From Synergistales bacterium (GTDB lineage: Bacteria; Synergistota; Synergistia; Synergistales; Aminiphilaceae), in assembly GCA_021736445.1 (NCBI GenBank), contig JAIPGA010000011.1, forward strand, positions 1-46,697: a DNA stretch of 46,697 nucleotides, read 5' to 3'. Under the pieces are notes generated by a model. That model ran no database searches and was not told the DNA's origin. It saw nothing but the letters and a program-made list of their open reading frames with translations. This document shows positions 1 through 46,697 of the stretch, piece after piece; within the stretch, counting starts at the first letter, position 1, and the number at the start of each line of letters is the position of its first letter. The position numbers and the translations under genes are program-made.

Positions 1-1
1 C

Positions 2-1153
2 GCCCCGCTGGGGCTCCGTCCCCTCCAGCTGGTGATGGCCAACCCCCTGCACCACGCCAACTCCTCGGCCCTCTCCGACTGGTGCATGCGGGAGCCGGGC
101 GCCGTCATCCACATGCTGCCCCGGTACGGCACCGCCTACTGGAGGGTCCTCGCAGAGGCCGCCTCCAGCGGAGGGGAGCTTCTCGCTCCGGCGGTGGCCC
201 GACACATCGATTTCCTCCACAACCTGGCGGAGGAGGGCGCGCTCCCCATACCGGAAGAGAGACTGCGGGAGGTCCTCCCGCGGGTGCATTTCCTGCTCGG
301 TTCCGCCCCGGTGGGCCCGACCACAGTGGAGCGGATTCGAGCGTGGACGGGACGCCCGCCGCTGGTCCGCTTCGGCTCCACCGAGACCTGTCTGCAGGCT
401 CTGGGGACACCGACCTCGCTCTCCCCGGAGGAGTCCATGGAGGCCTTCCGGCGCGGCTGGCACCATACCCCTTCGCCGGGCTACTACATCGGGCGTCCCC
501 ATCCCCCGCATACCGAGGCGGCGGTCGTCAGGAGCACGGACCCTGCCGACGCAGGCTACCTCGTCCCCTGCCCCAACGGCGAGGAAGGCTATCTCATCGC
601 CCGGGGCGGACACGTCATGGCCGGCTATCTCAACGACACCGAAGCGACCCGGGAGGTGCTTCGGGACGGCTGGTATCTGGGTTTCGGCGACATCGGCTTC
701 ACCCTGACCAGTCCGGCCGACGGTGGAAGGGACCACTACTGGCTGGGCAGGGATTCGGCCCTGGTGATCCGGGGCGGGGCGAACTACGCCTGTGACCAGA
801 TCAGCGCCGAACTGACCGCATTCCTGGAGAAACGCTACGGGATCGCCCCGTCAAGCGTGGATCTGGCCGTCGTGGGGATGCGCATGGAGAGCGAACACGA
901 GGACAGCTGCTGCGTGACCATCGACACCAGCCGGCTCGACAGGGAAACCGAGGCAGAGCTCCGGCGATCCTTCATCGAGGAGGCGCGGCGGAAGGTCTCC
1001 AGGGGGGCCAGGCCTGACCGGCTCCGCTTCGGCGCCGTCCCGCGCAACTTCAAGGGGGCGGTCCGAATCAGGGAGCTCAAGGAGCTGTGGCGTACCGAAA
1101 CGGCAACGCCTGAGAACACCCACAGAGAGGACGATGACGGCAATGCTTCTTGA
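2..1153 (+). CDS. Acyl-CoA synthetase-like protein (AMP-binding family), 5' truncated by the window edge
   Basis: The reading frame is open from the window edge to the stop at 1151-1153, so the start is probably missing; GTG at 32 and ATG at 35 are only internal candidates. Seen in the sequence: an ANL-superfamily-like GSTETC motif, GYLNDTEATREVLRDGWY followed by GDIGF (the usual region ahead of the hinge), and a C-terminal NFKGAVRIRELK segment at the place where the adenylating lysine normally lies. Family knowledge: such enzymes activate a carboxylic acid with ATP and transfer it to CoA or another thiol. The substrate cannot be read from the sequence. The 3' end overlaps the serine dehydratase beta gene by 20 bases, which suggests co-transcription. 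Confidence 0.75.
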   Translation, partial: APLGLRPLQLVMANPLHHANSSALSDWCMREPGAVIHMLPRYGTAYWRVLAEAASSGGELLAPAVARHIDFLHNLAEEGALPIPEERLREVLPRVHFLLGSAPVGPTTVERIRAWTGRPPLVRFGSTETCLQALGTPTSLSPEESMEAFRRGWHHTPSPGYYIGRPHPPHTEAAVVRSTDPADAGYLVPCPNGEEGYLIARGGHVMAGYLNDTEATREVLRDGWYLGFGDIGFTLTSPADGGRDHYWLGRDSALVIRGGANYACDQISAELTAFLEKRYGIAPSSVDLAVVGMRMESEHEDSCCVTIDTSRLDRETEAELRRSFIEEARRKVSRGARPDRLRFGAVPRNFKGAVRIRELKELWRTETATPENTHREDDDGNAS

Positions 1154-1814
1154 AGAGATCATCGGACCGGTGATGATCGGCCCCTCTTCCAGTCATACGG
1201 CGGGAGCAGCCCGTCTGGGCAAGCTGGCCCGGACCTGCTGGGGGACCACGGAGGGTTCGGTGGAGATCTATCTGCGGGGGAGTTTCGCCACCACCGGCAA
1301 GGGACACGGGACAGACAGGGCGCTTCTGGCGGGGCTCATGGGGATGGACCCCGACGACCCGCAGATCCGGTCGGCCTACCAGGTCGCCGAAGAACGACAG
1401 CTGGTCTACACCTTCCACACCGAGGAGGTGGACGGCGCCCACCCGAATTCGGCGCGCTTCGTCTTCCGCAGCGGGAAGGACGAGGGGATGGAGGTTCTGG
1501 GGGCCTCCGTCGGGGGCGGAGCGGTGGAGCTGCAGGAGATCGACGGCTTCCGGCTCCGGCTCACCGGCGAGCTGCCCACGCTGGTCACCTTCCACAGGGA
1601 CAGCCCCGGCGTCGCCTCGGTGGTCACCTCGGTCCTCACCGGGATGGAGATCAACATCGCCACCCCCACGCTGGCCCGCAAGACCCGGGGCGGTCTGGCC
1701 TCCATGGCCATCGAGATGGACGCCGGTACGGAACGCGACGTGGCCGATCGTGTCCGGAACGCCCACCCCTCGCTGCTGCGTGTGCTCTTCCTCGCCCCGG
1801 AAGGAGGCGACTGA
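1134..1814 (+). CDS. sdaAB: L-serine dehydratase, iron-sulfur-dependent, beta subunit
   Basis: A 226-residue protein starting MTAMLLEEIIGPVMIGPSSSHTAG; the IGPSSSHTAGAARLG motif is typical of the serine dehydratase beta domain. The C-terminal third (about 150-226) looks like an ACT-type regulatory domain. With the alpha subunit encoded immediately downstream it would form the [4Fe-4S] enzyme that deaminates L-serine to pyruvate and ammonia, a common energy-yielding step in amino-acid fermenters. ATG at 1134 is preceded by AGAGAGGA; ATG at 1143 is an alternative start. The gene overlaps the upstream acyl-CoA synthetase-like gene and lies one base ahead of the alpha subunit, so translation of all three is probably coupled. 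Confidence 0.93.
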   Translation: MTAMLLEEIIGPVMIGPSSSHTAGAARLGKLARTCWGTTEGSVEIYLRGSFATTGKGHGTDRALLAGLMGMDPDDPQIRSAYQVAEERQLVYTFHTEEVDGAHPNSARFVFRSGKDEGMEVLGASVGGGAVELQEIDGFRLRLTGELPTLVTFHRDSPGVASVVTSVLTGMEINIATPTLARKTRGGLASMAIEMDAGTERDVADRVRNAHPSLLRVLFLAPEGGD

Positions 1815-1815
1815 C

Positions 1816-2685
1816 ATGCGCTCGCTGGACGAACTGACCACCCTCTGCAAGGAATGGCAGTGCTCCCTCCCCAAGACGATACTGCACACCAAAGAACAGG
1901 AGTCCGGCCAATCTCCGGAACACCAGCGGGAAGCAATGGCCTCCCGTCTCGCCGACATGCGCAGATCCGTGGAGGAAGCGCTCTCCACGGACCGGGAACC
2001 CCAGCTTGTGGAAAACCGGGCCCCTCTTCTCGGGGAGTACCGCCCCGCAGAGGGGCCGCTCTCGGGAGGGGTCATCCTGGAGGCCGGCCGGATCGCCCTG
2101 GCCGTGGCGGCGAGCAACGCCTGTATGGGGCGGATCGTGGCCGCTCCCACGGCGGGAAGCTGCGGTATCCTTCCGGGGATCCTCTTCAGCTACGACCACC
2201 ACTTCAAACCGGGGGAGGCGGCCCTGGTGGACGCCCTGATCACCGCCGCCGGCATCGGGAACGTCATCGCCGAACGGGCCACACTGGCAGGGGCATCCGG
2301 CGGCTGCCAGGCCGAATGCGGCGCCGCCGCAGCGATGGGTGCCGGGGCGCTGGTCCAGCTCAGGGGCGGCAACGCCGACCAAATCTCCCAGGCGGCGGCA
2401 CTGACTCTCAAATCGCTGCTCGGCCTGGTCTGTGACCCTGTAGGCGGCCTGGTGGAGGTGCCCTGCATTGTCCGAAACGGCACGCTCGTCGCGCTTTCCG
2501 CCATCGGCGCCGATATGGCCTTGGCCGGTGTTCGCTCGGCCATACCGGCAGACGAGGTGATCGACACCATGGGCGCCGTGGGCCGCGCTCTGCCGGAAAC
2601 ACTGCGGGAGACGGCCCGGGGCGGCCTCGCCGTCTCCCCCACCGGCCGGAGCTTCACAGAGAGACTGCGGGAGCAGTCCCCCTGA
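1816..2685 (+). CDS. sdaAA: L-serine dehydratase, iron-sulfur-dependent, alpha subunit
   Basis: A 289-residue protein with the alpha-subunit signatures APTAGSCGILPG, GASGGCQAECGAA and CDPVGGLVEVPC; the conserved cysteines in these motifs are those expected to hold the [4Fe-4S] cluster. It is the catalytic partner of the beta subunit, one base upstream. I chose ATG at 1816 because it follows a GGAGG ribosome-binding site (in AAGGAGGCGACTGAC); the frame is open upstream to 1750 but that part lies inside the beta gene. The gene ends three bases before the convergent histidine kinase stop. Confidence 0.94.
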   Translation: MRSLDELTTLCKEWQCSLPKTILHTKEQESGQSPEHQREAMASRLADMRRSVEEALSTDREPQLVENRAPLLGEYRPAEGPLSGGVILEAGRIALAVAASNACMGRIVAAPTAGSCGILPGILFSYDHHFKPGEAALVDALITAAGIGNVIAERATLAGASGGCQAECGAAAAMGAGALVQLRGGNADQISQAAALTLKSLLGLVCDPVGGLVEVPCIVRNGTLVALSAIGADMALAGVRSAIPADEVIDTMGAVGRALPETLRETARGGLAVSPTGRSFTERLREQSP

Positions 2686-2688
2686 TCG

Positions 2689-4413
2689 TCATCGCTGCTC
2701 TCCCCTTGCCTGCTCCCGGCCGGACCGGCGGGGGGAGAGCCCCTGGAGTGTCCTCGCCCGGTCACCCACGGGGATGCGGACGGTATAGCGCACCCCCGGC
2801 GGCCCTTCTACATCCAGGCTCCCGTTCAGCTGCCTGGCAAGCAACGTCACCATCTTCAGGCCCAGAGTCTCGGTCTGCTCCACATCGAAGCCCGGAGGCA
2901 GGCCGATACCGTCATCCTCCACGGAGAGAACAACCTCGCTCTGTCCTTCCGCCGTCACCCTGACGCAGACCGTCCCCGAGCGGCCATCCGGGAAGGCATG
3001 CTTGAAGGCATTGCTCAGCAGCTCCGTCACCAGCAGCCCCGCGGAGATGGCGCTGTCCACATCGAGTTCCACCGGGCCACCTTCCACCATAGTCTTTATG
3101 TTGCCGCTCCTCGCCTCGTAGGAGGTGCGGATATGTCGTTCCAGGGCCTTCAGATACTCGGGAACGTTGATGGAGGAGAGACGCTGGGACCGGTAGAGCC
3201 GCTCGTGGACCAGAGACATGCTCTTGACCCTGTTCCGGCTCTCCATCAGGGCTTCCCTGGCCGCCCCTTCGTTCAGGGTATCCATCTGCAGATGGAGGAG
3301 ACTGCTCACCACCTGCAGGTTGTTCTTGACCCGGTGGTGCACCTCCCGGAGGAGCGCCTCCTTCTCCTCCACCGACTGCTGCAACTCCACGAGCGCCTGC
3401 TCCCGGTCGGTGAGGTCGCGGAAGGTCCAGACCCTGCCTGCGGTCTCCCGACCCACCCGGAAGGGCACCGAGTACCACTCAAAGACCCGGCCGTCGTGGA
3501 AGTGGAGCAGGTCGTAGCCCTCCTCGTCCTCCCGTTCCGCCGTATAGAGTGCGTCCACGCTCTCCAGGAAGGCGTCCGCATCGGAAAGCCTCTGCTTGTA
3601 GCGCTCCTTCCGGGATTCCAGCGGTGGAAGCGTCTCCTCCTCTACCGGAAAGCCCCAGATCAGACGGAACCGCCGATTGGACAGCAACGGGCTGTGCTCC
3701 CCATCCACCACGAGGATACCGTCTCCCACCGATTCCACCGTCGCCCGCAGGAGTGCGCGGGATCGCTCCAGCTTCTCTTCGGAGGCCTTCCAGTCCGTCA
3801 TGTCCATACTCAGACCCAGTACATGGGCGGGGGACACCCCCGAAGCCGGGACCCCGATCCCGGCGGAGGCGAACCAGCGGAGCCTTCCCTCCCGGTCGTA
3901 GGCGGAATGCATCAACCTCTTTCCGCCGGCTTCTTCCGCCGTTACCGCACGGAGAAAGCTGCGGGCACGTCCTCTGTCATCCGGGTGCGACAGAAGCAGC
4001 CAGTCTTCCAGAGGTTCACCGGGGATATCTTCTTCCTCCGCCGGGTATCCAAGCATCCCCCGAAAACTTCTGGTTGGGCGAAACCGATCGCTCCCAGGGA
4101 AGTACTCCCACAGCCCCTGGCCGGAGACGGCAACAAGGCGCTCCAGCCGGCTGAAGGATTCCTGCGCTTCGGTCACCAGCGACCGCTCCAGCTCCAGACG
4201 TCTGCCCACCTCCCGGCGGGCGAAGAGAAAGAGCAGCGCACCGCTGGCCAGGACAAAGAAGACCCCCTTGATGGTCTGAAGGCGATTCAGCGCAGCAGGC
4301 ACCTCTCCGACCAGCATGACGATGTGATCGGAGAAGAGGATCCACAATACCCCGAACAGGACAAACAGCCCCGCTATCCGGAGCGCTACCGCAGTACTGC
4401 CGTTCCCTTTCAC
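2689..4413 (-). CDS. PAS-domain sensor histidine kinase, HisKA_2 type
   Basis: A 574-residue membrane sensor. Two N-terminal transmembrane helices (about 9-27 and 46-64) are followed by two PAS-like regions (about 75-205 and 210-335). A HisKA_2 dimerisation domain follows with the phospho-acceptor motif LREVHHRVKNNLQ (His about 360), then a HATPase domain with N-box ELLSNAFKHA and DDGIGLP. This class often signals to non-canonical or unlinked partners. GTG at 4413 is chosen because GGGAGGG lies 7 bases upstream; the frame stays open to 4542, but the extra 43 residues are Cys/Trp-rich and unlike a sensor N-terminus. No response regulator is adjacent, so it is an orphan here. Ligand and target are unknown. 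Confidence 0.88.
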   Translation of the reverse strand: MKGNGSTAVALRIAGLFVLFGVLWILFSDHIVMLVGEVPAALNRLQTIKGVFFVLASGALLFLFARREVGRRLELERSLVTEAQESFSRLERLVAVSGQGLWEYFPGSDRFRPTRSFRGMLGYPAEEEDIPGEPLEDWLLLSHPDDRGRARSFLRAVTAEEAGGKRLMHSAYDREGRLRWFASAGIGVPASGVSPAHVLGLSMDMTDWKASEEKLERSRALLRATVESVGDGILVVDGEHSPLLSNRRFRLIWGFPVEEETLPPLESRKERYKQRLSDADAFLESVDALYTAEREDEEGYDLLHFHDGRVFEWYSVPFRVGRETAGRVWTFRDLTDREQALVELQQSVEEKEALLREVHHRVKNNLQVVSSLLHLQMDTLNEGAAREALMESRNRVKSMSLVHERLYRSQRLSSINVPEYLKALERHIRTSYEARSGNIKTMVEGGPVELDVDSAISAGLLVTELLSNAFKHAFPDGRSGTVCVRVTAEGQSEVVLSVEDDGIGLPPGFDVEQTETLGLKMVTLLARQLNGSLDVEGPPGVRYTVRIPVGDRARTLQGLSPRRSGREQARGEQR

Positions 4414-4474
4414 CGAAGATCCCTCCCGACAGAAGGCTGCGCTGCCCCTGTCCTCCAGGATAGATTGCAGTTCG

Positions 4475-4480
4475 ATTATA
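4475..4480 (-). promoter_or_regulatory. Candidate -10 element for the histidine kinase
   Basis: On the minus strand the sequence reads TGCTGTATAATCG, a perfect TATAAT box about 60 bases before the GTG start. No good -35 hexamer lies 16-18 bases upstream, so this is a weak call. Confidence 0.35.
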
Positions 4481-4573
4481 CAGCACCATTTCTGCAGCTC
4501 TCCAGGAAAGATGGTGGGAACGTTCTTCACAGACGGTTGCATCTATCGGAAAAGAAAACGTTATATCCCCATG

Positions 4574-4834
4574 TTATCTCCGCAGCAGGGCCGCCACCGG
4601 AACAGCCAGGAGACACAGCATCAACCCTTGGCCAAACCCGACTGTACAGCCTCCTCCGCCCCCGGTCATCGGAACGGCTGTGGGGGTCGCCGTCGGCGCG
4701 GGACCGGTACGTTCCAGCCCTATGGGGAGACCCTCCAGCATATCGGGAGTAATGGCGCTGCCCCGATTCTTACCGTAGCCCCCACCTCCCAAGGTCATTC
4801 TCACTACCACAATGATTGTACGCCTCTCTAACAC
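4574..4834 (-). CDS. Small protein or remnant ending in a Synergist-CTERM-like sorting signal
   Basis: An 86-residue frame starting at GTG 4834, directly after an in-frame stop. The C-terminal third shows a tripartite tail: Thr/Pro-rich linker (GPAPTATPTAVP), Gly-rich TGGGGGC followed by GFG, about 15 hydrophobic residues, and a terminal RR. That is the layout of the Synergist-CTERM domain, thought to anchor exported proteins after processing at the Gly/Cys motif. Proteins with such a tail normally carry an N-terminal signal peptide, and none is visible here. It may therefore be the 3' remnant of a decayed surface-protein gene, or a mini-protein with an unrecognised start (ATG at 4798). The ribosome-binding site is poor. 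The tail is convincing; expression is not. Confidence 0.5.
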   Translation of the reverse strand: MLERRTIIVVVRMTLGGGGYGKNRGSAITPDMLEGLPIGLERTGPAPTATPTAVPMTGGGGGCTVGFGQGLMLCLLAVPVAALLRR

Positions 4835-5140
4835 TCACCTGCAGGAATAACGGCCCAGCGCCATCTGCATCTCCTGTAACATCCTCGCGCAACAACGCCG
4901 GGCAAAGGGCTCCCGTTCCTGTGGCACACCTGACCATCAGTCCGACAGGAACGCAACGGCGGGGACTCCCTTGCGAAAAGCCCGGCAAACATGTAGACTT
5001 TAACGCTGAAAGGTGCCGTCCGGATTCTCTACTGCGGTGTCCTCTCCGAAAACGGTAGTCCCGTCGTGCTGTTCGTTCTGGTGGAATCAGCACATCCAGG
5101 GGCGGTACGCATCTGTTTTTCACCTTTAAAAAATCATATG
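4835..5140. other. Non-coding stretch upstream of the riboswitch
   Basis: I see no convincing gene on either strand; the open frames here are antisense to the riboswitch and have no coding character. A possible sigma70 promoter for the downstream RNA is TTGCGA (4971-4976), 17 bases, TAGACT (4994-4999), matching 4 of 6 at each hexamer. An inverted repeat GTGCTG/CAGCAC lies at 5066-5071 and 5088-5093. An AT-rich patch (TTTAAAAAATCATATG) precedes the aptamer and could be an alternative promoter. Confidence 0.4.
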
Positions 5141-5236
5141 TTTTCTCCGAGCCCCGCGGCCTTCCATCTGGGTGGCGGCGGGGCCGACAGGGTGGCGCTG
5201 GAAACGGCGTCGCCTCCCGGTGTGGAAAGGAGAACG
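5141..5236 (+). ncRNA. Molybdenum/tungsten cofactor (Moco/Tuco-type) riboswitch aptamer
   Basis: The segment starts TTCTCCGAGCC (5143-) and ends GGAAAGGAGAA (-5234). TTCTCC pairs with GGAGAA to close the aptamer (P1). Inside, GCCCCGC can pair with GCGGGGC, and GCTG-GAAA-CGGC forms a hairpin with a GNRA tetraloop. The strings GGCCGACAGGGTGGCGC and CTCCCGGTG resemble the conserved core of the Moco RNA as I remember it. It is followed at once by an intrinsic terminator and the tungstate transporter genes, the expected place for a switch sensing molybdenum or tungsten cofactor. Whether it is the Moco or the Tuco form cannot be settled by eye. Pairings are seen; family membership is from memory. 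Confidence 0.82.
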
Positions 5237-5245
5237 TGGATTTCT

Positions 5246-5280
5246 GATCCTCCCTTTCTGCCGTGGGAGGATCTTTTTTT
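5246..5280 (+). terminator. Riboswitch expression-platform terminator
   Basis: GATCCTCCC (5246-5254) pairs perfectly with GGGAGGATC (5265-5273), followed by seven T (5274-5280). It begins 12 bases after the aptamer's closing stem and ends 18 bases before wtpB, so ligand-dependent termination is the likely control mechanism. Confidence 0.9.
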
Positions 5281-5298
5281 GTATTTGGTGGGATGTCA

Positions 5299-6096
5299 AT
5301 GCGAATGTTTAAAAGCCGGGCCTGGTTTCCCGTCCTCATGGGCTCGTTCCTTGTGGCCTATGTGGTCTGGCCGCTGCTCAACATGTTCCTCCGGGCCGAC
5401 TGGGGGATCGTGGCCTCCAGCGCCCGGGAACCCGAGGTGCTCGGAGCCCTCTGGCGCAGCATCTGGACCGCCGCGGCGTCCACCGGAATCATCGCGCTCT
5501 TCGGCACACCGCTGGCCTATCTGCTGGCCCGGAGGGAGTTCCGGGGCAAGTCCGTCCTGGAGGCCGTCATCGATCTGCCCATCATGGTACCCCACACCGT
5601 GGCCGGGATCGCCGTGCTCCTGGTGATCTCGCCGAAGGCGCCGCTGGGTGCGCTGATCAAGAGCCTGGGGCTCCAGCCGATCAACAGCGCCACGGGGATC
5701 GTCCTGGCCTGTATCTTCGTGAGCATCCCCTTCTATGTCGATTCGGCACGGGACGCCTTTGCGGGTGTCTCGCCGCATCTGGAGAAGGTGAGCCGCACAC
5801 TGGGGGGCTCCATGCCCTATACGTTCTTCCACATCACCCTGCCGCTGGCCAGACGGGGGATCTTCTCGGGGCTCATCATGTCCTGGGCCAGAGCGGTGAG
5901 CGAGTTCGGCGCCATCGTGATCATCGCCTACCATCCCATGGTGGCACCGGTATTGATCTACGACCGCTTCCAGACCTTCGGGCTCAAGTACTCCTCCCCC
6001 ATCGCCGTCCAGCTGATCTGCATCTCGCTCTTCATGTTCGTCACCCTCCGGCTGCTGGCCGGAAGGATCCGCATCGGGAGGGGCGAATCGTCGTGA
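5299..6096 (+). CDS. wtpB: Tungstate/molybdate ABC transporter, permease WtpB
   Basis: A roughly 265-residue inner-membrane protein with five or six hydrophobic helices and a binding-protein-dependent permease EAA-like loop (RTLGGSMPYTFFHITLPLARRGI) that contacts the ATPase. Start: ATG at 5299 follows GGTGGG by 6 bases; ATG at 5293 and 5305 and GTG at 5263 are in frame, but 5263 lies within the terminator hairpin. The stop overlaps the wtpC start (GTGA). The wtpB-wtpC-wtpA set and the riboswitch in front support tungstate or molybdate as substrate; the binding protein is of the WtpA rather than the ModA type. Confidence 0.92.
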   Translation: MRMFKSRAWFPVLMGSFLVAYVVWPLLNMFLRADWGIVASSAREPEVLGALWRSIWTAAASTGIIALFGTPLAYLLARREFRGKSVLEAVIDLPIMVPHTVAGIAVLLVISPKAPLGALIKSLGLQPINSATGIVLACIFVSIPFYVDSARDAFAGVSPHLEKVSRTLGGSMPYTFFHITLPLARRGIFSGLIMSWARAVSEFGAIVIIAYHPMVAPVLIYDRFQTFGLKYSSPIAVQLICISLFMFVTLRLLAGRIRIGRGESS

Positions 6097-7121
6097 TCAC
6101 ACTGAAGGATGTCACCGTCCGGCTGCCGGGTTTCACGCTGGAACCGCTGTCCGTCCGCGTCGAGGAAGGGGAATTCTTCATGCTGGTGGGCCCCAGCGGT
6201 GCGGGCAAGACCATGCTGCTGGAATCCATCGCCGGTCTGCAGCCCCTCGCCTCGGGAACCATCACCGTCAGTGGCCGGGACATCACCGCAGAGCCGCCGG
6301 AGCGACGGGGCATCGCCCTGGTCTACCAGGACTACGCCCTCTTCCCCCACCTGAGCGTTGAGCAGAACATCCGCTACGGGCTCCGCTTCGCCGACGAACG
6401 GGACGAGAACCATGTGGCCCACCTCATCGAGACACTACGGCTGGATCATCTCCTGCGACGCAACCCGGAAACCCTCTCGGGAGGAGAGCAGCAGCGGGTG
6501 GCCCTGGCCAGGGCGCTGGCGGTGAAACCGTCGCTGCTCCTGCTGGACGAACCGCTCTCCTCGCTGGATCCAAGATTCCGGGAGGAGCTGCAGGAGCACC
6601 TCCGCTCCGTCCACGAAGCGGGGGTGACGATCCTCATGGTGACCCACGATTTCGGCGAGGTGCTCTCCCTGGGCAACCAGGTGGCCGTACTGCAGCAGGG
6701 AAGACTGCAGCAGAAAGGCGGGGTGGCCGAGGTCTTCCATACGCCGGCCAACCGGGAGGTAGCGGCCTTTGTGGGGATGAAAAACATCTTCCAGGCCTCG
6801 CTTCACGGCCGGTACGCACTGCTCGAAGGGGGAACGGAACTACTCCTGGGACGGGAGGTCGCCCAGCGGGAGGGATTCATCGGCATCCGGCCGGAGAACA
6901 TCATCCTTGCCGCCAGGCCGGGGGCGAGCGACGCCGTGAACTGCTTCTGGGGGCGGATCATCTCCGTTACCCCCCGGGATGTAGCGCTGGAAGTCCTGCT
7001 GGAGACAGCGGATATCCGCCTCTTCGCCCACGTTCTCGCCAGCTCCTTCATGGAGCTGGGGCTCCATCCCGGCGAAACGGCCTGTATGCGTTTCAAGCCG
7101 GAGGCCGTTCATATCTTCTAG
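6093..7121 (+). CDS. wtpC: Tungstate/molybdate ABC transporter, ATP-binding protein WtpC
   Basis: A 342-residue ABC ATPase. Walker A GPSGAGKT lies at 33-40, the Q-loop in YQDYALFPHLSV, the signature in LSGGEQQRVALARAL, Walker B in LLLLDEPLSSLD, and the switch histidine in MVTHDFGE. The region after about residue 240 is a TOBE-like domain (GIRPENIIL), as in molybdate, sulfate and tungstate importers; it may bind oxyanion for trans-inhibition. GTG at 6093 overlaps the wtpB stop and is preceded by GGGAGGGGCG. Energises import with WtpB and WtpA. Confidence 0.93.
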   Translation: MITLKDVTVRLPGFTLEPLSVRVEEGEFFMLVGPSGAGKTMLLESIAGLQPLASGTITVSGRDITAEPPERRGIALVYQDYALFPHLSVEQNIRYGLRFADERDENHVAHLIETLRLDHLLRRNPETLSGGEQQRVALARALAVKPSLLLLDEPLSSLDPRFREELQEHLRSVHEAGVTILMVTHDFGEVLSLGNQVAVLQQGRLQQKGGVAEVFHTPANREVAAFVGMKNIFQASLHGRYALLEGGTELLLGREVAQREGFIGIRPENIILAARPGASDAVNCFWGRIISVTPRDVALEVLLETADIRLFAHVLASSFMELGLHPGETACMRFKPEAVHIF

Positions 7122-7185
7122 ATGGCAGGGTTCTCCTGAGCCTTGGTCCATAGATCCACCACACACCACATACGGAGGTGCACCT

Positions 7186-8139
7186 ATGAGAGGAATGCGG
7201 AAAGGGTTTATCGTAGCGGCGGTGTTCTGTCTGGCGATCCTGACGGCGATCCCCGCCTCGGCGGCGGAGAAGCTGATCGTCTTCCATGCAGGCAGCCTCA
7301 GCGCTCCAATGAAGGCCATCGAGGACCGGTTCGAGAAGGCCAATCCCGGTATCGACGTGCTCCGCGAGGCCGGCGGCAGCGCGTCCATGGCCAGGAAGAT
7401 CATCGACCTGGACGGGGAATGCGACTGCTACTTTTCGGCGGACTACATGGTCATCGAACGGCTCCTGCGGCCCGAATACGCCGACTGGAACGCCATGTTC
7501 GCCAGCAACGAACTGGCCCTCATGTACGGCCCCCAATCGAAGTACGCCGACGAGGTCGACAGCGACAACTGGTACGAGATCCTGATGCGCGACGACGTCA
7601 CCTGGGGGCACTCCAACCCCGATGCCGATCCCTGCGGCTACCGCGCCCTGATGGTGCTCCAGCTGGCCGAGGACTACTACGATCGGCCCGATCTCCACGA
7701 GGAGGCCATGGCCCATCCCGGCAGGGGTGTCCGGCCGAAGGCCATCGAGCTGATCGCCCAGGTGGACACCGGCGCCATGGACTATGCCTTCGAGTACAAG
7801 TCCGTGGCCGTCCAGCATGGTCTTCCCTACGTCACCTTCCCGCCGGAGATCAACCTCAGCGATCCCGCCTACGCCGACCTCTACTCCACCGCCGAGGTGG
7901 AACGGGCCGGCAGGGAACCCGGGGAGACAATCATCACCAAGGGGCAGCCCATCGTCTACGGCTGCACCATCCCCACAACAGCACCCCATCCGGACCTGGC
8001 ATCGCGGTTCATGCAGTTTGTCCTCTCCCCCGACCATGGTCTGGCTGTCTTCGAGAGTATGGGACAGGGTATCGTCGGCCCCGAACGGGTGCACGGCGAG
8101 GACAATGTCCCCCAGAGCCTCGAGGGTCTCGTGCAGTAG
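7186..8139 (+). CDS. wtpA: Tungstate/molybdate-binding protein WtpA
   Basis: A 317-residue exported binding protein with a signal peptide (about 1-27, ending PASAAE). It carries WtpA-type landmarks: FHAGSLSAPMKAIEDRFE, the GGSASMARKIIDL segment, DCYFSADYMVIERLL, NWYEILMRDDVTWGHSNP and DPCGYRALM. Acidic residues in the cleft (for example E in LREAGGS and D in NPDADPCG) fit the unusual octahedral carboxylate coordination of tungstate in this family. ATG at 7186 follows GGAGGTG. An intrinsic terminator begins 46 bases after the stop, closing the operon. The permease and ATPase precede the binding protein, the reverse of the common order. Confidence 0.92.
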   Translation: MRGMRKGFIVAAVFCLAILTAIPASAAEKLIVFHAGSLSAPMKAIEDRFEKANPGIDVLREAGGSASMARKIIDLDGECDCYFSADYMVIERLLRPEYADWNAMFASNELALMYGPQSKYADEVDSDNWYEILMRDDVTWGHSNPDADPCGYRALMVLQLAEDYYDRPDLHEEAMAHPGRGVRPKAIELIAQVDTGAMDYAFEYKSVAVQHGLPYVTFPPEINLSDPAYADLYSTAEVERAGREPGETIITKGQPIVYGCTIPTTAPHPDLASRFMQFVLSPDHGLAVFESMGQGIVGPERVHGEDNVPQSLEGLVQ

Positions 8140-8184
8140 ACACCCCTCCCCCACGAGATCCTGGAGCGTACCACCCACCCACGG

Positions 8185-8213
8185 CCCGCGGGTTCCTTCG
8201 AACCCGCGGGTTT
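8185..8213 (+). terminator. Intrinsic terminator of the wtp operon
   Basis: An 11-bp perfect stem, CCCGCGGGTTC (8185-8195) with GAACCCGCGGG (8200-8210), has a 4-base loop and a short TTTG tail. Confidence 0.8.
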
Positions 8214-8231
8214 GTCGTATGTCCGCCCGAC

Positions 8232-8260
8232 GCGACAGATGCCGACGGCGGCGGTATACT
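8232..8260 (+). promoter_or_regulatory. sigma70-type promoter for the cpxRA-like operon
   Basis: GCGACA (8232-8237), a 17-base spacer and TATACT (8255-8260) lie 40 bases before the response regulator start and just after the wtp terminator. Confidence 0.55.
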
Positions 8261-8299
8261 GAAAATGGGGATCCCCACGGAAAGGAACGAACGGACACC

Positions 8300-9016
8300 A
8301 TGGCCGAAGAACATACGAAACGGCTTCTGCTGATCGAGGACGACCGGGAGCTCTGCGGACTCCTGGGGGAGTACCTGGAGGGCGAAGGGTTCGCCGTGGA
8401 ATGCGTCCACGAAGGAGACGAGGGACTCCGGCGGGCCCTCGACGGCGGACATCACCTGGTGGTCCTGGATCTGATGCTCCCCGGCCTGCCGGGGCTGGAC
8501 CTCCTCCGGTCCCTGCGGGGCCGGTCCTCCATCCCCGTCCTGATCCTCACCGCCAGGGGCGACGACGTGGACCGCATCCTCGGCCTGGAGCTCGGCGCCG
8601 ACGACTATCTCCCCAAACCCTGCAATCCCCGGGAACTGGCCGCCAGGATCCGCTCCATCCTCCGTCGCACCCTCCCCACCGAAGGCCGGCAGGCCCGGAT
8701 CGGGGGCGACCTGACGCTCTCCAGCGGGGCCTATACCGCCTGGCTGGGGGAGCGGCAGCTGGAGCTCACCACTACGGAGTTCAAGATTCTGGAGGTGCTC
8801 TTCAACCAGGCCGGAGGTGTCTGCAGCCGACAGGCTCTGAGCAGAAACGCCATGGGACGTCCCCTTACCCCCTTCGACCGGACCATCGACGTCCATGTGA
8901 GCAATCTGCGCAAGAAACTCGGCCCCCATCCCGACGGTACGGAGCGGATCCGGACCATCCGGGGGGAGGGGTACATGTACACCTTCCCGCACAGGGGCGA
9001 AGACCCTCATGATTAG
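8300..9016 (+). CDS. cpxR: OmpR-family response regulator, CpxR-like
   Basis: A 238-residue two-domain regulator. The receiver domain has the acidic pocket EDD (13-15), phospho-acceptor Asp57 in VVLDLMLPG and the conserved Lys in ADDYLPKP. The C-terminal winged helix has LTTTEFKILEVL and the stretch GRPLTPFDRTIDVHVSNLRK. That last stretch and LTARGDDVDRILGLELGADD are strikingly close to what I remember of enterobacterial CpxR. ATG at 8300 is the only sensible start after the promoter at 8232-8260. It overlaps the kinase by 8 bases. An exact CpxR-type box lies in front of the CpxP-like gene at 11423, a likely target. Confidence 0.88.
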   Translation: MAEEHTKRLLLIEDDRELCGLLGEYLEGEGFAVECVHEGDEGLRRALDGGHHLVVLDLMLPGLPGLDLLRSLRGRSSIPVLILTARGDDVDRILGLELGADDYLPKPCNPRELAARIRSILRRTLPTEGRQARIGGDLTLSSGAYTAWLGERQLELTTTEFKILEVLFNQAGGVCSRQALSRNAMGRPLTPFDRTIDVHVSNLRKKLGPHPDGTERIRTIRGEGYMYTFPHRGEDPHD

Positions 9017-10400
9017 CCTTCGCTCCGGCCTCTTCCGCCGGATCCTGTTCTGGTTTCTCATCGCCATGCTGGTAGCCGGGCTCGGCGGCACGGCGGTGAC
9101 CATCCTGCTCACCCGGGAGGGCCTCCTCTTCTCGGGACGCAAGGAGCTCCTCCGCCACGCCGTGGCCACGCAGGGAGAGCGGGCGGCGGCGCTCTACGAA
9201 GAAGAGGGACGTCGAGGCCTCCGCGATTTCGCCCACAGGCTGCGACAGGAGACGGAACTCCATCTCATTCTCCTGGGGAACGAGGGAATCCCCCTCACCC
9301 CAGGCGGTCAGTCACCGATGTTTTCCAGGATGGTGGAGCGGATGCGGCGCAGCGACGAAAACTTCGCCATCGACCGCGGCATGCCCACGGCGAAGGCCGC
9401 CGTCACCGGGCCTTCGGGGGAAACCTACCTCGCCGTAGGCTTTCTCCGTCCCCCGCCTGAGGGGGCGCCACCCCGCACCGCGCTCCCCCTTCTCTGGTGG
9501 TTCGGCCTCATTGTGGCGGCGGGCACACTCTTCTGTGTTCTGCTGGCGGACCATCTGGCCCGTCCCATGCGGCGGCTTCAGGAGACCTCCCTCCATCTTG
9601 CAGGCGGCGACCTCACCGCCCGGGTAGAGGGCCCGATGCTCGCCGGAAAGGACGAACTGGCAGAACTCGGCCGGAGCATGAACTACATGGCCTCCCGCAT
9701 CGAAGGGCTCGTCAATGGACAGCGCAGGCTCCTCCGTGACATCTCCCACGAGCTGCGGAGTCCTCTGGCGCGTCTCCAGGTGGCGCTGGAGCTGGCCCGG
9801 CGGGGAGGAGGAGGGCAGGCAGAGCGCCACCTGGACCGCATCGAGCTGGAATCCCGGCGTATGGAAGCACTGATCGCCCAGCTGCTGTCTCTGGTGCGTC
9901 TCCAGAACGGCCGCGAGGAGATCCACACCGAGGATGTGGATCTGGACGCCTTGCTGCGTGAGATCATCGACGACACCGCCTATGAGGAAACCGAACAGGG
10001 GAGAGAGCGCGTCGCATTCCAATCACCGGGAAGCGTGTCGGTCCGCGGCGACAGAACACTCCTGCACAGGGCCTTCGAGAACATCCTCCGCAACGCCCTG
10101 CGCCACACCGACCCCGATGCGGGGGTTGTGGCTACCCTGAAACGGGAGGGAGATCGGTGCATCGTGGGCATCCGGGATTTCGGAGAGGGTGTCCCCGAAG
10201 AAGAGCTGCAGAGCATCTTCGATCCCTTCTACCGCTCCGACAGCGCCCGCTCTCCGGGAGAGGGAGGAGCCGGCATCGGGCTGGCCATTGTCAGAGAGGG
10301 GATCGCCGCCCACGGTGGGGATGTGGAGGCACGGAACGCAGGAAAGGGCCTGGAGGTGGTGGTGCGCCTTCCCGCAAACCATAGGGAACGCCGGACATAG
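9009..10400 (+). CDS. cpxA: Sensor histidine kinase, CpxA-like
   Basis: A 463-residue inner-membrane kinase: TM1 about 9-34, an extracytoplasmic sensor region about 35-155, TM2 about 160-180, HAMP about 181-235. The HisKA domain has phospho-acceptor His247 in RDISHELRSPLARLQ, followed by an ATPase domain with N-box ENILRNALRH, G1 FGEGVP and G2 GEGGAGIGLAIV. The HisKA region resembles CpxA as I remember it. In Proteobacteria CpxA senses misfolded envelope proteins and is held down by periplasmic CpxP. A CpxP/Spy-like gene lies convergent 60 bases away, so the same logic is likely. Start ATG at 9009 overlaps the regulator gene. Confidence 0.88.
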   Translation: MISLRSGLFRRILFWFLIAMLVAGLGGTAVTILLTREGLLFSGRKELLRHAVATQGERAAALYEEEGRRGLRDFAHRLRQETELHLILLGNEGIPLTPGGQSPMFSRMVERMRRSDENFAIDRGMPTAKAAVTGPSGETYLAVGFLRPPPEGAPPRTALPLLWWFGLIVAAGTLFCVLLADHLARPMRRLQETSLHLAGGDLTARVEGPMLAGKDELAELGRSMNYMASRIEGLVNGQRRLLRDISHELRSPLARLQVALELARRGGGGQAERHLDRIELESRRMEALIAQLLSLVRLQNGREEIHTEDVDLDALLREIIDDTAYEETEQGRERVAFQSPGSVSVRGDRTLLHRAFENILRNALRHTDPDAGVVATLKREGDRCIVGIRDFGEGVPEEELQSIFDPFYRSDSARSPGEGGAGIGLAIVREGIAAHGGDVEARNAGKGLEVVVRLPANHRERRT

Positions 10401-10401
10401 C

Positions 10402-10427
10402 CGTGGGCGCCCCGGGGGGCGCCCACG
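10402..10427. terminator. Strong palindromic hairpin between convergent genes
   Basis: CGTGGGCGCCCC (10402-10413) and GGGGCGCCCACG (10416-10427) form a 12-bp stem with only two bases between the arms. There is no T-run on either side. It probably ends or blunts transcription between cpxA and the convergent cpxP-like gene. Confidence 0.5.
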
Positions 10428-10460
10428 CAGTACCATCATACCCTGTCTGCGGCTCTGTCG

Positions 10461-11423
10461 CTACCAGCTGTGTTTCCCTTGCCCCCTGCGCATCCCCTGG
10501 CCGGGGGCTGTCTCCCCGGGACCGCCATCCCGCTGCCTGGGACCGGCCTGCATCCCCGGGCCCCGGCGGTGTCCGCCCCGCAGTACCGCAAGCTTCCGCC
10601 ACTGGTCCAGAGTGAGGATCTCGGGCAGCCGCTCCCGCCACTGTCTGCCGTATTCGGTGACCGTCAACAGGGCATCGGCGTTGCCGGCGGCGAGTTCATC
10701 CAGCCTGGCCCCGCCGGTGGGATCCTGCAGCAGCGTCTGCATGGTGGCAGTGCGACGCTCCCTCAGCGCATCCACGGCCGCACCGAGATCCGCGCCGGAA
10801 CGGAGATCGGCCAGCTGTTCCTGCTGCTGCGGGGAGAGCTCCAGTGTCCCTGCCGCTTCATCCAAAGCGGTGACAAAACGGGGCGAATCGTCTCTCCTGT
10901 AGGGGTGGGAGCCGCACTGTTCCAGCAGTTCGCTCCGCCGTTCCGCCGAAAGCGAAGAGAGCATATCCCCCACCTCGGCATACCAGAGCCGCTCCCGCCG
11001 GATCATGGCGCTGCGGAGCGCCTCCCTGTCCACCTCGACACCCCGGACCATCGCCGCGTAGTCCCGTCCGGTCTGCTGCAAGAGATCGAGATGCGCCGCG
11101 GCAAAGGCACGCCGGCGGTCATCCATGGCTGCGCGCTCCTCATCGGTCAGTCCCTGGACCATACCTCCGAGGAACATGCCGCCCAGTCCGGGTCCTCCGC
11201 CGATCATCCCTGCGCCGCGCCCCGCCCGACGGATGCCCGCGGAGGATGCCGGATCGTGGCGCCATGCTCTTTCGTCGGTGTCCCGCCGCTCCTGCATGAA
11301 CCGTCCTTCACCCTTCATCCCCTGACCGGGGCCGTATGCCGAAGCCGGCAGCACCCCCGCCGCCAGCGACACCGCAAACACCGCGGCAACGCCAGCCAAA
11401 ACACCTTTTTTCAAAACCGTCAT
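10461..11423 (-). CDS. CpxP/Spy-like exported protein
   Basis: A 320-residue protein with a clear signal peptide (about 1-29: basic start, hydrophobic core, LPASA-Y). The mature part is Gly/Met/Arg-rich at first and then helical and charged. It has repeated motifs of the LTxxQ kind: LTDEERAAMDDRR, LSPQQQEQLADLR and LTLDQWRKLAVL. LTxxQ repeats define the CpxP/Spy chaperone family, but this protein is about twice the usual length and could contain two units. ATG at 11423 is set by GGGAGG 9 bases upstream; the frame runs to 11489. It faces the CpxRA-like operon and has a CpxR box upstream, which supports a role in envelope-stress feedback. The family call is by motif and context, not alignment. 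Confidence 0.65.
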   Translation of the reverse strand: MTVLKKGVLAGVAAVFAVSLAAGVLPASAYGPGQGMKGEGRFMQERRDTDERAWRHDPASSAGIRRAGRGAGMIGGGPGLGGMFLGGMVQGLTDEERAAMDDRRRAFAAAHLDLLQQTGRDYAAMVRGVEVDREALRSAMIRRERLWYAEVGDMLSSLSAERRSELLEQCGSHPYRRDDSPRFVTALDEAAGTLELSPQQQEQLADLRSGADLGAAVDALRERRTATMQTLLQDPTGGARLDELAAGNADALLTVTEYGRQWRERLPEILTLDQWRKLAVLRGGHRRGPGMQAGPRQRDGGPGETAPGQGMRRGQGKHSW

Positions 11424-11527
11424 CGCAATCAACCTCCCTCTGGATTCCAGTCGGAGCGCGCGTTTCCCGCCGCTCCGCCGACGATGCATATCCTACACCG
11501 GGCTGCGTTAAGGTGCGGTCAACCTCT

Positions 11528-11541
11528 GTAAAGGTATGTAA
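11528..11541. promoter_or_regulatory. CpxR-type binding box
   Basis: GTAAA-GGTAT-GTAA is an exact fit to the GTAAA(N5)GTAA consensus known for CpxR. Read on the minus strand it ends 5 bases before a TTGACC hexamer (11522-11517), which could be the -35 of the cpxP-like gene; a TAGGAT (11495-11490) is a poorly spaced -10 candidate, as expected of an activator-dependent promoter. It also lies 42 bases upstream of the -35 of the divergent rpiR-family gene. Confidence 0.6.
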
Positions 11542-11583
11542 GGTCCTCTCCGCCAAGGCGATCGCGGGGCTCCGCATAGCCAT

Positions 11584-11612
11584 TTGACAATACCGGGAAT
11601 GAAGGCTATACT
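11584..11612 (+). promoter_or_regulatory. Strong sigma70 promoter of the RpiR-family regulator
   Basis: TTGACA (11584-11589), exactly 17 bases, then TATACT (11607-11612): 6 of 6 and 5 of 6 matches to consensus. Confidence 0.85.
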
Positions 11613-11620
11613 TTCCCCGT

Positions 11621-11636
11621 TGCAGGATTTCCTGCA
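11621..11636. promoter_or_regulatory. Perfect inverted repeat at the transcription start, probable operator
   Basis: TGCAGGA-TT-TCCTGCA is a 16-base perfect dyad centred about 10 bases after the predicted transcription start. A repressor bound here would block the promoter at 11584-11612; autoregulation by the RpiR-family protein is the simplest guess. Confidence 0.5.
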
Positions 11637-11677
11637 TGATGACCACAGTGATGTAACCTTACTTGCTTGGAGGAGCC

Positions 11678-12532
11678 ATGATCCGACAGCGGATACACGA
11701 CCGATTCAAGGAGCTCTCCGCAGGGCAGACACGCATCGCACGCTTCCTGCTGAGCAAGCCGAGGGAGGCGGCCTTCCTCACGGCCTCCGCACTGGGGAAC
11801 CGTACGGACGTCAGCGAATCCACAGTGGTGCGCTTCGCCACGCTTCTCGGCTACTCCGGCTATCCGGAGCTGCGGCGGGCGGTGCAGGAGGAGCTGAAAA
11901 ACCAGCTGTCCACGGCGGAGCGGCTCCAGAGCTTTCAGGAAGAGACACAGCTGCCGGAGCAGGAACTGGCCTCCTACACGATGCATATGGATCACAGCTG
12001 CCTCGGCGAGGCCACCTCACACGTCAGCCAGCACGAACTCAGCGCCTTCGCGGAAGCCCTGGCCGAGGCGGAACAGATTCTCGTCGTCGGTCGGCGGAGC
12101 GCCAAATCCCTGGCTGTCTACCTTTCCTACTATCTCTCCTGGCTCCACGAACAGGTGGAGCTGCTGGAAGGGGAATTCCACTGCGAGAGGTTCCTCATGC
12201 GCCCGAAGGGATGGTTCGTCGTGGGGCTCAGTTTCCCCCGGTACACGGCGGAAACCGTCGCGATCCTCCAGCAGGCGAAGGAACAGGGTCTCACCACCGG
12301 GGCCATCACCGATAGCGTGGCCAGCCCCGTCGCCGAAAGCACCGATCTGATCCTTACGGCCCCCTACAGTCCGGTTTCGTTCATCGACTCCTTCACGACC
12401 CCCATGAGTGTGCTCAACGCCCTTCTGCTGGAGGTGGCGGGGCGGGTCGGCCACGACAGGGTGGAAAAGCGCCTGGAACACTTCGAGGAGCTCTGGGCCG
12501 GACAGGGTATCTACCTACGGCAGAAACGCTAA
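11678..12532 (+). CDS. RpiR/MurR-family transcriptional regulator (HTH plus SIS domain)
   Basis: A 284-residue regulator. The N-terminal HTH_6 domain (about 1-80) contains TASALGNRTDVSESTVVRFA and the family's GYSGYPELR segment. The C-terminal SIS domain (about 125-255) begins AEQILVVGRRSAKSLAVYLSYYL. Usually SIS domains sense phosphosugars, but many RpiR proteins control amino-acid catabolism. ATG at 11678 follows TTGGAGGAGCC; TTG at 11663 is in frame but overlaps that site. It sits 47 bases ahead of the aminotransferase gene and has its own strong promoter with an operator-like dyad, so it probably controls the catabolic island that follows. Confidence 0.85.
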   Translation: MIRQRIHDRFKELSAGQTRIARFLLSKPREAAFLTASALGNRTDVSESTVVRFATLLGYSGYPELRRAVQEELKNQLSTAERLQSFQEETQLPEQELASYTMHMDHSCLGEATSHVSQHELSAFAEALAEAEQILVVGRRSAKSLAVYLSYYLSWLHEQVELLEGEFHCERFLMRPKGWFVVGLSFPRYTAETVAILQQAKEQGLTTGAITDSVASPVAESTDLILTAPYSPVSFIDSFTTPMSVLNALLLEVAGRVGHDRVEKRLEHFEELWAGQGIYLRQKR

Positions 12533-12579
12533 AGGAGAAGCGGTGAAACCCAAACATTTGCAGAAAGGTGTTGGCACAC

Positions 12580-13923
12580 ATGTCACAGGAGGGCAAGGTC
12601 TTTCCCCGATCCTTCGCGCGCGCCATGCCCACGGCGGTCCGGGCGGAGGGCATCTACATCGAGGATGAGGAAGGAAAGCGCTACATCGACGGCTGCAGCG
12701 GCGCGCTGATCTCCAATCTGGGACACGGCGTTCCCGAGATTGTGGAGGCCCTGCAGCAGCAGCTCCAGACGCTCACCTTCGCGCATCCTTCGCGTTGGCG
12801 GAACAAGGCCGCAATGGAGGCGGCAGAGGAGGTGGCCTCCATCACACCGGCGGATATGGACTACCTCTGGCTGGTCAGCGGCGGCAGCGAGGCCATCGAG
12901 TCGGCGGTGAAGCTCGCCAGGCAGTACTACGTGGAGCGCGACGGAGCGGGCAGCGCCAAGCATCTCACCCTGGCCCGGTGGAACTCCTACCACGGGAGCA
13001 CCCTGGGGACCCTGGCCGTCGGCGGGAACATGCCCCGGCGACGCCTCTTCTCCCCCATGTTCATGGAGCAGCCCAAGGTGCCGACCCACTACTGCTACCG
13101 CTGTCCCTACGGACTCACCTACCCCACCTGCGGGCTCCGCTGCGCCACGGACGTGGAACGGGCGATCAAGCGGATCGGACCGCAGTACATCGCCTCCTTC
13201 GTTGCGGAACCGGTCGTCGGTTCCTCGGTGGGGGCCCTCAATCCCCCCGAGGAGTACTGGCCGATGATCCGGGAGATCTGCAACCGGTATGACATCCTCC
13301 TGGTGGCCGACGAGATCATGACCGGCTTCGGCCGGACCGGCGAGTACTTCGCCGTCAACCACTGGGATGTGATTCCCGATATCATCGCCGTGGCCAAGGG
13401 AATGGCGGCGGGCTATGTCCCCACCGGAGGCATCATCGTCCGCGAGGCCATCGCGGACGCCATCCGGGAAGGGAGCGGGGCATTCACGCACGGCCACACC
13501 TACAACGGCAACCCCCTGAGCGGTACCGCCGTGGCGGCGGTGGTGCGCTACATCAAGGAGCACAAACTGGTGGCAAACGCCAGGAGTATGGGCGACCTCC
13601 TGGGCTCCAGAATGGAGCGTCTCCGCGACCACCCGCTGGTGGGCGACGTCCGCGGCCTCGGACTGATGCGCGGCGTCGAGCTGGTGGCCGACAAGGAAAC
13701 CGGAGAACCCTTCCCGGCTTCCCGCAAGGCCACCTGGGTGGCCGCACGGACCTGCGCCGAACGGGGGCTGATGATCTATCCCGGCAGCGGCATGGTGGAT
13801 GGTGTCGCAGGGGACCAATTCATGATCGCGCCGCCGCTGGTGGTCACCGAAGAGGAGATCAACGAGATCATGAACCGGCTCGAGGAAGGCCTCGACGCGG
13901 CACGGCACGAACTCCACCGCTAG
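12580..13923 (+). CDS. Class III (omega/beta) aminotransferase, PLP-dependent
   Basis: A 447-residue fold-type I enzyme. The PLP lysine is in DIIAVAKGMAAGYVPTGG (Lys about 273), with the conserved ADEIMTGFGRTG (Asp about 244) and the phosphate-binding GGSEAIESAVKLARQ. Class III enzymes move amino groups distal to the carboxylate, such as beta-alanine, beta-aminobutyrate or omega-amino acids. Four cysteines in CYRCPYGLTYPTCGLRC suggest a structural loop seen in one branch of the family. Start: ATG at 12580; GTG at 12568 is in frame and closer to the AAAGG site, so the start is uncertain by four residues. The following TRAP transporter, CoA-transferase and thiolase suggest the product is a beta-keto acid. 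Confidence 0.85.
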   Translation: MSQEGKVFPRSFARAMPTAVRAEGIYIEDEEGKRYIDGCSGALISNLGHGVPEIVEALQQQLQTLTFAHPSRWRNKAAMEAAEEVASITPADMDYLWLVSGGSEAIESAVKLARQYYVERDGAGSAKHLTLARWNSYHGSTLGTLAVGGNMPRRRLFSPMFMEQPKVPTHYCYRCPYGLTYPTCGLRCATDVERAIKRIGPQYIASFVAEPVVGSSVGALNPPEEYWPMIREICNRYDILLVADEIMTGFGRTGEYFAVNHWDVIPDIIAVAKGMAAGYVPTGGIIVREAIADAIREGSGAFTHGHTYNGNPLSGTAVAAVVRYIKEHKLVANARSMGDLLGSRMERLRDHPLVGDVRGLGLMRGVELVADKETGEPFPASRKATWVAARTCAERGLMIYPGSGMVDGVAGDQFMIAPPLVVTEEEINEIMNRLEEGLDAARHELHR

Positions 13924-14080
13924 GAGCGCTTCGGGAACCGCGAGGACACACCATGCCAAAGGGGGTGATCGGTTCGCTCGGAGAGAGGACGTGACAACCG
14001 TCCCGAAGAGGAATGGAGAAGACGTCTGCAGGGGAAACAAATCGGCAGGAAGCAACAGAGGAAAGGGGAGTTGAACAGTA

Positions 14081-15031
14081 ATGAAACGGTTGATGATTCT
14101 TGGAACAGTAGCGGCGGTGTTGACCTTTGCCTCCGTGGCCTTTGCCACGACCTTTATCACCATCGGTTCCGGCGGGGTGGGCGGTACCTACTATCCGCTC
14201 GGTGGTTCGATGGCCGAGGTATTGAGCAACGCCGATATCGGTGTGGACGCCACATCGCGCACCACGGCGGCGTCGAAGGAGAACTCCCGGCTGGTGGCCA
14301 CCGACAGGGCCCAGCTCGGCATGGCCATGGGCAGCACGCTCTACCAGGCCTACAAAGGCACCGGCCCATTCAATCAGGCCCTGCCGCTGCGGATTCTCTT
14401 CAACATGTATCCCGCCCCCCAGCACATCCTCACCGTCAAGGGCAGCGGGATCGAGACCTTCGAGGACCTCAGGGGCAAGGACGTTTCCATCGGCGCCCCG
14501 GGCAGCGGCAACCAGGTGCTGACCCACATGATCCTCGACGCCGCGGGGATGGATCCCAAGGAGGACTTCAACGCAGCGCAGCTCACCCAGCCCGAGGCCG
14601 TCATGGCGCTGAAAGACGGCAACGTGGACGCCGTTTTCTGGAACTTCTCCGCACCGGGCTCGGCCGTCATGGATGTGGCCTCGGTCCGCAAGATCAAGTT
14701 CATCGATCTGCCCAGCGCCCTCGTGGACAAGATCGTGGAAACCAACCCCTTCCTGATGCCCTACACCATCACCCCGGACACCTATCCCGGCATGGAGGCC
14801 CCGGCCAAGACCATCGCCGACGGCAACTACATGATCGTCAACAAGGATATGGACAAGGACATGGCCTACAACCTGACCAAGGTGCTCATCGAAAACAGGG
14901 ACAAGTTCATGGACGTCACCCAGCAGGCCAAGCACTTCGTGCCCGAGGAAGCCAGTAAGGGCATCATCCCCTTCCACCCCGGCGCGGCCAAGTACTTCGA
15001 CGAGCAGGGCTACCCCTGCCCCACGAAATAG
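14081..15031 (+). CDS. TAXI-family TRAP transporter substrate-binding protein
   Basis: A 316-residue exported protein with a signal peptide (about 1-22, ending SVAFA). The family hallmark follows: FITIGSGGVGGTYYPLGG, then TTAASKENSRLVATDRAQLGMAM and VSIGAPGSGNQVLTHMIL. TAXI proteins deliver ligands such as glutamate or other small carboxylates to fused TRAP permeases. ATG at 14081 follows GGAAAGGGGAG. It is separated from the permease by an intrinsic terminator, which should make the binding protein more abundant than the permease. A 157-base gap precedes it; I see no clear promoter there. Confidence 0.92.
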   Translation: MKRLMILGTVAAVLTFASVAFATTFITIGSGGVGGTYYPLGGSMAEVLSNADIGVDATSRTTAASKENSRLVATDRAQLGMAMGSTLYQAYKGTGPFNQALPLRILFNMYPAPQHILTVKGSGIETFEDLRGKDVSIGAPGSGNQVLTHMILDAAGMDPKEDFNAAQLTQPEAVMALKDGNVDAVFWNFSAPGSAVMDVASVRKIKFIDLPSALVDKIVETNPFLMPYTITPDTYPGMEAPAKTIADGNYMIVNKDMDKDMAYNLTKVLIENRDKFMDVTQQAKHFVPEEASKGIIPFHPGAAKYFDEQGYPCPTK

Positions 15032-15057
15032 CTGATTCGGCAGAATGCAGCACTGAA

Positions 15058-15086
15058 GCGGGGGCTCGCGCAGCCCCCGCTTTTTT
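15058..15086 (+). terminator. Intrinsic terminator inside the TRAP operon
   Basis: GCGGGGGCT (15058-15066) pairs with AGCCCCCGC (15072-15080) around a CGCGC loop, followed by TTTTTT (15081-15086). It lies between the binding-protein and permease genes, so partial read-through would set their ratio. Confidence 0.88.
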
Positions 15087-15135
15087 CCTCAGGCCAACGG
15101 AACAGGTGAGGTTGCATAACAAGGAGTGAGACGGA

Positions 15136-17100
15136 ATGGACGAATACAAAGACACCTCGCAGCGGCAAGGGAAAGAGGAGGCAGCCCGTGCCAAAAAACT
15201 CCAGGAGGATATCGAACGGGGCAAGCGCCATCTCGAGGGATGGCAGTACTGGGTCATAGCAGGCCTGGCGATCGCCGCCTCCATCTTCCACCTCTACACG
15301 GGAGCCTTCGGCCTCTTCTTCGCCATGAAGCAGCGTTCCATCCACTGGATGCTCATGGGGAGCATCATCTTCCTCCTCTACCCTATCTCCAAAAAGCGTC
15401 CCCGCGACAGGATCGACATCTGGGACTGGGGAACCATGGCCATGTTTGTCTGGTGCTGCCTCTATATCCTCATCAACTGGACGGAAATCGCCAACCGGGC
15501 GGGCTTCGCCACCCAGACGGATGTCGTCCTGGGCACCATCATGATCATCCTCACCATCGACGCGACCCGGCGGACCGTAGGATGGCCGCTTCCCATCGTG
15601 GCGATCATCGCCCTCCTCTACGCCCTCTTCGGGCCTCATCTTCCGGGCATCCTCCGACATCCGGCCTTTCCTCTCTCCGAGCTTGCCCCCTACGAGTATC
15701 TCAGGACCGACGGCATCTTTGGGGTACCCTTAGGGGTTTCCGCCTCGTTCATCTTTCTTTTCGTACTCTTCGGAGCCTTTTTGCAGGTTTCCGGCGCCGG
15801 CCAGTTCTTCATCGACCTGGCCATGGCGCTCACCGGACGCACCAAGGGCGGGCCGGCCAAGGCCGCCGTGGTCTCCAGCGCCCTCATGGGAAGCGTCTCA
15901 GGCAGTTCTGTCGCCAATACGGTCACCACAGGATCCTTCACGATTCCGCTGATGAAAAGCGTGGGGTACCCGCCCTTCTTCGCCGGTGCGGTGGAAGCGG
16001 CCTCGTCGACGGGAGGCCAGATCCTTCCGCCGGTAATGGGCGCCGCCGCCTTCATCATGGCACAGTTTCTGGGGGTGGCCTACTGGAACATTGTCATCGC
16101 CGCGGCGATCCCGGCGCTGCTGTACTTCTTCTCCGTCTTCATGATGGTCCATTTCCGGGCGGGACGGGAAGGCATCATGGGCATGCCCAAGAGCAAGCTT
16201 CCCCGCGTAGGGTACACGCTCAAAAGGGGCTGGCATCTGCTCTTCCCCGTGATCATCCTGATCGTTTTCCTCGCCCTGGGATACTCGGCGATCAAGGCCG
16301 TCTTCTGGTCCATCGTCCTCCTGGTGGCCGCCAGCTGGCTGGGGCCCAGGGAAAACCGGGTGACCCCTCAAAAGGTCATGGAGGCGATGATCGAAGGCGG
16401 GATCGCCGCCGTGGAGGTCGCCGCAGCATGCGCCTGTTCGGGGCTGATCATCGGCGTCGTCGGGCTCACCGGTCTGGGACTGGCCTTCACCTCCTTTATC
16501 CTCAGCCTCTCCCAGGGGATCCTCTGGCTGGCCCTGATCCTGACGATGATAGCCTCCATCATCCTGGGTATGGGGCTTCCCACGACGGCCAAGTACATCA
16601 TCCTCTCCACGCTGGCCGCCCCGGCTCTGAAGGAGCTGAATGTGCCGCTGCTGGCGGGGCACCTCTTTATCCTCTATTTCGGCGTCATCGCCGACGTCAC
16701 ACCGCCGGTGGCCCTGGCGGCCTACGCCGGAGCGGGTGTGGCCGGAGCGAACGCGATGAAAACGGGCTTCGCCGCCCTGGGGCTCGCGCTGGCAGGGTTC
16801 ATCGTCCCCTTCATGTTCGTCTACAACCCGGCGCTGCTCTTCCAGGCCCCGCTTCTCAAGGTGCTCCTCTCTGTGGGTACGGCATTGCTGGGGGTGGTCG
16901 CACTGGCCGCCGCGGTCCAGGCCTTCTACATGCGCAAGCTCCATCTTGTAGAACGTCTCGTCCTTGCCGCAACGGCCATCGCCCTGATCAAACCGGGCTG
17001 GGTCACCGACCTCGTGGGACTGGCCATTCTCGTTGGGGCCTACTACATGCAGCGCGTGAAGCCCGCACCGGAAGAGAAACCCCACGAGTCATCCGAATAA
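15136..17100 (+). CDS. TRAP transporter fused permease (DctQM type)
   Basis: A 654-residue membrane protein. A charged N-terminal stretch (1-35) leads into about 4 helices corresponding to the small DctQ subunit, then about 12-13 helices of the DctM subunit. DctM landmarks include MGSVSGSSVANTVTTGSFTIPLMK, GAVEAASSTGGQILPPVMGAAAF and LGMGLPTTAKYIILSTLAAPAL. Fused permeases of this kind normally pair with TAXI binding proteins, as here, and use a sodium gradient. ATG at 15136 follows AAGGAGTGAGACGGA. Downstream, the CoA-transferase gene starts 26 bases later, in the same operon. Confidence 0.93.
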   Translation: MDEYKDTSQRQGKEEAARAKKLQEDIERGKRHLEGWQYWVIAGLAIAASIFHLYTGAFGLFFAMKQRSIHWMLMGSIIFLLYPISKKRPRDRIDIWDWGTMAMFVWCCLYILINWTEIANRAGFATQTDVVLGTIMIILTIDATRRTVGWPLPIVAIIALLYALFGPHLPGILRHPAFPLSELAPYEYLRTDGIFGVPLGVSASFIFLFVLFGAFLQVSGAGQFFIDLAMALTGRTKGGPAKAAVVSSALMGSVSGSSVANTVTTGSFTIPLMKSVGYPPFFAGAVEAASSTGGQILPPVMGAAAFIMAQFLGVAYWNIVIAAAIPALLYFFSVFMMVHFRAGREGIMGMPKSKLPRVGYTLKRGWHLLFPVIILIVFLALGYSAIKAVFWSIVLLVAASWLGPRENRVTPQKVMEAMIEGGIAAVEVAAACACSGLIIGVVGLTGLGLAFTSFILSLSQGILWLALILTMIASIILGMGLPTTAKYIILSTLAAPALKELNVPLLAGHLFILYFGVIADVTPPVALAAYAGAGVAGANAMKTGFAALGLALAGFIVPFMFVYNPALLFQAPLLKVLLSVGTALLGVVALAAAVQAFYMRKLHLVERLVLAATAIALIKPGWVTDLVGLAILVGAYYMQRVKPAPEEKPHESSE

Positions 17101-17126
17101 TACATACCTGTTGGAGGTGAGAGAAC

Positions 17127-17816
17127 GTGGCAACAACAATCATCAAATCGGTCATGTCCCCAAAAGAAGCGATCACACATGTCAGGGACGGCCAGCGGAT
17201 CATGGTGGGCGGCTTCAACTACGGCGGGATCCCCTACACCCTGGTGGACGCCCTGGTCGAGGCAGGGACCAGGCATCTGAGGCTCATCGCAAACGACACC
17301 GCCTATGAGGACGTAGGGCACGGGAAGCTGGTCTGCAACGGACAGGTGGACAGCGTCATTGCTTCCCACGTAGGACTCAACAAGACCACCGGCGCCCTCT
17401 ATCATGAAGGGAAACTCGATCTCGAACTGTCCCCCCAGGGCACCTTTGCCGAGCGGATCCGAGCCGGCGGCTTCGGACTGGGAGGCATCCTGACCCCCAC
17501 CGGCATCGGCACCGTCGTGGAAGAGGGCAAGGAAATCATCGAAGTGGACGGAAGAAAATACATCCTCGAGAAACCGCTGACCGCCGATGTGGCCCTGATC
17601 AAGGGACACAAGGCGGACAGGATGGGCAACCTGACCTACTTCGGGACCAATCAGAACTTCAACCCCGCCATGGCGACCGCCGCCGAACTGGTCATCGCCG
17701 AGGTGGACGCCATCCTTGAGGTAGGAGAGCTCGACCCCGTCGAAGTGGTCACACCGGGGATGCTTGTGGATATTCTTGTCGTAAAGGGGGATTCCTACTA
17801 TGCTGCCAGAACTTGA
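17127..17816 (+). CDS. atoD: CoA-transferase subunit alpha (AtoD-like)
   Basis: A 229-residue subunit of a family I CoA-transferase. GTG at 17127 follows TTGGAGGTGAG. Seen: FNYGGIPYTLVDALVEAG (N-terminal CoA-binding region), FAERIRAGGFGLGGILTPTGIGT, YILEKPLTADVALIKGHKADRMGNLTY and MATAAELVIAEVD, all in the usual order for the alpha subunit of acetate/butyrate-acetoacetate CoA-transferase. It overlaps the beta subunit by 17 bases. Together they exchange CoA between an acyl-CoA and a keto or fatty acid; with the thiolase next door acetoacetate is the most obvious acceptor. Confidence 0.9.
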   Translation: MATTIIKSVMSPKEAITHVRDGQRIMVGGFNYGGIPYTLVDALVEAGTRHLRLIANDTAYEDVGHGKLVCNGQVDSVIASHVGLNKTTGALYHEGKLDLELSPQGTFAERIRAGGFGLGGILTPTGIGTVVEEGKEIIEVDGRKYILEKPLTADVALIKGHKADRMGNLTYFGTNQNFNPAMATAAELVIAEVDAILEVGELDPVEVVTPGMLVDILVVKGDSYYAART

Positions 17817-18489
17817 TAAAGATACCATCAGGAACCGCATCGCCCGTCGCATCGCACAGGAGTTCCACGACGGCCAGATCGTCAATCTCGGCATCGGGAT
17901 CCCGACACTGGTTTCGGACTATATCCCCGAAGGCGTGCGGATCATCTTCCAGACCGAGAACGGGGCCGTCTGCGCCGGCCCGAAGCCGGAAGAACCGGAC
18001 CTCCGTTTCATCGGTGCCGGAGGCAGGCCCCTTTCCATTCTGCCCGGCGGAGCCCTGATCCCCAGTGACCTCAGTTTCGGTCTCATCCGCGGCGGCCACC
18101 TGGATGCCACGGTGCTGGGCGCCCTGCAGGTGGACGAGAGCGCCGACCTCGCGAGCTGGATGGTGCCCGGCAAGCGGGTCCCCGGCATGGGCGGCTCCAT
18201 GGATCTGGTCACCGGCGCCAAACGGGTGATCATCGCCACGACACATACCACCAAGAAGGGGGAGGCCAAGCTGATCCCGAAATGCACCTTCCCTCTCACC
18301 GGCATCGGCGTGGTGAGCATGGTGGTCACCGAATACTGCGTCATGCGCTTCCAGGAGGGCAAAATGGTGCTCACCGAGCTGGCGCCACAGGTCACCGTGG
18401 ACGATCTGCGCGAGGTCACCGAAGCACGGTTCGAAACCGCCGACGAGGTCAAGACCATGCTTGCTGTCGAAGAGGAGGTCCACCAATGA
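17800..18489 (+). CDS. atoA: CoA-transferase subunit beta (AtoA-like)
   Basis: A 229-residue beta subunit carrying the catalytic glutamate in QTENGAV (Glu53), which forms the glutamyl-CoA thioester. The residues after it, CAGPKPEEPD, differ from the LGMGP usually seen in AtoA, so substrate range may differ. Conserved PGKRVPGMGGSMDLVTGAKRV and LTGIGVVSMVVTE follow. ATG at 17800 lies inside the alpha gene after GGGGGATT; its TGA overlaps the thiolase ATG. Tight coupling of the three genes argues for one metabolic unit. Confidence 0.9.
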   Translation: MLPELDKDTIRNRIARRIAQEFHDGQIVNLGIGIPTLVSDYIPEGVRIIFQTENGAVCAGPKPEEPDLRFIGAGGRPLSILPGGALIPSDLSFGLIRGGHLDATVLGALQVDESADLASWMVPGKRVPGMGGSMDLVTGAKRVIIATTHTTKKGEAKLIPKCTFPLTGIGVVSMVVTEYCVMRFQEGKMVLTELAPQVTVDDLREVTEARFETADEVKTMLAVEEEVHQ

Positions 18490-19670
18490 GCAATGCCGTC
18501 ATCGTCAGCGCCTGCAGAACGCCGGGAGGCAAGTACGGCGGCGGTCTGGCCGGCCTGAAGGCCACCGACCTGGGTGCCCTGGCGATCCGGGAATCCCTGC
18601 GCAGGGCAGGGGTGAGCGACGATGTGGTCGACGAGGTGGTCATGGGCAACGGATGGCAGGCCGGGGTGGGCGCCAATCCGGCGCGCATCGCCACCTACCG
18701 CTCGAGACTGCCGGTCTCCGTGCCCGCCTATACGGTGAACAAACGCTGCGGTTCCGGGCTGAAGGCCATCATGAACGCCGCCGACCGGGTGCGTCTCGGC
18801 GACATCGACCTGTCCGTCGCCGGCGGCATGGAAAGCGCCTCCAATGTCCCCTATCTGCTCGAGGAGGCCCGCTGGGGCCATCGGATGGGCGACAAGAAGA
18901 CCTACGACGCCCTCCACCGCGACGGATTGATGTGCCCCCTGGCGGAGATGATGATGGGTGCCACGGCGGAGATCCTCGCCGAGGAGCACGACATCTCCCG
19001 GGAGGAGCAGGACGCCTTCGGCCTGCGGAGCCACCAGCGGGCGCTGGAAGCCATCGACAGCGGCGCCTTCGCAGAGGAGACCTTCCCCGTGACGGTCACG
19101 CTCCGCAAAAAAGGCGAGGTCACCATCGACACCGACGAGATCCCCCGCCGGAACACCTCCATGGAGAAGCTCGGGAGACTGCCCGTCCTGTTCAAGGAGA
19201 ACGGCACCGTCACCGCGGGCACAAGCTCGGCGCTCTGCGACGCCGGCAGCGCCGTAACGGTCACCTCCCCGGAGTGGGCGAAGGGCAACGGTCTGGAGCC
19301 GATCGCCGAGATCCTGGCCTACGACTCCGGTGCCACCGAACCGGACCACATGGGGATGGGCCCCACTGTCGCCGTGCCGAAGGCCTTGGAGCGGGCCGGG
19401 CTTTCCCTTGAGGATATCGATCTGATCGAGCTCAACGAGGCCTTCGCCGCCCAGGTCCTGGCGGTGCACCGTGACATGCCCTTCGATATGGACCGCTGCA
19501 ATGTCCACGGCGGGGCCATCGCTCTGGGACACCCCATCGGCGCAACGGGCGCCAAGATCCTCACCACCCTCTACTACGCCCTCAAACACTCCGACAGGGA
19601 GCTCGGTCTGGCCACCGCATGCATCGGCGGCGGTCAGGGCGTAGCCATGGTGATCCGGCGTCTCGTCTGA
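18486..19670 (+). CDS. Acetyl-CoA acetyltransferase (thiolase)
   Basis: A 394-residue thiolase with the full catalytic set: nucleophile Cys88 in VNKRCGSGLKAI, the NEAFAAQ asparagine, His349 in GGAIALGHPIGATGAK and Cys379 in CIGGGQG. It would split acetoacetyl-CoA (or a related 3-ketoacyl-CoA) into acetyl-CoA units in the degradative direction. ATG at 18486 overlaps the atoA stop (ATGA) and fits the family N-terminus (VIVSACRTPGGKYGG). A strong intrinsic terminator begins 25 bases after the stop and closes the island. Confidence 0.93.
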   Translation: MSNAVIVSACRTPGGKYGGGLAGLKATDLGALAIRESLRRAGVSDDVVDEVVMGNGWQAGVGANPARIATYRSRLPVSVPAYTVNKRCGSGLKAIMNAADRVRLGDIDLSVAGGMESASNVPYLLEEARWGHRMGDKKTYDALHRDGLMCPLAEMMMGATAEILAEEHDISREEQDAFGLRSHQRALEAIDSGAFAEETFPVTVTLRKKGEVTIDTDEIPRRNTSMEKLGRLPVLFKENGTVTAGTSSALCDAGSAVTVTSPEWAKGNGLEPIAEILAYDSGATEPDHMGMGPTVAVPKALERAGLSLEDIDLIELNEAFAAQVLAVHRDMPFDMDRCNVHGGAIALGHPIGATGAKILTTLYYALKHSDRELGLATACIGGGQGVAMVIRRLV

Positions 19671-19695
19671 CCGCCGATTCACGCTCCCATACCCG

Positions 19696-19733
19696 CAGGG
19701 CATCCGGCCTCCCGGCTGGATGCCCTGTGTTTC
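19696..19733 (+). terminator. Intrinsic terminator after the thiolase gene
   Basis: CAGGGCATCC (19696-19705) pairs with GGATGCCCTG (19718-19727), extended inside by GGCC/GGCT pairs around TCCC, followed by TGTTTCTT. Confidence 0.82.
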
Positions 19734-19743
19734 TTCCCTCATG

Positions 19744-19749
19744 TATAAT
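19744..19749 (+). promoter_or_regulatory. Candidate -10 element for the YprB-like gene
   Basis: A perfect TATAAT preceded by TG lies 50 bases before the ATG at 19800. No good -35 is visible because that position falls in the terminator stem. Confidence 0.4.
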
Positions 19750-19799
19750 GGCGGTGATTCTACAGATACGGCACGTTCAGACACCCTGGAGGGAAGACC

Positions 19800-20966
19800 A
19801 TGGGGACCACCAGAAAGCGTCTCCGACGCATGCTCGGGGAGCCCGCCGCGGCACCTCACGCCCCGGAGGCCCCCGCCCCGCACAACCTGCCCACCGGTGA
19901 ATGGCTCGACGAAGGCGTCTACGGCATGGAACAGAGCATCCCCGCAACGGCCTTCCCCTACCACAAGGAGCGAGAGCCGCTGCTCGGGCCCTGGGGCGAG
20001 GCCCTGCCGCCGCTCTTTATAGACCTCGAAACGACAGGGCTCGCCGGCGGGACAGGCACCTACGCCTTTCTCGCCGGCATCGGCTTCTTTCGGGAGGATC
20101 GCCTGGTGGTGCGCCAGCTCTTTCTCGCCACACCGGCAGCGGAGAGCCGGTGGCTGTCGCGCATCCTCCAGTCACTCCCCACGGAAACGGCGGGACTGGT
20201 CACCTACAACGGCAAGCGCTTCGATATCCCCCTGCTGGAGACCAGGCATATCCTCACCGGGGTGGGGTCCCCCTGGTACGGCATGGGGCACCTCGATCTT
20301 TTGCACATGGTTCGTCGACTCTGGAAAAAGGAGCTGGACTCCTGCTCGCTAGGCAACGTGGAACGGCATATCCTCGGGTTCCTCCGCAGCGGGGAGGACG
20401 TTCCGGGATGGGAGGTCCCCCAGCGCTACCACCATTTTCTGGAAACCGGCGACGCGGCTCCGCTGGAGGGTGTGTTCTATCACAATCGGGAAGACATCCT
20501 CTCGCTGGCCCGGATCCGCAGCCGGATCGCCGCACTGATGGAGGGTGACGCCACGTCTGCGGAGCATCTCTCCGCCGGCGACGCCTGGGCATCCCGGGGA
20601 GAGACGGAACGGGCCCGCCACCACTGGGAGCTCGCGATCCCCCGGGGAGAGGCGCACTGGCGCCTGGGGATGGCGGCCAAAGGGAACGGCACATGGGAAC
20701 AGGCCGAGGGACACTTCCGGGAGGCCCGAAGGCAGGGAGAGCGTTATCTGGACTGCTGCGAGGAACTGGCAAAGATCTACGAGCACCGGCTGAAGGACAT
20801 CGACCGGGCTCTTGCGGAAACAGAGGGGGCACTGAGACATCTGCGGAACCGCCGGGCTGTCCTGGGCCCTTCCTGGAAGCGACGGAGAGAGGCCTTCGAG
20901 CACCGTTCCAGACGTCTCCAGGGGAAGATGGGGAGCAACCGCACGCCGCTTGCCCAACCGGACTAA
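19800..20966 (+). CDS. YprB-like ribonuclease H-fold 3'-5' exonuclease with TPR-like tail
   Basis: A 388-residue protein. The central domain (about 70-245) has a DEDD-type catalytic set: Asp75 and Glu77 in FIDLETTGL, Asp142 in YNGKRFDIPLL and Asp232 in FYHNREDILSL. This is the RNase_H_2 (YprB) family of metal-dependent exonucleases. The C-terminal part (about 250-350) has helical repeats typical of TPR proteins (GDAWASRGETERARHHWELA). Substrate and cellular role are not established for most members; in Firmicutes relatives it is linked to nucleic-acid processing. ATG at 19800 follows GGAGGGAAGACC. It overlaps the convergent secreted-protein gene by 4 bases. Confidence 0.82.
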   Translation: MGTTRKRLRRMLGEPAAAPHAPEAPAPHNLPTGEWLDEGVYGMEQSIPATAFPYHKEREPLLGPWGEALPPLFIDLETTGLAGGTGTYAFLAGIGFFREDRLVVRQLFLATPAAESRWLSRILQSLPTETAGLVTYNGKRFDIPLLETRHILTGVGSPWYGMGHLDLLHMVRRLWKKELDSCSLGNVERHILGFLRSGEDVPGWEVPQRYHHFLETGDAAPLEGVFYHNREDILSLARIRSRIAALMEGDATSAEHLSAGDAWASRGETERARHHWELAIPRGEAHWRLGMAAKGNGTWEQAEGHFREARRQGERYLDCCEELAKIYEHRLKDIDRALAETEGALRHLRNRRAVLGPSWKRRREAFEHRSRRLQGKMGSNRTPLAQPD

Positions 20967-21421
20967 CCGGCGCCGGAATCCCCGAATCCGAGCATCTCTA
21001 CCGCTCTCTCGATGGCCGAGCGCTCCGGGTAGGACTTCCACTGGATCTCCTCCCGTGGACGGCGGTACTCGTAGATCTCGCGCCCCCGATCGTCCACATA
21101 GGCCACGATCATCTCGCAGTAGTGCCGTTTTTCGAGATCCACGGCCATGACGGTATAACGGGTGCTGAGGCCGGACAGATCGAGGTTTTCCCTGGCGGCA
21201 CGCACCATCTCCCGGCGGACGAAGTCCGGGCGAAGCTCCTCTCTGAAGCTGATCCAGAGCTTGTCTGTCTTGGTATCGTAGGCGGAGGCCGAAGCCACCA
21301 GGTAGAGTGCGGCGCTCTCCTCGTTCTTCCCAAGCCTGACCAGCTGTTCGTCCTGTGCGGCAGAGGCCGTCCAGACCAGACTCAGAAGGAGCGCCAGGAC
21401 AAGCATACATCGCATTCGCAC
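20963..21421 (-). CDS. Small secreted protein, surface-adhesin-E-like
   Basis: A 152-residue protein with a signal peptide (about 1-22, hydrophobic core LVLALLLSLVW, cleavage near TASAA). The mature part is beta-rich: LYLVASASAYDTKTDKLWISF, YTVMAVDLEKRHYCEMIVAYV, then IQWKSYPERSAIERAVEML. The layout resembles the small periplasmic family annotated as surface-adhesin E, but I hold this loosely. GTG at 21421 is chosen for GGGAGG 8 bases upstream; ATG at 21415 is the alternative. It follows kaiC by 97 bases on the same strand; a link to that operon is unproven. Confidence 0.65.
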   Translation of the reverse strand: MRMRCMLVLALLLSLVWTASAAQDEQLVRLGKNEESAALYLVASASAYDTKTDKLWISFREELRPDFVRREMVRAARENLDLSGLSTRYTVMAVDLEKRHYCEMIVAYVDDRGREIYEYRRPREEIQWKSYPERSAIERAVEMLGFGDSGAG

Positions 21422-21518
21422 ACCTCACGCCTCCCTTCCGGCGCATGGCATCACAGAGGAGCGGGGCCGCCCGCTTCTGCCCCCTCCGTGCCGGTTTCGG
21501 GTCTGTGCCTCCGCGTGC

Positions 21519-23039
21519 CTAGATCCGGTCGTCGCCGAACATGTTCTGGAACCGTTCCATCTCCTCATGCTCCGTGTGACTCGGATTGCCGGCCAGGATC
21601 CCCACCACATTCCGGAAGGCCTCGCCGACATGCATCCCCTGGCTGTCAATGAGGAACTCCTTGATGTCCTTGTCGTGCTGGGAGCCGCGCATCTTCAGCG
21701 TGGTGATCCCCCGCCGCATCTCGCCGTAGAGCTCAACGTACCGGAGCAGAATGATCGTGTCGGTCAACGTGGAGATATGCCCCTCCGTCACGGAGGCCCC
21801 GCCGATCAGCGACGGCGATGTGGAGGTAAAGAGCCCGGTGATCTCCTGATGCTTGATAAAGGAGGTCAGGGCGATGACAAACTCGCGGTAGCCCTTTCTG
21901 GTCCCCACCCGCTCCAGTGCGGAGAGGCTGTCCACCGCAACACGGCTGGGCTGGAAGGTGTTCATGATATCCTTCATGATGATCAGGCGCTCCTCGAGAC
22001 CCACCACCTCCGGATATTCACAGACCACCTTGAGCTTCCCTTCCTTTTCCAGCGCCTCAAAATCGTGCCCCCAGCCCCGGGCGTTGCGGAACAGCTGCTC
22101 CCGGCTCTCCTCAAAGGCGAAGAGCACACAGGGCTTCCCCCTGCTTGCCCCGTCGGAGATAAACTCGGTGACCATCAGGGTCTTGCCCGTTCCAGTGGCG
22201 CCCGAGACCAGGATCACCGAATCCTTGAAAAAGCCGCCGCCGCACATCTTGTCCAGTGCGGCGTTGCCGCTGGAGATCCGCTCGTCGGAGGAACGCTGGC
22301 GGAGCTCCATCGCCGAGATGGGCACCACCACAATCCCTTCGCCGCTGATAATGCTGAAGGGGAATTCGCCCTTCTGATGCTCCGTCCCCCGAAATTTGAG
22401 GATCTCCGCCGTTCTTCGGCGTTTCTCGCCCTCCAGATTGTTCCGGAGGATGACCACATTGTCGGCCACAAACTCCTCGATGCCGTAGCGGGTGATCTGG
22501 CCGTACTCGTCGGCCCGCTCGGCGGTGAGAACCGCGGTGACCCCCATATCCTTCAATACCCTGTGGAGACGGAAGAGCTCGTTCCGTATCGTTCTGGGGT
22601 CATCGAATCTCGTGAAGAGCGCCCCCAGGGAATCGATGGAGACACGTTTCGCGCCGGTCCTGGCGATAGCGTTTTCCACCCTCGCCAGGAAACCGCCGAG
22701 ATCGAAGGCTCCACCCAGCTGGATATCCTGGGTCAGCTGCGGCGAGGCATCCACAAAGGCGAAGGTTCCCTGCCGCTCGTATGCCCTGAGATCCCAGCCC
22801 AGGGAGGCGACATTCCGGCTGATATCCTCGGGGGCCTCCTCGAAGGTGACCAGAACGCCGGGCTCGCCGTAATCGGCGATCCCCTTGACCACGAACTGAC
22901 AGGCGAACAGCGTCTTGCAGCTCCCGGCGGTACCGGTAAAGAGCGTCGTGCGCCCCTGCGGCAGCCCTCCCTCCGCGATCAGGTCGAACCCCTGGATCCC
23001 GGTCTTCAGCTTGCCCATTTCCTGCGCCCTTTCAGTCAT
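21519..23039 (-). CDS. kaiC: Circadian-clock-type ATPase/kinase KaiC
   Basis: A 506-residue double-RecA protein. CI: P-loop GTAGSCKT (36-43) and catalytic Glu67-Glu68 in TFEEAPEDISRN. CII: P-loop GATGTGKT (280-287) and Glu310-Glu311 in FAFEESREQLFRNA. The autophosphorylation pair is conserved as Ser423-Thr424 in GHISTLTDT, with Thr418 matching the third cyanobacterial site. A C-terminal tail follows (RGSQHDKDIKEFLI onward). Cyanobacterial KaiC cycles through these phospho-states; other bacteria use KaiC homologues as timers or stress switches. The CI P-loop has Cys where cyanobacteria have Gly. ATG at 23039 is set by AGAGGTGAG and overlaps kaiB by 8 bases. Last gene of a three-gene operon. 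Confidence 0.93.
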   Translation of the reverse strand: MTERAQEMGKLKTGIQGFDLIAEGGLPQGRTTLFTGTAGSCKTLFACQFVVKGIADYGEPGVLVTFEEAPEDISRNVASLGWDLRAYERQGTFAFVDASPQLTQDIQLGGAFDLGGFLARVENAIARTGAKRVSIDSLGALFTRFDDPRTIRNELFRLHRVLKDMGVTAVLTAERADEYGQITRYGIEEFVADNVVILRNNLEGEKRRRTAEILKFRGTEHQKGEFPFSIISGEGIVVVPISAMELRQRSSDERISSGNAALDKMCGGGFFKDSVILVSGATGTGKTLMVTEFISDGASRGKPCVLFAFEESREQLFRNARGWGHDFEALEKEGKLKVVCEYPEVVGLEERLIIMKDIMNTFQPSRVAVDSLSALERVGTRKGYREFVIALTSFIKHQEITGLFTSTSPSLIGGASVTEGHISTLTDTIILLRYVELYGEMRRGITTLKMRGSQHDKDIKEFLIDSQGMHVGEAFRNVVGILAGNPSHTEHEEMERFQNMFGDDRI

Positions 23040-23358
23040 CGTTCTCACCTCTCTTTTCAGAACTGCTCCGCCCCCGACCGACATCGAGGATCTCGAGCAC
23101 CCGGGGGATCTCTCCCAGATCGCCGATCACCCTCCGCTCCGGCTCCGGTCGAACCCGTATCAACGTCGGTGTCGCCAGTATCCGGTCCTGCTCGGCCAGC
23201 CAGGGCTGTTCGAGCACATCGACAATCTCCACGGTACACCGATCCTTGAGATAGACAGAACAGATATGATCCAGATTATCTACGGCTTTGCTGGAACGGG
23301 CCGTCATCCCCGTCACGAAGAGCTTCAGATGGATCTGCCGCTTCCCCTTCTCATCCAT
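23032..23358 (-). CDS. kaiB: Circadian clock protein KaiB
   Basis: A 108-residue protein that matches cyanobacterial KaiB along its length: LKLFVTGMTARSSKAVDNL, then VEIVDVLEQPWLAEQDRILATPTL and RRVIGDLGEIPRVLEILDV. KaiB switches fold to a thioredoxin-like form and docks on the CI ring of KaiC, sequestering KaiA in cyanobacteria. The LAEQDRILATPTL segment covers the fold-switch region. The last 15 or so residues (GRSSSEKRGENDD) are a charged extension. The gene overlaps the KaiA-like gene by 8 bases and kaiC by 8 bases, so all three are translationally coupled. Confidence 0.93.
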   Translation of the reverse strand: MDEKGKRQIHLKLFVTGMTARSSKAVDNLDHICSVYLKDRCTVEIVDVLEQPWLAEQDRILATPTLIRVRPEPERRVIGDLGEIPRVLEILDVGRGRSSSEKRGENDD

Positions 23359-24985
23359 GCTCCTGCCCCCTCCCCTGGGAATCCCGGCCAGGAAGGGATA
23401 CAGAGTGCCTCCGGTAAAAGAGCACCAGGTATCCCATCAGTTCAAGCGCCACAAGCCTGCTCTCCGCCATGTAGGCCATCCGTTTCGCCGGAGAGAGGTC
23501 CTGCTGCTGTACCTCCGCCAGGGCGCTGGTGTGGAGATCGGTAACATCCTTGGGACCCGCCCGGAGACCGCCGAGGCGGAATGCCAGCTCTCTGGTCCGC
23601 TCATCCTGCGGCGTCTCCGCATTCTTCACTCTACCCTTGAAATGATTGTCAAGCAGTTCGCGGTAGGTCGCCACAAGCTCGCGGAACGTCGTGGGGGACC
23701 GCCGCTTCATGGGCTCCTGACCGTAGCTCCGCGCCGTGTTCTGCGTCCCCCCACCGTACATGGAGTCCACGGCACCACGCTCCTGATCCAGCTCCCCGAA
23801 GGTTCCCACCCCTGTCGCCGTCTGGGGCTCCAGCACCGAAACCATTCCGTCAAACTCGCCGCGCTCGTCGTACAGGGGCGCGGCGCTGATCGAGAGCAGG
23901 AGCTGTCTGCCGTCACTCCTGGTGATGCTGTGGTAGATGCCGTAGAGAGGCTCCCCGGCCTTCCGGACCTGGACAAAGGGGAGCGATTCGTCTTCGAAGG
24001 CACCGCCCTCGGGGTCGGCGATCTGCCAGCGGTCGTCGTCATAGGTGCGTCTGGTGATATCCGCCCGGGCCAGTCCGAAGAGCTCCTCAGCCCTGGCGTT
24101 GGCGAAGACAATCCGCCCGTGTCTGTCAACCACCGTCATGGGAACCGGCACCAGCTCCATGACCTTCCCGCGCAGGGTGCGTTCGGACTCCAGATCCTCC
24201 GAGGCGCGGAGCCGCTCGAGCACCCGCCCGAGACGCTCGGTGGCCGCCGCAACGACCCGTCGCTCCCGCTCGCGGAAGCACTCTTCCGCAGCCCCCTCCA
24301 CCTGTGGGGCTGCGCTCCCGTAGCCCACGGAGACACGCCCCTCCCGTTTCCCGTCCACAACCAGCGGCATCCCGATCGACGGCCCCCGGCTCTCGGGTTT
24401 CCCTCTTTTGTAGAAGGTCCCCAGGGGATACTCGATAGAAGCCCAGGCCCGGTCACTGTACTGCAGCACCGAAGGGAGACGGTTCACCGTACCGCGCAGC
24501 AGCCCGGGCACATCGATGCCGGGCTGCTGCACCAGTTCGGCAAATTCGATAAAGAATCGCGTCTGTCGGTCGCGGAAGGCCAGCTCTTCCTTGCAGGACA
24601 CCTCGTCAAAGCCGCTCCGGGAGGGCTGCGCCGAGAGGAGGGCGGCCAGAAAATACGGGATGGCCGGGAGATGGGCTTCCGGAAAGAAATGGAGCGCCCC
24701 TTCACCCTGCATGGGTGGAGAGGCGCCGTCCCGAAAGAGAGCCACCACGGGGCATTTGCTTCCGGCAAGCTGCCTGCGCTCCCCCGGACCCCGCACAAGC
24801 GAGGCGTCAAAGATGATCACATCACCGCGCTCTCCGCAGGGGAACGCTTCGTTTCCGTGGATGTCTTCTATGACGGAAGAAGAGACGCTTGCGTCTTCGG
24901 CGTACCTTCGGATTGCGTCGACGGTTTCGTCAAGCCATCCGCCGTGGGATCCGAAAACGTGGATCCTCTCAATCTTTCCCAGCAT
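23351..24985 (-). CDS. KaiA-like/PAS multidomain sensor, first gene of the kai operon
   Basis: A 544-residue protein. Region 1-115 looks like a receiver or pseudoreceiver (strands IERIHVFG, DVIIFDAS, CPVVALF). A GAF-like region (about 125-265) follows. A PAS domain (about 271-388) includes VPMTVVDRHGRIVFANARAEELFG. A linker leads to a helical C-terminus (about 434-525) with FRELVATYRELLDNHF and AGPKDVTDLHTSALAEV; this lines up with the RsbU N-terminal domain, to which the KaiA C-terminal domain is related. KaiA itself is pseudoreceiver plus that helical domain, so this may be a sensory KaiA analogue acting on KaiC. ATG at 24985 follows GGAGGAGGGG; an upstream GTG frame to 25006 is ignored. 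Confidence 0.75.
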   Translation of the reverse strand: MLGKIERIHVFGSHGGWLDETVDAIRRYAEDASVSSSVIEDIHGNEAFPCGERGDVIIFDASLVRGPGERRQLAGSKCPVVALFRDGASPPMQGEGALHFFPEAHLPAIPYFLAALLSAQPSRSGFDEVSCKEELAFRDRQTRFFIEFAELVQQPGIDVPGLLRGTVNRLPSVLQYSDRAWASIEYPLGTFYKRGKPESRGPSIGMPLVVDGKREGRVSVGYGSAAPQVEGAAEECFRERERRVVAAATERLGRVLERLRASEDLESERTLRGKVMELVPVPMTVVDRHGRIVFANARAEELFGLARADITRRTYDDDRWQIADPEGGAFEDESLPFVQVRKAGEPLYGIYHSITRSDGRQLLLSISAAPLYDERGEFDGMVSVLEPQTATGVGTFGELDQERGAVDSMYGGGTQNTARSYGQEPMKRRSPTTFRELVATYRELLDNHFKGRVKNAETPQDERTRELAFRLGGLRAGPKDVTDLHTSALAEVQQQDLSPAKRMAYMAESRLVALELMGYLVLFYRRHSVSLPGRDSQGRGQEHG

Positions 24986-25049
24986 ACACACCCCTCCTCC
25001 GGCCACACAGAGACCGCGCCGGAGCGGTTGTTCTCCGCGTATTGCAGCG

Positions 25050-25078
25050 ATTGTACCGGCGTGATAGCAAATTGTCTA
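25050..25078 (-). promoter_or_regulatory. sigma70 promoter of the kai operon
   Basis: On the minus strand TAGACA (25078-25073), 17 bases, TACAAT (25055-25050): 5 of 6 matches at each hexamer, 65 bases before the KaiA-like ATG. The operon is thus independent of the upstream pepF-yitT pair. Confidence 0.78.
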
Positions 25079-25104
25079 TACCCGACGATGTACAGACGCC
25101 CTCG

Positions 25105-26028
25105 TCACCGCCTCGCTGCCGCGTTCCTGCCGCGCGAGCCGCGCGGAACGCTCCCGAAGGACTTGAACCCTCTGCCCAGAACCTCCGAGGCATCGGAGAC
25201 CACCACAAAGGCCCCGGGATCGCCCTCGGCCAGAAAGTGTTTGAGATCCATGGTCTGCCGTGGGGTCAGAAGGGTCAGCAGCACCGGCCGAGGCTCGTTG
25301 GAGTAGCCCCCTTCTCCGTGGAGTACGGTCACCCCACGTTTGAGGGTATCCATGATGTAGCCCCGCACCGTCTCCATCCGGCTGGAGATGATCATCACCT
25401 GCTTCCGACGGTCGAAGGAACGGAGCACGGCGTCGATGGTGATCCCCGAGATGTAGATCATCATTCCGCCGTAGACGGCGCGCTCTACCCCCACCAGCCA
25501 TACGGCCAGGAGAAGCACCGAGGAGTTGAGGTAGAAGCTCCAGATCCCCACTTCAAGACCGTAGCGCTGTCTGAGGGCCATCACGATGACACTCACCCCT
25601 CCGGGGGAGCCGCCGACCCGGAAGATCAACCCCACACCGAATCCCACCAGACCCCCGGCGAGGACCACCACCAGCAGTTTGTCCTCCATCACCGGGTGGG
25701 GCATACGCTCCAGAAGCTTCAGAAGGACCGCCATCAGGGCCACCGCATAGGCCGAGAGCGCCGCAAAACGGGCGGAGAGCCCCCGCCAGGCCCAGGCAAG
25801 GAGCAGGGCATTGGCACCACCGATCACCCAGGCCGGAGAGATGCCGAAGACATAGTTGGAGAGCACCGCCAGACCGTTCACGCCGGCGGCCGGAAGCTGC
25901 ATGGGCATGAGCAGCGTCAGATAGCCCGCGGCCACCAGAACGACCCCCACCGTGATCGCGGCAAGGTTCTTCCATTCCGCCCTGCACCACACCGGGAGAC
26001 GCCGGCGAATCCGTCGCAGTACCCGCAT
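25105..26028 (-). CDS. YitT-family membrane protein (DUF161 plus DUF2179)
   Basis: A 307-residue integral membrane protein. About five or six helices fill residues 20-195, including GLIFRVGGSPGGVSVIVMAL. A soluble C-terminal DUF2179 domain (about 205-290) has KQVMIISSRMETVRGYIMDTLKRGVTVLHGEGGYS. Function is unknown for most of the family. The last 20 residues are Arg/Gly-rich. ATG at 26028 follows GGTGGAGGAGG; the frame extends to 26052 inside that site. It lies 32 bases after pepF on the same strand. Confidence 0.88.
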   Translation of the reverse strand: MRVLRRIRRRLPVWCRAEWKNLAAITVGVVLVAAGYLTLLMPMQLPAAGVNGLAVLSNYVFGISPAWVIGGANALLLAWAWRGLSARFAALSAYAVALMAVLLKLLERMPHPVMEDKLLVVVLAGGLVGFGVGLIFRVGGSPGGVSVIVMALRQRYGLEVGIWSFYLNSSVLLLAVWLVGVERAVYGGMMIYISGITIDAVLRSFDRRKQVMIISSRMETVRGYIMDTLKRGVTVLHGEGGYSNEPRPVLLTLLTPRQTMDLKHFLAEGDPGAFVVVSDASEVLGRGFKSFGSVPRGSRGRNAAARR

Positions 26029-26060
26029 GAGAAGACCTCCTCCACCGGACAACGGGCGCC

Positions 26061-27938
26061 TCAGTTGATCCCCAGAAGCTGCTCGAACCGGTCGAGGCGC
26101 TGCGCAAAGAGATCGAAGGTGGCCTCCAGCGGCTTCGGCGTGGTCATGTCCACGCCGGCGTCACGCAACTGGTTGATGGGGTAGTCCGACCGCCCCTTCC
26201 GGAGGAAGGCGAGGTACCGTTCTCCGGCCTCCTCCCCCTCTTCCAGGATCGCCCGGGAAAGGGACGTCGCCGCCGCAAGCCCCGTGGCGTACTGGTAGAC
26301 ATAGAATCCGGCGTAGAAATGGGGGATGCGGGCCCACTCCACCTCGATCCCGTCGTCCATCACGACGGCCTCGCCGTAGTAGCTCTTCTTGAGCTCCAGC
26401 CAGAGATCGCTGAAGGTCTGCGCCGTCAGAGGCTGCTGCTGTTCGGCCATTCGGTGTACGGCCAGCTCGAATTCGGCGAAGAGCAGCTGCCGGAAGACGG
26501 TGGTCCGCACCTGCTCCAGACCGTAGTGGAGCAGATAGAGCTCCTGCTGCGGATCGGTGGTGGTCGCCAGGAGATGCCGGAGCAGCAGCGCCTCGTTGGT
26601 CGTGGAGGCCACCTCGGCGACAAAGATCTCGTGGCCCGCATAGAGATGAGGCTGGGATTCCTGGGTGTGCCGGCTGTGGGCGGCATGCCCCAGCTCGTGG
26701 GCCAGGGTGAAGACATCCCGGAGGGTGGCATTGTAATTGAGGAGCACAAAGGGGTGGACGCCGTAGACATCCATGGAATAGGCGCCGCCCCGTTTGCCCC
26801 TGTTCTCGTAGACATCGATCCAGCCCCCGTCGAAGGCCTGCTCCAGCAGCCTCTGGTAAGAGACGCCAAGCGGGGAAAGGGCCTTGACCACGGTCTCTCT
26901 GGCCCGATCATAGGGTATGACGCTCTCCGGTTCCGGGACAACGGGGGTATAGAGATCGTAGATATGCATCTCCTCGAGCCGGAGTGCTTTCCTCTTGAGT
27001 TCCACGTAGCGCTGCAGCTGGTGGAGGTGACCATGGACGCCTTCCAGGGCGCTGTGGTACACCGCTTCGGGGATGCGGTTGGGGTAGAGCGCCGCTTCCA
27101 GCGAGGAACGGTAGCCCCGCAGGTCCGCGTCTACGGCGTCGTGCTTGACGCTTCCGGCCAGGGTGGCCCCCAGGGTGTTCCGCACCCCCCGATAGGTGGT
27201 AAAGAGCCCTTCGAAGGCCTCCCGCCGGACCCGACGCTCCGGAGAGAGCAGGAAGCGGGAAAAGCGCTCCTCGGTAAGACGCACCTCCCGCCCCTCCTCG
27301 TCGCGGATCAGGGGAAAGGTCAGATCGGCGTTGGTGAGCATGCTGAAGGCCGTCTCCGGCACATGGGTGACACTGCCCAGTCTGGCCAGCAGTTGTTCTT
27401 CCCGCCCGGAGAGCACATGGGGTTTCACCCGGAGCAGCTGCTCCATGGCAAAGCGGAAGGGCGCCAGGGCTTCCGCTTCGAGATGTGCCTGAAGCTGTTC
27501 CTCCGGAATGGAGAGGATCTCCGGGCTGATAAAGGAGACAGTGCTCTCGAAACGCACGGCGCATTCCGTGGCCCGGTCTTCAAGCCCCTGGCAGTGGGCA
27601 TCGCCGGTGTTTTCGTGGCTCCTGAGCGAGGCGTAGGCACAGACCCGCCCGAGCTGTTCCTCTGCTTCGTCCTCCAGGCGCAGACAGGCGGCGAGCGTCG
27701 CCGCCGAGGCCGCCAGCGAACCCTGGTATCCCTCGATCTCCCGTCCTTTGCGGTCCACCTCTTCCAGGGCCCTCTCCCAGGACACCTCGTCGGGGAAGAT
27801 ATCCCCGGGGCGCCACATGAATTCCGGATCCAATTCGTGCCGTTCCGGCAGCTCTCCCGCCGCGCCATCCCCTTCGGCGGAGCGGCACAGCCGCCGTAGC
27901 GACGGTGTTTCCATGCCTCCTCTGTATCTGGAGTGCAT
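26061..27938 (-). CDS. pepF: Oligoendopeptidase F (M3 metallopeptidase)
   Basis: A 625-residue M3B peptidase. The zinc site is HELGHAAH (about 414-421, Glu as catalytic base) with the third ligand in FVAEVASTTNE (Glu about 442). Other family marks are YSMDVYGVHPFVLLNYN just before the site and HFYAGFYVYQYATGLAAA near the C-terminus. There is no signal peptide, so it is cytoplasmic and degrades short peptides from uptake or turnover, in keeping with peptide fermentation. ATG at 27938 follows GAGGAGGAAG; ATG at 27914 has no properly spaced site, and the frame to 27983 is unneeded. Confidence 0.94.
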   Translation of the reverse strand: MHSRYRGGMETPSLRRLCRSAEGDGAAGELPERHELDPEFMWRPGDIFPDEVSWERALEEVDRKGREIEGYQGSLAASAATLAACLRLEDEAEEQLGRVCAYASLRSHENTGDAHCQGLEDRATECAVRFESTVSFISPEILSIPEEQLQAHLEAEALAPFRFAMEQLLRVKPHVLSGREEQLLARLGSVTHVPETAFSMLTNADLTFPLIRDEEGREVRLTEERFSRFLLSPERRVRREAFEGLFTTYRGVRNTLGATLAGSVKHDAVDADLRGYRSSLEAALYPNRIPEAVYHSALEGVHGHLHQLQRYVELKRKALRLEEMHIYDLYTPVVPEPESVIPYDRARETVVKALSPLGVSYQRLLEQAFDGGWIDVYENRGKRGGAYSMDVYGVHPFVLLNYNATLRDVFTLAHELGHAAHSRHTQESQPHLYAGHEIFVAEVASTTNEALLLRHLLATTTDPQQELYLLHYGLEQVRTTVFRQLLFAEFELAVHRMAEQQQPLTAQTFSDLWLELKKSYYGEAVVMDDGIEVEWARIPHFYAGFYVYQYATGLAAATSLSRAILEEGEEAGERYLAFLRKGRSDYPINQLRDAGVDMTTPKPLEATFDLFAQRLDRFEQLLGIN

Positions 27939-27998
27939 CGATCTTCCTCCTCTCATCGCCCCTCTGCCGCCGCTGTCGCACACTCCGGCACTCTCTGT

Positions 27999-28027
27999 TT
28001 GACAGCCCGGGAAGAAGGGCGTACAGT
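27999..28027 (+). promoter_or_regulatory. sigma70 promoter for the FlaG-like gene
   Basis: TTGACA (27999-28004), 17 bases, TACAGT (28022-28027), about 65 bases before the start; 6 of 6 and 4 of 6 matches. Confidence 0.65.
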
Positions 28028-28093
28028 ACGTGCAGGGTTTTCCAGGGCATCACTTCATCATGATCTCCAACCCGGAGAGGTCCGGTGGTCGGT

Positions 28094-28585
28094 ATGACCG
28101 ATCGAATAGCAGAGATCCACAAGGAGGAGCAAGTACAGCTGCAGGGCAGCGAGGGACTGCCCCTCCTCTGTCGTCTCCAGGCGGAGCTTTCCAGACTGTT
28201 CGATACCAGTGCGCCCCGTGACATCGCCCCGGAGCGCGGCCGGCCACAGGGCAACACCCTGCACCACGCCGGCAAGGCGCCGCCTCCATCCGGCCGAGGG
28301 TTCGGGACAACCACGTCGCAGACATCCCCTCCACCGAAAGCGCCGACGCATTCCGCGGCATCCCGGGTGGAGGCCGACAAGGCCCAGAGGGCCCTGGAGG
28401 CCTACCTTGCGGGCCACAGCATCGATGTAGAATGGCGATACTTCAGCGATATCCGGAAAGCCCAGGTGCGCTTCAAGGACAGGCGCACCGGTCGGGTCAT
28501 CCTCAATATGCCCTACGACGAGGTGATCAACCACTTCCTCAAGATGGCCGAACTGGAGGGCATCATCCTCCGCTGCCGGGGCTAG
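28094..28585 (+). CDS. FlaG-like protein
   Basis: About 163 residues. The first 90 are hydrophilic and low in complexity (Pro/Ser/Thr-rich linker about 60-85). The C-terminal 75 residues read VEWRYFSDIRKAQVRFKD, then RRTGRVILNMPYDEVINHFLKMAEL. FlaG proteins end in a similar beta-hairpin with VxVxDxxTGEVIRxIPxEE, so a distant FlaG-type fold is likely. No flagellar genes lie nearby, so a flagellar role is uncertain. ATG at 28094 follows GGTGG; GTG at 28085 after GGAGAGG is an equally good start. It is a single-gene unit with its own promoter. Confidence 0.6.
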   Translation: MTDRIAEIHKEEQVQLQGSEGLPLLCRLQAELSRLFDTSAPRDIAPERGRPQGNTLHHAGKAPPPSGRGFGTTTSQTSPPPKAPTHSAASRVEADKAQRALEAYLAGHSIDVEWRYFSDIRKAQVRFKDRRTGRVILNMPYDEVINHFLKMAELEGIILRCRG

Positions 28586-28619
28586 GCACACCATTTCCGC
28601 ACCCAAACCCCACACGTCA

Positions 28620-28829
28620 TCAATGGTAGGCGTGGACCTCCACATTGTGCTCCGCCATCAGCCTCTTGATGCGCTCCTCTTCCCCCTTTGGGTAGAAGCA
28701 GGCCAATCCGCAGCTCGCCGCCAGCTCCCGCGGAACGGGGATCACGTTGACCTCGATCCCCGCTTCTTCACAGACCTTCTGAAATTGCATCACCATGTGA
28801 TTGCTGTCAAAGGTGGCAATGCCGAACAT
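28620..28829 (-). CDS. DUF3343 protein (putative Se/S carrier-like)
   Basis: A 69-residue protein with the DUF3343 pattern: N-terminal FDSNHMVMQFQKVCEEAGIE, then VNVIPVPRELAASCGLACFY, and a short C-terminal helix. The Cys in SCGLAC is the feature that led to the Se/S-carrier label. Members are often found next to YedF or cysteine-desulfurase genes, which are absent here. ATG at 28829 follows GTGGGGGAC. Confidence 0.82.
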   Translation of the reverse strand: MFGIATFDSNHMVMQFQKVCEEAGIEVNVIPVPRELAASCGLACFYPKGEEERIKRLMAEHNVEVHAYH

Positions 28830-28846
28830 ATCCAGTCCCCCACAAC

Positions 28847-28879
28847 GGACCGCCCGGAATCGCCGCTTCCGGGCGGTCC
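28847..28879. terminator. Strong hairpin between two minus-strand genes
   Basis: GGACCGCCCGGAA (28847-28859) and TTCCGGGCGGTCC (28867-28879) form a perfect 13-bp stem with a 7-base loop. No T-run follows on either strand. It probably ends transcription of the J-domain gene or protects its 3' end. Confidence 0.55.
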
Positions 28880-28927
28880 TCTCGTCATTCCAACAGGCCC
28901 CACCGGTCAGAGGGTCTGCCCCGCCGT

Positions 28928-29350
28928 TCAGGCCAGGCCGCGCACCCTGCGGATCTCCTCGTAGGCCTGCTTGACCTCCTCGAAACGCTCACTGGCGAGC
29001 CGGACAAACTCCTCGTCCAGCTCCAGCCCGATAAACCGATCGGGGTGGTACTTCGACACCAGTTGCCGGTACCGTTTCTTGATCACCTCATCGGAATCGC
29101 CGGGGCTGCATCGCAGCACCACATAGGGATCACGTCTGCTCCGGGATCCGAAGCCTCCCTCAGCCCGGCCCCCTGCGTAGTCCCGATTACCTCCGTTTCC
29201 ATCCCGCCGGCCTCCATTTCCGCTCTGACGCTGTTCCTTCCAGTACCTCTGGGAGGTGGTGCTGTAGAGAAAACGACGGAAGAGATGCATCAGAAGCGCA
29301 AAGAGGAGTACAGGGAGGATCATCCGGAAGATGCTGAAGACAAGAGCCAT
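28928..29350 (-). CDS. Membrane-anchored J-domain protein
   Basis: A 140-residue protein: one N-terminal transmembrane helix (about 3-22, FSIFRMILPVLLFALLMHLF), a Gly/Asn/Arg-rich linker (about 40-70), and a C-terminal J-domain (about 72-138) with the HPD motif in SKYHPDRF. J-domains stimulate the ATPase of DnaK; a membrane anchor would place that activity at the inner face of the membrane, as for DjlA-type co-chaperones. ATG at 29350 follows GGGAGGAG; the longer frame to 29422 lacks a site. It is divergent from the crotonase-like gene. Confidence 0.85.
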   Translation of the reverse strand: MALVFSIFRMILPVLLFALLMHLFRRFLYSTTSQRYWKEQRQSGNGGRRDGNGGNRDYAGGRAEGGFGSRSRRDPYVVLRCSPGDSDEVIKKRYRQLVSKYHPDRFIGLELDEEFVRLASERFEEVKQAYEEIRRVRGLA

Positions 29351-29502
29351 TCCATCTCTCCTCCCGTTCCAGGAAACACCTGGAACGCAATACGACATAC
29401 CTACAGGTTTCGAAAGCGACACGCTGCTTTTCCCTCCGGCGTACCGAGCAGAATCGACGCTCCGTCCGCCGGAAGGGCACGAAAGTAGCGCACTTCCTAA
29501 AG

Positions 29503-29521
29503 GATAATGATATCATATTTA
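29503..29521. promoter_or_regulatory. Fur-family-like operator candidate
   Basis: GATAATGATATCATATTTA contains the perfect dyad ATGATATCAT (29507-29516) and begins with the GATAATGAT half of a Fur box, but the second half is weak (about 12 of 19 matches by my count). It lies upstream of a transcript that includes a metal ABC transporter, so metal control is plausible. Confidence 0.35.
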
Positions 29522-29626
29522 TGGCCCCTCCTCCGCCGGAAGGGGACAAGAAACGAAGAGGCCCCTCTTTCCGGAGACACTCCGTAAGGAGGTCCTCCAA
29601 CAATCGGTACGGAAAGGAGCATAACA

Positions 29627-30403
29627 ATGCCGGAACAGGAGATCCTCACCCAGCGCAGCGAGCATGTCGGATACATCACCCTCAATCGCCCGAAAGCCAT
29701 GAACACCTTCACGCCATCCTTCGCCCTTGCCCTGGATCGGGCACTCCGGGAATTCGACGAGGACCGGGATATCCGGGCGGTGGTCGTCAAGGCCGCCGGG
29801 AAACACTTCTCCACGGGCATCGACCTCAAGGCCTTCAACGGGAAGAGCCACGGCGAGATCCGGGAGCTTATCCGTCTCATGGATCTGCACAACCATCGGA
29901 TCCCCGCCATGACAACGCCGGTCATCGCCTCCGTGCAGGGCTACGCACTGGCCAACGGCGCCGGCCTCTGCTGCACCACCGACTTTGTTGTGGCCGCCGA
30001 GGGCGCCGCCTTCGGCACCACAGCGATCAACGTCGGGCTGATCTGCCTCGAACCGGGGATCCAGCTGATGCGAACCGTGGGGCGCAAGAAGGCGCTGGAG
30101 ATGGTGCTCACGGGCAGGATGATCCCGGCAGAGGAGGCCCGCGACCTGGGCATCGTCAATGAAGTGGTGCCGGCAGAGCAGCTCGAGGAGGCCACAGAGG
30201 ACTTCGCCCGGAAGCTGGCAGCCAAGAGCCCTCTGGCGATCGCCGCCGGGAAACGGGGCCTCTACGCCACGGAGAACATGCCGCTGGACCAGGCCATCGA
30301 GTACGCCGGGGAACTCTTCGCCGGGCTGGCCGCCACCGAGGACGCCGGAGAGGGGATCGCAGCCTTTCTCGAGAAACGCACCCCCCAGTGGAAGGGAGAG
30401 TAG
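29627..30403 (+). CDS. Enoyl-CoA hydratase/isomerase (crotonase) family protein with altered active site
   Basis: A 258-residue crotonase-fold protein: VGYITLNRPKAMNTF at the N-terminus, oxyanion-hole segment GKHFSTGIDLKAF, and central SVQGYALANGAGLCCTTDF. The C-terminal half (GRKKALEMVLTGRMIPAEEA) is ordinary. In hydratases one catalytic Glu sits in the GGGCEL motif and another in PEI.LG. Here the aligned residues are Gly (NGAGL) and Ala (TTAINVGL), so hydratase activity is doubtful; other crotonase reactions remain possible. ATG at 29627 follows GGAAAGGAGCATAACA. It ends two bases before the metal ABC ATPase start, an odd partner. Confidence 0.85.
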   Translation: MPEQEILTQRSEHVGYITLNRPKAMNTFTPSFALALDRALREFDEDRDIRAVVVKAAGKHFSTGIDLKAFNGKSHGEIRELIRLMDLHNHRIPAMTTPVIASVQGYALANGAGLCCTTDFVVAAEGAAFGTTAINVGLICLEPGIQLMRTVGRKKALEMVLTGRMIPAEEARDLGIVNEVVPAEQLEEATEDFARKLAAKSPLAIAAGKRGLYATENMPLDQAIEYAGELFAGLAATEDAGEGIAAFLEKRTPQWKGE

Positions 30404-30405
30404 CC

Positions 30406-31203
30406 GTGGACGCCTCCCCGGCACCGGCCATCCGGTTTCAGGGGGTTTCCTTCGCCTATCGGCGTGTCCCCGTGCTGGAGGGGATCACCTTTACCGTCCC
30501 GCAGGGCGAGTTCCTCACCCTGATCGGACCCAACGGCGGCGGCAAGACCACCATTCTCAAGCTCATGCTGGGCCTACTGACGCCGCAGTCGGGATCGGTC
30601 GAGGTGCTTGGCCGCTCCCCCTCCCAGGTCTCCGGCCGGGTGGGCTATGTCCCCCAGGATCCGGGGAGAAACCAGAACCTCCCTGTCTCCGTGATGGATG
30701 TGGTCCTCATGGGGCGGATCTCCAGGGGAAAACGGCGGCGCATCGCCGACGGCGACAGGGAGAAAGCGGAAGCGGCGCTCGATAAGGTCGAGATGGGCCA
30801 TCGGCGCAACGAGCGGATGGGCGAGCTCTCCCAGGGACAGCGGCAGCGGGTGCTCATCGCCCGCGCACTGGCCTCGGAACCGTCGCTGCTTCTCCTGGAC
30901 GAACCGACGGCCAGCACCGACCCCAACACCAAGGAAGCCTTCCACGCCCTCCTGGGGGAGATGCAACGGGAGATGACCATTGTGCTGGTCAGCCACGACG
31001 TGACCGTGATCTCCTCCAACGCCACCGCCGTGGCCTGTGTGAACCGGACGCTCTACTACCACGATTCGGCGGAGCTCGAATCGGGAATGATCCAGCGCGC
31101 CTACGGCGCCTGCCCCGTGGAGATCATCGCCCACGGCATGCCCCACCGGGTTCTGGCGCCCCACAATCATCCGCAGAGTGCGGGACGTGGCGCCCATGCT
31201 TGA
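30406..31203 (+). CDS. Metal (Zn/Mn/Fe-type) ABC transporter, ATP-binding protein
   Basis: A 265-residue ABC ATPase of the ZnuC/MntB group: Walker A GPNGGGKT (41-48), signature LSQGQRQRVLIARAL, Walker B LLLLDEPTAS, switch LVSHDVTVISSNATAVACVN. The long C-terminal tail includes YGACPVEIIAHGMPHRVL, seen in family members. GTG at 30406 is set by AAGGGAGAG 8 bases upstream; GTG at 30388 is in frame but inside the crotonase gene. It pairs with the permease gene it overlaps. No metal-binding lipoprotein or periplasmic protein is encoded in the window. The metal cannot be fixed from sequence. Confidence 0.87.
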   Translation: MDASPAPAIRFQGVSFAYRRVPVLEGITFTVPQGEFLTLIGPNGGGKTTILKLMLGLLTPQSGSVEVLGRSPSQVSGRVGYVPQDPGRNQNLPVSVMDVVLMGRISRGKRRRIADGDREKAEAALDKVEMGHRRNERMGELSQGQRQRVLIARALASEPSLLLLDEPTASTDPNTKEAFHALLGEMQREMTIVLVSHDVTVISSNATAVACVNRTLYYHDSAELESGMIQRAYGACPVEIIAHGMPHRVLAPHNHPQSAGRGAHA

Positions 31204-32008
31204 AGCGCTGCAGTTCGAATTCATGCAGAACGCCCTCTGGGCGGCGCTGCTGGCCAGCATTCTCTGCGGAATCATCGGGACGGTGATCGTGGTCAAGCGG
31301 ATGGTGATCCTCGCAGGCGGTGTGGCCCACGCCGCCTACGGCGGGGTGGGGCTGGCCGTCTTTCTGGGCATCTCTCCGCAGCTGGGGGCCATGGGGTTCT
31401 CCATGATCATGGCGCTGCTCATGTCATGGGTGATCTGGTCCGACGAATCCCGCTCCGACACGGTGATCGGGATCATCTGGGCGCTGGGGATGGCTCTGGG
31501 GGTGGTCTTCACCGACATCACGCCAGGATACGGCGTCGACCTGATGAGCTATCTCTTCGGCAGTATCCTCACCGTCACCAGAGCCGATCTGTACATCATG
31601 GCCGCCGTCGCAGCAATCAGCACCCTGGCGGTGGTGCTCTACTACCGGCCGCTGCTGGCCTTTGTCTACGACGAGGAATTCGCCTGGACCAGAGGGATCC
31701 CCGTCAAGACCGTCCACCTGCTGCTGGTGGTGCTGCTCTCGCTCTCGGTGGTGCTGATCATCCGTATCGTAGGGCTGATCCTGGTGATCGCTCTGGTATC
31801 CATCCCGCCGCATATGGCGGAGGGATGGTCCCGCTCCCTCGGCGGCATGATGGTCATCGCCGCCCTGCTCAGCGCGGTCTTCACACTGGGGGGGCTCTGG
31901 ATGGCCTACAGCTTCAACCTCACCTCGGGAGCGACGATCATCCTCTTCGCCGCCACAGCCTACTTCGCCAACCGGCTGGTGACAGCGGCGCTCCGTCGGA
32001 GAAGCTAG
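31196..32008 (+). CDS. Metal ABC transporter permease (ZnuB/MntC family)
   Basis: A 270-residue membrane protein with about eight helices. It has the ABC-3 family marks VVKRMVILAGGVAHAAYGGVG near the N-terminus and a conserved IRIVGLILVIALVSIPPHMA before the last helices. ATG at 31196 overlaps the stop of the ATPase gene; the frame opens at GTG 31178. It ends tail to tail with the ArsB/NhaD gene, overlapping by 4 bases. The missing binding protein must be encoded elsewhere if this is a complete importer. Confidence 0.88.
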   Translation: MLEALQFEFMQNALWAALLASILCGIIGTVIVVKRMVILAGGVAHAAYGGVGLAVFLGISPQLGAMGFSMIMALLMSWVIWSDESRSDTVIGIIWALGMALGVVFTDITPGYGVDLMSYLFGSILTVTRADLYIMAAVAAISTLAVVLYYRPLLAFVYDEEFAWTRGIPVKTVHLLLVVLLSLSVVLIIRIVGLILVIALVSIPPHMAEGWSRSLGGMMVIAALLSAVFTLGGLWMAYSFNLTSGATIILFAATAYFANRLVTAALRRRS

Positions 32009-33276
32009 ACATAGCGGAAGAGGACATAGAGCGTGGCGACCCCCAGGGTCGCCGCCATCATGGGCGCCCCGAACCGGAGGTAACGCTGGAAGGTGAGGCG
32101 GACGCCGCCCTTCTCGGCGATGCCGGCCATCACCAGGTTGGCCGACGCGCCGACCAGGGTGGCGTTGCCGCCCAGACAGGCTCCGAGCGCCAGGGACCAC
32201 CAGAGCCCCTCGGCGTGGATGCCCGGGAGGGTGCCGATATGCTCCACCAGCGGGATCACCGCCGCCGTGTAGGGAACGTTGTCCACAATGGCCGACAGGA
32301 TTCCCGATCCCCAGACCAGCAGCACACTCAGGATCCCCTGATTGGGCCCCACCACCCGGATCATCGCCTCGGCGGCCATCCGGATCAGGCCGAGATGCTC
32401 CAGGGTCCCCACCAGCATGAAGAGAGAGGAGAAAAAGAGGATGGTCACCCAGTCGACCTCCTTGACCATCTCCTCCACATCTACGGGACAGAGGATCAGA
32501 CCGAGCGTGGCGCCCGAAAGGGCGATGGTGGCCGCCTCGATACCGAAGAAACCATGGACGAGAAAGGCCGCCAGGACAAGCCCCAGCACCAGAAGGATCC
32601 GCGGGGCGATCCGCGGGTCGCCCCGCCGCTCCGGCGTGTGGAAGGCCTCGGCACGCTCCCGCCGTTCCTCTGTCGGTTTGAGATCCTTGCCGTACCAGAG
32701 ATAGAGCAACCCGTACATCACCCCCATACAGACCACCACGACCGGGCCCAGGTTGGTCACGAAATCCATGAAGGAAAGCCCCGCCGCCGAACCGATGAGA
32801 ATATTGGGCGGATCGCCGATGAGTGTCGCCGTACCGCCGATATTGGAAGAAAAGATCTCGGCGAAGACAAAGGGATCGGGGTCCACATCGAAGACCTCGG
32901 CCACGGCAAAGGCCAGCGGTCCCACCAGAAGGATGGTGGTCACATTGTCCAGCAGCCCCGAGGTCACCGCCGTGATCGCCGACAGCAGCACCAGGGCGAA
33001 CCAGGGATTCCCCCGGCTGACCCGCACCGCCGTGATGGCCACCCGCTGGATCAGCCCGGTCTTGCGGACAATGCCCACAAGCAGCATCATCCCCAGCAGG
33101 AGACCGATGGTATTGAAATCGATAAAGGAAAAGAGACGGGACTGTTCGATGATCTGGAGCAAAAGCACTCCGGAGATGCCGAGCATCGCCGCCTTCAGGC
33201 GGTGGAGACGCTCCGTTACGATGAAGGTGTAGGTTACGATGAAGACCGCGAGCGCGATCCACTGGGGGCCGTGCAC
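32005..33276 (-). CDS. ArsB/NhaD-superfamily (SLC13-like) ion transporter
   Basis: A 423-residue protein with about 11-12 helices in two repeats. Landmarks: SGLLDNVTTILLVGPLAFAV and SSNIGGTATLIGDPPNILIGS in the first half, SAIVDNVPYTAAVIPLVEHI and ACLGGNATLVGASANLVMAGIA in the second. The paired DN(V/T) and GGxATxxGxxxN motifs mark the ArsB/NhaD/citrate superfamily; the substrate (Na+/H+, arsenite or dicarboxylate) cannot be read directly. GTG at 33276 is set by AGAGGTGG 5 bases upstream. A TTGACG hexamer (33394-33389) about 115 bases upstream may be its -35. Confidence 0.85.
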   Translation of the reverse strand: MHGPQWIALAVFIVTYTFIVTERLHRLKAAMLGISGVLLLQIIEQSRLFSFIDFNTIGLLLGMMLLVGIVRKTGLIQRVAITAVRVSRGNPWFALVLLSAITAVTSGLLDNVTTILLVGPLAFAVAEVFDVDPDPFVFAEIFSSNIGGTATLIGDPPNILIGSAAGLSFMDFVTNLGPVVVVCMGVMYGLLYLWYGKDLKPTEERRERAEAFHTPERRGDPRIAPRILLVLGLVLAAFLVHGFFGIEAATIALSGATLGLILCPVDVEEMVKEVDWVTILFFSSLFMLVGTLEHLGLIRMAAEAMIRVVGPNQGILSVLLVWGSGILSAIVDNVPYTAAVIPLVEHIGTLPGIHAEGLWWSLALGACLGGNATLVGASANLVMAGIAEKGGVRLTFQRYLRFGAPMMAATLGVATLYVLFRYV

Positions 33277-33449
33277 GAAAACCACCTCTTTGTCACGGGG
33301 TCCGGCACGCCGGCACAGCACAGGACGTGTCGAGCTCGTTGGGATAGGATCTCTGTCCAGGCAGATATCTTCCCACAGAGCCGCGACACGTCAATAGCCA
33401 CATTGCACACACTATTCGGAATTCACGCCTTCCGGCGCAATTTGCTCTC

Positions 33450-33474
33450 ATTCGTTACCAATTGGTTACCGAAT
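33450..33474. repeat. Inverted repeat between feoB and the ArsB/NhaD gene
   Basis: ATTCGTTACCAATTGGTTACCGAAT is an imperfect dyad built around a perfect ACCAATTGGT core with ATTCG/CGAAT arms one base out of register. It lies in the roughly 220-base gap after feoB and upstream of the ArsB/NhaD transporter gene, where a regulator could bind. Confidence 0.4.
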
Positions 33475-33500
33475 CGACAGCAACGCCACCCTCAGGGCCC

Positions 33501-35294
33501 TCAGGCCACCAGCTGGAAGATCCCGTTGAGGATCCCCCCAGCTACCAGAGCCGTGGCCACCATAATGAGGATGCTGCCGGCAAGCCGCCTGACGCCCAGT
33601 TCCCGCCAGAGCACCACAAAGGTGGCGATGCAGGGGAAGGTCATGGCCAGGGTCACCACGGCGACCACCAGCTGCTGGGGGGTAAGCCCCAGGGGCACCA
33701 GCATTCCTACGGCCACGTCCTTCCGGAGGATCCCCAGCAGGATCGGCCCCGCCGCCTCGGGAGGCAGGCCAAGCAGCGTTTCGAAAAGCGGTGCCAGCGA
33801 CGAAGCGATCACCGCCATGGCCCCGCTGCCGTAGAGCAGATTGACGATCACGATCCCCACCAGCACCAGAGGCACCGCCTCCTCCACAAAGCCCCGCACC
33901 CGGAACCAGAGCTTGAGCCCCAGGCTGCGGAAGGAGGGCAGCCGATAGGGGGGGATCTCCACCACCAGCTCCGGGCTGTACCCCGGCAGTACGCTGTGCA
34001 GCAACCGGCCCAGCACGACCCAGGTGACGGCCATGGAGAGATAGACCAGCAGGATCAGGCCCATACCGTAATCGCCCACCACCCCGACGATCATCGCCTG
34101 CAGACCGGCACAGGGAACAGCCACGGAGATCAGCGTGGCCGCAATGAACCGCTCCCGGGCCGACTCCAGCACCCTGGTGGCCATGACCCCGGGAACATTG
34201 CAGCCCAGCCCCAGCAGCGACGGGACGATAGCAAAACCGTGGAGACCCACGCGGTGCATCAGGGAATCGAAGATCACCGCCAGCCGCGGCAGATAGCCTA
34301 CGTCCTCGAGGATGCTCAGCACGCTGTAGAAGGCGACGATATAGGGAAGCACCATCACCAGAGGGACATAGAGCCCTGTGGTGAGAAGACCGAAACTCTG
34401 CTCGAAATCGATAGCCCCATCGAAGAGCGTGCCGATGACCAGCTGATGCAGCCAGGGGGTCTCGGCGAGGGCCGCCGAGACCCCCTGCAGCAGCGGCAGA
34501 TAGACACCCGAAAAAAGCGGGTCCAGGAGATAGGTGATCAACCCCTCGCCGATCTGCCGGATGACAAACCAGCTCCCCGCCAGAACGGCCACGCCGAGCA
34601 GGGCGCCCCAGACCTGATGGACACTGATGTCCTCCAAATGGTCCCGGAAGGTGTGCTGTTTCCTGGTCACCTGCTGCACATCGGTGACGATCGCACCGAC
34701 CGCTTTCCAGCGTTCCTCCTTGCCCATGGGCTCCCACGTCGGCACCGGCGGTGACGACAAGGTCTCCACGAGGTTCCGGATCCCCTCGCCCGTCACGGCC
34801 ACCGTCGGGACCACGGGGACACCGAGCCTGGCGGCCAGGGCCTCCACATCGATTTCCACACCCTGATGCCGCGCCTCGTCCACCATGTTGAGCGCCACCA
34901 CCGTCGGCTGCCTCCGCTCCAGCACCTGCAGCCCGAGATAGAGGTTCCGCTCCAGCGCCGTGGCGTCCAGCACCAGGATGATCACGTCGGCGCCTTCGTC
35001 GATGATCCGTCCGGCCACCTCCTCCGCTTCGTTGATGGGATCCAGCGAATAGGCGCCGGGCACATCGACAAGATGGTAGCAGGCATCCTGGAAGGCCAGC
35101 CGTCCTTCCGCAAAGGAGACCGTGGTCCCCGGATAGTTCGAGGAGAGGGCGTGGACACCGGTGAGGTGGGTGAAGAGCACGCTCTTCCCGACATTGGGGT
35201 TGCCCACCAGCAGGGCCCGACCATTGCAGTCTCTGGGGATCCCCCCGGCGGCGCAGTGTCCCCCTCGGCCGTGGCATCCTCCGCAGTGTTTCAT
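33501..35294 (-). CDS. feoB: Ferrous iron transport protein B
   Basis: A 597-residue protein. Short Cys/His-rich N-terminus (KHCGGCHGRGGHC, 2-14), then a G domain with G1 GNPNVGKS (31-38), G3 DVPGAYSLDP and G4 NMVD. After a helical GDI-like linker come about eight or nine transmembrane helices with the two Gate motifs (around YIVAFYSVLSILEDVGYLPRL and FPCIATFVVLWRELG). GTP binding gates Fe2+ uptake. It is shorter than the Escherichia coli protein, as in many anaerobes. ATG at 35294 follows GGAGAGC and overlaps the feoA stop; the frame to 35471 is antisense-like and ignored. Confidence 0.94.
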   Translation of the reverse strand: MKHCGGCHGRGGHCAAGGIPRDCNGRALLVGNPNVGKSVLFTHLTGVHALSSNYPGTTVSFAEGRLAFQDACYHLVDVPGAYSLDPINEAEEVAGRIIDEGADVIILVLDATALERNLYLGLQVLERRQPTVVALNMVDEARHQGVEIDVEALAARLGVPVVPTVAVTGEGIRNLVETLSSPPVPTWEPMGKEERWKAVGAIVTDVQQVTRKQHTFRDHLEDISVHQVWGALLGVAVLAGSWFVIRQIGEGLITYLLDPLFSGVYLPLLQGVSAALAETPWLHQLVIGTLFDGAIDFEQSFGLLTTGLYVPLVMVLPYIVAFYSVLSILEDVGYLPRLAVIFDSLMHRVGLHGFAIVPSLLGLGCNVPGVMATRVLESARERFIAATLISVAVPCAGLQAMIVGVVGDYGMGLILLVYLSMAVTWVVLGRLLHSVLPGYSPELVVEIPPYRLPSFRSLGLKLWFRVRGFVEEAVPLVLVGIVIVNLLYGSGAMAVIASSLAPLFETLLGLPPEAAGPILLGILRKDVAVGMLVPLGLTPQQLVVAVVTLAMTFPCIATFVVLWRELGVRRLAGSILIMVATALVAGGILNGIFQLVA

Positions 35295-35536
35295 GCGCTC
35301 TCCAGTCCCTCCCTGATCACGGATACCTCCACCCGCCCGGCGGCGCCGTGGCCGATGGCGATCTGCCGACCATCCAGCAAAAGGGTTGTGGGCCCCCGGA
35401 AGGGCATCCCCGATACCTTGGTTATCGTTTTCCCGACCCGGAGCCCCAGGGCCTCGAGCCGCAACCTGCACTGCCCGCCGGGCAGGGAGGTGACTGTCGC
35501 AACACTGCCCTTTGGAATATCGCGAATTGTGGACAT
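35291..35536 (-). CDS. feoA: Ferrous iron transport protein A
   Basis: An 81-residue SH3-like protein (SVATVTSLPGGQCRLRLEALGLRVGKTITKV, then GPTTLLLDGRQIAIG). FeoA supports FeoB function at the membrane. ATG at 35536 is the only good start. It overlaps feoB by 4 bases (ATGA). A promoter with an operator-like inverted repeat lies just upstream, so the pair is probably iron-regulated. Confidence 0.92.
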   Translation of the reverse strand: MSTIRDIPKGSVATVTSLPGGQCRLRLEALGLRVGKTITKVSGMPFRGPTTLLLDGRQIAIGHGAAGRVEVSVIREGLESA

Positions 35537-35566
35537 TTATCGTACGCTCCTCGCTGTGGCGTCAAA

Positions 35567-35584
35567 AGTTTGTACAGCCAAACT
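35567..35584. promoter_or_regulatory. Operator-like inverted repeat in the feoAB leader
   Basis: AGTTTG-6 bases-CAAACT is a perfect 6-bp dyad placed one base downstream of the predicted feo -10 box. The position suits a metal-dependent repressor of the DtxR/MntR or Fur type, but I do not recognise the exact consensus. Confidence 0.5.
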
Positions 35585-35585
35585 A

Positions 35586-35615
35586 ATCGTACTCCCCTGC
35601 GTATCCCACTGTCAA
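35586..35615 (-). promoter_or_regulatory. sigma70 promoter of feoAB
   Basis: On the minus strand TTGACA (35615-35610), 18 bases, TACGAT (35591-35586), about 50 bases before feoA. Confidence 0.65.
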
Positions 35616-35640
35616 CACCAAACCGCGCGGATATCTCCAA

Positions 35641-35653
35641 AATAGATTCTATT
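35641..35653. repeat. Short perfect palindrome between feo and ilv promoters
   Basis: AATAGA-T-TCTATT, a 13-base dyad about 26 bases upstream of the feo -35. A further hairpin CGCCGCA/TGCGGCG lies just beyond it. Function unknown. Confidence 0.35.
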
Positions 35654-35736
35654 CGATTCAAAATTCTGAAAACATCCGTTCCGCCGCACTCTTGCGGCGT
35701 TATTGTAACAATTCGAACGAAAACGGCACACCGTCA

Positions 35737-35765
35737 TTGACAGTACGACAGAGCGCCGATAGAAT
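35737..35765 (+). promoter_or_regulatory. sigma70 promoter of the ilv-leu operon
   Basis: TTGACA (35737-35742), 17 bases, TAGAAT (35760-35765): near-consensus. It lies 54 bases before the leader peptide ATG. Confidence 0.85.
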
Positions 35766-35818
35766 AGCTGCCAACATTCTTCGACACCGACGACGGAATA
35801 TCGAGAGGGGGAAACCAG

Positions 35819-35923
35819 ATGCGGGGAACAGATAGCATTTCCATTCCAACCACGCTGTCCGTCCTTATTATTGTACTCCTTCTTCGCTGCGGGTCCCCTC
35901 CCGGAGCGCTCGTCGGCGTTTGA
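35819..35923 (+). CDS. ilv-leu operon leader peptide (attenuator peptide)
   Basis: A 34-residue frame, ATG 35819 to TGA 35921-35923, with GAGGGGG about 8 bases upstream. Residues 13-22 read LSVLIIVLLL: nine of ten codons specify Leu, Ile or Val, with two more Ile codons just before. This is the codon layout of a branched-chain attenuator peptide. Ribosome stalling there when Leu, Ile or Val tRNAs are uncharged would leave the downstream arm at 35889-35897 free to pair with 35943-35951 and prevent termination. The peptide itself probably has no other role. It was too short to be noticed by length alone; the promoter, ribosome-binding site and terminator around it make it convincing. Confidence 0.85.
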   Translation: MRGTDSISIPTTLSVLIIVLLLRCGSPPGALVGV

Positions 35924-35951
35924 GCACGGGCACTTCGAGACCGGGACCCGC
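35889..35951 (+). promoter_or_regulatory. Antiterminator of the ilv-leu attenuator
   Basis: GCGGGTCCC (35889-35897, in the last third of the leader peptide) is perfectly complementary to GGGACCCGC (35943-35951), which is most of the 5' arm of the terminator. The two structures exclude each other, as attenuation requires. Confidence 0.78.
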
Positions 35952-35977
35952 ACTTGTCGGGCCCCGGTCTTTTTTTT
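35938..35977 (+). terminator. Attenuator terminator upstream of ilvN
   Basis: AGACCGGG (35938-35945) pairs with CCCGGTCT (35963-35970); the stem continues with CCCG/CGGG after one A-C mismatch, with a 7-base loop. Eight T (35970-35977) follow. It ends 31 bases before the ilvN start. Confidence 0.9.
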
Positions 35978-36008
35978 ATCTTTCGGTCACATTGAGGGAG
36001 GGAGAGCG

Positions 36009-36512
36009 GTGCAACATACGATCAGCATCTTGGTGGAGGACCATCCCGGCGTGCTGTCACGCCTGGCAAGCCTTGTCTCCAGGAGGGGCTACAACGTCCA
36101 CAGCCTCAGCGTCGGGAACACCGCCCAGAAGGGCATGTCGCGATTCACACTTGTCGTCGACGGGGACGAGGCCGTTGTCGACCAGATCGTCAAGCAGATC
36201 AGCAAGCTCGTGGAAACCGTAGAGGTCAAGGACCTCAGCAAAGGTACCTTTGTGGAGCGCTGGATGATGCTGATCAAGGTCCGCGCGCCGATGGACGTGC
36301 GACCCCATGTCCTGCAGACCGCGGAGGTCTTCCGCTGCCGTGTGGTGGATATGGGCGGCGACGCCGTCATCCTGGAGGTCACGGGAGACCGAGGCAAGAT
36401 GAGCGCCTTTCTGGAAGCCGTCAGACCCTTCGGCATCCTGGAGGTGGCCAGCAGCGGTTCCGTCGCGATGGGACGAACGGGTTTCCCGGGCAACGGGGAA
36501 TCCGATTCGTAA
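36009..36512 (+). CDS. ilvN: Acetolactate synthase small (regulatory) subunit
   Basis: A 167-residue protein beginning [22 protein letters not shown], the N-terminal ACT domain with the valine-binding region, followed by [14 protein letters not shown] and a second ACT-like half (about 80-160). It regulates the large subunit and gives feedback inhibition by valine. GTG at 36009 follows GGGAGGGAGAGC; the frame is open upstream to 35871, but that part is the attenuator region. It is the first structural gene of the operon, far from its two candidate partners (ilvB copies at 42216 and 43972). Confidence 0.92.
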
Positions 36513-36553
36513 CACCTAAAGACACAGAAAACAGAAGGAGGAGGAACAAAACG

Positions 36554-37564
36554 ATGAAACAGGTGCTCTACGACAAGGATGCAAAACTAGGTGTCCTCAA
36601 AGACAAAACAATCGCCGTCCTCGGCTACGGCAGTCAGGGACACGCCCATGCCCAGAACCTCAAGGAGAGCGGTTTCAACGCCATCGTGGGGCTCAACGAG
36701 GGGAGCTCATCCCGAGCCAAGGCCGAACAGGACGGGCTGGCTGTCTTCACTATGGAGGAAGCCACGGCAAAGGCCGACGTCGTGATGCTGCTCATGCCGG
36801 ACCACATCCAGCGGGAGGTCTTCGAGGAGAAGGTCAGGCCCAATCTCAAGCCCGGGGCCGCCATCGGTACCGCCCACGGCTTCACCGTCCACTACCACCA
36901 GGTGGAGCCGCCGGCGAACACGGATGTCTTCATGGTAGCCCCCAAGGGCCCCGGCCACCTGGTACGCCGCATGTACACCGAAGAAAAGGGTGTTCCCGGG
37001 CTGCTCGCCGTCTACCAGGACAACAGCGGCCAGGCCTTCGACATCGGCCTGGCCTACGCCTCGGGCATCGGCTGCGGCCGGGCGGGCATCATCACCACCA
37101 CCTTCGCCGAGGAGACCGAAACGGACCTCTTCGGCGAGCAGGCCGTGCTCTGCGGCGGCGTGACGGAACTGGTGAAGGCCGGATTCGAAACCCTCGTGGC
37201 CGCCGGCTACCAGCCGGAGATCGCCTACTTCGAATGCCTCAACGAGCTGAAGCTCATCGTTGACATGATGTACGAAGGCGGCCTCTCCTGGATGCGCTAC
37301 TCCATCAGCGACACGGCGGAGTACGGCGACCTCACCGCCGGTCCCCAGGTCATCGACGAGGATGTCCGGGAAACCATGCAGTGCCTTCTGGACCGTGTGC
37401 AGGACGGATCCTTCGCCAAGGACTGGATCCTCGAAAACCAGACCGGCCGCCCCAGGATGAAGCTCTGGCGCAAGCGGGAACGCTCCCAGCAGCTCGAAGA
37501 GGTGGGACGCGGACTCCGCGAGATGATGCCCTGGCTGGACGCCAAGGAGGCCCCGGAGCAGTAG
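36554..37564 (+). CDS. ilvC: Ketol-acid reductoisomerase
   Basis: A 336-residue class I enzyme. NADPH-binding [26 protein letters not shown], and the acidic metal-binding residues in [19 protein letters not shown] and [18 protein letters not shown]. It converts acetolactate or acetohydroxybutyrate to the dihydroxy acids in valine and isoleucine synthesis. ATG at 36554 follows AGAAGGAGGAGG. A hairpin without a T-run follows it. Confidence 0.96.
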
Positions 37565-37576
37565 AACCGTCTGCGA

Positions 37577-37600
37577 CAGGGCCCGTCCCCACGGGCCCTG
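37577..37600 (+). terminator. Hairpin between ilvC and leuA
   Basis: CAGGGCCCGT (37577-37586) and ACGGGCCCTG (37591-37600) with a CCCC loop. Only TTC follows, so it is more likely an mRNA-processing or stabilising hairpin than a full terminator. Confidence 0.45.
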
Positions 37601-37710
37601 TTCGGTGAGAGAGAAACGAGACAGAGAGCTCCGCTCAGGGCCGCACATCCCGGAAGAGATCACCAGCGGAGCAGAGCGGTTCCACAGAACCAGAGAAAGA
37701 AGGTGACAGT

Positions 37711-39270
37711 ATGCAGCCTGATCACGTACGGATCTTTGACACCACCCTCCGCGACGGAGAGCAGTCTGCGGGCATCAATCTGAACACCGCCGAGAAGATC
37801 CAGATCGCCCACCATCTTGCCAACATGAAGGTGGACGTCATCGAGGCAGGCTTCCCCGCCGCCTCCCAGGGCGACCTGGACGCGGTGCGCTCCATCGCCC
37901 GGGAGGTCCGGGGATCCACCATCGCCGGCCTGGCCCGGACCCGTTCCGGCGACATCGAGGCGGCCTACGAGGCGGTGAAGGAAGCCGAACACCCGCGGAT
38001 CCATACCTTCATCGCCACCAGCGACATCCACATGGAGCACAAGCTCCGCCTCTCCAGAGAAGAGGTCCTGGCGGAGACCAGGCGGGCCGTCGCCCAGGCG
38101 AAGAGTCTGGTGGAGGACGTGGAATTCTCCGCCGAGGACGCCAGCCGGTCGGATCCGGCCTTTCTGGTGGAGGTCTTCAAGACCGCTATCGAAGAGGGGG
38201 CCACCACCTGCAACATCCCCGACACGGTGGGCTACTCCGTGCCCGACGAGTTCGCCGCCTTCGTCAGGGACATCATCGACCGCGTCGGGGCCGGGGATGA
38301 TGTCGTCTGGTCGGTCCACTGCCACAACGATCTGGGCCTCGCCGTCTCCAACTCCCTGGCGGGTGTCCAGAACGGCGTCCGGCAGGTGGAGTGCACCATC
38401 AACGGGCTGGGAGAACGGGCGGGCAACGCCTCGCTGGAGGAGATCGTCATGGCGCTGCGCACCCGGAAGGATCAGTTCGGCGCCGAAACCTACCTGGACA
38501 CACGCAAACTCTACAGCGCCAGCCGCCTGGTTTCGCGTCTCACGGGGTTCATCGTGCCCAGGAACAAGGCGGTCGTAGGCCTCAACGCCTTCGCCCACGA
38601 GGCGGGGATCCACCAGCACGGCGTGCTCTGCAACAAGGCCACCTACGAGATCATGACCCCCGAGGATGTCGGCGCCCCGGGAAGCGAACTGGTGCTGGGC
38701 AAACACTCCGGCAAGCACGCCTTCCGCAACGAGGTGGAAGGACTGGGGTACAACCTCAACGACGACCAGCTGAAGCAGGCCTTCAAGCTCTTCAAGGCAC
38801 TGAGCGACCGCAAGGAGATCGTCACCGACGGCGATCTGGAGGCGCTGATCGTGGACGACATCCTCGCCGTGGAACCGGAGCGGCGCTTTGTGCTCTACGA
38901 CTTCAACGTCCACGTCTCCGGACACGGCAAGGGAACCTCCACGGTCACCCTCTGGGACGGGGAGAAGGAGATCAGCGACGCCGCCACGGGCAACGGCCCC
39001 ATCGACGCCTCCTGCGAGGCCATCAAACGGATCATCGGGCTGGACCCGGAGCTGATGGAGTGGCGGATGAACGCCGTCAGCGGGAAGTCCGACGCCGTCG
39101 GCGAGGCCCGGGTGACCCTCAAGCAGAACGGCGTCCAGGCCGGGGGCCGCGGCGCCAGCACCGACGTGGTGGAAGCCTCGCTGAAGGCCTATGTCAACGC
39201 CGTCAACCGTCTCTACCGGCTCGCCGCCGCGAAAGGAGTGGAGCTGCACGATGCCGTACACAATGGCTAG
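37711..39270 (+). CDS. leuA: 2-isopropylmalate synthase
   Basis: A 519-residue enzyme: TIM barrel with FDTTLRDGEQSAGINL, IEAGFPAAS, HCHNDLGLAVSNSLAG (metal-binding HxH region) and GERAGNASLEEIVMAL. The C-terminal part (about 390-510) is the leucine-sensing LeuA dimer domain with the GKGTSTVTL segment. It condenses acetyl-CoA and 2-ketoisovalerate. A citramalate synthase role cannot be ruled out from sequence alone, but leuCDB follow directly. ATG at 37711 follows AGAAGGTGAC. It overlaps leuC by 20 bases. Confidence 0.94.
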   Translation: MQPDHVRIFDTTLRDGEQSAGINLNTAEKIQIAHHLANMKVDVIEAGFPAASQGDLDAVRSIAREVRGSTIAGLARTRSGDIEAAYEAVKEAEHPRIHTFIATSDIHMEHKLRLSREEVLAETRRAVAQAKSLVEDVEFSAEDASRSDPAFLVEVFKTAIEEGATTCNIPDTVGYSVPDEFAAFVRDIIDRVGAGDDVVWSVHCHNDLGLAVSNSLAGVQNGVRQVECTINGLGERAGNASLEEIVMALRTRKDQFGAETYLDTRKLYSASRLVSRLTGFIVPRNKAVVGLNAFAHEAGIHQHGVLCNKATYEIMTPEDVGAPGSELVLGKHSGKHAFRNEVEGLGYNLNDDQLKQAFKLFKALSDRKEIVTDGDLEALIVDDILAVEPERRFVLYDFNVHVSGHGKGTSTVTLWDGEKEISDAATGNGPIDASCEAIKRIIGLDPELMEWRMNAVSGKSDAVGEARVTLKQNGVQAGGRGASTDVVEASLKAYVNAVNRLYRLAAAKGVELHDAVHNG

Positions 39271-40534
39271 GGCGCTGATCGCCGGACACACCAGCGAATC
39301 GGCCGTGGAGGGCGAGATCTGCCAGGTCGCGGTGGACTTCGCCTTCGCCAACGACATCACCGCCCCGCCGGCGATGCGGGCCTTCGAAACCATGGGCGCC
39401 ACGGAGGTCTTCGACCGGGAGCGCTGCGCCATCCTGCCCGACCACTTCACCCCCAACAAGGATATCGCCGCCGCCGAACAGGCCAAGACAGCCAGGGCCT
39501 TCGCCAACGCCCAGGGCATGCGCTACTGGGAGGTCGGCCGGGTGGGCATCGAACACGCCTTCCTCCCCGAGCAGGGGCTGATCCTCCCCGGCGAGATCGT
39601 GGTGGGCGCCGACAGCCACACCTGCACAGGCGGCGCCCTGGGGGCCTTCTCCACCGGCATGGGCTCCACGGACCTGGCCGCCGCCTGGGCGCTCGGCGAG
39701 ACCTGGATGCGCGTCCCGCCGACGCTGAAGGTCACCTACACCGGCGAGCTGCCCGGCTGGATCACCGGCAAGGATCTGATCCTCACCCTGATCGGCCGCA
39801 TCGGTGTCCAGGGCGCCCGGTACATGGCCCTGGAGTTCCACGGCGAGAGTCTGAGGGACCTCCCCATGGACGACCGTTTCACCATGTCCAACATGGCCAT
39901 CGAAGCCGGCGCCAAGACGGGGCTCTTCCCGCCGGACGACAGGATCCTCGACTACGCCCGCGAACGTGCCCAACGTGCCTTTGAGCCCGTCTTCCCCGAC
40001 AGCGACGCCCCATACGCCGACGAGGTCACCATCGATGTCTCCGACATGGAGCCTGTGGTGGCCCTCCCCCATCTGCCCTCCAACACGAGGCCGGTCAGCC
40101 GGTGCAGCGACATCGAGGTGGACCAGGTCTTCATCGGCTCCTGCACCAACGGACGCCTGCGGGACCTGGAGCTGGCCGCCGGCATCCTGAAGGGTCGCCA
40201 GGTGGCGCCCGGGATCCGCTGTATCGTCATCCCCGCCTCCTACGAGATCTACCAGGCGGCGCTCGAGCGGGGCTACATCGAAACCTTCACCAAGGCCGGC
40301 GCGGCGGTCTGCACACCCACCTGCGGACCCTGCCTGGGCGGGCACATGGGGATCCTCGCCAGGGGCGAACGCTGTCTCTCCACCAGCAATCGGAACTTCG
40401 TGGGGCGGATGGGACATCCCGAGAGCGAGGTCTACCTGGCCGGCCCCCTGGTCGCTGCGGCCACGGCACTGACCGGGAGGATCACCGACCCCGGGAGGTA
40501 CACCAGGGCGGCAACGGAAGGAGGGAGGCTCTGA
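39251..40534 (+). CDS. leuC: 3-isopropylmalate dehydratase large subunit
   Basis: A 427-residue aconitase-superfamily protein of the archaeal/anaerobe (HACN-like) length. [4Fe-4S] ligands: Cys in FIGSCTNGR and the pair in CTPTCGPCLGGHMG. Conserved VGADSHTCTGGALGAFSTGMGSTD. Start: ATG at 39251 after AAAGGAGTGGAGC; ATG at 39263 is possible. With LeuD it isomerises 2- to 3-isopropylmalate. Its TGA overlaps the leuD ATG. Confidence 0.94.
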   Translation: MPYTMARALIAGHTSESAVEGEICQVAVDFAFANDITAPPAMRAFETMGATEVFDRERCAILPDHFTPNKDIAAAEQAKTARAFANAQGMRYWEVGRVGIEHAFLPEQGLILPGEIVVGADSHTCTGGALGAFSTGMGSTDLAAAWALGETWMRVPPTLKVTYTGELPGWITGKDLILTLIGRIGVQGARYMALEFHGESLRDLPMDDRFTMSNMAIEAGAKTGLFPPDDRILDYARERAQRAFEPVFPDSDAPYADEVTIDVSDMEPVVALPHLPSNTRPVSRCSDIEVDQVFIGSCTNGRLRDLELAAGILKGRQVAPGIRCIVIPASYEIYQAALERGYIETFTKAGAAVCTPTCGPCLGGHMGILARGERCLSTSNRNFVGRMGHPESEVYLAGPLVAAATALTGRITDPGRYTRAATEGGRL

Positions 40535-41046
40535 TGGAGACCACATTCCAGGGAAAGGTCTGGACCTTCGGCGACGACGTCGACACCGACGCGATCATCC
40601 CCGCCCGCTATCTGGTGACCAGCGACGAGACGGAGCTGGGCAGCCACTGCATGGAAGACGCCCTGCCCTCCTTCGCCACCAAGGTAGCCCGGGGAGACAT
40701 CATCGTAGCCGGCGAGAACTTCGGCTGCGGCTCCAGCCGGGAGCACGCCCCGCTGGCCATCAAGGGCGCCGGTGTGGCCTGCGTGGTGGCGGCCTCCTTC
40801 GCCAGGATCTTTTTCCGGAACGCCATCAACGTGGGGCTCCCTATCGTGGAATGCCCCCAGGCGGCCCGGGAGACCGAACAGGGGCAGACCCTGGAGGTAG
40901 ATGTCGGGTCCGGTGTCATCCGCAACATCCACAGCGGCGCAACCTACGAAACGGCCCCCTTCCCGCCTTTCCTGCGGCGGCTCATCGAACAGGGCGGCCT
41001 GGTTCCCTACGTACAACAGCGACTGAAGGAGCGAGACCCATCATGA
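40534..41046 (+). CDS. leuD: 3-isopropylmalate dehydratase small subunit
   Basis: A 170-residue swivel-domain protein: [19 protein letters not shown] and [21 protein letters not shown], the substrate-recognition loop. Short type, matching the short LeuC. ATG at 40534 follows GGAAGGAGGGAGG and overlaps the leuC stop; its own TGA overlaps leuB. Confidence 0.95.
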
Positions 41047-42176
41047 ACAGACACTACAACATCGCCTGCATCCCCGGCGACGGCATCGGCGAGGAGGTCA
41101 TCGCCCAGACCACCCGCGTGCTCGAGGCGGCAACCTCCGCCGAAGGCGCTTCGCTGGAATGGAGGGAGTACCCCTTCGGGGGCGCCCACTACCTGAAAAC
41201 CGGCGAGGTCTTCCCGGACAGCGCCCAGGAGGAGATCAAGGATTGCGACGCCCTGCTGCTGGGGGCCATCGGCCACCCCGGGGTCAAACCGGGGATTCTC
41301 GAGCGGGGCATCCTCCTGAACCTCCGCTTCGCCTTTGATCAGTACGTCAACCTCCGTCCGGCCAGGAGCTATCCCCGGATCCCTCTGCCGGTGCGCCTTG
41401 ACGAAGGGGAACAGATCGACACGGTAGTGGTCCGGGAGAACACCGAGGATTTCTATATCGGTGTGGGCGAACGGAGCGACAACGGAAGGGTGCGCTTCGA
41501 TATCGACACCAGACGCAGCCTCTACACCGCCTCGGGACACCTGGACGTGGACTTCGGCAACGGCGACGCGGCCGCCGTCCAGCTGGGCTTCGCCACGGAG
41601 CAGGCGATCCGCCGGGTCACCCGCTTCGCCTGTAACCTGGCCGGGGAACGGGGCGAGAAGGAGATCACCCTGGCCTCCAAGGCCAACGCCCTCCCCCAGA
41701 TCTACGGCTTCTGGGACGAGGTCGCCGCCGACGAAGCGGCAAAACAGGGGATCACCCTCCATATGGCCAATGTGGACGCCCTCTGCTACCACCTGGTACG
41801 CGCGCCCAGTCGCTACAGCGTCATCCTGACGCCCAACATGTTCGGCGATATCGTCAGCGACCTGCTGGCCGGCATCAGCGGCGGCCTCGGGGTGGCCGCC
41901 GGAGGCAACATCGGCGACGGTCTCTCCATGTTCGAACCGGTCCACGGTTCGGCACCGGACATCGCCGGTCTGGACAGGGCCAACCCCCTGGCGGCGATTC
42001 TGTCGGGACGCCTTCTGCTGGAACATCTGGGGGAGAGCGCCTCCGCCCGACGTGTTGAACGCGCCGTGGAACGCTACCTCGCCACCGCACCGACCGCCAG
42101 GCTCCCCATGGAGTTCGGCGGAGAGGCGGGAACGACACAGGTCGGCGGGACCATCGCCGGGTACGCCGCCGAGTAA
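41043..42176 (+). CDS. leuB: 3-isopropylmalate dehydrogenase (isocitrate/isopropylmalate dehydrogenase family)
   Basis: A 377-residue beta-decarboxylating dehydrogenase: IACIPGDGIGEEVI, YVNLRPARSYP, NVDALCYHLV, NMFGDIVSDLLAGISGG and FEPVHGSAPDIAG (NAD site). The residues that read out the substrate are VRENTEDFYIGVG rather than the VRELTGGIYFG of the best-known LeuB, so it belongs to a branch nearer isocitrate or tartrate dehydrogenases. Position directly after leuD still makes isopropylmalate the likely substrate. ATG at 41043 overlaps the leuD stop. Confidence 0.86.
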   Translation: MNRHYNIACIPGDGIGEEVIAQTTRVLEAATSAEGASLEWREYPFGGAHYLKTGEVFPDSAQEEIKDCDALLLGAIGHPGVKPGILERGILLNLRFAFDQYVNLRPARSYPRIPLPVRLDEGEQIDTVVVRENTEDFYIGVGERSDNGRVRFDIDTRRSLYTASGHLDVDFGNGDAAAVQLGFATEQAIRRVTRFACNLAGERGEKEITLASKANALPQIYGFWDEVAADEAAKQGITLHMANVDALCYHLVRAPSRYSVILTPNMFGDIVSDLLAGISGGLGVAAGGNIGDGLSMFEPVHGSAPDIAGLDRANPLAAILSGRLLLEHLGESASARRVERAVERYLATAPTARLPMEFGGEAGTTQVGGTIAGYAAE

Positions 42177-42215
42177 CGGGACTCGGCGGGGATTTCGAGA
42201 GGGAGAGGTGAGCCC

Positions 42216-43901
42216 ATGTCTACGCGGATGAATGGTGCGGAGATGGTGATCTCCGCATTGGAGAGAGAGCATGTCCAGTATGTCTTCGGTCTTCCGGGCG
42301 CGACGGTGATCCCCGTCTACGACGCGCTCCTCGGCGCCCCCTTCACCCATGTGCTGGCCCGACACGAACAGGGAGCCTGCCATGCGGCCGACGGCTACGC
42401 CCGCGCCTCGGGAAGGGTCGGCGTGGTCTTCGCCACCTCCGGGCCGGGGGCGACCAACCTGGTGACGGGGATCGCCAACGCCCATATGGATTCCATCCCC
42501 CTGGTGATCTTCACCGGACAGGTGGCCACGTCGAGCATCGGTACCGACGCCTTCCAGGAGGCGGATATCTACGGCTCGTCGCTCCCTCTGGTCAAGCACA
42601 GCTTCCTGGTGCGGGATGTCTCCGAGCTGCCCAGGATCGTCAAAGGCGCCTTCCAGATCGCCGCCACCGGCCGGCCGGGACCGGTCCTCATCGATCTGCC
42701 GGTGGATGTGCAGTACCAGGTGGGCGAGTTCGACTATCCCGAGACGGTACGCTTCCCGGGCTACGACCCGGAGACACGGCAGGATCTGACCAGGCTCCAC
42801 GAGGCTGTGGACGCACTCAACGGCGCCGAACGCCCGGTGATCCTCGCCGGCGGCGGCGCCATCGCCGGTGGCGCTGCGGAGATACTGCGGGAGCTGGCCG
42901 TAACGGCTCAGATCCCTGTGGCCACCACCCTGATGGGCAAGGGCGTCTTTCCGGAGGACCACCCGCTGGCCCTGGGGATGCTGGGGATGCACGGTACCCC
43001 CAGGGCGAACCACGCCGTCTCCGAGGCGGATCTCATCATGGCGGTGGGCACGCGCTTCAGCAACCGCTCCACCGGGACCGACGGAGGCTTCGCCCAGTCG
43101 GCCACGGTGGTGCACGTGGATATCGATTCCGCCGAGCTGGACAAGAATGTCCACGCCGACATCGCCCTGAAGGGCAACGCCACCAAGGTGCTCCGCCTGC
43201 TGGCGGACAAGGTGGACAGCAACCGCGACCATTCGAGCTGGCGCACCAGGATCGAGAGCTGGCCCTATCCCGGCACGGAAACCGACGAAGAGGCGCTGAC
43301 TCCTCAGCGGCTGCTCGCGGAGATCCAGAAACGCCACAGCCCCGAAGGCGTCCTCACCACCGAGGTGGGGCAGCACCAGATGTGGAGCGCCCTCTTCTGG
43401 CGGTCCCGGGCGCCGCGCACCTTCATCACCTCCGGAGGCCTGGGCACCATGGGATTCGGCCTCCCCTCCGCGGTGGGGGCGGCGTTCGCCCGCCCCGGCG
43501 AGCCGGTGGTCTGCATCTCCGGCGACGGGAGCTTTCTCATGAACGCCCAGGAGCTGGACACCTGCCTCCGCTACCATCTGCCGGTGAAGGTTGTGGTCAT
43601 GAACAACGCCGGTCTGGGGATGGTCCGGCAGTGGCAACAGCTCTTCTGGGACGAACGCTACGCCCACACCTGCGAGGAGTGCCCGCTGGATATCGAGCGG
43701 ATCGCCAGAGGCTACGGGGTCCCGGCCCGGAAGGTCCAGAGCCTGGATGAGCTGGAGGGGGCAGCAGACTGGGCCTTCGCGGAAGAAGGACCGGTGGTGC
43801 TGGACTGCCGTATCGAACGGAACGCCAACGTCTTCCCCATGGTGCCGCCGGGCTACGGCCTGCAGGCCTACCTCCGCTGCGAGGAGGACGTCAGTTCCTG
43901 A
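42216..43901 (+). CDS. ilvB: Acetolactate synthase large subunit, copy 1
   Basis: A 561-residue thiamine diphosphate enzyme. Catalytic Glu51 in RHEQGACHAADGYA, GATNLVTGIANAHMDS, Mg/ThDP-binding motif starting GDGSFLMNAQEL and ending NNAGLGMVRQWQQLFW. The full set of motifs suggests an active enzyme making acetolactate and acetohydroxybutyrate. ATG at 42216 follows AGAGGGAGAGG. It is followed 70 bases later by a paralogue with nearly the same motif order. The only small subunit in the window is ilvN, at the other end of the operon. Confidence 0.93.
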   Translation: MSTRMNGAEMVISALEREHVQYVFGLPGATVIPVYDALLGAPFTHVLARHEQGACHAADGYARASGRVGVVFATSGPGATNLVTGIANAHMDSIPLVIFTGQVATSSIGTDAFQEADIYGSSLPLVKHSFLVRDVSELPRIVKGAFQIAATGRPGPVLIDLPVDVQYQVGEFDYPETVRFPGYDPETRQDLTRLHEAVDALNGAERPVILAGGGAIAGGAAEILRELAVTAQIPVATTLMGKGVFPEDHPLALGMLGMHGTPRANHAVSEADLIMAVGTRFSNRSTGTDGGFAQSATVVHVDIDSAELDKNVHADIALKGNATKVLRLLADKVDSNRDHSSWRTRIESWPYPGTETDEEALTPQRLLAEIQKRHSPEGVLTTEVGQHQMWSALFWRSRAPRTFITSGGLGTMGFGLPSAVGAAFARPGEPVVCISGDGSFLMNAQELDTCLRYHLPVKVVVMNNAGLGMVRQWQQLFWDERYAHTCEECPLDIERIARGYGVPARKVQSLDELEGAADWAFAEEGPVVLDCRIERNANVFPMVPPGYGLQAYLRCEEDVSS

Positions 43902-43971
43902 TGGCGGTCCCCTTTCGGCGACATCACGTAACGGAGAATCCGGAATCCCCCGGGAGAGGAGAGATGGAAGA

Positions 43972-45660
43972 ATGAAGATGAGCGGTGCCCAGATGGTCGT
44001 GGCCGCCCTGGAGGCGGAGGAAGTCCAGCATGTCTTCGGCATCCCCGGCGGTGCCGTGATCCCTCTCTACGATGCCATCGCCGACGGCTCCTTCACCCAT
44101 GTGCTGACCAGACACGAACAGGCCGCCTGCCATGCGGCCGACGCCTACGCACGAACCACGGGCAGGACCGGGGTCTGTATCGCCACCTCCGGTCCCGGAG
44201 CGACGAACGTCCTCACCGGCATCGCCAACGCCAATATCGACTCGGTACCCCTGGTGGTGATCGCCGGACAGGTCACCACCGCCAACATCGGTACCGACGG
44301 ATTCCAGGAGGCCGACGTGTACGGCTGCTCCATGCCCATCGTCAAACACAGCTTCCTCGTCAGGGATATCGCCGGCCTCCCGGAGGCCCTGCGGGGCGCC
44401 TTCCTGATCGCCAACAGCGGCCGGCCCGGGGTGGTCATGCTGGAGCTGCCTGTGGACGTGCAGCAGCAGGTGGCCGAGTTCGTCTATCCGCCGGACCTCT
44501 CCTTCCCGGGCTACGATCCCCAGTCCCGGCTGGATCTCTCGGAGATCGACGCCGCCGTCAGTCGTATCGCACGGGCCAGGCAGCCGGTCATCCTGGCCGG
44601 CGGCGGATGCATCCTGGCCGGCGCCGAAGCCGAGCTGCGGCGCATGGCCGAAGGGCTGCAGATCCCCGTGGCCAACACATTGATGGGCAAAGGGGCCTTC
44701 CCCGACAACCACCCTCTGGCCCTGGGCATGCTCGGCATGCACGGCACCCCCACGGCCAATCTCGCCGTTTCCGACGCCGATCTGCTCATCGCCGCAGGGA
44801 CCCGCTTCAGCGACCGCACCACCGGCGCAAAGCACGCCTTCGCCCCCGGGGCCGCGGTGATCCACATCGATCTGGACCCGGCGGAGCTCGACAAGATCAT
44901 CCACGCCGACATCACCCTTACCGGAGACGCCAGGGAGATCCTCGCCGAACTCAACGCCCGCACCGAGGCCGTGCCGCAGCGCTCCGCCTGGCTGGGACGC
45001 CTGAACGGCTGGGCCAACCGGTACCCCCTCTCCCACCAGAGCACCGGGGACACCCTCAGCCCGCAGGAGGTCATCACCCGGGTGCGCGCGAAGACCGGCG
45101 ACGAAGGGGTGGTCTCCACCGAGGTGGGACAGCACCAGATGTGGGCGGCCCTCTACTGGGAGTGCCGCCGCTCCAGGACCTTTCTCACCTCCGGTGGACT
45201 GGGAACCATGGGGTACGGCCTTCCCGCGGCCATCGGCGGGGCCTTCGGCGCCCCCGGCCGGCCCGTCACCTGTCTGGCCGGTGACGGCAGCATCCTGATG
45301 AACATCCAGGAGCTGGAGACCATCAGCCGCTACAGGCTCCCCATCAAGATCATCGTGCTCCACAACAGCAGCCTGGGCATGGTCCGGCAGTGGCAGCAGC
45401 TCTTCTGGAAGCGGCGCTACTCCGAGACCTGCCCGACCGCCACCTGCCGGCTCGCCGCCGTGGCCCAGGCCTTCGGGATACCGGGGGTCACCGTCTCCGA
45501 TCCGGAACACTTCGGGAAGGCCCTTGACGAAGCCTACGCCGCCGAGGGGCCCTTTTTCCTGGAATGCCTCATCCCCCAGGAGGACAACGTGATGCCCATG
45601 GTCCCCCCCGGCAAGGGCCTGCGGGACTTCCTCTACGACGGAAACACGACAGCACCGTAA
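43972..45660 (+). CDS. ilvB: Acetolactate synthase large subunit, copy 2
   Basis: A 562-residue paralogue of the preceding gene: catalytic Glu49 in RHEQAACHAADAYA, GATNVLTGIANANIDS, ThDP motif GDGSILMNIQELE with HNSSLGMVRQWQQLFW. Like copy 1 it seems intact. Differences cluster in the middle domain and the last 80 residues (TATCRLAAVAQAFG), so the copies may differ in substrate preference or partner. ATG at 43972 follows GGGAGAGGAGAG (ATG 43978 also possible). A UUCG-loop terminator begins 7 bases after the stop and ends the operon. Confidence 0.93.
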   Translation: MKMSGAQMVVAALEAEEVQHVFGIPGGAVIPLYDAIADGSFTHVLTRHEQAACHAADAYARTTGRTGVCIATSGPGATNVLTGIANANIDSVPLVVIAGQVTTANIGTDGFQEADVYGCSMPIVKHSFLVRDIAGLPEALRGAFLIANSGRPGVVMLELPVDVQQQVAEFVYPPDLSFPGYDPQSRLDLSEIDAAVSRIARARQPVILAGGGCILAGAEAELRRMAEGLQIPVANTLMGKGAFPDNHPLALGMLGMHGTPTANLAVSDADLLIAAGTRFSDRTTGAKHAFAPGAAVIHIDLDPAELDKIIHADITLTGDAREILAELNARTEAVPQRSAWLGRLNGWANRYPLSHQSTGDTLSPQEVITRVRAKTGDEGVVSTEVGQHQMWAALYWECRRSRTFLTSGGLGTMGYGLPAAIGGAFGAPGRPVTCLAGDGSILMNIQELETISRYRLPIKIIVLHNSSLGMVRQWQQLFWKRRYSETCPTATCRLAAVAQAFGIPGVTVSDPEHFGKALDEAYAAEGPFFLECLIPQEDNVMPMVPPGKGLRDFLYDGNTTAP

Positions 45661-45667
45661 CCCGGGG

Positions 45668-45698
45668 CAGGGGGCCGCTTCGGCGGCCCCCTGTTTGT
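45668..45698 (+). terminator. Intrinsic terminator of the ilv-leu operon
   Basis: CAGGGGGCCGC (45668-45678) pairs with GCGGCCCCCTG (45683-45693) around a TTCG tetraloop, followed by TTTGTTG. Confidence 0.87.
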
Positions 45699-45734
45699 TG
45701 CCGGTGTATCATGGGAGACAGAGGGGGATGGAAG

Positions 45735-45809
45735 ATGGACGGTTCCTCGGTGTCTGTCAACCACCGACGCGTAGCGGCACGGGCACTGGAACTGCTGGAA
45801 AACAGCTAA
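45735..45809 (+). CDS. Possible 24-residue peptide
   Basis: ATG 45735 to TAA 45809, preceded by GAGGGGGATGGAAG, a good ribosome-binding site, and by TGTATCAT (a -10-like element near 45704). Sequence MDGSSVSVNHRRVAARALELLENS: a polar start and an amphipathic helix. I recognise no family. It overlaps the stop of the convergent UPF0282 gene. It may be chance. Confidence 0.3.
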   Translation: MDGSSVSVNHRRVAARALELLENS

Positions 45810-46697
45810 ACGAACCAGGGATAGCGCCGCCGGGCCTCCTCGAAGTAGGGACCGGTCTCCTCGGCCCCGGCGGCGTAGGCCTCGTGCCAGCCCGGGGGAA
45901 CAGGGATGTCGCGGTAGAGCATCTTCCGGCGGGCTTCCAATTGCTGCAGGGGCTTACCCATAAAGGCCGCCGCCGTCACCACCCGTCCCCACGCCTGGGC
46001 GTCCAGGCGTTCCACCCACTGGGCTCCCTCCCGACTCCGCAGGAGATGATGGTCCAGAATCAACAGCGGCACTCCTGCAGCCACCCGCTGCAACCGTCGC
46101 CATGCTCCAGCACGGGCCTCCCGGTTCAGGACATCCAGATAGAGGGGCGGTCCGCTGGCCAGAACCGCCTCCGGCTCCAGAGCCAGGAGTTCGGCCAGGG
46201 CCTCGTCGGAGAGGAACTGGATATCCGAAGCGTGGACAAAGATGCCGGCTTCGGTCCGCAGCGCCGTCATGACCACGCTCCCCGTCCTGGAATCGGGTTC
46301 CCCGTAGGGCACCGGAGGGGAAAAACGGAACACCCCTTCGGCTATCCCCACGGCGCTCCGGGCGTGGGGTGCCCGCTGGAGGATGACGTTCCGCCGGAAG
46401 AGCGACCGGTCGGAGAGCCCGCCGGGAGCGCTGCACATCCAGACCGTCGGTCCGGCCAGGAGTGCCCCGACGGTCTGGATGTGCAGCTGGAAGGGGTTGG
46501 CGTCCGACAGCGGCACGTGGTCGCCGTGGAAATGGCTGAAGACCACATGGGCGGCCTGTCGGAAGGCCTCCACGATACGTTCCCGACGACGTTCGCAGAC
46601 GCCGACCTGCGCCGGGTGGGGCAGGAGACCGTATCGCCGGTACCCCAGGGCGATACCGGGGTCGAGGAGAACCGTCCCCGCCCCGGTCTCCACCACC
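45806..46697 (-). CDS. UPF0282-type metallo-beta-lactamase-fold protein, truncated by the window edge
   Basis: At least 296 residues; the N-terminus continues beyond the right edge. Seen: TVLLDPGIALGYRRYGLLPHP, the metal motif SHFHGDHVPL, FSPPVPYGEPDSRTGSVVMTAL, FVHASDIQFLS, ASGPPLYLD and LILDHHLLRS, in the order found in the UPF0282 family of predicted metal-dependent hydrolases. The SHFHGDH motif and the later Asp and His residues would hold two metal ions. UPF0282 proteins are best known from archaea; function is unproven, with RNase activity suggested by relatives. Its stop overlaps the small frame at 45735. Confidence 0.8.
   Translation of the reverse strand, partial: VVETGAGTVLLDPGIALGYRRYGLLPHPAQVGVCERRRERIVEAFRQAAHVVFSHFHGDHVPLSDANPFQLHIQTVGALLAGPTVWMCSAPGGLSDRSLFRRNVILQRAPHARSAVGIAEGVFRFSPPVPYGEPDSRTGSVVMTALRTEAGIFVHASDIQFLSDEALAELLALEPEAVLASGPPLYLDVLNREARAGAWRRLQRVAAGVPLLILDHHLLRSREGAQWVERLDAQAWGRVVTAAAFMGKPLQQLEARRKMLYRDIPVPPGWHEAYAAGAEETGPYFEEARRRYPWFV

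Follow-up and report, generated by a model that had tools for sequence, protein, structure and literature searches.

KaiA has long been viewed as the cyanobacteria-specific part that makes a clock of the KaiB–KaiC hourglass. The canonical clock has KaiA act on KaiC by way of the C-terminal KaiC tail, a mode of action for which PMC11372060 cites Vakonakis and LiWang 2004. KaiA was reported from a small number of assemblies outside cyanobacteria in a 2021 paper (PMC8113500), and a KaiA3–KaiB3–KaiC3 operon with a receiver-type KaiA3 was published from five genera outside cyanobacteria in 2024 (Köbler et al. 2024, PMC11372060). The KaiA3 proteins described there, Synechocystis Sll0485 and its relatives, carry a NarL-type receiver; Synechocystis KaiA3 increases the phosphorylation of KaiC3, and KaiA3, KaiB3 and KaiC3 together have been reconstituted into a damped oscillator (PMC11372060). 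Because both findings are already in print, we claim no new category for the locus described here. What is new is a PAS-fused KaiA in a Synergistota genome, downstream of a native yitT gene and without the usual kinase after kaiC; in the literature outside subscription journals, we found no paper that describes a KaiA fused to PAS or reports Kai genes from Synergistota. A first-pass annotation of this DNA had singled out the cyanobacterial kaiABC order in a non-photosynthetic bacterium. The operon is genuine, but such an order outside cyanobacteria was already known (PMC11372060).

Open-reading-frame analysis of the window, by which we mean the whole stretch of 46,697 nucleotides analysed, places a KaiA-like gene, kaiB and kaiC in that order on a single strand (Table 1). 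Neighbouring genes share 8 nt at each junction, ATGGATGA and ATGACTGA, and purine-rich ribosome sites precede the starts (GGAGGAGG for the KaiA-like ATG), with ATG 24985 and ATG 23039 as the favoured starts of the KaiA-like protein and KaiC. The first-pass description of three coupled genes on one strand thus holds. Its near-consensus promoter stands in part: the TAGACA-17-TACAAT site lies 65 nt ahead of the first start and matches 10 of 12 consensus positions, but the region has two promoter-like sites where shuffled sequences give 0.7 ± 0.9, so a role as the operon promoter is only suggestive.

Table 1 Features of the kai operon and its upstream flank, in window coordinates; residues of the KaiA-like protein are numbered on the 551-aa form that starts at GTG 25006.
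Feature	Coordinates	Strand	Basis or remark
yitT-family gene, native neighbour (upstream flank)	25105..26052	minus	PF02588; conserved M3 peptidase–yitT order
Sigma-70-type promoter-like site, TAGACA-17-TACAAT	25050..25078	minus	10/12 consensus matches; consensus match only
KaiA-like sensor gene	23351..24985	minus	544 aa from ATG 24985; ORF open to GTG 25006
N-terminal region, residues ~8–283	24158..24985	minus	without confident family
PAS domain, residues 282–392	23831..24163	minus	PF00989, 4.3e-11
KaiA-like C-terminal helical domain, residues ~435–542	23381..23704	minus	profile, PDB and fold searches
kaiB	23032..23358	minus	108 aa; PF07689 match
kaiC	21519..23039	minus	506 aa from ATG 23039; ORF open to 23084
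KaiC C-terminal tail, motif EEMERFQNMF, putative KaiA-binding tail	21519..21579	minus	motif in relatives

KaiB and KaiC can be identified with certainty from their sequences. The KaiB protein exceeds the gathering score of PF07689 (4.5e-26) and matches PDB KaiB sequences at 7e-20, and its fold-switch segment, described earlier as kept, is present by alignment only. KaiC scores 614.6 bits against the TIGR02655 (circ_KaiC) cut-off of 546 and merely ~38 bits with RadA models, which rules out the RadA or generic RecA-like placement that had been raised for it. A PDB search puts KaiC structures first among solved proteins (685 bits for the best), and the 568-residue structures 8dba and 8fwi, which we take to be Rhodobacter KaiC, score 343 bits. 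Both ATPase domains retain their glutamate pairs (residues 82–83 and 325–326) and the Ser-Thr phosphosite is present at 438–439, as the first-pass annotation had read them. The protein also keeps 123 of 124 near-invariant columns, defined by conservation of 97% or more in the KaiC proteins encoded next to KaiA-like genes. The first-ring Walker A motif reads GSCKT instead of GxGKT. GSAKT and GSSKT are common at this site within the same KaiC clade and, because the same glycine is so often Ala or Ser in relatives, we regard GSCKT as a habit of the clade and reject it as a sign of decay. Across loci L016–L050, the last glycine of this motif (KaiC residues 51–58; window 22911–22934, minus strand) is often Ala, Ser or, in the window, Cys, and the second ring stays intact in those KaiC proteins of KaiA-like-bearing loci whose first-ring Walker A is altered. 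A phage origin was considered and rejected, as KaiC found no match in phages.

In the KaiA-like protein, PAS is the sole domain found by a Pfam scan, and no receiver (Response_reg) match was found. The C-terminal ~110 residues match no Pfam model, that of KaiA included, nor is this domain flagged by any Pfam model across the 34 proteins scanned. A canonical KaiA profile does not detect the window sequence alone, and identity to canonical KaiA is ~10%. A profile of 33 relatives, built without the window sequence, gives the domain a score of 117 bits, and this family profile aligns end to end with the canonical KaiA C-terminal domain (hhalign 91.8%, P 7e-7). When the family profile was compared blind with all PDB sequences, the top five matches were all KaiA, the best at E 0.006. 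An AlphaFold model of the domain, with pLDDT above 90 across most helices, gave KaiA C-terminal chains as the top six Foldseek matches at probability 1.00, with E-values of just 0.06–0.2; weak Foldseek E-values are common for small helical folds. Because profile comparison, the blind PDB search and Foldseek all return KaiA, homology to KaiA at the family level is well supported for this predicted domain, in agreement with the earlier guess that the first protein is KaiA-like. The N-terminal 275 residues had no match in Pfam, in the related loci or, by profile comparison, among KaiA pseudo-receivers and KaiA3 receivers, and a lone plasmid match was dismissed as meaningless. Model pLDDT lies below 55 for most of the stretch to residue 240, and a GAF-like identity of residues 135–275 is a lead only.

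Queried with only the KaiA-like protein, minus its PAS domain, species genomes yielded no relatives, so KaiC served as the query and recovered 73 loci. At 33 of these, a KaiA-like domain forms the C-terminus of the protein encoded immediately ahead of kaiB, and the order sensor-KaiA, kaiB, kaiC is conserved in at least 11 named phyla. The proposed search for this order in Synergistota and beyond thus found the operon only here among 188 Synergistota genomes, with the order recurring in other phyla. The sensors on 34 KaiA-like proteins vary, with receivers on 22, PAS domains on ~13, MASE3 on three and Cache-HAMP on one. Two Chloroflexota proteins, both cut by contig ends, share PAS and the KaiA-like domain with the window over ~290 residues at 38–41%. 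In that phylum, 33 of 400 sampled genomes carry a KaiA-like domain; among the 30 best loci, 23 show the A-B-C order, and several of these begin with a PAS-like part instead of a receiver. Chloroflexota also contain receiver–KaiA-like genes that do not adjoin kaiB (L136–L140 and L146); because these copies sit away from kaiB, the domain may have partners outside its own operon. A short contig binned as Tatlockia (Legionellaceae; L070) holds canonical cyanobacterial kaiABC genes that are almost the same as those of Chlorogloea (L077), which looks like bin contamination.

Relatives of the operon also bear on how its KaiC might be read in and out. The tail motif, with a consensus of about [ED]xxR-hydrophobic-xx-[LM]F, is found in 34/34 KaiC proteins whose genome also has a KaiA-like gene versus 2/9 of those whose genome has none (Fisher p 1e-6), but because this pattern reflects few independent changes, we do not treat it as proof. 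One orphan kaiC (L022) has the tail, and a KaiA-like gene sits elsewhere in its genome; in two sister Gemmatimonadaceae (L034 and L042), KaiC keeps a KaiA-type tail and the KaiA-like domain was not found in the genome. On the output side, 17 of 27 genes following kaiC in relatives are histidine kinases, and none stands directly after kaiC in the window. The first-pass annotation saw no SasA nearby, and this extends to the whole genome, which has no second KaiB-domain protein and thus none of the SasA type. Locus L053, from an unclassified bacterium, encodes a 730-residue protein with a KaiB domain after kaiC (L053:7703–9895), an arrangement that resembles SasA, here next to a KaiA-like operon.

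We propose that this apparently horizontally acquired operon of the kaiA3B3C3 type, with its sensor-fused KaiA, probably encodes a signal-gated KaiC phosphorylation timer or switch; the earlier suggestion of an hourglass or a switch is a reasonable guess from the sequence. For sensing, binding, stimulation, sequestration and output, we infer the following scheme. The PAS part, with the N-terminal part, would sense a cytoplasmic signal and alter the KaiA-like helical domain. This domain, probably as a dimer, would hold the KaiC hexamer by its C-terminal tail, stimulating autophosphorylation of Ser438-Thr439 in the second ring. KaiB could then switch fold, bind the first ring of phosphorylated KaiC and withdraw the KaiA-like protein, allowing KaiC to dephosphorylate and closing the loop. 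The outcome would be a slow phosphorylation timer or switch, started by a signal, whose state reflects cell metabolism (ATP/ADP together with the PAS signal) and which need not be free-running. Counting against this model are the missing kinase after kaiC, unlike in most relatives, the GSCKT Walker A motif and the long branches of KaiC and the KaiA-like domain in trees; because of these branches, function may have shifted. Counting against the tail-binding step are the few independent changes of the tail and the two Gemmatimonadaceae that have the tail but in which a KaiA-like gene was not found.

Other readings share parts of this evidence. The exchange of receiver, PAS, MASE3 and Cache-HAMP sensors among relatives suggests an input-output device, and PAS-KaiA might turn the KaiC kinase or ATPase up or down upon stress or redox change, with the KaiC phosphoform acting on partners and no timing involved. 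We find such a switch unlikely, though worth keeping in mind, as a plain switch would have no need of KaiB and the intact two-site phosphorylation pair, both of which are kept. At the other extreme, the full kaiABC set and the damped in vitro oscillation of Synechocystis KaiA3B3C3 (PMC11372060) could be taken to indicate a free-running circadian clock in this Synergistales bacterium; the genome has no SasA-type protein, no light-dependent way of life is known and KaiC is not of the KaiC1 type, all of which make a clock very unlikely. The first-pass annotation had left room for an RsbU_N identity of the first protein, and the sensor could in principle end in an RsbU_N-type partner-switch domain that resembles KaiA and plays no part in KaiC function. 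RsbU_N is described as sharing the KaiA fold in PMC11372060, where Delumeau 2004 is cited for it, and identity to canonical KaiA is low enough to accommodate this idea. Nevertheless, the PDB profile and fold searches return KaiA, with no RsbU among the listed hits, and the domain is strictly co-located with kaiB and kaiC, so that we give this identity very little credence.

It is also conceivable that the operon reached this assembly as an assembly or binning artefact from another organism, such as a Chloroflexota bacterium. The host assembly, a single genome, is a draft in 112 contigs with contamination of 3.35% and, in a comparison set of 188 genomes from the phylum (one order, at least ten families), kai genes of comparable strength occur in no other: the PAS-fused KaiA-like domain is found in 1/188, KaiB and KaiC of this kind only here, and one further KaiC-like protein matches at 32%. 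An artefact is nonetheless barely credible. On the same contig and strand, yitT lies ~120 nt upstream of the KaiA-like gene, and the M3 peptidase–yitT order is kept in three genomes of the same family that have no kai genes. Proteins on both flanks, among them the M3 peptidase and one resembling RNase H, find matches within the phylum at 41–56%, and GC and GC3 of the kai genes fit the contig. By sequence, the genes flanking the operon are native to the phylum. ARAGORN also reports a 96-nt tRNA-His inside the yitT-family ORF (25145–25240, minus strand), which is probably spurious. The operon itself is best read as horizontally acquired from a source resembling Chloroflexota. In a quick tree, KaiC groups with those of Chloroflexota loci L015 and L017 (SH-aLRT 91), whose operons carry a PAS–KaiA fusion as well, and falls outside the KaiC1 clade (support 100) in a KaiC3-type clade, so that the phylogeny proposed earlier returns a genuine KaiC but not the canonical cyanobacterial kind. 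That all three genes were transferred together from Chloroflexota is no more than suggested, by the KaiC tree and the shared PAS architecture, since the tree of the KaiA-like domain gave no resolved placement.

More broadly, and tentatively, KaiA may be a widespread output domain, fused to varied sensors (receiver, PAS, MASE3 or Cache) that gate a KaiB–KaiC timer, rather than a cyanobacterial invention; the operon described here could then be a transferred, light-independent and chemically gated PAS-KaiA timer whose output is not an adjacent kinase. With its KaiA fused to a sensor, such a timer may be set by a signal instead of by light. Since this domain is found on interchangeable sensors, ahead of kaiB and kaiC, across many phyla that do not photosynthesize, purified proteins offer a direct test of where Kai timing came from and what feeds into it.

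Compared with known systems, the locus stands at different distances. The N-terminal domain of Bacillus RsbU, from partner switching, has a helical fold related to KaiA according to the literature, but it was not matched by sequence or fold search, and the window protein has no phosphatase domain. The Rhodobacter KaiB–KaiC hourglass (KaiC2/KaiB2; PMC10076222) is likewise non-cyanobacterial and likely a timer rather than a clock, but lacks KaiA. With Synechococcus elongatus KaiABC, the locus has in common three proteins in the same order, the KaiA C-terminal fold, the KaiB family and a two-ring KaiC with its glutamate and Ser-Thr pairs; it differs in a KaiC outside the KaiC1 clade with another tail, in having no match to the KaiA pseudo-receiver and in the absence of SasA. 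The closest parallel is KaiA3–KaiB3–KaiC3, where the gene order is the same and a KaiA-like C-terminal domain again follows a foreign sensory N-terminus. Both occur outside cyanobacteria, the published set including Chloroflexota and Chloroherpeton, and the window KaiC belongs to the clade of KaiA-like-bearing loci. In contrast to the published operons, no kinase follows kaiC in the window, its phylum is not reported in PMC11372060, and an N-terminal region without assigned family and a PAS domain stand in place of the NarL-type receiver. With PAS in place of the receiver, we therefore regard the locus as a variant of the KaiA3–KaiB3–KaiC3-type operon rather than as KaiA3 in the narrow sense.
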